Both the position numbers and the translations under genes were made by a program. Source: Ascidia mentula (Eukaryota > Chordata > Ascidiacea > Phlebobranchia > Ascidiidae). Taken from it: a DNA stretch of 64,000 nt. The notes under the pieces were generated by a model. It had not been told where the DNA came from. It did not search any database and was given only the letters and a program-made list of their open reading frames with translations. Positions 1 to 64,000 of this stretch are shown here, one piece after another (within the stretch, counting starts at the first letter, position 1; each line of letters opens with the position of its first letter). The stretch spans positions 20,258,266-20,322,265 of the forward strand of contig OX387197.1 of the NCBI GenBank assembly GCA_947561715.1. The letters run 5' to 3'.

Positions 1-156
1 AATTTGTTGATTCCCCACTTGGCGACGTTCGGTATGTCTTTGGGAGGTACACCGCGAAGTTTTGCGTAAAACTCCAAGTGTTCGCGACCTTGAGTAAAAT
101 AACAAACGTAACTTTACCAACAATGTCCAAAATAGGAAAAACTATGATTATTATTT
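1..156. repeat. Near-identical tract shared with ABCA-B (18231-18386)
   Basis: Positions 1-156 and 18231-18386 differ at one base. The tract covers the exon before the NBD2 signature and about 68 bp of the adjoining intron, after which the two introns diverge abruptly. It probably continues left out of the window. Identity across intron as well as exon indicates recent conversion or duplication rather than selection on protein alone. Confidence 0.85.
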
Positions 157-3100
157 GGTAAAATAACGTTTTGATGACTTGTATTCTCATTTTCTGATAT
201 TGTGCTCAATTTCAAACACACCTGTCAGCAAGCTGTTGAGGGCTTCGAACTGCGGGCAATATCCGGTATTCTGCTGGACGTCCCTGATGTTACTGAGAAT
301 ACTTTGTTCACAAATAGTTGCATCGCCAGTAGAGGGCGTCGTATCTCCGGTCAGCATCTTGAACGTCGTCGTTTTTCCGGCTCCGTTAACTCCAAGCAAC
401 CCGAAGCACTCGCCCTGGGGCACTCCGACGTGCATTCTGTTATGCAATAACATAATTATTTACGTTGATTTCGGTAATGTTATGGCTTCTACCGGCATTT
501 AAAAATTTACGAGTGATTGTTGACAAATATTTACAGCTTCTACCGATTTGTAAATGATGGTTCAATTTGCTCACTTAATATTTTGTTTTTGTGTAAGACT
601 ATACTATACTTATACTATGCTATCATTGTTCTGGATATGCGATAAGACCTATATTCAACCCTTGTGTTGAGTAGACTTATTTAATGGTCTTTTGGCACTT
701 TAGGTCACTTTCTTTCTTTTCTTTTTGCATTCTTATATTTTTTAACTTAAAAGGTGGTTGTTGGGCGATTATTTCAACGTTGTTTCAATTCATTGGCAAC
801 GACGATACGATATAATTAAATTAAACAAACCGATCGACGGCGATCAAGGGTTTTCCGCTCGCTTGGTTTTTGTAGACCTTCGACAAGTTCTTTATCAGTA
901 ACATGTCATCGCATTCTGCGGAGGAAATTCGTTCCCGTTCTGCTTTCACATCCACATCTTCCACCACGTCCGTTTTCTGGACATTTTTCATTCCAGTTTC
1001 CTTGCCCGTCTTTATGAAAAACCTGCGCATCAAATTGTTTTGACCCAAAAGTTAATTGTTAGTATTTATTCTTACGACAAAATATTCAAGCTTACCTGTA
1101 CTGAATTAGGACAGTTAGGATGAAAAACACTGTCCCCACGATTGCCATGGACATCAGATTTCTTCCGACGAGATCGAATTCAAAAGGACTTCTAAACTGT
1201 TGTATTCCTGTGGTGGAAGGTGTGTTAGAATGCCTTTCGAGTGGATTTTAAAGACGCCAGATCGATAAATTTACAAAAAATACACCCAAGTGTTATGCAC
1301 CAATATCTTTTGGCTACATAACATAACATACAAGACAGTCAATGATGGGTTTCCACAGAACACTGTTTTACTATTGGTTAATAACAATATAGCGTATAGG
1401 CCATATAACCAATACTATCACACAGTACTTAGACGTTACCGAATGCCGCAGTTGCGTCTGTGTATGCTTGGTTAACTGCCATGTCGATCAAACCTCTACC
1501 CAAGCAGTATTGTGGAAATATGAGCAGAACTCTTTTCAAGTAGAAATTGGCATCATTTAGTGCTGGATCGTCCAAAAGCTTCACAAAAATTGAAAATAAA
1601 TTTCACGAAAAAATGCTGTTGCAGCAATATTTCCAGTCAAGTAAAAATTGCAAAATCCGCCACTACCAAGAACAATTCTTCATAAAACGAATGTTCGCTT
1701 TTTCGACGCTTACCTCCAATATAAAAGTTGCGATGCTGGCGTTTACTCCGATGAAAAGGTTAATGCTAGTCAACGCGACGTACGCAGTACTGGGAACCTG
1801 AAAAAGGACAGCGTGGTAAGTTTCCAATATTAACTAATGTCACCACGAGCCGAACTCACGGTGAAGTAGAAGCTGGTCGGGTACATCATGGGGGTTATGG
1901 AGTAACCGTAGAGCAACAACAAGCAGATGAGACAAGGAAGGTTGTCCGCCGACACATAAGCGTTCAGTTGGAAGCAGAGAAATATGATGATAACTATGAT
2001 GGTCGGAACCGTGTAGTTCACCTATACGACATGTAGCTGCATGTTATGTATGCTTTATATAAAATAATTGAGTGTTGCTACTTAAAAAACAACAACTTTT
2101 GTTTGCTACTTTTAAACTATGAAAAACTATGCTCACAAACCAAATCAATTACCACTTTCTACATGATACCTTTTTTTTATAAAATGTAGAACATTGAATT
2201 CTTTTTTCGTAAAATGATAAATAAAAATACGGCCTTACCAAGTCCCACAGAAAGTTGGAAATCCAGTAAACGAACTGGTTGACGCCGCTAACAAACTGCA
2301 GGTGTTTCGCTTTGGTCACTTTCTCCTCAATGAGGAACAGCACGAAACTGGCCGGGATGAACGAGAGAGCAAAAATAACGCAGATGGAGGTGATCAACTC
2401 GCGTGCCGACCCAACACTGTTAACACGTCATATTTTTAATAAAAACAACCATTTAACCAGACACATAAAAACCATTGCTTACGTAGGAGCGGCATCGATT
2501 TGGGTAATGGAGTAGTTCAATGGGTGGTTAATTGCAGCGATGCCGTAATTGCGTCGCGATTCCCTGGTTGGTTGAAGCGACCGCAAGGCGGCGTTGTTGA
2601 GCACATTTAGCCACGTCGGCATCGAGTGGTATCCGTTATTATCGAACCAAACCTACACAAACCGAGTTTTACGCTAAATGGAGATGTGTTTTCGTGTGTG
2701 AAACCCACCTGAGTATTTTCAGTTCTGACAAAACTTTCCAGTGTGACCTCGGGGAAGGAATTGTTTAGGGAATTTCCCATGATCAGGTTTCGGAGGAAAG
2801 TGAATTGTTGGTTGGTGAGAGGGGAATGATATTTTTCACCCATCGATAAACCACCGTAACGGGAGCGCCTGAATCTTGAGCACAAAATAAAACACAAATA
2901 TTAAACGTTTTTAAAACAGCGGCAGGTCTAACAATATAATCTGGTCCCCAAGAAAGATCTAAATACGTTAATTTACACTTCACGGTCTAAACACACGTTA
3001 ATACCACACTAACGATTCAATTCAATTCAGTTTAGTTTATTTCGGTCGTTATCCGGGTGCATACAGCTCACCTATCCACGGTTTTAACCATCCAATCTGA

Positions 3101-6100
3101 AACATTTCGACCAGTCATGTTGTAGATAGGGTTGCTTGTTTCAAGGACGAGGCGATCAGTGGGAGATCCTCCAGCCCCAGAAGGACATTCTTAAAAAATA
3201 GAAATATGAGTAAGTTGTACTGGCTTATTGCGCCAGCGATGACAACAGCTTCGATCAATCTTGGATACCTGCTAACAGAACTTGGCTTTCAGCATTCGTG
3301 CACTTGCAAGTGAGCGTTCCATTGGAGTTTGATGGTTGACTGTGGCCACGTATGGATTGGTCTGGAGTCCACACTTGATCTGTTTAAATGATATTTATTT
3401 TAGAACTTACTCAAAAAAACGTGTCAAATTTTTTCAACATGTTTTGTTGACAACTTATGTTTTTGCGTACCGGCAATATTGTCACATTGAATATATTTTC
3501 CGCGGAAATCTTGCACGCTGTAGTTGGCGACACATCGCATTCCGATGCCAGGTTTGCTGATAAGAGCATCGGCCGCTGACGTAGATTCGGTGCCGTTTGG
3601 ATTGTCGTTGCTTAAAACAGTTTGTTTATGGTTTTCATGTTACGGAAACGAGGAGGACATCTGTGTTTTGATAAGCTATCAATACCTGTAGAAGGTGTTC
3701 GTATCTCCATACATCCAAGGCTGGAGTTCAAGAGGTGGAAGATTTCTATTGCTCGGAATTATTTGGGCGAAAGCAAGAGCTAACGCTACGAATATAGCAG
3801 GCACGATCACTTGCGCCACAAAACCTTTTCTGTTTCGCCTGTGATCGCAACAAACACTTTTTTTTACATGGTTAAAGGGAATAGACATAGTGTTATTACA
3901 GCAAAACATTTTGTATGTGTCTTAATAGCGTGTAATACTTGTATGTTTGTAATTTGTCATCTCTGACAGTGCATCGTACCTAGCATGGTGGAAACGCTTG
4001 ACAAATAGAGCGGCAAACTGCTGTAAAACCAACTTCTTTCCCGTCACTTTGTAAGAGCCGCGACCTTGAGAGCCGTCGTCGAACGTTGCCGTCTCGACTG
4101 ACTGCGTCTCGATTATGCCACTTTGCGAAGTTTCTGAAGCAGAACCTGACGTAACAGGGAACGTTAGACCGAAATAATTGGACGCGTCAAAAAAAGGAAA
4201 TTCAAGGTTCTTTAAAACCTTGGGTGGGCAAAAGTGTAAATTATTCATACAGCTTGGGTCAAGTCACGTGCAAACTGATCCGTTCTCACCCGTCCATCTA
4301 ACAAGCGTAAATAATTCCATTGCAAATGAGCACAATCAACAGTGCGCTTTATAGTTTAACACATAGTCATACCAACCTATGGCTGTAGAAGAGTTAGTCC
4401 ACTGGGCATGCTGATGCAAGACAACATGTAGGAAAGATGAAACAAACAAAACCAAGCACAGTGGTCTGAGTGAAGATGAAAAACAATGATTGGAGTCCAA
4501 CATTCTACGTTTTCAAATCACGAATTAGGAACATGCAAAAGGATTAGATCAAGTCAAAAAGATAAAGACAGACAACACAAACAAATTAGCGAAATAATGA
4601 TTAGCAAAAAAAGAATGGACAAAAAACAAGAGCATGCGAGTCGGAGATGGCGAGTTACGTTGCCTACGTTGGCGCCTTTTGCGACGACTCGATCCCCTTC
4701 TTGCTTGATGTTCGGTGGACAGCTCTGTTTCCGGGGTAACACTTCGCCTTTTGCGTCGAGGCAAACAGGAACAGCCTTTAATAAACAATAAGCTTTTTAC
4801 AAGCCTAAAACTCACAACAACTTGAAAATGTTACCCAAGCACACTTAGTATAACATCCTTAAGCAGCTGTGGGAGAAACGCTTCTGGGGAATTTTACAGG
4901 TGGCATGTACCAAGCTTCGTATTGTTTTACGAGAGAAACAATTTAAAATTACTGGTAGTGCATATTGGCAATAAACTAAATGCTTGACAATCTCAACAGT
5001 TTTTGTCAGTGTTCGAGGAATCAACTTGTAAATAATATCTTATTTAAATACAATCATTGACAAATAAATAAATGTTATCAATAAAGTAGCACAAAGCACT
5101 ACATTTTCGCAATGTAATGAGCACTTATGCATACCATCAACTTTAGGGCTATAAGATCACATGGTCAATTAGGATATTCAATCATGGTTGTAATAAGTAA
5201 ATTAGTTTATTTAAAGTGTGATAAGGACAGATGATGCTATGGACTTTCTTTGTATATTGTTCATAGGCGTAGTTGCTTTTTTTCGCAAAATAAACATGAT
5301 TTGGTGCCAATTGTTTTACGTTGAAACAAACTTCAGGGTCAAACTCACATTTCTTCTTCTCGTCCCTTCCCTCATCCTTGCTTCCTTCGGCCACTGTGAG
5401 AAAAATTTCCTCCAGGCTCGTATCAGTTAACCCGTAACTTATTCCACGTGCATCCAATTTCCCGAACAACTTTGCATACCTATTAACAACACAAATACGC
5501 ATTTACCTCAATTAATATACCACAGTATGTTTCACAAACGTGTTTCGCCTACGAACCGAATATGCTTTTTGAAACGGTTTAAGCAAACTTTTGAAAGATT
5601 GCAAAATCAAAAAAAGGTTTTATTCACTGCAAAACTATAAAACCGGATAAAGTGATTGACTGAATTTATAAAACTGTATGGTCTGTGCAATTAGCTTTGT
5701 GGCCCATTGAAAATGCCTTCTTGGCCCACAGTTTGGGAACCAATGTTATGCATAAACTGCGGTTTAAACATAGAAGGCAACAACTTCTTACCACCCCTCG
5801 TTCTGAGCAGCGTAGGGTAGGATGAAGGTGACTTCCCTCCCATCTTCTTCGTGCAGTTTAGCATTCGGAATCGTATCGAGAACCAACTGTGAGTAGTCGA
5901 CCCCTTGATCGCCTGACGCAAAAACATTTGCATTAGAAATATTATGTTGCTGCCAGGCATGTTATACTTTATGATCTGTCCTTCTGGCACAATTAACGTG
6001 ATTTTTATTGTCCGAAGTTTCACCTGCTATACAGCGAGGTTTCACCAGGGAATCCCTGATTCTATTTGAATAATAATACTAATGATGCCGTATAAGGAAA

Positions 6101-9100
6101 ATATATATATTCAAAAAAACAATATCTTGGTTGGACGATTTAGCAGCAATCTAGGCCAGCCCTAGGAATCACTTTTATTGAAATCTAAATTTGCATTAGA
6201 CATGATAGAGTTTGTTTAGAAATTGTAAATAGGCATTTTGGTTTGGAATCTTTGCAGTATTTTTATACGCCGAGATTGGCATAATGTTTCCACCTGAAGG
6301 AATTGTAAGTAGGTTGTTGCCGTTTGCCGCATCCGATTTCTGACCCACATTTGAGCCAAAAGATGACGAAGAACTCGAACCGCTGATAGGAGTTGCTGAT
6401 TTTGATTTTTCGTCACTTTGCGACTCGAAACCTTCATCGTTGGTCTTCAATACAATAATTGTAAGTTGTTTCAAATTGTTGAAATATTTTTTGGAAGCTG
6501 ATCTTACTTTCAAGCTGAGCAGAGAAGTTTTGGTTTCGTCGCCCACTGGTGTTAACTGGTTCGAACTGGTTTCAGAGCCGCCGTTTTTCACGACAGTCAG
6601 GTAATAACCGACACCGTAATTGCTTTTGAGAAAAATCGAAGAACCGCAACATTTCAGTTTGCCCTGGAAATATTTTTCCTTTATTTAGTTCAATCCCAGT
6701 CGCTGCAGCGGTGCAGAGTGTACAGTACATTCCACATAAATGTTTAATGACCAACGTGTGATATGATAGCGCTGCATTATGTTCTCATGCTGTCGACCAC
6801 AAGCAGTACATTAAAGGGGTCATGCGCATAGATGTATGTAAACTAAGCTGTAAATGACTGACATGAGATATGATGGCGATCCGATCTCCGAGCAAATCTG
6901 CTTCGTCCATATGATGTGTGGAAAGAATAATCGTTCGTTTTTCTCTGTACGCGAGCAACAAATCCCATATACCACGTCGTGCGTACGGATCCACTCCTGT
7001 GAAATAATCGTGTTTAATTGGCGATGTTGGCGAACAGCTGTTTAACTTAATCGGTTTGAAGGCAACATACCTGCAGTTGGTTCATCGAGGATGACACATT
7101 TCGATCCACCCACGAAAGCGACAGCAACCGAGAGTTTTCTTTTCATTCCACCCGACAGATGACGTGAAATCTCGTTCCTTTTGTGCGGGAGACCAACATC
7201 TTTCAACATTTGCTCGATTTCGGCTTCACCCCCCTGCGAATTCTTCAATCCGGAGTAGAGTTTCAGGTGTTCGTATACAGTCAAGCTGTCAATACAATTG
7301 ACGCCATTCAATTTTGGATAGGAAGCGACCACCATAAAAGATCAGATCAGGAATGTAGCAATATTAAAAACGAAATATATTTTTAGGGATATGTGTTTTA
7401 AAACTTGGTCCAATATTTCCTACATAAACTCGAGTCGTGACCGCACTCGTTCATTTACTTAAGCAAATCATATCTGAATTCTCCCACATGATATAAATCC
7501 ACTTACTCTCCGAAGAGAACGTTGTACTGCGGACAGAAACCAAGTTGACTTCGAATAGAATCCATGTCTGTACAAATGTCGTTTCCGTAAATGTAGGCGG
7601 TGCCGGTTGTTGGTGTGAAAAGTCCGGTCAACATAGACATCGTAGTCGTTTTTCCCGCCCCGTTGTGACCGAGAAAGGAGGTAATTTGATCTTCGTAGAA
7701 GTTGATCGATAGATCGTCCACTGCCACTTTACCATTGCTAAAGCAAAAATAGGGCTTTGTAATTCACATTACCACAGCTTTAGCAAAGTACGTCATTTTT
7801 GTCATTTTGTGGGAAATATTAAACAAATATTCTCAAAGCATTGAGTAAAATGTACAAGCCTAACAATCGTAGAGCAAGAACACTGCACGAAATCCTAGAG
7901 CAAGAACACGAATATGATCCAAGGAAACAAAGCCCACAGGTATCAAATTACCCGTAAACTTTCTTTATGTTGTGAATAGCAACGCCTAGTGCGAGGTCAC
8001 GTGGTTCCGATTCGAGGTTGGCACTGAAATTCGACATGTCCGCCGGAGGAGTTATTCCATTATTTTCCTTGCTTCGCGAACTTCCTCCTCCGCACCAGTA
8101 AGAACGTGTTGCGAAAAAGTACCATGGCCTCGGGACTCCGTATGTCCCAGGAAACACGTTTTCGATATACCTGGCACAACACAATGGTCTGTTTGAGAAG
8201 ATTAAGTTTGTTTATTTCAAACTACATGAACTGCTAAGCTTAATTTTCAGCAACAGCAACTTCAAGCAATTTTAGTTAAACTCCTTGCCAACATTTTGCA
8301 ACGACTCAACCCTAACTTAGCTCAGACAAAATATTTGTAGTAATAACAGCTGTCTTATGTAAGTCCATTAGCGGCACTAAATCACATCACTTATGCACGT
8401 GTTTAAGAGCTCCTAATTACCATGTGAGTAGAAAATAGAGAAAGGAATCAAACAGCATCATGATCAGGGTGGTGGCAAATGTCAGACGTTCACTGGGGTC
8501 AGGATTTGTCGCCCAATTACTAAACTGGATTCCTTCCCCACTCTGTTCATACTGGGAAATAAATCCTGTCCCATATCCAAAAGCCACATTGGATAAAAGG
8601 CACTGTAAAGAAAGATATGTTTTGCAATGCAGTATTTAATGCAGTGCACTTCCAATGGTTATACACCAAACGTACCAAATTATTATGCAACTTTAAATCA
8701 AATAAAGCTTTGCAATCAACCCAAAAAGTATATTAATAATATTGAGGTGTATTTTCTTACAACTGACAATATTTCTTACAAAAGCAAGTTTAGAGGAAAA
8801 ACCCAACTGGTCCTTCCATGCATCTGCCATGGTGTATGGAATGTACAGAAGAAAGAATATGACTCCACCACAAGCTGCAGCCAAGTTGGCTCTACAAAAA
8901 CAAAAACAAGCTGTAAGTAGTTATAATAGTTTTTTTCAAATACCAAGTTTGTACCGAGAAAAGAAGCAGCTGATGAGAAAGCACTGGGCAATGATGGATA
9001 AAATAAAACAGCACAACCACAAGAAGACAATAAACATGTTACTGAATGGCATTATGTCCCCAGCCTGCATCAAAGGGAAAAAATGAGTGTTGTCATGTAA

Positions 9101-12100
9101 ATACGTTGCCAACATATGCATTATTTCACTTTACTAACCTTCAGGATAACAACCATGAAAAGGATTGAAATAAGCATGAGCAAAAATGAGTTGATAAACC
9201 AAGCAACCCAATGAACTCCATTGCTCAAACCCATCATTTTCATGACCTGGGAAAACAATGCACTCACATTAAATATTGATAAGTTAACACTGACTATTTG
9301 AACATTCAAGCGACTTAACAATTCAAAATCATATAAAATCTAGTGTTTAGTTCAGACAAACTATTAGGTTTTATTTAGCACCTCTTTGAGTCTTTGCTCT
9401 TTCTCATACACAATGTTCTTGACAGTTATAGAAACAGAATATATCCATGCCAGAGTCATTATGAGTGCCATAAGGTTGGCGAGGAATTCTAAAAACCTGC
9501 AATTTGAAGTTTAAAATGTCTTTAGCTTGTTTTATGTTAATGTATATTAAATGCAGTGACAAAAATCAAAATTGCTTTTTATTAAATGCAATTAAAGCAC
9601 AGATCAGACTGTTTGTGGTTGCAAGAATTACATTGTCTGTAATTATTCATACACACTGATTTTCATACACACAAGTTGTCGCTAACAATAGTTTAACAAA
9701 CAATTATTTTAGGCATAACATGATTTTAAACCACTCCTTGGTTCTTACACAATCCTCAGTTAAAATGAGTTGGGAAGCATTTGTGGAGTCATATGTCACT
9801 GTATGTCATGATAAACAAAGTTCAAATGTTATGAAATTTGACATTCAGAAATAAAATAAACAGATACAGAGGTGTCATTTACCTGTCTCTAGTGTAGCAA
9901 GGATAGGGCATGAATTGAAGATAACTACCCATTGGACTGTATGTGCTGTTCCCCTTTGCATAATTAAGGATTGCCGTTTCAATTAAATCTTGCAAATGAA
10001 CAAAACCACTAACGAAGTATTTGACTTGGTTTATAGAGTTTTCGGAGCCAGGCCCAGCCGAACTGTGTGGAGAGAGTTTATTCAACTTGGTAAATGCAAA
10101 TAAAACAAAGGCCCAAGTAATCTACATACAATCGTTGCGTCCTGGTGGTACGGGTGGCAGTGGTTGCATCCTGTCGAATTTTGTATTTAATAACTGGTGG
10201 CATTTTATCGTCCAAACTTGAGGGTGAAATGAACACAACTCCTGAAAATGCAACAAGTAGTTTTTTTCTTGCATTATTTTTTAGTCAGTTCTAATATTAT
10301 TACCTCCAAACAACATGTTTTTATCAAGCAAAGCAAGGGAGTTTTTGACAAGTTCTTCTTCTGTTGAATATCCCACAAACTTATCCAGCTCAAAACATCC
10401 AACAACCTTTGTTATAGAAATAACTTTTTTATATACATTTCTTCTGAACATATTAAATACATAAAGGTAAACATATTTTCTCAAAATATTGTCATACATA
10501 ACAGGAAATGACAAAATAGTCAATTTATCAAAAAAAGGTCGCCAGTGTTTAAAGGTCGCCAGTGACAAGACAGCAGCAGATTCTCAGTATTGAAACATTT
10601 TAAAAAGCGAAAATTTTTGACCAAGGAAAAATGTCAAACAACAAAAATCACAGAACCTTATTCAAGTCTTCACATAATACAAACTGCGCTTTATTCTTTT
10701 CAGACTAATGTTTGACCAGTATCACATAAAAATTCCCGCCCAGTAAGTCAATGCAGTAAAGTATATTAAAGTCAAGCAAAGTGGAGCCAATAATATGAAT
10801 TGTGTAAGCTGCAGACATACTTTTAGACGACTTTGCTGACCAAAGGCCCAGCAAAGGTTTCCACTTTGTGGTGACTATACAATCACCGTCATCCATTGGG
10901 CACCAAACTAGGTGCAACCTTACGGAGTGGACACTCTATGGCCAAGCAAAGCTCAACCAATAGTGCCGTCAGGCCCCGTGTCACAACCTTTTTATGTCGA
11001 AACAGTGGCCATCTGTCTGCAGCTTACACAATTTATATTAAAGTTGTTTAACTGTTCACTCTACCTGCGAAACCAGTGAGAATAATCCATCAACTTGACG
11101 ATACACATCTTTCCAGGTTGTTATGGTATCGTTGGGGTTATCGTCATTGGAAAGAAAAACTTTGAGCTGTTCAATTTGAGCGGCAGTCAGATTGGTCTGT
11201 GCTGTGATGAACCCAACTGTAGCAGGATTGTTCAACAAATCCTATAACATAACATGATATTGTCAGGTTTAGGCAACCCAGACATAAATAAAAATTTATT
11301 GGTCTTCACTCTGAGTGTGGTTGTAGTTGTTCCATTTTCCAACTGTTGATATAAGGCTGGTCCTGTGGTGGATTTCCAGGTTTTGTCCAGTAACTCCACA
11401 AAGGCTATTGCTTCAAATGTGGCGTTGGCCTCTTTTATGATTTTTCTAACCAGCGGCGTATCCGGGGAATAGGTGATTTTACCTTGAAGAATATAAAAAT
11501 TACAGTGTTTACCTAGAGAACAAAGGATGGAAAAGGGCACAGAAAGTGAACTGGTAAAGGTCATTTTTCACTAACCATAAAGAAATACTTTCACTGTGTC
11601 CCAGATCACCTTGAAGGCAATATTTCCTTGCATCTGACTTGCGATGTTGTCACAAAATGTTCCTCCAGATCTAATTGCAAAATTAGGTTTAGTATGTCGT
11701 GGTGTCACAAAAAAATCGCAATTAACATACGTCGTGTTTCCCGTGTTCATACTGGAAGCAGCTGAAAATGTGTTTCCGCTTGATGTCGAAGAATTTGCTG
11801 TTAAAGCTTCCAACAGCGTTGACAGTACAGTTGTCTTATTTTCAGGATGGCCACATATTTCCTTTTAATCAACAGGCAGTAAAAGTGACTATTTCAGGTT
11901 TAAAAAATTTTGCCAGTTTATGAGTAGTTCCAGAATATAAAGACTAAATGTGACAACATTTCAAAACAGGTAAAAAATAATGTAACAAGTCTAATTGCAT
12001 AAACCAGTAACAGAATATCAACTCATATGTCCCTTGGCATGCCATCGCACAATGAATATAGAGTTCATTTTTGCCAACTTTTAATAATTGTTAAAATCAT

Positions 12101-13908
12101 AGACTTATTGGTTCCAATTCTGAATCGTATTTGAAAAGAATTTATTCTTACTTGTGCTGCATTAGACATATTTCCATTTGCACCAAACATAGATAAAATT
12201 GAGGAGCTTGTTAATCCCTGAGTTAGGGCATTCAGAGCACCCAATGCTGGACCTTGAATTGTTTGTAGCTCAAGGAGTGTTCTGTTTAGTCGCATTTGTG
12301 CAGCAAATAGATTAGAATTGTTAAAAGCAGTGGGATCTACAACCACAACTCCCTATAAAAAATAACAAAAACTTTCCTAACCGGCCAAAGTTATAGATGA
12401 AATACATTACAATGTTTTACTTACCTGCCGGGCAAACTTTCCTGCCAGATCAGTTGTATTGCCTAAACCGGTGGCAGTTACATTAGAAAGGAGTCCCAAT
12501 TCATTATTGGTGAGATTACATAGTGCAACAGATACATCAGTTACAGTGGATGGACTGGATGCTGAAATCTGGATTGAGGCATTGAGTGAAGTGGTGTTAC
12601 AAACCAGCACCCTTGTACCAATAACAGTGGGTAGTGCAAGAGCCTGCAAAAAAACATCATAGAGCCAATGTCACAATGACAATGTAGTGTGGGTTGACAA
12701 CAATATAAGGCATACGATGGAGTACAAATGCATACCTGCGCAAATGAAACATTGCTGTTCAGTATTGTTTCAGTAACATTTTCTGGTAAACCCAAATCAT
12801 TTGACAATATTTGTCTTGTTTCAGTGGCATTTTGTAGAAGGGAATCCAGTGACACTGAAACAAAAAAAAAGTATTTCAGTTGTCTCTATTCATGGATAAG
12901 GTGTTGAACCAAACATAATATTTACTTTTCATTAAAGCACTACATCTACACATGAGAGATGGAGCATGTCATAATTAATCGCCAGACATTGACACAGACA
13001 TTTACCAGTGCCATATACCTTCACTCCATGTATACCACTAACCAACATTTTATACTAATTGAATGGTAACCAAGCAAAACATAATTACCACACATACATG
13101 GGGTGTTTGAAACAGATGAAACGCTGACATTAGCCAATAATTGCAAATCAGTAGTCAGTTGTCCAAAGTTGTTTAAAATTGTTGTATTCATTGAAAGCAG
13201 GTTAAAAATAGTGGTCAGTGCATCGGTAGATCTGTATTAAACATAAATTATAAAACACAACAAGACCAGTATAATTATAAATCACAAACCCATTGATGGA
13301 GGTCATTGGGTTATTTATTTGACCCGGAGTTTCCGATGAGACTGGAACACTAAAGCATGGGTTTTGAACATCACATAAAATGCTTTTTAGCCATGGATAT
13401 ACCCCTGCAGAGGGCAATGCCCTTGCTGGGTAGTGACCTGAAAATAAATGCAACAGCAATGGGTTAGATGTGTGGTAATCAGTGTAAGTACACTGCATAC
13501 ATTCTCCCATTGTTTCAACATCTTGTGTCTTGCGAATTGCCACAAGCACAACCAACAAAAAGAGAGGCCATAGCACTTCAATGAGAGTTCGAATCTAGAA
13601 CAAAAGTAAATTTTAAGTATATAGGATAGCTACATAATTTTAAAACTCAGTTCAATTATACTTTTTCATGTTTTAAAATACACAATTTGGACACGTTTTA
13701 TTTTGCCATATTACAAAAACAAACACAGTGAATTAACAATAACAGTAATAGTTGAAAGCATGGATGTTGACCGAGCATTCAAGTCATAAATTTATCATTC
13801 AAAAAGACAAAACAGGCAACAGATTTAAAAGTGATCCACACTCACAGGATGACGTTTCCTGAGAATGAAATTCTTCCAGAGAAGAAGATAAAGTTGTTTC
13901 CAAAACAT
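1..13908 (-). CDS. ABCA1-like: ABCA1/4/7-type full-length ABC transporter, copy A (3' end outside window)
   Basis: This is a multi-exon gene for a full-size ABCA lipid transporter of the plasma or endosomal membrane. Exon 1 (13846-13908) begins [20 protein letters not shown], like the ABCA1 N-terminus, and ends at GTGAGT. In order of translation come a large extracellular domain (about 13570-9880), a first membrane block with the family motif [10 protein letters not shown] and [12 protein letters not shown] (about 9500-8430), [16 protein letters not shown] (about 8110), NBD1 Walker [17 protein letters not shown] (7503-7740), signature [10 protein letters not shown] and Walker B (7060-7330), STHHMDEAD (about 6900), an acidic/Ser linker, TDTSLEEIF (about 5410), an Arg-rich exon (about 4620-4780), the second extracellular loop and membrane block (about 3850-1100), NBD2 Walker [17 protein letters not shown] (about 222-435), and part of the next exon (1-88). 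The NBD2 signature, Walker B and C-terminus lie off the left edge. No defect is evident. Orthology to a single vertebrate ABCA1, 4 or 7 cannot be decided by eye. Confidence 0.93.
2249..2388. repeat. Near-identical tract shared with ABCA-B (20873-21012)
   Basis: These 140-bp blocks differ at three positions. They encode the membrane-domain segment containing [20 protein letters not shown], inside exons whose flanks are much more diverged between the paralogues. Confidence 0.8.
6862..7220. repeat. Near-identical tract shared with ABCA-B (26019-26377)
   Basis: A 359-bp block in each gene is alignable without gaps and I count three differences. It spans the exon with [15 protein letters not shown] and STHHMDEAD, the whole short intron of about 70 bp, and most of the exon with the NBD1 signature and Walker B. 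Beyond both edges similarity drops sharply. Confidence 0.9.
7531..7748. repeat. Near-identical tract shared with ABCA-B (26973-27190)
   Basis: A 218-bp block in each gene covers the NBD1 Walker A exon and a few bases of its upstream intron. I count four differences; three leave the protein unchanged and one swaps Thr for Ala in the segment FTPT(T/A)GTAY. The intron between this tract and the 6862-7220 tract is not conserved. Confidence 0.88.
10791..11040. mobile_element. Short inverted-repeat (MITE-like) element in an ABCA-A intron
   Basis: The 27-bp arms at 10791-10817 and 11014-11040 are inverted copies with one mismatch (core AATTGTGTAAGCTGCAGACA). They enclose about 200 bp without recognisable coding sequence. 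A loosely similar direct motif, CAAGCAAAG followed by CCAATA, occurs just outside the left arm (about 10773) and again inside (about 10942). It sits in an intron of the extracellular-domain region and copy B has no counterpart at that place. The size suggests a non-autonomous DNA transposon. No target-site duplication could be established. Confidence 0.5.
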
Positions 13909-16671
13909 AGCCTATATATCTATTCCATTGGGCTCGTGTCAAATCATACTGTCACAAAATACAGATAGTTACAATAAAACAACACCAATCACATCACACC
14001 AACGTCCACCAACCACCACTATCGTCACTGCAACATAGGCAAACTGAGTTCTTTGCACTGCTAATGTCCGGCCCCATAAACGAGCTATTAATAATGCACG
14101 CTCCTCTGTCTATTACAAGTACAGTATAATGAGTCCTATGACGACAGGAAGCCCGATGATGCAGCAAAACCTGTTCATGTAACAACATCTCTTCTGACGA
14201 CATTCGGGTATTCCCCATGGAAAAACCAGCTGACACGTCTGTTTAATTTGGGTAAAAAGTCATGGCACGGCTATCTGTTCAAAATACTGGTTTTGTTAAC
14301 ATGGAGTTTAATCGCGCAACCTGCGATATTTTGCTGAAACAAGAAAAAGGGCTGTGGTTTTATTCAAGTGTGCTTTATTTTTTTGTTTTAATATGAACTA
14401 TAGCTTCGTATCTGTGTTTGAAGCGACAGTGCACAAACATTTCAAAAGAAATACATCGAAAATAAATTTAATCCACCCAAGAGTTAAGATCGCTTAACTT
14501 ATCTCGCATCACAATATTAACACTTGCGCAATCAAATACAACTTTCCCCTTTTTCTGCGTCGAACATTTGCGTTTCTGTGTTGTTTTTGTTGCGCGTTAT
14601 TGCCTTTAGTTACGTTTTTCTCGAAAACTCCAATGTGGATTCTACGTTGATTGAACCATATGGACGATTGTTGTTTGCTCCATCACTGTGGCTCGTGACG
14701 TCATGTTGCATCCTTCAAAAAAATGGACGTCGCGCAGTAATTTGTGAATTGTTACATTCCTGTGTCCTAAGACACTACCTCCGGGAGAACGGGACACTAT
14801 CTCTCTCATGTTCAATTTTCTACGTTTGCTTCGCTTCGTTTGATAACAAACTGCAACGATTCTATCTGAAAAATTCGTGCGTCACAAGTGCAGAGGTGAT
14901 TAAATCTTTCCATATGCGTCTCATTTCGGAAAGTTTAGGAACCACTATATATCTTATTTTTCATGATCCACTTAAACTTTCGTACGCCCCACTTAAAAAT
15001 AGAAGTTTCCCGAACTTCTAAGGGGCACTGGGACCCGAAAATCTTTGAACATGGAAATCCCTTTCAAAGCAATATTCATACCCCCTTTTGACATTCATGG
15101 GTACTGAACGAGTATTACGCTACCAATCCAAAATATTCTACGTAAACGCAACCGCCGAGTCATGTGTTCAATGCACGTGTGTGTAAGCAAATCCTGTTTC
15201 CCATGTGAACTGTAAAGTGCTGGATTATGTTATAGCGCAAATTATTTCCTCTGTTCTGGACTGCCTGCATTGCAGTCTGTCGTTTGGTCATTCTAATTCT
15301 GATTCTATCGGTTGCCACGTAAACTGCTCATGTGAAAAGGATTGAAGTTAACGTTGCCTGACTTGTGTCTCCATATTGGCACCTAGCAAAAATAAAATTG
15401 TAAATATTAATTGGAAGATTGAATTATTTCAAAAACAGAAGAAAGGAGATCCGTCCTGAGACTAATGCCTTTAAGGGTCAAGGATCACGTATACACTAAA
15501 TTAAGGTTCACTAAGGAACTCTACGCCTAACCTAAGGCGCTACCTATTGCGGCATACCTTGCAGTAACCTACGCTCCTACATAGGCCCTGGAGCGGTACA
15601 CCGACTGCACCAACCTCCCGCCGGGCTTACGCACCTTTCTGCTATCCTGTGCAAGAAATGTATTCGACAAGTTTAACAGTTAACTAAATACATGAAATAG
15701 ATACATTAGTAAATTAACAATGAAGTTTTATTCATGATACCGAGGTTTCGGCCAACGTTGGCATTGTATGTACACAGGCTGCAAATATCGTAAATTTAAA
15801 ATTCATGTTAAGCTTTCGGGGAATGGTGAGCGAAAAAGTAAAGATAGAAAAAGAATTTCCATGTAAGTTTGTTGACTGCAAACACTGAGTTACAGAAAAA
15901 AAAAACACTATAAAGTTTGTGCACTTCTGCTGCAATGCATTAAAACACTGGCAACACGTAAAAAAGTTGGAAAACAAGATACCTCCCAATCCACACATTG
16001 CAATAGAAACATGGTGCACAAAATATTACTCATATACGACGTTGTCATGTGAAGCTGTAAGAAAATTGTAGGCTTGATATGTGATTTTTGTCAAGTACGT
16101 AATCCACGCATAAAAACAACGAAAAAGCGTACCCTCAAGCAAGATTTACGCTTGGTATCAGTTGCATATCTTTACAAACAAAAAATACATATGAAATGCC
16201 ACTGGACACTTTTCTCTGAGGCGATTAAAACGTAATGAATAGGATGGAATTTTACAGTAAAAATCTGGAACAGCAAAAGTACGGAAATGGAACCAAAGTG
16301 CAAAGATGCGTCTGCATTGATAATATATACCGCGCAAAACATATCGGACACTATTAGAAATTAATGATAAACTATAATAAAACAATATCAGGGAGAAAGT
16401 GACAACATATCTTACAATTACACTAATTAATACCATTGCATTTTAGTTAGTACGGTGTGCACGATTCTAACATAATCTCTTGACGATTGTATAACGCTGA
16501 TTGTAAAGTTAATTCAGTGCAACGCAACAAAAAAAAGCTATTTATACAACAATAATTACCAGGGCCAAGGCAATGTCGAACCAACGCGCAAAAAAAAGCA
16601 CACACAGAAAAGTGGATTGTAATTTTGCATTGAAAAGACATGTCATGAACATAAAAAGTTTTCTATTACAG
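13909..16671. other. Spacer between the two ABCA genes
   Basis: This 2.76-kb interval holds the 5' flank of copy A and the 3' flank of copy B. I see no gene I can support. It contains a 165-codon open frame without an early ATG (14524-15021, plus), discussed separately, and a more GC-rich patch (15520-15660) of unknown origin that looks unlike the surrounding AT-rich DNA and could be part of a dispersed repeat. The stretch 15700-16640 is AT-rich with only short chance frames and probably includes the copy B 3' UTR. Confidence 0.6.
14524..15021 (+). other. Unassigned 165-codon open frame between ABCA genes
   Basis: The frame is open from a TTG at 14524 to TAA at 15019-15021, and its first in-frame ATG comes late. 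The translation has two hydrophobic stretches, one near VLFLLRVIAFSYVFL and one around FAPSLWLVTSCCILQ followed by KNGRR. A hydrophobic segment followed by basic residues loosely resembles ABCC N-terminal membrane segments, but the resemblance is too weak to name. It may be a chance frame, an exon of a gene I cannot assemble, or a relic. Confidence 0.15.
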
Positions 16672-19600
16672 CTAAACGGGAATTTGGACCACCGCTAGGT
16701 TTTCCAAAACAATTCCATCATCGTCGCCTGAAAGCCCGGGTATATCACATCCGGCACCGGGAGTCGGCAAACCATATTCCTCCTCGAAACCGTCCGTCTG
16801 CATTTTTGCAAAGTTGACGAAAACCTGAAACCCCAAAAAAATAATTCTTTAGTGGACGTGGGACAAAATTGGTGATTCTCGACCTTTTTATTTGCCGACA
16901 CCCTTTAAAATCAATTTTACACATGTAGTTGTGATAAGTATTTATTTGACCAACCCTAAACAATCAGTATTAACGCTGTGAGGTTGCGAGCACCTGCAGA
17001 ACCTCTTCAACCCTACAATGTTACACAATTAACCGTAAATTCATAAATGGCATCCAAAGGTACTGAATTAAACTTTATGGTGCTCCGAGAAAAACAATGA
17101 AACCCACCTCGTCTAATGTGGTTTGACTCAATGAGTAATCTTCGATGTGAAACTTTTCTTTGTTCTGTTCCATGACGTCGAAGAGATAGGAGAGCTTCAA
17201 GTCGTCCAGCGGTATTTGATACTTAACCAACAGGCCATATTAGATACAGCAACCAAGTAATTGGTTCATTATTAGGTACAGCAACCAAGTATTTTGTTCA
17301 TTATTAGGTACAGCAACCAAGTAATTTGTTCATTATTAGGTACAGCAACCAAGTAAATTGTTCATTATTAGGTGCAACAACTATGTAAGGTTTGTCAATG
17401 CTGCAACACCTCAGCATAATTAAAAGTAAAGTTCATTTACCAGCAACATGTTGCTATGGTGTTCTTTCAACACAGAAGTAGGAAAAGAGGACGAAATAAA
17501 ATTCTGAGCATTTTCAGGTTCCTCGCATCGAGCATCGACCTTCACTGTGAGTGTGTAACCTTCACCGAAGCGATTCTTCAAATGTTGTGGACTTCCGATG
17601 CATTTAAACCTTCCATTAACCATGATTGCCAATCTACTGCACAACGCCTCACACTCTTCCATGCTGTGTGACGTCAGCACGATGCAGCGACCGCCGCGCA
17701 CCGCTTCGGCAATTCGGGTCCAGAGGAACCGACGGGACATTGGGTCCATGCCGGCTGTGGGCTCGTCCTGTGAAATTTTAAACGATCTCACATAAATTAT
17801 GAATGACCAAGTAATACGTTTATTATAGAGTCACCCGTTGCAGAAAAAAGGTTTTAGCCATGAAATATTACTCAACGGAGGTAAATTACCAGAGTTACTA
17901 TCGGACAGGACCGAAAGATAAGCATGCTGCATTTTCATGCTAAAATTTGATTTATTTCCAAAACTTTGTTTGGTAATCCTGTATATGACCCAACCAACAA
18001 AAAAAAAGCAAAGCAAAAAAGAAAAGAGAGGTAAAATTGTGTGGATATTAACCACACTGTTTTTAAATGTTTTGCTTTGCGTGTCCGGGAACAATTTTGC
18101 AACGAAACCAATTTAACTTACCAGGAAAACAACAGGTGGGCAGCCGATGAAAGCGATGGCGGCGGATAATTTTCTTTTGTTTCCTCCACTGTAAGTTCCA
18201 GCGCATTTATCCGCATACATTTTCAAACCAAATTTGTTGATTCCCCACTTAGCGACGTTCGGTATGTCTTTGGGAGGTACACCGCGAAGTTTTGCGTAAA
18301 ACTCCAAGTGTTCGCGACCTTGAGTAAAATAACAAACGTAACTTTACCAACAATGTCCAAAATAGGAAAAACTATGATTATTATTTATTAAATACAATCT
18401 GACAACAAACGCGTAAACTTTCGTAAAGTTTGTTTAAACACCAGCGAGGGTCTTTTGTTTTAACAGCTTAACAATTTTTTGTCGATGTATCGCAAAAACA
18501 CCTGTCAGCAAGCTGTTAAGGGCTTCGAACTGTGGGCAGTAACCGGTACATTGCTGCACATCTCTTATGCTGCCGAGAATGCTTGCGTTGCAGATAGTTG
18601 CATCGCCTGAAGAGGGCGTCGTATCTCCGGTCAGCATCTTAAACGTCGTCGTTTTTCCGGCTCCGTTAACTCCAAGCAACCCGAAGCACTCGCCCTGGGG
18701 CACTCCGACGTACATTCTGTGCGATAAATGAAACGCAATCCACATATAATTTTCCGTTTTTTTCGATAATTAGCAATAAATTTATTGCTCCAGTTAGCGA
18801 ATGACGCGAAACAAAATCATTGCGAAATTATAAGTGGCGACAATGCTTAACCACACTTAAATCTCAAGTTTGTAAATAATCTCCTCTCCCTTATACTCGG
18901 CTCATTGACTTAAGTAACAAACACTTCTAACCATCGGGCTGATGTGCAGTTTTCCTATGCAGGAAAAGGGTATTGGATTCAACCAACATTGCCTTAAAAC
19001 TGTTGCAAAACCTTGTTTACAGCAATCATATAGTGAAGCAGCATAACCAGTTTCTCACCTGTCAACGGCAAGCAGCGGTTTCCCACTTATTTGGCTCTTG
19101 TAGATTTTTGACAGGTTTTTGATTCGCAACATGTCGTCACCTCGTCCTCCCGCAATTCTATCTCTTTCTTTCTTCACGTCCTCATCTTCTTCCTCAGTGG
19201 GTGGGAAATTATCAACATTTCCAACCACCGCGGGCTTGATGAAAAACCTGTTTAGCAAGACAGGACACAGCGTGTAAGATATACGACCCGCTGCTTACAA
19301 TCGACACACTCAAGCTCCTGTTTACAACTGGCAGCTAAATATGCCAGGCAGTGATGGCGCGCATATATATATATGTGTGGTATCAGACTGATAAGGATTA
19401 TACATTTTCTTGAGTTTGTTTGTCACACATTTCGCATTTGCGTTATTATTACTTTGAAGATTATCCGACTTTTAACATTTCGATCTTTTGAGATCTTTGT
19501 TTAATCAGCGCCTACCTGTATTGAACAAACACGGTGAAAATAAAAAAGAATGTCCCTTCGACAGCTAGAGCCAAGAGGTTTCTGCCCACAAGGTCGAAGT

Positions 19601-22600
19601 CAAATGGGTTCTTAAACTTGTCAATTCCTGTAAGTATGTTTGATATTACGATGGGAAACGGCGTTAGTTTTATCATTACTAACTTACCAAATGTGGCGTA
19701 AGCATCGGCGTAGGCTTGATTAATTCCCATGTCAATGAGAGCTCGTCCGAGGCAATATTGAGGGAAAATGAGGAAAGCTCGTTGTAGGTAGAAATTCACT
19801 TCTGTCAATACCGGATCGTCGAGATACTAAACAGGTAAAGCATGTTATAGATGTATTATGTTAAATTTTTGAATCTCATAGAACATAGGCAAAAATACGC
19901 CAGGCAGAAGTACAACCATGGGGAATTGTTAAGGCTACCTCAAGGATGAAGGTTGCGATGCTGGCGTTTATTCCGATGAAGATATTTATACAAGTGAGAA
20001 CAACATAAGCTGTGCTTGGGACCTGTGTGAAAGAAAATAGTTTACAAAAATAATGGTAAAGTTTGAAGTTGAAAAGCACCAAAAATCACAAAAAATTGAC
20101 ACATACAAAAAATCGAAATTTAACTTGAAAATAATCGAATTAAATTTTGAATTAAAACTACATTTTAAAAGATGCTTCAGCCCGCTATTATTGGTAGGAC
20201 TTAAGAAATATTTGTGAAGGGTTGTCAAGGAATATTCAAAAACCATTTCAGTTTTTATTTGCAACAGTCAAAATTAAGTATTGTTCACGTGTAAATTACT
20301 TAATCTTGCTCTTCGCTGGCCATAACATTGATGGCCGATTTAGGGTAAAAATGAGCCCAACATTGCATACAAGACCTAATATCCACGTAACAAATAACGT
20401 TTGCTAATCAAAAGTCTCAACACTAAGTAAACATAAAGCTCACGGTGAAGTAAAAGCTGGCAGGATACATCATGGGAGTGATGGCGTAACCATACAACAA
20501 AAGTAGACATATCAGACATGGCAGGTTGTTCGGAGACACGTAAGCTTTGGCTTGGAAGCAGACGAAAATCAGAACCACGATAATGGCAGGGACAGCATAA
20601 TTTACCTGCGAAGTAGATATGCAAATTCAAAGTACAACATATGGAAAATAAAATTTGACCGCAATTCAGTATTTCTTTAACAGGTTTTATACTTTTTGCA
20701 TAAATGTGATATTATCGGGATTATACACAGGAGGTTGGATTATGGTATTATGTTCTAATTCACATCAAAAAAACAAAACAATAGAACGATTTAAACTCTC
20801 TATTGCAATATTCCCAGGAGTAACATGATAAAAATACAAATTAACGTCAGGTAACTACTAACCAGGTCCCATAGAAAGTTGGAAATCCAGTAAACGAACT
20901 GGTTGACGCCGCTAACAAACTGCAGGTGTTTTGCTTTGGTCACTTTCTCCTCAATGAGGAACAGCACGAAACTGGCCGGGATGAACGAGAGAGCGAAGAT
21001 AACGCAGATGGATATGATGGTGTCGGTCGCCGACTGTGTACTATATTCAACATAGAATCAATTAACCCAAACCGCGCTGTCACGTTGATAATACCACAGC
21101 AATGCTCACAACGCGGCTTCGTCGACTTGATTTTCCGTGAAGTTTAGGGGGTGGTTTACCACAACTATTCCGAAGTTGCTACGGTTGACCCCAGGCGGGA
21201 GGAGGGACCGCAGTGCGGCGTTGTTCAGCACGTTTAGCCAGGTGGGCATAGAGTGGTAACCGGAATTATCGAACCAAACCTGCAGGTTTATCAAAACAGC
21301 TTACTAATACGCAGAAATCCTGCATATTTCCGTTTACCAAGGCAGGGTCCCTATTCAACGCCCCTACGTAGTGATCTTAGCTCAAATAACAACCATTAGA
21401 CATGACAACTGGGAGTTCATGACTTAATTTAAAAATATATAAATATGCTATAACAACACCCGAAGGACTACAGGATGTGGGAAATTCTTGAAAAGTGAAG
21501 AAATAACCTGGTTGTTTTCCGTTCTGACGAAGTTCTGCAGACTAATGTTGGCAAAATTATCTGTGGAATTTCCTACAAGCGCCTTGAGATAAGAAAATTC
21601 GGCGTTGGTCCACATAGTGTGGTACCTTTCCCCAAATGATAATCCGCCATACCGCTCTTGTCGAAACCTAGACAGAAATAAGTAGAACTTGTTTGAAACA
21701 TGTAATGTTCATTTATGCCGAGTATGAAAAATTGCTAACCTGTCAGTGGTTTTGACCATCCAATCCGACAGATTTCGGCCGCTCATGTTGTACATTGGAT
21801 TGCTTGTTTCGGTGATCATTTTCATTGTTGCATTTCCACCTGCGCCTTCAGGGCAATCTGCGGTAACACAAAAAAGGTAACTCGAGGTCATATTGTGTTT
21901 TAAAAGAAAACTGTTTTTGCTGTGTTGAACAATTGCACGCTGCACGGGTGCGGTTTTAGTTTATCTTAAATCGTGTGCAAAAAACGTGACCTAAGTCGTA
22001 AATTTCTGTCAAACTTTTAATTGCTTCTGAGGATTGAAACATAATAATATATCTGTATGAGACAGAAGTGTTCGCGCAACGTGCATAAAAATGCGTTACT
22101 TTATTTGCAGCCTCAAAAATCGTTGTTGAAAGTGTGCAAAAGAGCAAGAAAACACATGTGACACTTGAGTTACCTCATAAACCGACGCCATAGAACTTAC
22201 CTGCAAGTAGGACTCGATTATCTTTGTCGGTGCAAGCACAAACTAATGTTTCATTCGAGAATGCAGACTGGCTTCGACCGCGGGTCGAGCTATCATCCGC
22301 CCACTCCTGGCCTAAACGAAACAGGAGATTTATTTAAAAGAATTTTTGTGCAAAAACACTATATTTATCGCACTATATGTCTGTTACTTACTGCCAGGGT
22401 TGTCGCAGTATATGAATGTGTGGTCGTAGTTGTTCTCCACCGTATAGTCGTTGACACATCGCATTCCAATACTCGGTTTGGCAAGAAGAGCTTCACTCAC
22501 TCCCAATGCCATGGAACTGTTGTCGTCAACACTGCAAAAAGGGCGTTCAGTAATTAGAGATCAAAGCCAATGACACAGTCCTATGGTCTACAAAATGCAT

Positions 22601-25600
22601 TTATGTCAAAACTAGAAATTCTTTCCTGCACATCGTGGTTTCTGGTAAAAAATACAGATGCATATGTTTACAATACTGTAGTAAATATGACTTACCAATA
22701 ACAAAAGCATATTAAAATTGTTCACAATATATAACACGTCACATACCTGTGAAATGTGTTGGTATCTCCGTACATCCAAGGTTGAAGCTCCAATGGAGGA
22801 AGGTTTTTATAGTCGGGTATGATCAGAGAAAAGGCGAGAGCCAACGCTACGAACACGGAAGGCACGATAACCTGCGCCACGAAACCCTTCCTGTTTCGCC
22901 TGAGAACACAGTAGGATAAAATACAGGATTTGTATGGCTTGTTTGTACTTAAATTAGGTTCATCCACGAAGAAATGCATTCCACAAAGTAAAGGAATAAT
23001 TCCAAATATGCGAGGATTCCACCACACAACAAATATATTTCCACGGAATATAAATTAACACGTAGTACCACTGCATCTATAGTGCAACAAAATTTGATTT
23101 GTATCTAACAAATTGTGACGACACATTAACAATTACGCTCCCAATGCAGTTTGAAACCTGATGAACTTTCGGGCTAATGCTATATTCGGTAGATTGGAAA
23201 GAGCCACAGTGGTTGCAGGCTCACAACTTGCCAGGTGAACTACATTCCATATACTGTAATATTGGTCTCTACCTTGCGTGGTGGAACCGCTTGACAAAGA
23301 GCGCTTTAAATTGTTGGAACACGAGCTCCTTGCCGGCAATCTGATAAGATCCTCTCGCCTCCAAACCGTCACCGAATTCCTCATTGGGAACTTCCACAGG
23401 GGGTTCAAGGTTATTTAGTGAAGTTTGTGATCCTTCGTCTGTAAATTTGAACGTAACGCGGCTGACAGTGCGGAGATTTCAACATATTTCATGTTTTTAA
23501 GAAATCAAGAAGCACAAAAGTTTGTTGTGGAACCAACAGTGAAAAAAACATCACACAATACAAAAAAACAAAAAAGAGTCTTCGGCAGTTCGTAAGTGTG
23601 AAAAAAAGGTAATTCTGTAAACAATTTCCAATATTGTGGGATAAAGTGCCCCCAAAAAATCAAAACCATGTTAAAAAATATCAGTTGTGAACGTATTTAG
23701 CGGCTGCAAAAGTTTACAATGCATTAAAAAGTAAAAAATATTTGGAAAATTTTCGTGCAAATTAAACACCCACCTATCCTTGAGTAGGGAAACGGATCCT
23801 GGCCTGAAAACACAAGCAACATGCATAGAGTGTGAATTGCCACCCAATAATTTCAGTGTTAATATGAGTCAACATGAAAACACTGATGTTAATTGCAGAT
23901 CCAGGACAATTATTTACGTCGTTACCTGAATTATCCAATAAAAATTACCACGAGGATCCAAGATATACAAAACGCAATTATTTGAAGAATTTATTTAAAG
24001 ATAGCGTTTGGCAAAACACCGCAAATTATAAATGTTGGGTATTACGTATATGTGACAGAATTACATGATGTATCATCTTAATGAAAATATGTATCGGTAT
24101 GCATGCAATGTTTTTAATTTAATTGATGTACTTTCCCTACGGGACATCAAACAAAATCAAGAAAATGAGTTGGAAAATACGCACCCAGGTTAGGATTGCA
24201 ACAACAGGAAAGTTTCAGATCTGCGAAATAAAAAATTGCTTTTTGAAAGATTAGTGTGCTTATTGAGGTTAGCCACCGCAGCGCTACTAAAAATGCAGGG
24301 GGTCGTTAGTTACTCAACGTACGACGTCTTTTGCTTCTGCGGGACGATCCTCTGCGCGCTTGAAACTCTGTGTTGGATTCGTTTTCTGGGTTAATGCTCG
24401 GCTTGTGGCGAGTTGGAAAACAGCCGCAACCTGTCAATACATCAATACATAAATGTCGATCTTTGCTACTATCTGTATGGATGCATGAGTTCCCAACAAA
24501 AGTAGACGTTGTCTTTGTTTTTTGCGCGGCGGCGTTTTACGATGGAGAAATTGCTATTTTAGCATGGTGAAAGATGGTCATTTAAACATTACGCGTTTGT
24601 TAAACTGCAATTTGACGTGAGTCGACTTCACGTAGGAACAAACTTGGGATACACTGACAAGTTTTGCAAGTCACAAATGGCGTTCCTGAATCCAAAACAA
24701 AATTCATGATGAGTTAAAACTCACATTTCTTCTCCTCTTCTCGACCTCCGTGTTCACTTCCATCAGCAACAGCCAGAAATATTTCCTCTAGGCTTGTGTC
24801 GGTCAAACCGTACGAGATTCCATGTAAGTCCAACACCGAGAAAAGCTTCCCATAGCTGTGAAATCGATTCGAGACGATAAAATTTATCCCAAAACAGTGT
24901 TTACCGGAAAAGAGTTCCGGCGTATATGTAAATTATAGCTACAGAGATTAAATCTGACATTTAACTGCAGTCACATTTTTCCGCCTTTACCAAGTATTTC
25001 AAAACATTGATCAGCATCTGCGCGTTTTGCTGTCAATATTTATGCATTTGGGTAACACTTACTAGCCCTCGTTCAGAGCGTCGTAGGGCAATACGAACGT
25101 GACCTCTCTGGCATCTTGTTCGTGCAGTTTTGCGCTAGGTATAACGTCCAAAACCAACCGCGAATAATCGGCTGCAACTTCGCCAGTCAGAACGCAATCC
25201 GCTGTAACAAAAAGTTTACACAAACATTGTTACCAGCGTCTTGCTATCTAAATATAGATGTGCAGACAGCACAATTAATATAATATTGCAGCATATTTGT
25301 GTGCACCCGTCACGTTTCCGTCCTCGCTTATTCTTTGTTAAGTTTTAACAACCGACGCAAGCAATTGTTACGTCAGACTTCTGACACAATAAAAAGAGCA
25401 TTATGACTATTTCAGCTGAACATTAGGCTGAAAAACTAAAAGTAATTGTTGGCGCTTATAGACCATATGCGAACTGGTGATGACACAAAAAGCCACAAAA
25501 CTGTTGAAACATATGAAGATAATCAACCTGCTTCATCGGGCGGAATGTATTTAGCTTCGGAAACAGCCTCGTCTGGGTCAAAGTTCAGGTCGCTAGGCGG

Positions 25601-28600
25601 GTTGACGGGTGATGACGTGGATTGTGTTGAAGAAGTGGATGAGCTTGCGTCAATGGATGAGTGGGATGATTTGGAAATATCGTCAGTACGAACGGACTCA
25701 AAGCCCTCGTCAGAAGCCTGAAAGAAAAAATGCTGTTATTTGGTGTATATCCATTTTAAAAACCAGACCAAACTGTATTATGTGTTACTACAAAGGCAAT
25801 TATATTGCATTCGCCTACCTTCAGACTTTGTAGAGAAGATTTGTTGTCAATATTGATGGGCAAAGCGGACTTCGACTCGTTTTTGACGAGAGTCAAATAA
25901 TAACCGACTCCGTAGTTACTTTTGAGGTAAATCGACGAACCGCAACACTTCAATTTACCCTGGTGCAAAATATTCGTTTTACAGAATAGATGTCGAATGA
26001 ACACTTTATTGAAACTAACATGAGATATGATGGCGATCCGATCTCCGAGCAAATCCGCTTCGTCCATATGATGTGTGGAAAGAATAATCGTTCGTTTTTC
26101 TCTGTACGCGAGCAACAAATCCCATATACCACGTCGTGCGTACGGATCCACTCCTGTGAAATAATCGTGTTTGATTGGCGATGTTGGCGAACAGCTGTTT
26201 AACTTAATCGGTTTGAAGGCAACATACCTGCAGTTGGTTCATCGAGGATGACACATTTCGATCCACCCACGAAAGCGACAGCAACCGAGAGTTTTCTTTT
26301 CATTCCACCCGACAGATGACGTGAAATCTCGTTCCTTTTGTGCGGGAGACCGACATCTTTCAACATTTGCTCGATTTCAATTTTCCCTCCTTGGGAATTC
26401 TTGAGGCCTGAGTAAAGCTCGAGATGCTCTTGGACGGTGAGACTACAAAAAAAACATGTTTATTTTCACGACTTTGATTCGAAAAGATTTGCATTTCAGA
26501 GCTGTTTTGATGCGAACTTCTCTGTGTCAAACACTGGAGAACATGGTTGAAGTTATTTTAGGCGTAACAATATCAATAAAATTGTTAACGTGGGCAACAT
26601 TAATTGTTAACGTGGGCAACATGCGTACGTTGTTTCAAACAATGACATAATTTATATATTAGTTTAATGTTGTTATTAAACAAATAAAAGTATGTTAAAA
26701 AAGTGTTCAATGGAAACAATTCCATGGTGTTTACAACGAATTATACGCTCTTTCAATTTGTAGCAACAGTTGAAACCAAACATAAATTTGTGGGTATTCG
26801 TATACCCACAGGGCAATGTAGATAAGGTTGTTTATCAGGTAAGAATATTTTCGCACAAACAGTTAAATGGCGGTCACGGTGACACTACCGAAAGCCCGGG
26901 ATCACTTCGCTGGAAAGAATGACTTTGCCTCGGGTTGAAGCGACTTACTCTCCAAACAGTACGTTGTGTTGTGGACAGAAACCAAGTTGACTTCGAATAG
27001 AATCCATGTCTGTACAAATGTCGTTTCCGTAAACGTAGGCGGTGCCGGCTGTTGGTGTGAAAAGTCCGGTCAACATAGACATCGTAGTCGTTTTTCCCGC
27101 CCCGTTGTGACCGAGAAAGGAGGTAATTTGATCTTCGTAGAAGTTGATCGACAGATCGTCCACTGCCACTTTACCGTTGCTAAAGCAAAAGACAAAATAA
27201 TTGATATGAAATGGAGTTGCATTTTTTGCTTTTTTATTTCACTGTACACTTTATCGACTACGAATGTGCAAAGGAATTCTATGTAGGCCTACATGGAATA
27301 GTAAGTAGACGATATTTAAGGATATATTTTGATGTTTATCAACGTGGCAAAACATTTGTTGCCAATTTCAAACACATCCAGATTATTTCCGAACTGTGGA
27401 TTTTTTTCCAACGTTTGTTGCGAAAGTATTTACCTGTATACTTTCTTAAGGTTGTGTATTGAGACGCCCATTCGAAGATTGGTCGGTTCCTGCTCCAGTC
27501 TTGCATTTAGCATTGTGACGTCAGCAGCAGGGCTGTCGTTGTGATTCTTACGTCGTCCTGATGACGAGCCGCACCAATAAGAACGAGTTGCGAAGAAGTA
27601 CCAAGGCCTTGGAACACCATATTTTCCCGGAAATACGTTCTCGATATACCTGTGTAGGAAATGACGACATGACACATATTACGCCTCTACAATGAGGTTT
27701 AGCAATGCAAATATTCTTATTGTAGCATTTCCATATTTACCATGTCAACAGGAAATAGATGAAGGCGTCGACCAACATCATGATAAGCGTGATGAGAAAG
27801 TTGAGTTCGTCACCTGGGTCTGGACTGCTTGCCCAGTTACTGAACTGGACGCCGTCGCCCGACATTTCGAACTGCGATATGTAACCAGCCCCATATCCGA
27901 AAGCAACGTTTGACAACAAGCACTGATAGAACAATATACACTGTGACACACTGAGATATTTAACGCGACTTCACGTTTTTGATATCTAAACTAACCTATT
28001 TACAAATTATAATCACTTTATTATTATAACGTTTTGCGGCCAGTAAAGTCCGTATTTTTTGTAAAGACTATTATATTTTCCTAATATGAAATGTTGTTAC
28101 CAAATAAGATAGAGGGGATCTAATTCTGAAGCACAAGGTATGTACTGTAAGTGGAAGCACGAAACTTACGGCTACAAGTTTTGTGGACAAGGTCATCTCG
28201 TCGTCCCATACGACAACCATATTGTAAGGAATGTAAAGTAAGAAATATATAATTCCTCCGCAGGCAGCAGCCAAGTTGGCCCTAAAACAAATAAAAATTG
28301 GCAAGTGTTACACAATGTTTGTTTGTGTAACTCTTGTTTGCAGTAACGTTTAGATTGTTTGCCGGAATGTTTCGTGGTTTAGGAGAAAAAGACGTTTTTC
28401 TTATGAAACATGCTTCACAGGATTATGTAACTCTGTGCTTACCTGGAAAAGAAACAACTGATGAGGAAGCACTGTGCGATCGTTGCGATGGCAAAAAAGC
28501 TCAACCACAAGAGAATAATGAACATGTTGCTGTAAGGAGTTATTGTGCCAGCCTGAAGTACAAATGTACATGTTGGATGCAATTTTGGCAATTTCTGGGT

Positions 28601-31600
28601 CTGACGAAGATCCACACAAAATCATCCAACACACCCGAATATGCATATTTTACCCTCGGAGCATCATCAGTATTTTTATTTAAATGTTTTTTTTATTTAT
28701 TTTATTTAAAAATTTGGTTATTTCTCACCTTTAGAATAATCACCATTAGTAGGACTGATATGAACATAACTATAAAGGAGTTGATGAACCAAGCAACCCA
28801 GTGGACACCATTGCTCAATCCCATCATTTTCATTACCTGGCAAGACAGTTATTAGTAACTTTTCTTACCGAGAGTCAGAATAATGATATTCAACATAAAT
28901 TCTCTCCGAATTGCAAGAAAAAGGTTTGCTCAGAAGAGTATAAACATAAAAACAAACCTCTTTCAGTCTTTGCTCTTTCTCGTAAACAATGTTTTTAATG
29001 ATGATACAAACTGAATAAATCCAGGCCAATGTCATAATTAGGGACAGAAGTGATGAGAGATATTCCAAAAACCTGCAGACAAACCTGATAAAACCCTCTC
29101 TTTCATGAAGTTAGAGAAACAATTACTCTCTTTTGATATTTTCAAAAACAAAAACTTTGCATAAAAAATTTGCATTAACACATATAAATTTAATTATATA
29201 TGTACCTGAATTGGAATTTTTTACTTTGACACCAAATGAATGATTAAATATTTACTCAAAAGTAACATGCATAGAGATGCTTGACTAGCAGGTGATTTAT
29301 GAATGCCAGAAAGTTATTGACTTTTTGCACATACGCAGAAAGTTACTGGACTTGTTGCTTATCATCACGTAAAAGCAAATTACAAACAAGCAGTCAAACT
29401 GTTTCCTGTGTTTTTGCATGTATTCACTATTTTAATAAGAAGCACAGTGGGGCAAATTACATAAGAAAGCTCATTTGGACACTCCATGCTTTCTTACTCA
29501 TCATATGTATAACAGGGGTATGGAAACTGTTGCATGTAAGCTCCCCAGTTGATTGAAGCATTAGGGGTGGCATTAGTCATAACATTGATGATGCCAGTTT
29601 CAATAAGGTCTTGCAGAAAAAGAAAACCGCCACTATAGTAACCCATTGTTATTGAAGTTGGGTCATCATAGGCATCAGGTATCCAGTAACTGTCGTTTAT
29701 ATAAAATATTTAGACTCTTAAAATAAAACGGCCATAGCAGGAATGGGTAATTTTATTTCTACTTCAGGAACTGCCTCACCAGCATTACCCATTCCTTCTA
29801 TCGGGCCTTAAAATCACCTGTCTCTTGTAAAGCAGGGATATGGCATAACCTGCAGATAGCTTCCCATTGGGTTGTATTGCCCCACCCAGGAACTATTGCT
29901 GCTGAACACATGCAGAATTGCTGTTTCAATCAGATCTTGTAGATGCACGAAGCCACTGATGTAATATTTCACACGACTTCTGCCTGTTTCAGAGCCAGGC
30001 CGCCAGTAACTGTCAAATTAGATTCATGCTGATTGCAACAAAAAAGCTGCCACAAAAATTACCCACAAATTTGTAATTAAAGAATGCATTTGAATGAGAC
30101 AGGTTCTCATAATTATTTTGGCCAGAAATTGTAAATTTGGTATTATGATCTAGTAATTATGCACTATAAATTAAAAATTATTTATGTTAAAAATTGTTTG
30201 CCATGTTGATTTTACACATGCACATGGAAAAGGGCTTTAAACATTCTAATTAAGAAAATGATCCATGCATAAAGCACAAAATATTACACACTAAATTACA
30301 ACTGTAGTTCAGCAGCAAACCACTTTAAATATTTTGTAAGCATTTGCCCGACCCATTTCCTAAATATGTTGCACTTGTTATATTTGGATTATGTATACTT
30401 GTATAGTCTAGTGGACCTAAAACAATACAAGGAAGACATACAATCTTCGAAGGTACGTTGTCCAAGTCACAGTACCAGAATCTTGTCTTATTTTGTATTT
30501 TACAATGTTGGCCATGTTAACGTCAGTGCTTGAAGGGGATTCAAAAGCAATTCCTGTAAAATTAAGAACATATATATTTTACCAGTTGTTTCGGATTCAA
30601 TTAAAATTGGCAAAAAATTGTACCTCCCCACAATGTGTTGTTGCCCAGAAGTGAGTGAGCATATATTTCCATGTCATATTCAGTGTGAAATCCCTCAAAC
30701 TTATTCAATTCCAAGCAGCCTAACAACTAAACAAAAGAGATGATTGTCATAAAATAACAAGAAAATACAATTTTGTTCTCCAAAATTCACAGACGTTTTG
30801 AGGACAGAAACTGAAACTGAGGTCAGTAGGAAAGACTGAAAAGTCGTGACCAAATACCAGCTTTATCATATTTTTGGGTAATTACCCTGCACGCATGACT
30901 CACAGATTGGCAACAAATTCAGGAAACTGTCTATTGCATGACTTGTCACATGACGTAGGTTTTAGTTTACACTGCTTGCTGAAATATGACACACATTTAT
31001 GTTGAAGGGATCAAATTACATTTTCATAACATAGAACACATGGATTACAGCAGTTACGACAAAAAAGAGTTTTGTAAATTTCATGTGGTCTTTAAAATAC
31101 AAACATTGTAATAAAAACACTTTAAACACAAACATAATAATTACTGTCTATATTTTTCACATGGCCTATATTTGTGCATGATTTTGCGTTTAGGTGTAGT
31201 ATGGTTCAACTTTTATGCTTTACCTTGGTAACCAAAACAACCATGCTGTCGAATTGTCGATATGTCTCCTTCCATGTTGTAACATTGTCACTTGAATTAT
31301 CATTGTTGGATAGAAAAGCTTTGATTTGCTCAAGTTGGTTTACACTAATTCCAGTCTGAGCAGCCACAAAGTCCAAAGTAGCTTCGTTTTCCAAAGCCTC
31401 CTTACAAAATAGACAGGACCTTTTAGTTTTGACATTCTTTCATAGCAAGTAAGTCACATACCCTTAAACCCTGTGCCACAGCACCACTTTCCAGCTCTTT
31501 GTATAGAGATGGTCCAGTTGTAGAAGACCAGTTTTCTCCAAGGTTCTGTATTAATGCAATGGACTGGAAAGTAGCATTTGCCTCTTGGATTATTGTCCTT

Positions 31601-34049
31601 ACAAGTGGTGTATCAGGAGAAAACGGTATTTTGCCTAAACAACAAAATTAAACAATGGAAACTGTTAACAGTGTGTCACTTTCAATAAAGCAATAAATTT
31701 TGAGTTGATTATTACAAATTTTGCTTACCCAACAACAAGGGTTTTACAGTTTCCCAAAGAATGGCAAGTTCATCATTTTCTTCAAACTTTGCAATTAGAT
31801 TGTCACAGAATTCCGCATTGTCCCTTAATATACAACCATGAACTTATGAGAAGCTACAATCACTTTTGTTTGTTGTTGTGTCTGTCATATACATACGAGC
31901 TGTTTAGTGACGATGTATTGAACATGGAACCCACTGGCGATGAGGGATCGTTGGATGCATCCAAAAAGCCAGAAATCACAGTGGTTTTGTTTTGGGGGTG
32001 TCCGCATATCTCCTACAACATTTTGAATAATTAATTTCTATGTTAACAAATCTAAAGCACTTAACGATGTTATATAAATTGCAACATGAAATCCTAACAA
32101 ACGTTTTGTAAATAACTACACAATCCAATAAAATTTATGTCAGTTTGTAATAAGTTAAAGCTTACGTACATTCACTGCATTTGGAGATGATAAATCAACA
32201 CCCAATAAAATTGACAAAATTGCTGTTCCTGACATTCCTTGGTTTGCACTGCTCAGGATATTCAGAAGTGGTCCCTGTATCACCTGAAGCTCGCCCAGAG
32301 TTTGGTTTAGACGCTGTTGGGCTGCCAAAACCTCGGCTGATTGAAACTGACTTTCGTTGACCAAAGTTATACCCTTGCAAAAATGGTTTTATTTAGACAA
32401 TCCAGTGTTTCATTTACACTGATATTGCAGTTTTACTTTTGCAAAAGCTACCTGCATAGAAAATTTTGTTGTTAAAATAGTTGCACTCCCAAGGCTTTCC
32501 TGGGTACGAATGCGTAGCAGTGTTAAGCTGGTATCATTTAGATTGCACAATGCATTGGAAACTTGAAACACAGTGGCAGGACCAGATTGTGGAAATTGTA
32601 GAGTGAAGCTGAGTACAGTTGCATTGCATACCACCTCCCTTGAACCAAGTACACCTGGGAGGGCTAAGGCCTGTGACATATTACAACAGAAGAAAAGTTT
32701 AGGTCTGTTTGAAACACTTTCAAGCATTTAATACCTGCAAAAATGTGACATTGCTGTTGACCAGTGTGTTAATGACATCAGATGTTAGTGATAGATGAAA
32801 AGAGAGGAAATTTGTATAGGATGCTGGACTATCCAAAATTGACGAAAGCACAACTGGAAGATACAATTTGGGTAAGGTATAAACTTCTTGGTGTTATATA
32901 CACAAGATGTTGCATGGCTACAAAGTTGTTGTGTTGCTGCTAATCATTTCTTTATTCTTTTTCAGGTCAGTGGGGGAGGAATGTGAAAACATTTCATGCA
33001 GAAAACAAAATAGGACTAAGCTAGTAACAAGACAACTTGTAAATCATTAACCGACAAAAGGCAATAGAAATGACAACAGCAAACATAAAAAACTTTTATA
33101 GGTTTCTAATTATGCGTCATAAATGGACTTAGGTAGTTGCAAATATTTACATACAGTTCAGGAAAAGCAAAATCACTTGTCCATGTAAAGTAATTGGTCT
33201 TGAATTCTCTTACCTGATTGATTTGCTCCTGATACTGATGACTGGGCACTGGCCCCCAACAGTGTCAAGTCATTTGTAAATTGTTCGAGGTCATTAAAGC
33301 TGGAAACATTTTCTTGTAACAGGGAGAAAATATTAAGCAATGCTTCAGACGATCTAAATATATGCAAAAAAATGAATTATGACGTAATTGATATAAAATG
33401 AATGGTAGCCCAACCAATTGGCATTTACCCGTTAAAGGAGTTGCTCAGATTATTAATTTGACCTGGTGTTTCCGACGGTACCTCTACACTGAAACAAGGG
33501 TTTCTAATGTCACAAAGCAAGCTTTTGAACCATGGATACACGCCAGCAGATGGCATTGCCCTCGCTGGGTAATGACCTACACAAACACATCTATTGTAAA
33601 AGATGAGTCAGCACATTACAGGCAATCATCAACAACACCTACATTCTCCTTTTGTTTCAGCAACCTGAGTTTGACGAATTGCAACTAACACCGCCAGTAA
33701 AAAGAGAGGCCATACTATTTCAACTCCAGTCCGCAGCTGCAACAAAAACATTTTAAGCATGTAATAAATAAAATTACAACAGCATGTTCACCAACAAGAA
33801 AACCATTACTATGCTTACTTACTGTACAATAAATATAAATTACTGCTGTATGACAAAATACACACAAAGCCAGATTGAAGTAACAATCACTTTAGAAAAA
33901 TCAGCAGCCTATAAAGTGCTTAACAAACAGTCATTTAGTGTTAAACTAAAAGTAATATTGAGTATTTACTGTAAAACAATACATACTAAGTGTCTTTTCC
34001 GCAATATAAAGTTCTTCCACAGAAGGAGGCGAAGTTGTTTCCAAAACAT
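16672..34049 (-). CDS. ABCA1-like: ABCA1/4/7-type full-length ABC transporter, copy B (complete)
   Basis: This complete paralogue of copy A lies head-to-tail with it. Exon 1 (33987-34049) starts [20 protein letters not shown] and ends at donor GTATGT. The extracellular domain includes [20 protein letters not shown] (about 33500). The first membrane block carries [10 protein letters not shown] (about 28980). NBD1 Walker A is at about 27080, the signature [10 protein letters not shown] at about 26300 and STHHMDEAD at about 26060. The acidic linker is at 25500-25715 and the second membrane block at about 22900-19510. NBD2 Walker [17 protein letters not shown] lies at about 18660, signature [10 protein letters not shown] at about 18170, DEPTAGMDP at 17760 and [13 protein letters not shown] at about 17650. 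The last exon (16672-16824) opens with VFVNFAK, the C-terminal motif known from ABCA1, and ends [10 protein letters not shown] plus TAG at 16672-16674. Members of this group export or flip phospholipid and sterol. Two alternative versions of one extracellular exon are present (separate entries). Confidence 0.94.
17236..17389. repeat. 32-bp minisatellite in an ABCA-B intron
   Basis: The motif GCAACCAAGTAATTTGTTCA recurs at an exact 32-bp spacing (starts 17249, 17281, 17313, 17345), followed by a decayed copy near 17374. It fills the intron between the NBD2 Walker B/H-loop exon and the exon beginning [14 protein letters not shown]. The copies differ at one to three positions, so it is young or homogenised. 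No function is evident. Confidence 0.85.
29498..29689 (-). other. ABCA-B extracellular exon, version 2 of a duplicated pair
   Basis: This second 192-nt exon lies 128 bp downstream of version 1 with the same boundary phases: acceptor CAG at 29690-29692 and a GTAAGA donor. It encodes a homologous but diverged segment, starting [20 protein letters not shown], then [15 protein letters not shown] and [12 protein letters not shown], with no stop codon inside. Spliced directly to the FLEYLSSL exon it gives DEFLEY; from version 1 it would give DSYW. It can therefore be used instead of, or in addition to, version 1 without shifting the frame. I saw no second copy in the matching intron of ABCA-A. Confidence 0.82.
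29818..30009 (-). other. ABCA-B extracellular exon, version 1 of a duplicated pair
   Basis: This 192-nt exon (64 codons, phase 2 at both ends) has acceptor CAG at 30010-30012 and a GTGATT donor. It encodes a segment beginning [20 protein letters not shown] and containing [12 protein letters not shown] and [10 protein letters not shown], corresponding to the last extracellular segment before the first membrane block of human ABCA1 (YWDPG...MPYPC). It is the closer match to the single equivalent exon of copy A (9883-10062). It joins in frame to the upstream exon ending near 30450 and to the downstream exon starting FLEYLSSL near 29070. Confidence 0.85.
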
Positions 34050-34657
34050 TTCCAGCTTATTTTATCATTCTACACAGTGATGGTCTAACTTAGTACGATC
34101 TATGTACAAAACAGAAAAAGTAACCAAGCAGAGCCAACAAGCACAGCACGGGTAAACTAAAGTTTGCTTTGAACAGCAAGCATGACTAGCACATTGTAAG
34201 TTAAGGGAAAAAGGCACACGACCAGGCTATATGTTACATCATAGGCATGGCAACAGTTTTTAGTTAGGGGCTTTGTACATTTGGTGAAACTATAATATTT
34301 GCCATGGAATATGACTGAACAAATATTTATACAACAAGTATAAAATCATTTTGAGTCAAACACAATGTACATGTAAAAACCAAAAAAGACTTCTTTACTT
34401 TTGTACACACAAAACATAACAAAATTTGACAGATTATGAACAGAATAACAACCAATTCCCAATATCCCGTATAGCTCTAACAGTGATTAGCAAACATTAC
34501 AACAATAACACAAAAATTTGATTCTGTCAGAAATTATTACATAGTAATTCCAATGTGGCCTATAAAAAAATTAACCAACTGTTAATTAACAAACACCCAA
34601 CATTTGGTAATTTACTTAAATAATAAAATTTGTTTGTGCCTGGTAAGGCGTGAAGAA
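34050..34657. other. Spacer between caspase 3' end and ABCA-B 5' end
   Basis: About 600 bp of AT-rich DNA. It should contain the caspase 3' UTR and the ABCA-B promoter and 5' UTR. I see no further gene, repeat or clear regulatory motif. Confidence 0.5.
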
Positions 34658-36703
34658 TTATGATGCAGGTTCAGCAACTGTAGTTGCTGCAGTTCTTTTG
34701 CGGAAAAAGATTTTTTTCCTCAAGGTGGCAATGGGCATGGGCATTTGCTTGAATGGTTTGCTTGACATTTCATTGTTCACCTTTATCAAAATGCTCAAGA
34801 CATCTTCAGTCATGTGGTATTTCTCCAGGTTTTCAACAAGGGAAGAAATAAACCAACTTCCTTCTTTCTTGTGTCTGTAGGACAAAAAACCTGGGACAGT
34901 GGAGTGGCTCACCAGAAAGTCAGCCTCACTGGGTGTAGCTTCTGCCATGGGAGGAAGCATTAGCGGGGAATCAGATTCCACATCAGCAATTGGGGGTGCT
35001 GAACAACCTCCCATTCTGCGGTCACCTTGGCATGCTTGGAAAAAGAACAGCTTAGGCTTGTTTGTCAAAGATGGACACTTCTCAGGTGTAAAAGCTTTGT
35101 GAATATGTGGTATGGGCACAGGCATGCCATCAACACCATATATTTGACCTTCCAGTCCATGGGACATTATCACACAAACAAAACAATCATATTTTGAGTG
35201 ATCTGTCCTGGTAGTTTCAAGAATAATTTTTCTCAGTTCACGTTGATCCAAGTCCTCATAAATGGAAATTTCAAAACCGAAGCTTTTGAATAACTTTGTA
35301 AGCCGGTTTAAATCTTCTTGACTGCCATCACGATTTTTAAAATGTGCATTTGGAACCTGATAATCAGGTTTGTTGATTTTTACACGTCTAATAACTTCCT
35401 CCTGGTTAAGATTTTCCTCAAATTTCTCATTATTGATGATTATGCACATGCCACATGGATTTTGGGTCATCTCATAAACATCATCCGTTTTGGGGGGCTT
35501 TACAGGATTGGGCTGATCATTTCTCAATTCTGTTTTGCACCTGTTTGTAGTGCCATCATTACCAATACTATTGCCATCTTCCTCTTCAACATGGTCATAG
35601 TCTTCCGACACTTGAATATTCACAGATACTTCTCGATCTTCATCAATTTCAGATAGCCCCACAACAGGATTGACTTGTGCACTTTGTTGCATACTGGAAT
35701 GTGTCGTGTTGGCTACACTTACTTGGGCATTTTGAGACAAACTAACATTTGTTTCAGAGTCATCACGATGATCAGCATGGTGCTTAAGAGCAGTTTCGTT
35801 GTCAGGTACAAAAGCAGAACTACCCGATTCAATGTAAGGCACATAAGGAGATTGCCTTCCTTTCTGCTGTCCACATTCTTGGCCATCAAATGCACGACTG
35901 GAAGTACTCTGGAGGAAAAAGTTTGCCTGCCCCCCGGCTGCATGATATTGTGGTGCTGCTGCCCCCATGCCTGCAAATGACATAGGACCCAATCCCCCCT
36001 TGGAATAGTGAGGTTGTTGCATTTGAGGCAAACTTTGTGAAGCGTTAAGATGGCCTGGATGATAGGAGTAAGGTAAGTTGTGTTGTGCAGGAAACTGTGG
36101 GTAACTTTGTTGACTCTTGGGCAGAGTGTAGCTGGTATCACCATCACGGAGTTTCTGGAAGGTTTTAAATGGCTCCTGATTATCCAGTTTTTGCAAAATA
36201 GTCATCATAAATTCCAAATCATCTTCAGACATTAAATCCTCCTCCTCCAAGCAAACCAGCAAAGATAAAATATCAGTGGACCTGTTGTGGTTTCTGTTAT
36301 TCAACTTACCCCGACAAAGATTCTTCAAGATTCTGAACTCATTGCCAGTTATTTCATCAAGAAGTTGAAAGCATGCTATTCTGTATGGTGTGAAATTTTG
36401 TGCGGCTTGCATCAAAAAGTTAGCTTCATAATCCTTACGGTTTTTCACACCTGGCAATTTCTTTAATAAATCGTGTCGGTTGATACGATAGAGAACTTCA
36501 GCCAGAAAGGATAAGTCATGACTGTTAATCCAGCCTTTTGTTTCAAAATAATCCAGAAAGTCCAGAGCATTAACCATTTCCCTTCCATGTGGAATGGCAT
36601 CACGGCATAAATAGCGAATCATCTTGACATTTTCATCGGTCAAACCCTCCATGATGGAGTGCAAGAGGTTGCGAAATCCATCATCTTGATCCATTTTGGA
36701 CAC
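34658..36703 (-). CDS. CASP8-like: DED-containing caspase (caspase-8/10-like), intronless
   Basis: A single uninterrupted 681-codon frame encodes a cysteine protease for apoptosis signalling. Two death-effector domains occupy about residues 11-80 (with FRNLLHSIMEGL) and 110-180 (RIACFQLLDEIT). In caspase-8 and -10 such domains recruit the enzyme to FADD-type adaptors. A long low-complexity linker rich in Gln, Pro, His, Ser and Gly follows (about 185-405), then the caspase fold. It has His515 in VIMSHG and Cys558 in FFFQACQGD, where QACQG matches caspase-8 rather than the commoner QACRG. The p20-p10 linker has Asp sites around IADVESDS (572-579) that could be self-cleavage points. The small subunit has DFLVSHSTVPGFLSYR and EGSWFISSL; STVPG is the form typical of executioner caspases. 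All catalytic motifs are intact. The start Met lies just before DED1, as expected, and the gene has no coding introns, unlike every neighbouring multi-exon gene. Confidence 0.95.
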   Translation of the reverse strand: MSKMDQDDGFRNLLHSIMEGLTDENVKMIRYLCRDAIPHGREMVNALDFLDYFETKGWINSHDLSFLAEVLYRINRHDLLKKLPGVKNRKDYEANFLMQAAQNFTPYRIACFQLLDEITGNEFRILKNLCRGKLNNRNHNRSTDILSLLVCLEEEDLMSEDDLEFMMTILQKLDNQEPFKTFQKLRDGDTSYTLPKSQQSYPQFPAQHNLPYSYHPGHLNASQSLPQMQQPHYSKGGLGPMSFAGMGAAAPQYHAAGGQANFFLQSTSSRAFDGQECGQQKGRQSPYVPYIESGSSAFVPDNETALKHHADHRDDSETNVSLSQNAQVSVANTTHSSMQQSAQVNPVVGLSEIDEDREVSVNIQVSEDYDHVEEEDGNSIGNDGTTNRCKTELRNDQPNPVKPPKTDDVYEMTQNPCGMCIIINNEKFEENLNQEEVIRRVKINKPDYQVPNAHFKNRDGSQEDLNRLTKLFKSFGFEISIYEDLDQRELRKIILETTRTDHSKYDCFVCVIMSHGLEGQIYGVDGMPVPIPHIHKAFTPEKCPSLTNKPKLFFFQACQGDRRMGGCSAPPIADVESDSPLMLPPMAEATPSEADFLVSHSTVPGFLSYRHKKEGSWFISSLVENLEKYHMTEDVLSILIKVNNEMSSKPFKQMPMPIATLRKKIFFRKRTAATTVAEPAS

Positions 36704-37392
36704 TGGGTGTTACCCTACAGGGGGCTATCTAAAAATAGCACATGAATTTAACATATTGAACCTATTACCTTGGAGTATGACATCTAATAAAAAAGCCAAC
36801 ATCAACAAATGTGGACATGTGATCAACTCGAGACTTTTTCATGCCAATTCAAGAACTAACATTAAAAATAACTGACAAAAACAGGCCATTTTATTTATCA
36901 CTTCTGATGAAAACAAGTCACTTAAACAATAACACACAAATTTTGTTAGCCATTTTTCCAACATATTTTGACTGTTTTGCTTAAATTTGTGAAAGAACTA
37001 ATAAAACTAAGGAACACAACTCACGGGTTTTCTCGTAATTCGAAGTATAAAGAGACTGCCCATATTGCTATTAACACTATCATGTTTAAAAGAAGACGTT
37101 TTGGTAAAAAAACTTAATAATGGCATAATTTTTGCCGAAACGTCTTCTTTTAAACATGACAGTGTTAATAGCAATATGGGCCAGTCTCTTTATACCCAGA
37201 ATAATAAAACTAACGTGTTAGAATTATTCTTGTCACAACAATAAACAGAAAACAGTTAACAGGAGTTCCTATGAGGATTAGCGAAGCGTGACTATTTTTA
37301 TTATTAGCATTTTAAACTATGCCTAAAACAAAAAAGACATAAGTATAAAAAGAAACAAAAAACCAATGTGTTGTTTTGTTGATAAAATACAT
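36704..37392. other. Caspase 5' flank
   Basis: This spacer lies between the caspase start and the 3' end of the next minus-strand gene. It contains a near-perfect foldback at 37045-37195 (separate entry). Otherwise it is AT-rich with no coding potential I can support. Confidence 0.5.
37045..37195. repeat. Near-perfect 151-bp foldback upstream of the caspase
   Basis: The left arm at about 37045-37101 (starting GTATAAAGAGACTG) and right arm 37138-37195 (ending CCAGTCTCTTTATAC) are reverse complements with one inserted base and one mismatch over about 57 bp. Weaker pairing continues inward (TGGTAAAAA against TTTTTGCCG), leaving a loop of roughly 16 bp. The right arm opens with CGAAACGT, the same octamer that opens the inverted arm of the Penelope-like element at 60856-60917, so this may be an inverted pair of retroelement tails or a MITE. 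Confidence 0.85.
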
Positions 37393-38633
37393 CTAGAAAC
37401 AAACTTTAAAACACAGATATTGCATCTTGCAACGACTCTGTCTTGCTTCTATCTTCGGTGTTTTATCAACCGGGAAACCACCCTCTGGGAAACGTTTTGT
37501 TGTCACATGATGAATAATGGAAATATCATTCGGCTGAAGTTCAATCACGACTGTATCGTGCACGGCGTCTAAAATTATGTCAAGTAATGAAAACATAAGG
37601 CAAGTAATCAAAGTATAATGAAAAAAAATGTGTTAGCTGGTGTTACAATTTAATCATAGATCGTGTGAATATGGTAAGATGTAGGCTAATGCGGAATATG
37701 TTACTGCATAAACTTGCTAAGAATAGAGTTGATTTACGATATCACATTTGATGGTGATTCCTTATGGATATTACTTTCACAAGATGGTTACTAAAGCACA
37801 GTAATTCGCGCAGTCATTTCAGAGCACTTTTTTAACCCACGAAACCGCCTGACTTCCAGGTTATATTCTCTGTCGGATTGGGTGCTTCCAAATGGTTCAA
37901 GTTACTAGAGAAGTTGGAGTGCCTTATGACGCGTTACGCCACCACACAGTACTTGCAATTCTTCATGAAACAGTATTGCCCTATATGTAGCCTACAAGTC
38001 AGTGAATTACCAACTCACATAGCGTTCTTGGCTGAAAGTTCGGTTTTCGTCGTTAGGCAGAAAGCAATACAAAAACCAAGCTCTGTGAAACACGTTGTCA
38101 TAAACAAACTTGGCACTTTCGGAATGATAAGTTATAGTTCGAACCGGCCCGGCCAGTCTTACAGATATGCCTTTTTCTGCGTCTGTATAGTAGGCAACAA
38201 ACACCCCCGGCCATAAATCGTTGATAATTTTTTTCCAATCTGAGTAAGCAGTTCCAAAATTCTTCTAGGTCAAAAATTATTTGAGACCTTGTAGAGGTTC
38301 AAATAAGTCACACAGCATATTAGTTTAACATGATATTTGCAAGTTGTTCCGTTACCTTGTAGCTTTAAATCCTAAAGTAAATTCTTGTCTCACTATTTTG
38401 CAAAATTTTGTCAACCATGGCTTATGTAACAAGAATCTGATGCGAAACGAGCTCTGCACTTAAAAGAGTCTGCAAGGAAACAAAAGGGGATGATAGGCCA
38501 ATTTGTTGACTATTTAATACCGACAAAAACAAACATTGCTGTCGAGAGGTCTGGTTCCGGGGTGCGGTCATTGCAGGTGCAACCGAACTTGCATGTCTCG
38601 ATCTGACGCAAGAGTCGCTGAAGTTCATCCGCT
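37393..38633 (-). CDS. Unrecognised protein, at least four exons, 5' end undefined
   Basis: Four minus-strand exons join with consistent phase and GT-AG borders: 38521-38633, 38019-38239, 37943-37991 and 37393-37568. The upstream end lacks a start codon in the right frame, so at least one 5' exon is missing from this model. The joined protein reads ADELQRLLRQIETCKFGCTC, then DWKKIINDLWPGVFVAYYTD, AGPVRTITYHSESAKFVYDN, then RAWFLYCFLPNDENRTFSQE, then ATYRAILFHEELQVLCDAVH, HDTVVIELQPNDISIIHHVT, and ends CKMQYLCFKVCF. It is Cys-containing with mixed alpha/beta character and shows no signal peptide or membrane segment. I do not recognise a domain. The regular exon phases and absence of internal stops argue for a real gene, possibly lineage-specific or fast evolving. 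Confidence 0.5.
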
Positions 38634-40132
38634 CTTAAAACAGTAAAAATACTAGGTTATATTCCTAGTGCTATAGTTATTTGTTATAGGTTATCATTAT
38701 TGGTTAAAGAGAGGTCAAAGACCCATCGGCTATTTAAGTGACTTTCTATCACTTCACAGGAAACCTTAGCCGGCCGTGCAAACACTCTATATTACTTTTT
38801 AAATCAAAATTATAAATTGGAGGAAATCCAAGAAGGGTGAACATAAATTATCTAATTATGCTGATTCATATTTTTTTCGTGTTTGTCTAAACATAAATAT
38901 GTATAAGCATCTTCCACAATTGGCTGTTTCGATTCGAAGTATTGCAGCGTACCAATAGGATTCCCTCGGCTTGCTGCTGTGCTAAAGCTAAAGTCTGCTT
39001 GCGTGTTCTGTGACTGAGCGAGTAACTTCTACCGCGTGCCAGTTGTTAGTTAAAAGTGACCGAGACTATAGTTCTATATATATGGTATATATATTGTGAG
39101 GCAAAGTTAATGACAGAGAATAATGAAAGCGAATTATGACAACGAATCCTAACAACGAATTGAGAGAGAGAAAAGTGCGAACGGGTATTAAACAAGTTAC
39201 AATGAAGAAAATGGTCTGTCGTCGAGCCGGATGCCAGAAGGCTGTGCGGTTTCTACCGGAAAGCCTAACACCGTCTGCAGCCTTCGGTCCGTCTGTGTTC
39301 CAAATGTGTGAAGACTTAGGTAGGGAAACACGAGTGTTGCTACAGTATCCAAAGCAATCCGGCAAATAAATAGTTCACACAATTTTAAATCATTTCACAT
39401 GGAACGGCTTTTTTGCCTTTGTGCCGAAATTTATTAAGAGCGACTGAACTGCTTTTTTGGAAAAAAAATCCTTGGGAATAAACAGTCATTCGAAGGAAGG
39501 GTGCTTTCATAAGCAATTCATTTTTTTAAGCAAACTGTAACCAGTTTGATAACAGGAATAGAAAAATCACAGCAGCTGATGATATTTTCATTTTGTTACA
39601 TATGTTGCTACTTTCATGTTGGTATGTATTGTATATATTCTTCAAAGTGTGTCAATATATTAAAAATACACTTATAAAACTCTGACTGACTTGATCTGAG
39701 GTATTTATACCTTGCAAAGTAACCTCACCGTTTACAACAACAATTACAACATAGTGATGGATACATTTTATATTGGCGCCGAAAACACATGAAAGCATTG
39801 ACACTTGGCGAAGTTTTTGACGCACTACTTCATCGAAAGTTGAACCCATGGAGGGATGATTACGGACAAAAAACACAACGTGGAACTATTGCACGATCTA
39901 CTCATCGTGTTGCGCCAGTCAAAAACTTTATTTGGTAACTTTCGAAGCAGCATCGCGTATGCCTAAAATGCGACCTTCAGATCAGTGGGTCTCTCTTAGT
40001 GATTATTTGTGAGTTTCAATATCGAAAAATTCATTAAAACGCAAACGGCCGTAGAATATTCAACTATGTACGGAAGTGAACACGGGAAAGTTACGCAAGT
40101 GCTATTGGTTGAATTTGGAAACAAAACAACTG
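38634..40132. other. Spacer without a recognised gene
   Basis: This interval probably holds the 5' end of the unrecognised gene and the 3' flank of AP-1 mu. A plus-strand 77-codon frame at 39136-39369 includes MVCRRAGCQKAVRF but has no recognisable domain and is overlapped by an equally long antisense frame. A minus-strand 74-codon frame at 39652-39876 is equally unconvincing. Confidence 0.4.
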
Positions 40133-43100
40133 TCAGTTGGTCCGGAGCTGGTAGTCTGCATGAAAACAAAATACATTGTCATTAAGTAGCCAAAGCAGAT
40201 AAAGTTATTTTGCGAATTTAATCAACAAATACCCACCGCCATTTTGAGTGATGTAGCGAACCCAGGGCAAGGCTTGGTAGCCGCTTTTTTCAATGATTTT
40301 CAAATAACGTACCTGAAAACATTGAAAATTTTTGAGATGAAACAAATTGCTTTCAGGTCTATGTCGCAGAGGGTGGTTATGAAAATAAAGAAACTTTTTG
40401 ACATGATACGATTTGTGGAGCAGGAACGCACCTGAATACCAGATGTTGTGAAGTAAGGAATTTCGAACTTGACACTGATGGGAGGTCTGCCTTCAATTTC
40501 CTCACTTTCGACACTCGGCAACCCGAAGTGGGCTCTCATCAAATATTCCTTACCTCCCTAAAGAAAAGTTTTTTTTTGCAAATTACTTCAATTTCTCACC
40601 AGGACAAAAAATATTGTGGTAAAAGGAAGAAGTCAATTCAAATTGATTCGTTGCCTATGGAATTCAATCTTGAAGCAGCCACAAACCTGTTTGCATTTTA
40701 ATTAGTGTCCAAACCGCTGTTAAATGAAACAAATCATAACAGATGTAAAACCGTTTACATGTGGCCCAAGTCGAGCAAATTATTGCAAACGTTAATTGTA
40801 AACCTTGCAGACATTAGGTGGTTTTATAAGTCACGTTTCAGCGGTTGCTAGGTACCACTTACAGGAAAGGACTTGATCGTCCACACAATGTTAGTGGACT
40901 CAGGCATCCACTTCACACTTCCCACCGACGTTTTGAACTTGGGAGAATCAGCGTCGTTTGGCACCGGAATATGGATCTCCACATTGTTGGCCGTTGACCT
41001 TCGCTTGAACTGACTCTTGGCCTGTGAAAAATTTCAACCGGATTTCACCTCGCTGCGTACCGAGAACAACTTTACGCGTAAAGTTACGAGGAGGAACATG
41101 TCAAACGGGTTTCGTTGCCAGCACAATATATTACCTTAACCATAATCTCAACTCTGCTGTGTGAGTGGCGCTCTATAACCGACTCGATCCAAATCAGCGG
41201 CTTCACCTGTGTATAAAGGTACGTGGGAGGTCAGTTTCAACAAGCGAGCACTTGAAAACCATGTGCGTACGTGTGTATTGAGGCGATATGACATGAGTTC
41301 AAACTCGCCGTCGGGTGGGATGAACGAGATGGTGCGGTCGTTTTCAAAACGCGAGAGACGAACGCACTGGTGGAACTTGATGTCCTCCATCTCAACCGCC
41401 TTACTCTTTCCCCCTGGAAAAACAAATGGGTTAGGTGTCAGAACACCCCCCCTCAGCACTTTGGCACATTGTTTTGTGTGGTGTGAAAGTACGATTAATT
41501 TCCCGTTACGCAGGAACGAACACTACGGTCAAGAGTTCGTCTCCGCTGTTTCTTTGTTTCTCGGTCGCGCGCTGTATTCACGCGGCGATGACCGCTTATG
41601 AAACAATCGTTTGTTGTGCCGTTGGTCAATAACCCGAAAACAATACCGGTTTCGAAAGCGCGGCCTTATAAGTTTATTCATTTCTGCTACAATTTCTACA
41701 CAGAAGCCGCTTGCGCCGTAGTTTCATTACAACGACTTGGAAAGAAAGGTTTAAATATATGTGTTATCTAAAAGGAATTAAATGTGGGCTTACGTTATCA
41801 AGAAAACATTCAAATAAAAACTATGTTGCATGCGGTAGCCTTATATTCCTCTTTGCACTTTTGCGAGCGCTAACAGTTGTTTTCAACATGCGTAATATTG
41901 GCAACGTGTTCAACAACTAAACTGATTTCCACCGAGATTTTGACAAAAAATTACAGCATGATTAATGTCCGAAAAAAATTTAACCGCATCTAACGGCTTC
42001 ATTAATTAGGTACCGAAAGCGAACACCCCCCTCATATTTTTTCTAGATCCGCCACTGTTAACATTCATAGAGGGGCGGCGTTAGGTTTGCATAGTACAAA
42101 GGTTGTGTAACTATGTGATTGTTCCAAGATTTGGCACGGCTTGCGTGCGTCACCATGCGGGCATTGGCGCACGGTAAAAGCGCATATCAAAAAATAACTT
42201 AAAATTAGAGTACAAGTAAATAATAGCATCTTACTTCCGGTGTTCTGAAACAAAACTTTGTCGTTGAGTCCTAATCTCAACTCGGGCATTCCGGACAGAA
42301 ACACTCTCATTTTCACGCTGCCGACAATTTCAGATCGCAGAACGTTACCAGTTGTGCTGACCAGGAGGTTCACAGACTCAATAACGTCCAGGAAAACCTG
42401 AAGACAGAAAACATCAATGACGTGAATTTTACACTTCTACGTGTTGCAAGTCATATTCACCTCGTTTTTGCGATATTTCAAACCTTCTGATCGCCACGAG
42501 ACAGCGTTAGTGACGGTAGATGGAGGACGGACTTGTACTTCAAGCTTGTGACTTTCCTGGGTTATATACCTGTATTCAAAAATGTCATGTACATAGTTGC
42601 ATAACAATGTTTGGTGAGGATATTATAGCATTGCGTTCACATACTCTTGAAGAATCTTTGGGTCACTGAACTGAGGATAACCAAAGTCCATAACTTCATC
42701 GAACAGTTCGTAAACAATTACGAAATTGTCCTTAATACTCTCCTCTTCAAGTTCTTTAAAGTAGTGAGAAAAAATCTGCAAGGAAATGTTGTGTTTGTAT
42801 AATCCTGACCACCAGAGAATTTTCAAATCCATGTTTCTTGGGATGTGAACCACATGGGTTAAGCAAAACTTGATCGGGGCCCACAGGATTAAGATAATAA
42901 AACAATTTCATGGCCTACCTTCACATCACTATTGTAGCATAACATTTCAAAGTGACTGGAAGTATAAGTGAAATTTATGACAACAAAAGAAAGTATTTCA
43001 TTCTGAAAGGATCTGAGATATTGTTAAACACAAAAGTTAGGTCAAAATTGTTTTATAACCACTGGTGCAAATTAATGCTACATATGTTAATAAACACAAT

Positions 43101-43521
43101 ATACCTGACACAGTTTGTGCATGAAGGCTGTTACCATCATCACATTCGAGTTTTTGTTGGTGGTGGCAACCATGTACAAGTTGGAAAAGCGAATAAATAC
43201 AAACGTAACATCTCCATGTAGCATAACTGGGCATATTGTTCCCTCCTATTTAAAACAAGAATTAGAGCCTGCATGTGTTTTTAAGTACACCAGTTTTTGC
43301 ACCAAAATTCAAGTTATGTCAACCTACCTCCTCTTGTTCCATGAGAAGTTTGGGAAATTGATCAATTGTGTTCATGGGAATATCACCTCTGTAGTTTCTT
43401 GATATAAGGACCTGAAATTAAAGTAATTTATGCATATGGCTAGTTGAAAAATTAGGTTTTACAAACAAAGCTTTGTTACCTTGCCTTTCAAATCCAAAAT
43501 GTACAGAGCTGAAGCAACCAT
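40133..43521 (-). CDS. AP1M1: AP-1 complex mu subunit (medium adaptin)
   Basis: The protein is the cargo-selecting mu chain of the AP-1 clathrin adaptor, which acts at the trans-Golgi and endosomes and binds YxxPhi sorting signals. Twelve exons can be traced. Exon 1 (43480-43521) encodes [14 protein letters not shown]; exon 2 (43328-43411) [20 protein letters not shown]; exon 3 (43105-43245) the rest of the longin domain; about 42650-42777 has [20 protein letters not shown]. The mu-homology domain follows, with [20 protein letters not shown] (42236-42398), [14 protein letters not shown] (41260-41416) and [20 protein letters not shown] (40860-41022). Exon 10 is 40432-40557. Exon 11 (40237-40312) encodes [21 protein letters not shown] 23-nt last exon (40133-40155) gives DYQLRTN and TGA, matching the family C-terminus. 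Total length is about 423 residues, the usual size. Similarity is strongest to AP1M rather than AP2M. Confidence 0.96.
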
Positions 43522-43794
43522 GATTTTTGCACCACTTAAATTTCAAGATTACTTAATATACCTTAAAAAATCAAAAAAAAAATTTTTAAACAACAAGAAA
43601 AAGACATTAACCAAAGTTTGCTGCAAAGCCTTATTAACCACTGTCTAGCAAAAAGAGCAAAAAACACATTATTACCCCTCAAATGTTGATGGCGGCAACA
43701 ATACATAAAAAAATTGAAAAACACTTGGTATAAAAACAAAACGTAATTTTCAACTATTGCGAAGCAATTGCACTCTTTCGTCAAAGTCAGATGC

Positions 43795-44665
43795 TCATGT
43801 TTGTGTCATATTTAATTCTAATTCCTGTCTCCATTGAGCCAGTCGGTTGGCAATTTGGCATAAAAGTGTAAAAGAACTGGAGTTTGTTGCAGTATTTCGA
43901 TTGGGTTGTAGTTTAGGGACACAAGCTTGGTCTCTGAAAAACAAAGCAATTACATAACAATAGCAACACATTTAACAAAACAATTTAATACCTTTGTTTG
44001 GTGAAATTGGTTGTGGCATGTTTTGTATTTTTGCTGAGAAAAGATTTTGCTTCTGTCATTGCATGCTGAAGCTGTTGAGACTTGTGATGGGATGTTTCAA
44101 TTGTTGCTTGTTCCTCAGAAACTGAAGAAATATATTTATTACCGCTTTCCTCTTCATCATAGTTTGTATTTTCTTCTATGCTTGAGTAAAGGTGCTCTGT
44201 TTCTTCGTTATTATTTGCTGCATTGGAGGTTTCAGCACTTGTTTCATACACATTAGGTTTTGTTGATCTTTTTTCAACATGTCCCACTATCGGAGAGACC
44301 CGTGGTCTTTTAACAGAGTCATCAGAAGCATTATTTGAAACGTTTTCTATTCTTGTTGATGACAGTACCACATCATTTGCATTTACTGAGGCTACACCAT
44401 TTTGGGGACTGTTAAATGAATGTTTTGAAAACTCCTCAGTTTGGTCACTTTCTGTGAGGCTGGTACTCTTCCTTTTCCGTTTTGTAATCTTTTTTCGCAG
44501 CTCATTAAGCAACAATCCAGATTGTACATTGATTGGCCCAGTCAGTTTTTTCATTTGAAACGCAGCTGGACCCTTAGTTCCGACATCACGATACTTTATT
44601 CCAAGATACTCCTCAAGTTCTTCCCATGTTTCCAATGAACTCATGATAAACACTACAACATTCAC
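43795..44665 (-). CDS. Unrecognised protein, two exons
   Basis: Exon 1 is 43992-44665 and exon 2 is 43795-43933. The GT-AG junction joins CAAAG to AGACC and keeps the frame open to TGA at 43795-43797, giving about 263 residues if translation starts at the Met of MSSLETWEEL (ATG at 44642-44644), or 270 from an upstream in-frame ATG at 44663-44665. The N-terminus (MSSLETWEELEEYLGIKYRD) is followed by a basic stretch KKITKRKRKS that could be a nuclear localisation signal. A long Ser/Asn/Glu-rich, probably disordered middle leads to a C-terminal helix-like piece LLCQIANRLAQWRQELE. I cannot assign a family. It lies 273 bp upstream of AP-1 mu and 783 bp downstream of HAUS3 on the same strand. Confidence 0.6.
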
Positions 44666-45448
44666 CTCCTTACAATATCACGACCGCCTGTAATATATTT
44701 TATTCAAAGAAAACACAACACTACTGCACCAGCAGTCAAGCATAGATTTTTCAATATCCAGAACCCGGTTATTTCCACTCATCCGTTTAACTAACGTAGC
44801 ACAGACATAGAAGCAATACTGAAAACTGACGCAGCGTACAGAGGCATAATAAATTGCAGATACCTTTGTTCTACCGGTAAAAAAACAAAAAAGTAAATCA
44901 AACTTTGTTTAATTAAAGTAGAAATCCAACGAGTTCTCTTTTCTTCCACTACAAGATTTCAAAGTTCGGTACAGGGCGTAAGTTCCGCATTCACCAAAAA
45001 CAGTTTCATCCGGCGAGCCTACAAATCGCCAACCAGATGTAGCGACTACGAATAATTACGACACCATCCGCAATAAAATCTTGTCTGGTTCAGTTTGTAC
45101 AACTAATGGTAAAACTACGTAGCTTTTCAAACTTGTTTCCGAATGAGAAGCTTACACGTAAATATAACTTCAATTCGACGCCGCCACCACTGACGCTCAC
45201 TTTGGAGAATACTGTTCCAGAATATCACACTTATATTAACCCATCAACCAACCTACAACTAAGTTATATTACGCTCTTCTCAACATAAAAATTGGGTTAT
45301 CAATGCAACACATATCATGCTTTGCACAATAGCATTCCAATCTGATATCACTGCATTAAAGATTGGGGCAAGCTCGCTCGATTGATCAATGTTAAGTTTG
45401 AACACGCGTATAACTTCAGAAGCAAACGAAAATGCTGAAGACAGGGAT
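44666..45448. other. Spacer between HAUS3 and the 43.8-kb gene
   Basis: AT-rich DNA with only short chance frames. It should include the HAUS3 3' UTR and the promoter of the downstream gene. Confidence 0.45.
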
Positions 45449-48400
45449 TCAGACACTGCCCACTTCCATCAGGTCACGTGACGTAATTTGATCAACCCAC
45501 AGATCTCTCCCAGCCGCCGCGGACGAATCGCGATGAGTCAAAGTCTCTTTTCTACGTTTAACCTTTAAGACAGAAAACGTATTTAGGTATTTCCCAGCGT
45601 CTAACACATTGGTGCACAACTTTAAATGAGAATGCGGTTCAAAATATTTTATACTGTCCAATTCGCGTTTCCTAACCTCATATTATTAAAAAACTTGACA
45701 TGCAAAAACACCCGTTTTCAACGTTAAGAATAGTTTGCAAAATAATGATTAGGTACAACAAAAAGGATACGAAACCACATAATATTTGCATTGAACATAG
45801 CGTAATTTGCTATTTCCCAATTAATCGCGTGCCCTGTGTTGTGCACCCCTGATCCAACACAAACTACCTTTTCAATAGCCTCAGGTAGCGTCGATTTGAC
45901 TTTTGTGACTTCATTGAGCAGATTATTAACATTTGCGCTGACGTCGGAAGTGGTGCAAAGTATTTCGTCATCAGGAGAAGCTACCACGGAATGACAATCA
46001 TCGACCGCATTTGCCCTTTACAGCACCAAGAAAATAGTCAAATTGCGTTAAATTTTGGAACGGAATAGAAGTTGTCTTTATATCATAAACTTTCTGTTAC
46101 AAGAAGTAAAGGAGGCATATTTTGTACTTCGCTTACATAGCTTTAATGCCTGGATATAAAGCTCCCGTTTCCCTTCTGTTGATATTTTGCCGTTGTGCGC
46201 ACATTATTTCGTTGGCGGCGTCTAACACTGATTGAAATGTCCACACGATCGCGTCTTGAGCCGAAGATCCAACTAACGCAAAACGGATTTAATATCAAAA
46301 AGGGTTTTTCTACTTATTGTTAATAAAAAAACACAACACAGTTGGAGTAAAAAAGTAAGAATTAGGTTTCATTTGCGGTTATCCATACCTAGACTTTGAT
46401 AAAGAGTGGTCATTGCTTCATCTCTTGTGTCGATCACTGCCTTCGGTTCCTTGTTTGCAACATCGAGTGATTTATGACATGTAAGTGTATTATACTGGCT
46501 AACAGCCTCTTCTCTTAGGTTGGCAAAGACTTCAATCAGAGCTTTTGCAAGTCCAGCAGCATGGCTCGCCCACCTGGTTTCTACATTCAACATCATCCAC
46601 ACCATGCTCAACCGAGCGCACTGGGCAAGTAAAAATGATATCACCTGTCAGGAAAAAAAGTCTTTTTATAAAGTCAAACGCTTTCCACTACCAAGTGAAC
46701 CTGTTTCTGCTTGGAGGAAATATATTTCTGCTTGCAAAGCTTTTTGTGATAGTCACCAGTCAGTAAGTTGGATTTGTGAAGAGGAAGACCTTTGGCTACA
46801 AGCTGAGGCAAGATTTTTTGACGTAGCAAATCAACCTGCCTTCTCACCTTTTTAATGCCGTCCATAATGCTTCTGTACGAGTTTATGAATTCATGGAAGT
46901 TACTGATTTAAAAAAAATTGGGTAGGATTTAAACAATTGAGAAAACTCACATTAGATTGAGGTGTGACTTGTTGCAACCCGCAAGCTCATAAAAAGTAAG
47001 TCTGTTTTCCAGAACTTTTTCAATCGCTACAACACTCGCTAAGCTTGATCTTGCTGCAATCCCAGAATGCTTCTGATTTGAATACCTAAAAGTTTTGAAA
47101 ACATAAGTTTCAATGTTACTATGACCGCAAAACTATGTATGCAACTTTTTTCTTACCCATGAATTGCCAACTTCATGTAGGTCGATATTTCCTCTTGACA
47201 ATGTTCTGATTGATCTTGAAGCAATTGGTCATTAGTAATGCTTAAGATTTCAAATGACTGGCTACTTTCCTCATCGATATGTGTGGATGTCTGCATTTTA
47301 TTGGAAAAATTTCAATATCAAACCAGAAATTGGGGTTATATATTCCAACTTAAAAACATACTGTCACATTTTATTTCACATCACATTATTTATGTTACAT
47401 AACAAGTTTCAATCCTAATGATATGTAGATATATATTTCATCATAAATGGAGGCATGAACACACTTTAAAAAAATGCATCAATGTGTTAAACAATCCATT
47501 TCTTTAAACATTATCAGAATCACAAATTTGTTACAAATAACAAATTTTAATTTGTTACAAATAGCAAATGAGTTTTTACCTTTTATGAATTAATAAAATA
47601 AATCTAGTGTACCTCCTTGAAGTTAGATTTTGCAAACTTGGTCAAGTGAGATGTAAAATCTGTCTCAAGCACCAAAAAATCTTCTAAGTTTACCTGAAGA
47701 ATGCTTTGCTTTTTTGTATCAGACTCCTAAAAACATTTGTCATTCATTACTGTTAGACTGCTTATATACCTTTGGCCTAAAGTTATGGTAGAAATTGCTT
47801 ACTGTTTGCATATTGGTTAACTGAGCAAAACTTTCTACAGTGGCATCAGTGGTAGATTCCACCTGAACGAATGACACAATTTACAATAGTAGACAAAAAA
47901 AATCGACATAATTAAGTTTACAATATACCTGCTTCAAATTACCATGATTTAATAAAGAGGCCTGTCTTAACTGTGCTTGCTTCATTTTTAAAATTTCCTT
48001 AAGGCCCTCCTCTTTATTATGCAATTCAGTTTTAATTTCTTGCATTCTTTGCAATCTTTTTGTTAGTTGATCTTTGTAAGCAGTGGTATGTTGTAATGCA
48101 TCCAGTAGCATTTCATGATCAAGTGCCATTTCTGAAGACATGTAAATTACAGAATTCAACAATTCAAAAGTCATGACATAAAAACAATGACTCTACCTGA
48201 CTTCATACCAGACAATGAATCAATGTGTTTGTTGAGCACTTGTTTGTCATTCAACTTGCTTTGTGAATTAATGGCATTAAACCTCAAGGTTTCTGATTCA
48301 GCTGCAACCGACTTACTAGAAATTACAGCTGAAATTTCTCCAAAGAAAGTCTGATGTATTGGATCCTGAAAAGGCAATCAGTAAAAATCGTTAGTCTATA

Positions 48401-49000
48401 ATCAATCAAAATCTTGCTAAAAAGCCAATTGACTTTTGGTCTTACAACGAAATTCCCTTTAAAACACATGTCTTTTGCTTCCTAAAATGTTAAATCTGAT
48501 GCACATATGCCAGATTAATAAGTTTGTAATTTATGCGGAGGTTTTTTTCAGCGAATCAATAATGCGCCAACTAGCCAATTTTAAATATATATTCATATAT
48601 TGAAAGACATTATAGAAATGTCTAAAATGACTACAGGAATCAGCCTTTGCAGGTCGGTGTTACATGACAGATAGCTAATCTGTGTTGAACGATGGATAAA
48701 TTTGATAAGAACAGAAACTGATGATTTCCACATGGCGCATACACTTTTACAATATTACTACACACAGTAATATTTCCATGGAATTTAATTCCTTTTGATC
48801 ATTGATCATGTACAATAGCTTCTATGATACAAAGATACATATTTCAGCAAACTACACCGCTACAGATCCAATACATAAAATAAACATATAATTACCTTCA
48901 ATAGTCTTTCTATGTCGCGTTTAACTTTGGAACAGCTTTGGAATCCACTTGCTTTTAAACTTGCCAAAAACTGTTGAGCATTGATATTTTTGGACGACAT
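45449..49000 (-). CDS. HAUS3: HAUS augmin-like complex subunit 3
   Basis: HAUS3 is a coiled-coil subunit of augmin, the eight-protein complex that recruits gamma-tubulin rings to existing spindle microtubules for branching nucleation. Exon 1 (48896-49000) starts MSSKNINAQQFLASLKASGF. It is followed by 48197-48365 (HQTFFGEISAVISSKSVAAE), 47929-48131 (LTKRLQRMQEIKTELHNKEE, coiled coil) and several short exons. The diagnostic region at 46667-46880 has RQKILPQLVAKGLPLHKSNL and LLTGDYHKKLCKQKYISSKQ, aligning with the human HAUS3 segment around LPAVVRENAQLLNMPVVKGD. The next exon (about 46387-46645) has AVIDTRDEAMTTLYQSLG, aligning with human IDTKDYSTHRLYQVLEG. The last exon (to 45449) carries RELDSIKYFEPHSHLKLCTN and an extension ending MEVGSV. 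Overall similarity is low, as expected for augmin subunits, and exon edges in the middle are approximate. Confidence 0.82.
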
Positions 49001-50226
49001 ATTAAAAGATTTTTTAAGACACTCTATTGTTGCAGCTCAGTTAATACGTCAAAGGTTACAGTAGTAACCTCGGTCCTCGAGACAATATTTTTTAAAACAC
49101 CCGCGACTTTCCGACTTCTTGGTGGTAAGATTTTTGTGTAGACTGCTTGTTCTTCCAAAGCATTCAAGCAAACAACTTCAGACATTTTTTTATTTTTTTG
49201 CTATGCTGAGGGTTTTGTCATACATTTTGCAACTAACAATCGCTAAAAAAAAATAAATCGTAAACAAACCAATGAAATATTTTCTCTGCAGTCAAGCACG
49301 CGTGGCACAACTTTGATCACGATTTCCCATGCTCATTGCCGTTGGTGCATCATGTATTGAGGAAAATTTTTGTAGTTGTTCCGCCGTGAGATAAAAAAAA
49401 TATATTTTTAAATGGGTCATGTGTCTACTAACCCAATTCTTTTCTGGATATTGCCCGCTATCCGGCCTGTTGTTCTACACGTGTTTTTAATTCTACATTA
49501 CACATCAAAATAGGAATAGCTTCAAAGCCGCTCCTTGTACACAAGATAATTATTTTATTCTTGCAACAAGTACAGCCCAACACCACCACTCGTTTGATAC
49601 AGCACATGATGAAATGCTCTCGAAACCTCATCTTGAAGATGCGATTTTTTTTTTGAAGATGTGACTTACTTACATTGAGGCATCGTGTGTAACTTAAACA
49701 AAAAGTTTAATATCAAAACTTTTAAATACAACTTGATCATTTGCGGTTTATACGCAATAAAACATCATTTCGTGGTTACAAATCGATTTTATTCGTAATC
49801 GAATATTACCGTGCTTCGAAGCACTGATCAGTGCCACTTATTATTTGACATGATATAAAATGTTACTAGCTGGCTGTGGAATTTAGAAGTAGTCCGACTG
49901 TACAGGATTTTGGGTACTTGACGGATTTCCTTTGTGCCTAAAGGATTTTATTTTGTTTTTGTCTGATAAACAAATCTTGAAACTGGGCAGGTCACTTCTC
50001 AAGAGCACGGTCATCCACTTCAACCGTTGTTGAAAACACTTTCAGTTGTACCAAGTCCATTAGTTTTACGGATTTTAGCCAGACAACATTTCTCGAGGGG
50101 TTGTGATCGTCACTTGACAAGGTTTTCAGCTGGACGTGGTCTTGCGACAACAAAATTGCGATGATCGTTGCCAGTTTGACAAACTGATCAAGTTTTGTTG
50201 TTTTTCTTGCAGGAAACGATAAAAGT
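49001..50226. other. Divergent intergenic region between HAUS3 and a small plus-strand gene
   Basis: About 1.2 kb separates two divergently transcribed genes and presumably contains both promoters. Antisense frames overlap the right side but none shows a domain. No repeats or RNA genes were seen. Confidence 0.45.
50192..50212 (+). promoter_or_regulatory. Possible trans-splice or 5' UTR splice acceptor
   Basis: A pyrimidine-rich run ending in CAG (TTTTTCTTGCAG, 50201-50212) lies 14 bp upstream of the ATG at 50227. Ascidians add a short spliced leader to many mRNAs at such sites. I cannot tell a trans-splice acceptor from an ordinary 5' UTR intron acceptor. Confidence 0.35.
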
Positions 50227-50460
50227 ATGTCTTTGAAAAGTGCGTACAATATGTTTCTGCAAAGAAAGGTGCCTTTTGTGCCTCCTACCAACACAGTAGA
50301 AGCGGATCACGTGATTCGAAGAGCCGTTGCAATGCAACGAATGTGTTATAGGGAAGTTCCAAACTCTTGGGATCTTTTGGATCAAAGATTAAAGGATAAA
50401 ATTGAAGAACAGTGGAAAGAAAACTACGAAAAGCGAAATGCAGAAAGCGTGAAATTGTAA
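50227..50460 (+). CDS. Small basic protein, 77 residues, faintly HMG-box-like
   Basis: This single-exon frame starts MSLKSAYNMFLQRKVPFVPP and ends EKRNAESVKL at TAA 50458-50460. SAYNMFL near the N-terminus and WDLLDQRLKDKIEEQW followed by ENYEKRNAE towards the end recall the spacing of an HMG box (SAY.LF ... W..L....K..Y...A...Y), but a loop sits between them and several core positions differ, so I do not assign the family. The ATG lies 14 bp after a good splice acceptor, which supports it as the true start. The surrounding 1.2 kb on each side has no competing gene. It could also be a small mitochondrial or assembly factor. Confidence 0.55.
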   Translation: MSLKSAYNMFLQRKVPFVPPTNTVEADHVIRRAVAMQRMCYREVPNSWDLLDQRLKDKIEEQWKENYEKRNAESVKL

Positions 50461-51665
50461 ACATGGGCTGCGGTTGATGGCAATGCAATAAAATTGTTTA
50501 TTTGTTTTTCAATGCGTCAGTGACAATCAACAATACGAATATCAAACTGATGATTTCTTGTGCTTTTCTTGTGAATTTGTCGTAAAGTTACAACAATATT
50601 AATATGTTTTCGCGTGAGGTTTAAACAACAGAGAAAACAATATAGCAGTGTCATTAATTTACTTCGATGAATAGAAAAGAAAGGTTTGCATTATAAATAT
50701 AACCTACACCCAAACGTTGCAAACAGCCTGGAGGCAAAATTAACCAATGTAACTCGAATCATGAGAGATGGGCTTTCAAAACATGCGGTCGAAGGAACTT
50801 TGCCGAAAGTAATTTGAAATGATTCGGGTGTAGAACAGCTCAGCTCAGCGGCGCCAAAAAAAACCAAGAGAGCACAATTTTGTTTGTGACGATTTATTTT
50901 AAGGCTATACTCGTATTCAAATAGCTTTCAAATTCAAAATGACCAAGGTGTTACAAAAGTTAAGCGTTTTGGATTAGCCTAAATTTTCTAGATCAATGAT
51001 GTGTTCGTTTTATATGGTGATATAATCCGGATTATTTATACCCGCCGACTTGTAAACATTTTTGGTCATTTTCACTCGACGATTTTCAAGTCAAACCGGG
51101 ATCATATGAACTTTGGTTGAGACAAAAATAACACAAGGATCGATAAAGAGGAATGATCGCGCAAAACCTAGACAAATCCAGTAAATATTCTAAAGAGTTA
51201 AGAGCTTGTTACGATTTGATTTACAGGAAAAAATTAATCACAGTGCTTACGTATACTACATGAGATTTTTTAAATAAGTAAATAAATTTACTAAATTTAA
51301 GTTATCATGACTATTTGGAACATCAGACGTTGAAATCTTACCGGAACAAACAACGTTCCGGCAAAAAATCTTTCGTTGTTTCGGCTTACTTTCAGCACTA
51401 CACCTCAGGATTCACTTTTGAAGTTTAAAAAAGCACTATTTGTTATTTTCTTAAGTGAATAGAAAATCCATATTAAATTTAAAAATATTTTACCACTGAC
51501 TACGACTAACATTTCTATCGCTTGCTTGATTGACAGGCGGCGGATGTCACCTGGCAGGACGTAGCCATTCTGCTCGCAGCCCATTGTGTTGTGCGCGTTT
51601 GTGCAGGTTTGAGATAGTTTCAAAGCAAATTTTGTAGTATTCAGCTTTAGCTTTAAGTAATCATA
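50461..51665. other. Spacer between the small gene and ALG10
   Basis: AT-rich DNA containing the 3' flank of the small gene and the ALG10 promoter. A minus-strand 72-codon frame at 51405-51623 shows no domain and is probably chance. Confidence 0.45.
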
Positions 51666-53681
51666 ATGTTGATAATTGCTGCATACGCGACGGTTACAGC
51701 GGTTTTATTCCAAGTTGTATACGATGCACAACCAACTCCATTCATTGATGAAATATTCCACGTACCTCAAGCTCAAAAGATTTGCAGCGGAAACTTTTTG
51801 GAAGTAAGAATGTTAAATGTGGCAACCAGTGTTGTTTACAAGAATAACTGACTGTTCTGCTTTGCGTACGTTACGTTAAACAAACACTTCTGGCACCTTT
51901 AGTTAGGTTTAACAGCTGACCCTCCCCTGTGTACTTCAGACATATCTTCCTGCCCATCAAGTTACATTGGTCATATCCTTTAATGCTTAAGCAGAGTCTT
52001 GAACACTGCTAAATGTGCATACAGTGATGTTTTTAAATTGCTATGCCTTCAATGTTAGTTTATGGGAGGTTCATGGTTTGTAATGAATCACAAACTGCAC
52101 AAAAAGCAAAATTTTGCATTGGGTTCTGTCTGTTTTCAACAAATTATAACCAACAACATAATTTTCCAAGGTACAGGTGAACACAATTCGTGGCTGGCCT
52201 TGAATGTAGATTATTTAGATTGTTATCTATTTAAGGAACTGGACATACTAACCTGTATCTTTGTTTGGCAGTGGGATCCAAAAATAACAACACTACCTGG
52301 GATGTACATAGGATCATTTATTGTGTCGCTGATTCCATCATTATTTATAAAAACTGCATGTAGTGTATGGGGCTTGAGGTTCTTGAATGTTGCCTACAAC
52401 ACATTGGTTGTCGTCATTTCATTTCTTATCTTCAAGGAAATACAAATTCAAAGCGAAAAATCAAAGGTTTGAAAAGTTTAACTTTGCTTTGTTGCAAAAT
52501 TTCCTCAACAAAATATGGTGCAACAGGATTTTCTTTTTATGTCGTTTTTTGTAGGAAGGTGATAAAGTGAAGAGTGAAACAAATCAAAAACTCTCTGCAT
52601 TGGTCATTGGAACATTTCCCCTATTATACTTTTACTCATTTTTGTATTACACTGAGCCTGGGTCCACAGCTTTGGTGCTTGCAGGCTATTTGTGTTGCCT
52701 CAAGGGTAAGCACAAGGTAGCATGTGGAGTATCTGTCTTGTCTATACTGTTCAGACAAAGTAATGTCATTTGGACTGTGTTTATGGCTGGAACTATTATT
52801 GCCAAACATATTGATGACCTGTCAGAAATGGAAAAAATTAAAACTTCACCTGAGGTGAAGGATAAGCTTGCCAGGTAAGTGAAAATATACTATATCTGTT
52901 AATTTTTTTTACCTGACAAATGTTTCTTGTCTTTTATCACAGGTTTCTTGCCAAAGTCATGTTATTTGTGGTGAGATATCTGTTGGTGTTGGAACACTTA
53001 CTTACCATTGCCACATTGGTGTGGCCATATGCAGTTGTGATTGGTGTGTTCGCCCTGTTCGTGTATCTGAACAATGGAATTGTTGTTGGTGACAGAAGTA
53101 GTCACAAGTCTGTGGTGCACTTGGCACAGCTCTTGTACTTCTGTGGTTTTACACTGTTTTTTATGTCACCAATTTTAATCACACTTGATAAAATTAAAAA
53201 CTTTATATCTACAGTCAAGAAACATGGAGTGGGGTTTGCATTACTTGTTATTGTTTGCATTTATGTCATGATATACCACTCCTATGAGCACCCTTACATG
53301 CTGGCAGACAACAGGCACTATGTATTTTATTTGTGGCGTTGGTTCTTGAGAAGACCTTTTTTTAGGTATGGCCTGATTCCAATTTACATTTATTCTGCTT
53401 GGAGTATATGTGATAGCATGTCACATGAGTACACATTTCTATGGAAGGCCGTGCTTGCTTTGTGCATCACTCTAGTGGTTGTTCCGCAAAAGCTTTTAGA
53501 GTTCCGCTACTTCATCTTGCCATTTATTCTTGTTCGTTTGCACATACAGAGGCAAACCAACCTAACTTTGCTCTTTGAGATTTTATTGCATATTTCTGTA
53601 AATGCTTTTACCATCCTCGTGTTTGTGCAAAAAACCTTTACATGGTCAGATGCACCAGGTATGCAACACATCATTTGGTAA
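51666..53681 (+). CDS. ALG10: Dolichyl-phosphate-glucose alpha-1,2-glucosyltransferase ALG10
   Basis: ALG10 adds the third and last glucose to the dolichol-linked oligosaccharide in the ER membrane, completing the donor for N-glycosylation. Four exons join in phase: 51666-51803, 52272-52466, 52555-52874 and 52943-53681, giving 463 residues against about 473 in human. Exon 1 holds the lumenal acidic motif in PFIDEIFHVPQAQKIC, equivalent to human YMDEIFHLPQAQ. Exon 2 begins WDPKITTLPGMYIGSF. Exon 3 has PLLYFYSFLYYTEPGS and RQSNVIW. Exon 4 has NNGIVVGDRSSHKS, LLADNRHYVFYLWRWF style sequence (MLADNRHYVFYLWRW) and VVPQKLLEFRYFILPF, all signature segments of the family. About twelve hydrophobic membrane spans are visible. 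It ends MQHIIW with TAA at 53679-53681, close to the human FMW terminus. No defects were seen. Confidence 0.97.
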
Positions 53682-54625
53682 TGCATTAATTATTGCACAT
53701 ACTGCTAACAAAGCTGATACGTACGAACAAAATAATATCAAGTTTGTGCAATTGAAGTAACGAATTTGGATGCAGTTTTGTTTTTACACATTTAACTAAA
53801 CACGTTTACAAAAATTTAACTGTGTTGGTGAAAATGTCCATCAGTAAATGTGGTGCAGTTGTAGTATGTGTGATTGTTGTAATCTTCAAACTGTGCACCA
53901 AAGTCTTTCTAAATTGATTCAGGCCTTGTCAAGGCGATCATTGCGTTTTTCTGTATGTGTGCACTTATAAACAATTCCCTACCTATACACAATTGCTTTG
54001 CTTTGTTCGTGCTATTGAATCTTATAACAGCATCATGCTATTACATTGTAAATTTAACGGAAGTCACGTGACAATTAACCCTAAGTCTTTGATATACCCC
54101 GCTATTGCATATGTAATTTTATGACTGTACCTACGTCGTTCACTGACAAATCAGAAAAACGCATGCCAACGTATTAACGTTGCTCACTTTGTTTCCCTGC
54201 CCATTTGTAAACAACTCCGGCGCCATCTGTTTGCACTCCCTCATGATTTTAACCGCTTATACTGCTATATTACAACGTGCGTTTTCTATTCTGTAAAAAT
54301 ACATCCGAAACTATTCAACCATTGTTTTGCATGTGTGTGTGTATGAAGAATATACAAACTTGCACCGACAATGTTTCGTGGACCATTTCACAGTCGGCAG
54401 TCAAACGCTTGTTCGTCAAGAATCGGTCAGGCCCTGTCACGCTGTCACCTACATCCACAGTTGTCGGCCTCTTTTTCCCGTACGTCGCCACTAACACTGG
54501 GCGCCAGATACTTTCGTAAGTTCGCTTTTCAGTTCAGTATAGAAGTTCGGAAGCCAACTGACTTACATTCATAGTTCATAGTCAGAGAGATATGCGACGA
54601 GATTCTTAAAACACTAGAAAGTAGA
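53682..54625. other. Spacer between ALG10 and the homeobox gene
   Basis: It contains the 3' flank of ALG10 and the putative promoter of the homeobox gene. Overlapping short frames at 54277-54574 show no domain; the more plausible first ATG of the homeobox gene is at 54626. Confidence 0.4.
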
Positions 54626-55955
54626 ATGTGCGACGCCGGCCCCACACCGTTCTATCCCACCCAGAGTTGTTGTATAAGTGGCGAATGTTTGGGAGCGACA
54701 TGTCAGCAGGTATACGAGCCGAATCCACATATGCTGGGAGCAGGTGAGCCGTTTTTTCCTCGTTTGGCAAATCTGATTTCGCAATGCTCGTCCCAGCTTT
54801 GAATTTGGTCTCGTCGTATTCGTGTCTTGCAATACGGTGATCATTGCAGTAACCTGCAGCATTTAGGAGGTATTTGCCATAGCTAAGCAAAAGTGGATTT
54901 TCGTATCAATATCACATCGATTGAGTCCACTTTGTCGGTGCCGTAGTTTCCGTACGTTCGGGATATTTTTATTGGTGTAGGTATAGGGCAATCACTGTTT
55001 TGATCAGATAATTAATCCACTTTCTAAAACCGAAATGCATCGGAAGCGAAAATTCTTTTTTCATAGAATTCGCATCGAAAATGTTAAAAGGATAGAATTA
55101 GTATCAAATTCTGAAAGATATCCGTGCGTCCAAAAAGGTATTTAATAGAAACTTTCGGCATTGAATAGCAACATCTACACTTTAGGTTCGTACAGATCAA
55201 ACTTCGATTGTTTTTCACCACCTTTCCTGTATGACGACCATCAAACTCAGGCGAATTACCAAGTGAGAAAACTACTTCACCTTTTAGCAAAAAGAACTAC
55301 AAATAGTTGGTAATTTCTCTGCGGGTTTATTTGAAGGTGGGATCGGATAAATGTTGGCAAGAGATTGGAAATGAAGTTCAACACGGTCCAGATAGCCAGG
55401 TACCGTGTATAACATCCACATCATCCCCAGGCCCGGGTCAGTATTTTGCTTGGCTGTATATTTACATTTGATATGATATTAACTTCCTCTTACTTCAAAG
55501 GAAGTCCAACCACGGGCTGTAATGTGCCATGCATTTGCTTCATGCTAGTTCTGGACAATTGTTTATTTCTCAGAAAAAACAACAGAAACGCGAAAGAAGG
55601 AACGGACGTCGTTCACTCAATCGCAGATCCAGCAACTGGAAGCGGATTTTGAGGACAACCATTACCTCACCAGATTGCGAAGATACGAACTCGCACTAAA
55701 ACTGAACCTCACGGAACGCCAGGTACTTTTTGAATTAAACTCGCAAATTTGTATAAAATCCTGCCTCATGACACAAACATCAAAAACATCTGTGTCGGTA
55801 TTTCACTGTGGAAAAACAATTCTAAAGTCTGACGTAGATTTGATTCGCTCGGGGTCAACACATTTATGTGATCTCTTATACATCTCATCCGTTCTATTCA
55901 GATAAAGGTTTGGTTTCAAAACCGACGAATGAAATTAAAGCGTGAGAGAACATGA
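54626..55955 (+). CDS. MEOX-like: Mox/MEOX-like homeodomain transcription factor
   Basis: The homeodomain is split between 55574-55722 ([20 protein letters not shown] ... [22 protein letters not shown]) and the last exon 55902-55955 ([17 protein letters not shown] then TGA). YLTRLRRYE is the hallmark of Mox proteins (human [17 protein letters not shown]), and helix 3 WFQNRRM is intact with Gln50. The protein stops directly after the homeodomain, whereas vertebrate MEOX has a C-terminal tail. Upstream exons that join in phase are 54626-54743 ([20 protein letters not shown]), 55102-55137, 55186-55262 ([20 protein letters not shown]) and 55337-55399. The junction from 55399 (phase 0) to the homeodomain exon (needs phase 1) does not fit, so a small exon between them is probably missing from this model. 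It is expected to be a sequence-specific nuclear regulator of mesodermal development. Confidence 0.8.
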
Positions 55956-56561
55956 CCGAGAAAGCAACACCGGCAACTCGCATGAGATTCCTCTACAAGC
56001 AAAATCAAATTCTCCTCGACTTTGCGCCACAGATGCTTTCCTGTAATACTGCATGTGCTGAAAATACACGAGGACATATTGAAGTGTTTATTTCATTAAG
56101 ATCTTGTCCGCTTTCGGTAGTAAAAACAATGCAAAAAAATGGCCATCGGCCGACTCGATACTGATCACCTCCCATATTCCACAATCTCCCACCGTGTCGT
56201 GCCGAGCCCCTACAAACAATAGTCGGGCAAATTTACAGCTTGCCGCCACACAAAAATGTGCTTGAGGATGTCATTCCATCTAATTCCAGTCTTCTACAAA
56301 AAAAAAACATTTAAATATTCTAATGGGACGGATTAAAACTAGGCATATTATTTTTAGCATACGAATCGAAGAATTATACAGAAAACAGAATAAGAAGAGC
56401 TAAAAACAGCCCGATATTCACATACATGAGTACATGATACTTTTATTTGTAAAATAGCATCTAAATCAAATATCTAGTCCAGATTTTGGAAACTACTGTG
56501 TTAGTAAAAGTAAATCAGGAAGATCAACTTTACAGACACAAATAAGCGAAAGTTACGTTTG
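55956..56561. other. Convergent 3' region between homeobox gene and DCAF1
   Basis: The two genes point at each other, so this stretch holds both 3' UTRs. I see no repeat or RNA gene. Confidence 0.45.
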
Positions 56562-59500
56562 TTACCAACCCACACCGGTGTAAAATCTACCAGCAAACAC
56601 CTCTAAAAGATTTAAGCTAGGAACCAAATGACCTTGCTCAGACATAGTGGACCAACCATCCGATGCTGCATGGTCTGATCCCTCCAACGAAGACCAATTA
56701 GGAGAGAATCCACTGAAACTTGAACCCGACAAGCTGATGCTTCCATCGTCGTCCTGGTCGTCGTCGTCATCATCATCATCATCGTCGTCGTCATCGTTAC
56801 CATCTTCGTCGTCCTCGCCAAGGACGTTGTCATCTTCATCTTCCTCGTCATCATCTACGCCTGTGAAACAATATTAAGTTAATTTTAAAAAAGGAATCGT
56901 TTGAGACAGGCTACGGTGTAAGCAATGTAACCTAATGACAGTCAAGTAAAAGCCTTCGCACTTGGGCGAGCCTTCCTTGGCGCAATAGAAAAGTATGAAT
57001 GATTTCCTAATCAGCTTATTCTGTTTGGTTTTATGAATTCAGTTCATATTCGTCACATACTGGTATTGGATTTCTGGCACAAGGGTTTGAATGCTTGCCG
57101 TTACTTACCTCTTGTTCGTCCAATCTCATACAATCTACAAAGGCTGAGCGAAGGTTGGTCCCAGTCAGGGTCAGTCGAATGCCGCTGCGGAAATAAATTT
57201 GCATGAGAATGAAACAGGATGCGGAGTCAGCAACAATAAAACAATGGCTGGGATTTAGTTGAGCCTTTTTAAAGTTGTTTCTTTCGACGAGGAAAAATTA
57301 TTGTTTGATTTCGAACTTAAAGAATAACATCGTTTACCAAAATAAGGCCAAGTTTAAACTCACACATAATACATTTGAAATAGTGCAGCTATATACGTAC
57401 CAAACACAAGTTAAATCAAAAATTAGCTTACAACACTAGCAGTTAAAAAGCCCTATTTTGCACCTCAATGATGGCAATGTTGCTGTCTTTTCCATCTATT
57501 GCAAAGTCGTTGATCACGTGTTTTGTGTCGGTGACGCTGAGTGGACAATATTGTAAAGCGTCTAACGTTTGGAATGTTCTGGAATTCGACGTGAATTTAT
57601 CAAAGTCGTAATCCTCCATGTCGAAGTGGCTCGCAGTCTGAGCTACAAACAGGGTAGTAACGATTAATGTTTCCATAGGTCTCAAGAAGTGGCGCAGTAA
57701 TATACTTTGCTTCTAATAGTACTTGTGTATATACGAGTTCGAAGACACGGTCATAGGATAGCACACTTGTTGTTTATTCAGAAAAATCTAATGCGCCTAA
57801 TAATTAGGCTTTCTGTAACGGCCAAAGGTGTAAAACAGAAACAAGCGGTTAAGTTGCGTTGACGCAAAGTCTGAATAAGTACACACATAGAAAAATAATG
57901 TTAAGCAATTTTTATGTTAAAATAATGTTATTCCACCAATGGATTCTATACACATATTTTTTCACATTGTTTTGTGCAAACATTTATCTGAAACTTTACT
58001 AATACTAGCCCTGCAAAGTCGTTAGATTTAAGGTAAAAGTGTTCATATGTTTTACCTGCAAACAAAACAGTTCCGTTGCTGTTGAATTTAATTGTGCAAC
58101 CTTCGAGGGAAGGCTCGGTATCCAGCAAGTGGTAATTACGCAAATCCCACTGTTTGAAAAAGTCGCGTTGAGGAAAATGTTCGCTACATTGGATTGAAGC
58201 TTAAACATTTTCACCAGTCCATTTGTGCACTTGCACTCTTTTCTTTTGCTGTTTATGTTTAAAAAGTTTGATTTTTAAGACTAGTATCCCGTGTCCAACT
58301 CTTGTTTTTCTTTGCATTCAGCAAAATTCAAAACTATTATTTCACGATCACTATTTAAAAATAAAATGCCAATAAGGACCCTTCAAAACAACAAAAACGC
58401 CCCAATTGCAACAACCAAAAGGATACGATTTCTGTGTTGATGATCACTTCGAGGCCATGGGGGTGAAACACTCCCGACACATTATCACTAAACTTGTCGA
58501 ACTTGTGGATCGGTCGATCACCGCTCATCCGAACATCCCACAACATTCCGTCACATAAAATAAGCTCGTCGTCGTAAGAAAAGGTTGCTTTGTTGTGGTT
58601 GTAGTGACTGGCAAGCTCATTGCGCTCGAAAGTTTGGATTTTGCGTCCACTCTGTGCGTCGTATATCTGCCCACGGATTTCGTAAAAAGTTGTTAGCTTT
58701 TGTAACAGTAAAGCAAATGTAAACGTGCTGAGGCATGTAAATTTCGCCTTCGAAACTTCTATAAGAATGTAAGTATTTGCTATGGTTTGTAAATGATATT
58801 TAAGTCGAAATGTTTTACCATTGCAGTCGACTTTTTGGTGCCAACAACCCGATCCTGGAGTTTTTTCGAAAACTCGGCGTAACTCGCACCTTCATACGTC
58901 GAACTGCAAAGAAAATAAATGCAAAAATTAATTGGAAGGACAACCGTAACTACACATCACATAGCATCTGGAACCGTATCCGTTTAATTACTAACAGCAT
59001 TTAATTAAAGAGACCATTGTCGGTACCTCAGCTCCAACTTTTCCAAGTCGAAAACGCCGCATTCGTTACGCCAGATGCCGGTTGCGACAAACAGGACCCT
59101 TCTTCCATCTCTTGCCGCCTCCACTTTGACGATGGGGGAACTTGAACAACCTTCGAACACCCGGTCTTGGTCAGAGTGGAGACTTCGAATGCCAAGATCG
59201 CCCTGATAGTTTCCGAGGATCATGCTGTTGTCGTCCGGCTGTGAAATATATCCAAAAGTTTGATTTGTTTATATCACGCTGGAAAAGAATAATTAAATTT
59301 TTTAGGATTTTCGTGTGGTCTACAACCCAACCAGTTTGACAACTATAATTCATTCTCTTGGAACTGTTATCACCGGACACACATGTAATTTTTTAATTAA
59401 AACTGAAACGTGAGTATGGAGGGAACAGGCCAGATATAAAATCCTGCACTTAAAGTGGTTTAAATTATCCCGCAAACACATCTTAACTTCCAAACGAGAC

Positions 59501-62500
59501 AAATATATTTCAGATGGAACAATCAAATAAGCGCACCGTGAAAGCACAGCATGTGTAAGGCATCCCATCTTCCTCCGGCGAACGGAACATGATACTGGGT
59601 CGGAATCTGCTGTAAACGAACTGACGATCACACGCCGAACCACCCAAACCACCGAACCTCGGTGCAACTTCTCTCCTCATACAACGAGACGCCACGTTTA
59701 GTGGAGCTTCGATTCGATACCTGGGCTCCGGGCAGTAATGCTTTCTGAGGGAAGAAATAAGCTTGAAAGTACTGGACTAGACATTGATGGAAAGAAGTAC
59801 AAGTTTATGTTAAATATAATTTTGCGTGATAATTTAGGTTCCCACACAGTGGGGGATTTATTAAATGTTTTCTCAAGCACCCAAAAAAACACTTCATCGC
59901 TCACCTATTCAGGGAAAACTCCGGAACAGTAACCACAGGATTCTTGCATAGGGAATGTTGATTCTTCAAATAATCAGCAACGATTGTACTCAGGTTGGGT
60001 TTTGGAGAAGTGGACCGCTTGTCAGATTGTTCTTGGAACACATCCACCATTCCAGGTTGTACCACCGTAACTTTGCCGCTAGTTGAAAGTCGACATCGTT
60101 GGGAGTCAGTCGCAGGAGGCCAAGAATCACTGGCGCTTTCTCCTCTGATCTTGATCTTACATTTCTGTGACAAGATATAACAACTAACTTCTCTTGATTA
60201 GACACTCTTTTGCAAAAGACTGACTTTTGTATTACAAAGTGTACACTAGCTTTCGCGAGTTCCCCTCGCTTCATCAGGTGTAGGTGCAAATTTTAGACTG
60301 ATACGGCACGTTTAACAAAGATATAACAATGAACTCAAAATTAAAAAAACAGTTTGTGAAAACACTAATAATATTTAATATGAACAGAATAGCCAATACA
60401 GTGCTGGAAAACTTCATGTAAACGTTTCGATTGTTCGATTGACGCAACCTCATCACGAGACTCAAAGAGCATATGACGAGCCCGTCGTCGGAGGTTTGTC
60501 AACATCTTGTGTCAAATCCGTCACACAGGATCGACTTTAATAACCCAACCATCCTTGGACAGATTGAAGGAAAGCGGCGCTTATCTTTCTTGGAAACTAT
60601 GCCACTACGACTTTTTGATATATAAACCGTGTATTTTATAATGTTTTTTTAATTTTTATTCTTTTTATTTATCTATTTTCTTTATCGTGCACAGTGCCCT
60701 TAATTGTTTTTACCTATCACTACCACAGGCAACTCCGTTCGGCTCCATTCTTAACTATTGCGCTTATTTAATTCCCCGCCTTTTTCTAGAACTTCCCAAC
60801 TTCACCGTACCATTTTTGCCGATCCGCCTTCGTTTGTATTGATAATGGTTGTAGTAACAATCGAAACGTTTACATGAAGTTTTTCAGCACTGTATTGGCT
60901 ATTCTGTTCATATTAAAGATTTACAAAACCGTTAGTTATGTTACTAATAATATTAGCATTGGCAAGTAGACCACAACATTAGGATTAAAAAGACTTCTCG
61001 GCAACTAAATGCATTTAATACGTTGTTTGTTGCGACTTGCTCAGAATGTGGAATGCGCCGGAAACTGGCAGTCGCTCTACAGATGGATATATTTACAAAA
61101 ACGACTAAAAACGGGATACAAACCGTAGGTGTTGGTGTGTGTAGAATCGTGGAGTAATGAGGAAGGGATGGAGTATTCCCCATTGCTTGATTACCGCGAG
61201 TGAACGAGATTCTTCTGCCGAAAGGAGACGCGTCACCAGCGCCACTTAGCGGCTGCAAAGAACAATTACATTGTTCAATAATACCCTGAAATCGGCACCT
61301 TGTTTATTTTAGTTTATAACGAATTATAGCAAACGGATTTTTTTCAGTCGCAAGACTGATAAAAGTGAAATGTGATCAACGTCAGAGATAAATTTTTATT
61401 TTAAAGCAGAATCATTTGCCATTGAAATTTTCATGCACATTTTTCATTTCATACGTGACACAACCGTTTATAAAGCGAAACGCTTATCGATCTGCGGATT
61501 AGATTCGTTATTCTTGTAGTTAGCGTTGAGACGTACCGTTTTGGAGTTCTTGGGTGTATGAAAAACTCCAGTGCAGGTTGTAGTTGGAACATGCAGAGCT
61601 GCTTCGCGGGCAAGGATCGTAGCAGACTGATGGAGACCCGACCAGTTGAGGTGTTGGTGAATCATTTGCAGCAATTCCCGATTGTCAAAACGTATCACAG
61701 TCTGGGACACGATGTGAGCCTGTATATATGCAATAGTGTGATTAATGGATCCGGTAAGCACCTTTTCTTCCTCGTTCAGCACCTTTGCATTGCAATACTA
61801 ACATACCACAATCGTTTTCCTGTAAGGCTGAAGCCGTTACATACACTTACAAACTGATTGCATTTGTTTAGCATTCTTCAAGCAGATTACCTTTAGCATG
61901 CTATCCAAGTCCATGAACACGGAGCTGGGTTTTCCAGTGATGCGCGCTAAAAATACAAGCAATGATGTGTCTCTATGCGGAAAGCAATGCGATTTGAAAG
62001 CATCCACAGTACCTGTGAGCTCTTCTATCAGCTTACAGAAGCGAGAATGCTGCTTGCGACGATCCTGCATGACTGGTGCGCGCGTGAGGAATTGGATTTG
62101 GCCGTTGTTGAAGTTGGGCAACTTGGATATGATTTGTTTTGCAGACTCGCACCTGGTGAGGCCGCATAATGCCTAGGAATAAAAAAATCCATTTTATAAG
62201 CGGAATGAGTTTGTTGTATGGTATTTTCAGGACAACTGTACCCACCTTGCACGTGAGCATTCTGATCGCATCCGCGTGGTTTGGTGGCTGAGTTATCATC
62301 AGAAGTTGGGATAGGATCTGTCACGAACAGTTAATATTGGAGTTTTTGTAAAGAATTAACAATGAATAAATTTGTACCCTAATTCCGTTGTTCATTTTCA
62401 CACACTCCCACATCCTCCTGCGAACTTCATCCACCGACTTTGCTATGAGTTTGGTTTGTGGATTCTGGTTGACCATTTTAGCCATTGCACCATCAAACTA

Positions 62501-64000
62501 TTGGAGTCGACCAGTAACATTTTAAATTTTTACACAAATATTTCATATGAATTTTCCATTTTATCTCAAAAATACCATGAAAATATACAAGTTACATATG
62601 AAGCAAATACAAATTCTGCCCATTGTTCCTTTGTGATACTATAACAATTTTTAGCCTTTACCTTGTATTGGGGACCACACACACAGTTTATTACTACTGC
62701 CAATGCAGATTTTTGTGCTTCTGCCTCTGCCCCTAAGTAACCTTCTCCTTCAGCAACACCAAGGATGATACTTTAGAATAAGAATAAAAGACTTTTATTA
62801 ATGATTAATGTTTACAAACAGAAGGGAGAAAAGGATTTTTTGTGACGACAAAAAGTATTTTTGTGAACAATTCGTCGTATGAATACACATTGAAGAGTTT
62901 GTCAACACACCTGATACCACTTTCCTCATTGTTGGGTAGATTAACTTTCTCACATAACTGAGATTGCACTTTGGGTGAAATTGAAACGACTGCAAGGCAG
63001 TCAAGAGCCGTCCTTACAATGTCAGCTCTTCCATTATAACCAGACCAGTCACATGCAAGTGCAATAACCTGAAAACGGTGAATATTTATCTGTAACTATA
63101 CTAAATTAGTTTGGTGCTTTTAAACACTGAAAAAAGGGTTGTAAGTTATATTAGCTGTTGGTGGCAAGATTTGGTGCAACTTAAGTAACCTTACACAGGT
63201 TTATCGCATTACCTTAAGCAGTAATCTGACTCCATCAAGTTTCACGAAGTTATGAATTACTGGCCAGTTGCTGAGGCACGAAGTGTTTTGGTCTTCCAAA
63301 TCTAACAGAAAATTCAAACTTTCCAGCACTGCTTCATGATCAAAATCACGAAACTACAAACATAAGTTTTGTTGAAAACAAACAAAAGTTTTCTGATTAT
63401 TTACAAAGACCTTTTTTGCTGTGCGATCTGAAATGACTTGAAACATATTTGATGCTTTAGGCTGAACTGCCAACTTGACAGTAGCAACTTGACTCATTAA
63501 ATGTGTTTCTAGATATCTGAAGAAAAATAAATGTTGTTGATGTAGTCAAAGGTGATATACCCAAAATTGGTATACTTTTTGATAGTGGTGCAGGTAGTTC
63601 GAGCAGTTTGTCTACATGTGAACATGTCTTCCTCATCCACATCTTCCTGACCCTCTTCAGGAGAAATTATTTGCAAAGTGCTGATCATGTTCAAGAGGTA
63701 TCGAAGTCCATTCTGTAACATAATTATTTCTCAATTGGTTCTTTTCTACAGGCTCAGAAAATAAATACACGACATAATTTTCGATGCAGCCAGGCAGACA
63801 ATATAAATGTTTTCCTTACATGCTGATCAAAGAGTTTCAAAATCATACGAAACTGGAAAGAAATAGAGAAGAACATGGCGGCATGACACCTTCCTGACTC
63901 ATGAGAGCACTCGAGTAACCATGTAGCGTACTTCACCAGACTATGCAAGATCTGAGTTCAAAATATTAATTCACTTACTACAAAAAATACTATTTAGTGC
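56562..64000 (-). CDS. DCAF1: DCAF1 (VprBP), substrate receptor of CUL4-DDB1 ubiquitin ligase; 5' end outside window
   Basis: DCAF1 presents substrates to the CUL4-DDB1 and EDVP ubiquitin ligases, mainly in the nucleus. From the right edge, minus-strand exons encode the helical-repeat region: [19 protein letters not shown] (63838-63950), [19 protein letters not shown] (about 63600-63715), VHIAL-type repeats to 62170, then [14 protein letters not shown] (about 62100). The LisH-like segment is [19 protein letters not shown] (61600-61700). [15 protein letters not shown] is at about 61200 and [20 protein letters not shown] at about 59960. The WD40 region contains [20 protein letters not shown] (about 59640), [18 protein letters not shown] and [18 protein letters not shown] (58440-58550), and [10 protein letters not shown] (about 57130). 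The last exon (56562-56861) is an acidic tail with a poly-Asp run, ending [13 protein letters not shown]. These segments align closely with human DCAF1. The N-terminal part lies beyond the window. One intron hosts a Penelope-like element. Confidence 0.95.
56746..56860. repeat. GAT/GAC trinucleotide run coding for poly-Asp in the DCAF1 tail
   Basis: On the plus strand this reads as repeated GTC and ATC triplets (densest at 56758-56797). On the coding strand it is GAY codons giving about eleven consecutive Asp flanked by further Asp/Glu. Mixed GAT and GAC use suggests selection on the acidic protein tract rather than a pure microsatellite. Human DCAF1 has a comparable acidic C-terminal region. 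Confidence 0.8.
60235..60925 (+). mobile_element. Penelope-like retroelement fragment in a DCAF1 intron
   Basis: The plus-strand frame 60443-60625 reads [20 protein letters not shown] then [20 protein letters not shown] then a short tail and stop. This resembles the region following the GIY-YIG endonuclease at the end of Penelope-like element proteins. It is flanked by 62-bp inverted arms at 60374-60435 and 60856-60917 with one mismatch, both carrying CGAAACGT followed by a conserved block ending TTCATATTAAA. Beyond the left arm lies a hammerhead-like core (separate entry). Only the tail of the protein is present and no reverse transcriptase remains, so the copy is heavily 5'-truncated. It lies antisense to DCAF1 within an intron of roughly 1 kb. 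Such elements are capsid-less retroelements with terminal pseudo-repeats. Confidence 0.72.
60245..60285 (-). ncRNA. Hammerhead-ribozyme-like core next to the Penelope-like fragment
   Basis: On the minus strand CTGATGA (60271-60277) is followed by A, a 5-bp stem GCGAG/CTCGC with a GGGAA loop, then GAAA (60251-60254). These are the invariant core elements of hammerhead ribozymes in the right order and spacing. TACAC before and GTGTA after could pair. I could not identify a convincing cleavage site and third stem, so activity is uncertain. Hammerheads are known in terminal pseudo-repeats of Penelope-like elements, which fits the position. Confidence 0.5.

What the first reader, a model, noticed from the sequence alone, without database searches (positions are those of the whole stretch)
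29498..30009. Tandem duplicated 192-bp exon in ABCA-B, a candidate mutually exclusive exon pair
Two homologous exons of exactly equal length (192 nt) and identical boundary phase sit 128 bp apart in the last extracellular segment before the first membrane block. Both have intact acceptors, donors and reading frame, and share the family pattern YW.P...(F/V).LQDLIET...PYPC. They differ strongly in the variable middle and at the end (TRDR versus TYDE). Either can join the flanking exons in frame, giving DRFLEY or DEFLEY; including both is also in frame. ABCA-A has a single version. In ABCA1-type proteins the extracellular domain engages lipid and acceptor proteins, so swapping this segment could change substrate or partner choice.
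Basis: partly seen in the sequence, partly recalled or inferred. Interest (0 to 1): 0.8.

Follow-up and report, generated by a model that had tools for sequence, protein, structure and literature searches.

The report
Swappable lipid-gateway exon in ABCA1-type transporter
One lipid-pump gene in this animal genome carries two alternative versions of the exon that builds the pump's lipid-entry loop, one acidic and one basic, and both look old and functional, so the cell may choose between two forms of the pump; no RNA has yet been seen to prove it.

Summary
Two adjacent 192-nt exons (V1 30009-29818, V2 29689-29498, minus strand) with the same phases, open frames and intact AG/GT sites sit 128 nt apart in an ABCA1-type gene (ABCA-B). 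Of 28 open AG-192-GT spans in the window, V2 alone resembles V1. New points: (1) the exon aligns to human ABCA1 573-630, most of the published lipid 'gateway' loop (564-592). (2) Gateway net charge differs: +5 with V1; -1 with V2, as in human. (3) ABCA-A's single exon is V1-type (40/59), while V2 is closer to human ABCA1 and ABCA7. A duplication confined to gene B is disfavoured (AU p 0.045/0.016), so the pair probably predates the A/B gene split. A-B synonymous sites are saturated, so V2 has probably stayed intact under selection. (4) The intron between them holds a single-copy 78-nt hairpin that could block V1-V2 joining; four UGCAUG (Rbfox-type) motifs lie in or near the pair. Mutually exclusive choice is likely but unproven: no RNA data and no other species were available, and double inclusion is in frame.

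The parts
29818..30009 (-). V1: 192-nt exon encoding ABCA1-like residues 573-630 with a basic gateway part ([19 protein letters not shown]...)
29498..29689 (-). V2: 192-nt exon, same phase, acidic gateway part closer to vertebrate ABCA1 ([21 protein letters not shown]...), two N-glycosylation sequons
29690..29817 (-). 128-nt intron between V1 and V2
29730..29807 (-). hairpin in that intron (18-nt arms 29784-29801 / 29734-29751, 94% complementary; extended stem, 78 nt in all); exact stem found once in the genome
30442..30553 (-). constant exon upstream (encodes the start of the gateway, ABCA1 564-572)
28958..29072 (-). constant exon downstream (FLEYLSSL..., start of the following membrane block)
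30010..30441 (-). intron upstream of V1 with two TGCATG motifs (first bases 30269 and 30222)
29909..29914 (-). TGCATG motif inside V1
29266..29271 (-). TGCATG motif in the intron downstream of V2
17500..34049 (-). ABCA-B gene (approximate extent: N-terminus to second nucleotide-binding domain)
   Evidence: matching blocks; extent approximate
9883..10062 (-). single corresponding exon of ABCA-A, 180 nt, V1-type

Best explanation
V1 and V2 are alternative, most likely mutually exclusive, versions of one exon of a full-length ABCA1-type lipid transporter. The exon encodes most of the gateway loop plus the rest of ECD1 up to TM2. Choosing V1 gives a strongly basic gateway; choosing V2 gives one with human-like net charge and different potential N-glycosylation sites. 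The gene would thus make two forms of the lipid entry site, probably with different lipid headgroup preference or export rate. Shown: anatomy, reading frames, homology, charge and sequon difference, and that V1 rather than V2 is the match of ABCA-A's exon. Inferred: the pair predating the A/B split; long-term selection on V2; exclusive use; the hairpin shortening the path from V1's donor to V2's branch point and so blocking V1-V2 joining; an Rbfox-like factor repressing V1 (sites upstream) and favouring V2 (site downstream); changed lipid handling.
For: Equal length, phase and frame; no comparable pair elsewhere in the two genes. Exon aligns to ABCA1 573-630; gateway 564-592, with Tangier mutations D571G, R587W, W590S/L and loss of efflux by gateway mutants (PMC9381790, passages). 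Charge: gateway 6 basic/1 acidic with V1, 2/3 with V2, 5/6 in human. V1 groups with ABCA-A (support 88/88 and 98/95); V1+V2 as sole sisters p 0.045 and 0.016. A-B blocks upstream of 27700: pS 0.74 over 905 codons; V1-A pS 0.90. Neutral V2 copies keeping ORF plus AG and GT at 0.75 substitutions per site: 95 of 20000. Hairpin: z -2.67, 2 of 200 shuffles; 4 such hairpins in 149 kb, itself included; exact stem once in the genome. TGCATG: 4 of the 14 on the window's minus strand lie in this 1.37 kb; 42 of 2000 shuffles reach 4. An Rbfox-like RRM is encoded on C67.
Against: No transcript evidence. Joint inclusion is in frame, so NMD would not remove it. The plain steric rule fails: V1 donor to the likely branch A is 108 nt, against the <50 used for human MXEs (PMC5740500, passages). 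Intron pairings gave mixed results in six tests. The tree rests on 60 columns and 8 rows; V2's own place is open, p 0.045 is borderline, V1+V2+A as one clade is not rejected (p 0.18/0.15), and V2 with human ABCA1+ABCA7 is not favoured (p 0.062/0.032). The hairpin criteria and TGCATG were picked after reading; AATGGG is equally enriched in the region. ABCA1's K568 and D571 are Y and R in the constant exon of B (alignment), so its gateway chemistry may differ from human.
Confidence: 0.65

Rival explanations
1. Both exons are normally included together, giving a transporter with a duplicated 64-residue segment before TM2.
For: 192 is a multiple of three and V1-V2 joining is open; the 128-nt intron with a branch-like A at 108 is spliceable if the hairpin is open.
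Against: V1 and V2 each match one stretch in the ABCA1, ABCA7 and ABCA4 chains of the PDB, and the genome searches show one such place in ABCA-A and one in the C71 paralogue. The segment starts inside the gateway loop, so a tandem copy would have to be inserted into it (inference). The hairpin lies between the exons.
Confidence: 0.15
2. Alternative but not exclusive: V1 or V2 is an optional exon and the other the default, with all combinations tolerated.
For: Every combination is in frame. Both acceptors are weak in pyrimidines (0.50 and 0.45 against 0.60-0.70 in five neighbours) and the donors differ in strength (U1 -8.2 against -4.5).
Against: Skipping both would remove most of the gateway and the PYPC/PYPP stretch present in all eight rows aligned (PYPC in six, PYPP in C73a and human ABCA3).
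Confidence: 0.13
3. One copy, probably V2, is a dead or unused duplicate.
For: V2's donor is weaker than V1's and its acceptor poor in pyrimidines, though the neighbour em1 has a weaker donor still (U1 -1.1); ABCA-A has no V2, and no V2 remnant was found in its two flanking introns.
Against: V2 scores higher than V1 against ABCA1, ABCA7 and ABCA4 (38.7/38.9/28.6 against 28.4/28.6/25.0 bits), keeps 19 of 23 outgroup-conserved columns (V1 17, ABCA-A 18), and has an open frame and splice sites despite apparent age.
Confidence: 0.05
4. A question of history, not exclusive of the above: V1 arrived in gene B by exchange with ABCA-A (gene conversion or unequal crossing over) next to an original V2, rather than by tandem exon duplication before the gene duplication.
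For: A and B do seem to exchange sequence: three NBD1 blocks are 89-99% identical in DNA between otherwise diverged genes.
Against: V1-A is itself saturated (pS 0.90), so any transfer was about as old as the gene split; the 19-nt shared acceptor repeat (84%) fits local duplication.
Confidence: 0.15

Closest known systems
Human ABCA1 (and ABCA7, ABCA4) ECD1 gateway region
   Same: Exon aligns over its whole length to ABCA1 573-630 and ABCA7 483-540; same place before the following membrane block.
   Different: The ABCA1, ABCA4 and ABCA7 chains matched have one version; W590 is I in V1 and S in V2; gateway charge would be switchable here.
Tandem-duplicated mutually exclusive exons (Dscam, 14-3-3zeta, srp and others named in PMC6071210; human set of PMC5740500)
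   Same: Adjacent homologous exons of the same length, phase and frame.
   Different: Exclusive junctions not observed; no frame-shift, U2/U12 or plain steric enforcement; docker-selector pairing not established.
Drosophila MRP1, named among mutually exclusive exon genes with intron pairings (PMC6071210, discussion read); an ABC transporter of the ABCC group by recall
   Same: ABC transporter with swappable coding exons.
   Different: Different subfamily (recall); here the extracellular lipid gateway of an ABCA protein is duplicated.

Membership tests
Mutually exclusive exon pair (criteria of PMC5740500) | Neighbouring internal exons of similar length, same frame, sequence similarity | tested here: met
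Mutually exclusive exon pair (criteria of PMC5740500) | Junction reads from each exon bridging the other, no reads joining the two | not testable with these tools
   no RNA data held
Mutually exclusive exon pair (criteria of PMC5740500) | Joint inclusion breaks the frame (NMD); one possible enforcement, not required | tested here: not met
   192 nt each, joint product open
Steric-interference MXE | Donor to branch point under 50 nt | tested here: not met
   108 nt linear to the CTAAA A; about 30 nt only if the 78-nt hairpin is closed (the 30 is my inference)
U2/U12 incompatible MXE | Incompatible splice-site classes | tested here: not met
   All four sites GT-AG with ordinary donors; judged by eye
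Docker-selector MXE | One intron site complementary to a site next to each exon beyond chance | tested here: inconclusive
   Six tests, shuffles as good or better: acceptors/downstream intron, weaker of two 10 of 300, sum 51, V1 alone 174, V2 alone 11; acceptors/upstream 293 (weaker); V1 donor/downstream 9 of 300; donors/upstream V1 13, V2 225; middle/downstream 86 of 100; middle/upstream 68 of 100
ABCA (ABCA1/4/7-like) transporter | Long ECD1, two TMD-NBD halves, ABC2_membrane_3 | tested here: met
   (matching blocks, not a full gene model)
ABCA1 orthologue proper | Closer to ABCA1 than to ABCA4/7 in a resolved tree | tested here: inconclusive
   ABCA1 ranks first for the 269-aa stretch but no full-length tree was made

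The most novel reading that the evidence does not exclude
A splicing switch toggles the lipid gateway of an ABCA1-type exporter between a basic form (net +5) and one with human-like charge (net -1). This would change which phospholipids are lifted from the outer leaflet. The tandem gene ABCA-A has kept only the basic type, so gene duplication and exon duplication share the same functional split. A hairpin in the intron between the exons enforces the choice.
Probability: 0.3. Interest if true: 0.75.

Novelty: new member of a known kind. Interest (0 to 1): 0.52.

Why it matters
[quoted passage not shown] A natural gene that offers two gateways of very different charge on an otherwise identical protein would be a ready-made test of whether gateway charge sets lipid choice. 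It would also show a tandem gene copy that has kept one of the two exon choices of its sister gene.

Tried and rejected
Competing intron pairings (docker-selector): tested by duplex energy against shuffles. Three single comparisons were better than about 95% of shuffles (V2 acceptor/downstream intron 11 of 300; V1 donor/downstream 9 of 300; V1 donor/upstream 13 of 300), and the weaker of the two acceptors against the downstream intron was reached by 10 of 300; the others were not better than chance, and the V1 acceptor alone was reached by 174 of 300. I leave this inconclusive. The 13-nt near-complement of the V2 acceptor in the downstream intron (29338-29350; 12 nt of it also to V1's acceptor) is of a size that recurs in the same table. 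Mobile-element origin of the hairpin: no second copy in the genome by DNA search or by exact patterns; diverged copies are not excluded. V2 remnant in ABCA-A or a third version near the pair: tblastn found only short weak matches. Fox-1 C-terminal family PF12414: no hit, and the tool's controls were also empty, so uninformative. Structure prediction was not used: the tool admits only proteins read straight from the DNA, so I judged that an exon-joined segment would not qualify, and one 63-residue exon alone would say little.

Papers: listings only, no title reporting this pair: ABC transporter with mutually exclusive exons (7 of 7 listed), ascidian ABCA (5 of 5), tunicate mutually exclusive exons (15 of 1,469), ABCA1 with mutually exclusive exon (15 of 17), MRP (4 of 4). 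Subscription journals are mostly outside this library.

Full report
WHAT IS THERE. On the minus strand, gene ABCA-B carries two neighbouring exons, V1 (30009-29818) and V2 (29689-29498). Each is 192 nt and begins T|TAC TGG after the same GACAG acceptor end. Each ends after two bases of a codon, so each joins the upstream exon (30553-30442) and the downstream exon (29072-28958) in frame; V1+V2 together and neither are also in frame. The intron between them is 128 nt. V1 and V2 proteins are 27/65 identical by BLASTP and 27/61 in a global alignment. Of 28 open AG-192-GT spans in the window, only V2 resembles V1 (119 against 29 for the next). The gene matches a second tandem gene, ABCA-A, block by block from an N-terminal M to the nucleotide-binding domains. 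PDB searches with a 269-residue stretch return ABCA1, ABCA4, ABCA7 and ABCA3; Pfam gives ABC2_membrane_3.

WHAT THE EXON ENCODES. In 7tbw numbering the exon aligns to ABCA1 573-630. In PMC9381790 (passages read) residues 564-592 are the gateway, a charged loop at the base of the extracellular tunnel proposed to lift phospholipid from the outer leaflet. D571G, R587W, W590S and W590L are Tangier disease changes there, and several engineered gateway changes cut efflux without affecting surface expression, while the control Y573F had little effect. In PMC10792246 (passages) W590S kept 50% of wild-type cholesterol efflux. The duplicated exon supplies 573-592 of this loop; 564-572 comes from the constant exon. 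Counting K/R and D/E, the full gateway has 6 basic and 1 acidic residues with V1, 2 and 3 with V2, 4 and 1 in ABCA-A, and 5 and 6 in human ABCA1 (the paper also gives 5 and 6). The W590 position is I in V1, S in V2 and V in ABCA-A (alignment). V1 has one N-glycosylation sequon, V2 two, ABCA-A one, human ABCA1 none in this segment. That these differences change lipid handling is inference. The key human residues K568 and D571 are Y and R in B's constant exon (alignment).

HISTORY. A whole-genome search with V2 or V1 at E<=1 gives four places in each case: V1, V2, the ABCA-A exon and a paralogue on contig C71. ABCA-A's exon is V1-type: 40/59 identical to V1, 26/57 to V2. V2 is the copy closer to vertebrate proteins: 29/58 with human ABCA1 against 24/57 for V1, about 10 bits better against ABCA1 and ABCA7 and 3.6 bits against ABCA4. 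In a tree of 8 rows and 60 columns V1 pairs with ABCA-A (support 88/88 with the mixture model, 98/95 with LG). V1+V2 as exclusive sisters has p 0.045 and 0.016, the first borderline; V1+V2+A as a clade is not rejected (p 0.18, 0.15); V2 with human ABCA1 and ABCA7 is not favoured (p 0.062, 0.032); V2's own place is open. So the exon pair probably predates the A/B gene duplication and ABCA-A probably lost V2; no remnant of V2 was found in ABCA-A's two flanking introns. A-B synonymous differences were counted on 35 coding-frame blocks picked (alternative-frame and cross-domain matches dropped): pS is 0.50-0.92 in 31 of them and 0.06-0.32 in four (three NBD1 blocks and 21042). Over the blocks upstream of 27700 pS is 0.74 (905 codons), and V1-A is 0.90. 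At 0.75 neutral substitutions per site, 95 of 20000 simulated V2 copies kept frame, AG and GT, indels ignored. V2 is therefore very unlikely to be unselected, provided the tree is right.

HOW THE CHOICE COULD BE MADE. The 128-nt intron folds into a long hairpin (z -2.67; 2 of 200 shuffles fold as well) with 18-nt arms, 94% complementary. Hairpins with 18-nt arms, at most one mismatch and loops up to 60 nt, criteria set to fit this one, occur in 4 places in 149 kb of this genome's sequence, this one included. The exact stem occurs once in the genome. It starts 10 nt after V1's donor, spans 78 nt and ends 40 nt before V2's acceptor; the likely branch A is at intron position 108. Linear distance does not block splicing, but with the hairpin closed only about 30 nt would separate donor and branch point, below the 50 nt that PMC5740500 (passages) treats as sterically limiting. 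That step is inferred. TGCATG occurs at 30269, 30222, 29914 and 29271: 4 of the 14 on the window's minus strand (21 on the plus strand), with 42 of 2000 shuffles of the region reaching 4, and none in 10130-9497 around ABCA-A's exon; AATGGG is enriched as much. PMC5840707 (passages) states that RBFOX1 promotes skipping from upstream and inclusion from downstream sites, which here would favour V2 over V1. In a genome search with a recalled Rbfox RRM the top hits were other RRMs on C2 (40-44%); two neighbouring pieces on C67 match at 71% and 57%, and their reading frames carry [22 protein letters not shown], which marks an Rbfox-type protein by recall. The motif was chosen after reading the sequence. 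Both acceptors are pyrimidine-poor compared with five neighbours. Docker-selector pairings, the classical mechanism and its proposed origin by exon duplication (PMC6071210, abstract and discussion read), were tested and remain inconclusive.

VERDICT. A candidate mutually exclusive exon pair, real and probably old and functional, in a place where it matters. It is a new member of a known kind; no listed title reported it (in one search only 15 of 1,469 were seen). Exclusive splicing and altered lipid choice remain to be shown. Only one genome was available, so conservation in other species, and the host's identity, were not tested.

Noticed in passing
window 27190-26014 against 7748-6857: NBD1 blocks of ABCA-B and ABCA-A are 0.96, 0.89 and 0.99 identical in DNA (pS 0.13, 0.32, 0.06), against pS 0.50-0.92 in 31 of the other 32 blocks: probable recent gene conversion at the ATPase exons. 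The block 21042/2418 is also low (pS 0.29).
   Followed up: partly
window 18116-18816 against 1-459: The second nucleotide-binding domain is partly the same: one in-frame block is identical in 37 of 37 residues, the next is 87.5% (80 residues), and several alternative frames are 93-100% identical, again suggesting conversion.
   Followed up: no
L018/L019 (C71 about 94.3-95.4 kb): A third ABCA1/4/7-like gene in which the corresponding exon is split by an extra intron after ..KYYD.
   Followed up: partly
window 41434-42080 and C73 about 4046819-4047770: A stretch in the window is repeated, with translated pieces 58-95% identical, between exons of an ABCA-like gene on C73, and in part near C71 95.9 kb: probably a dispersed repeat.
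   Followed up: no
window 10062-9883: ABCA-A's exon has lost the YW pair at the start of the segment (SA instead), which V1, V2, C71 and human ABCA1 keep.
   Followed up: no
window 17238-17388: A 32-bp tandem repeat, 4.7 copies, 92% matches, in a probable intron near the 3' end of ABCA-B.
   Followed up: partly
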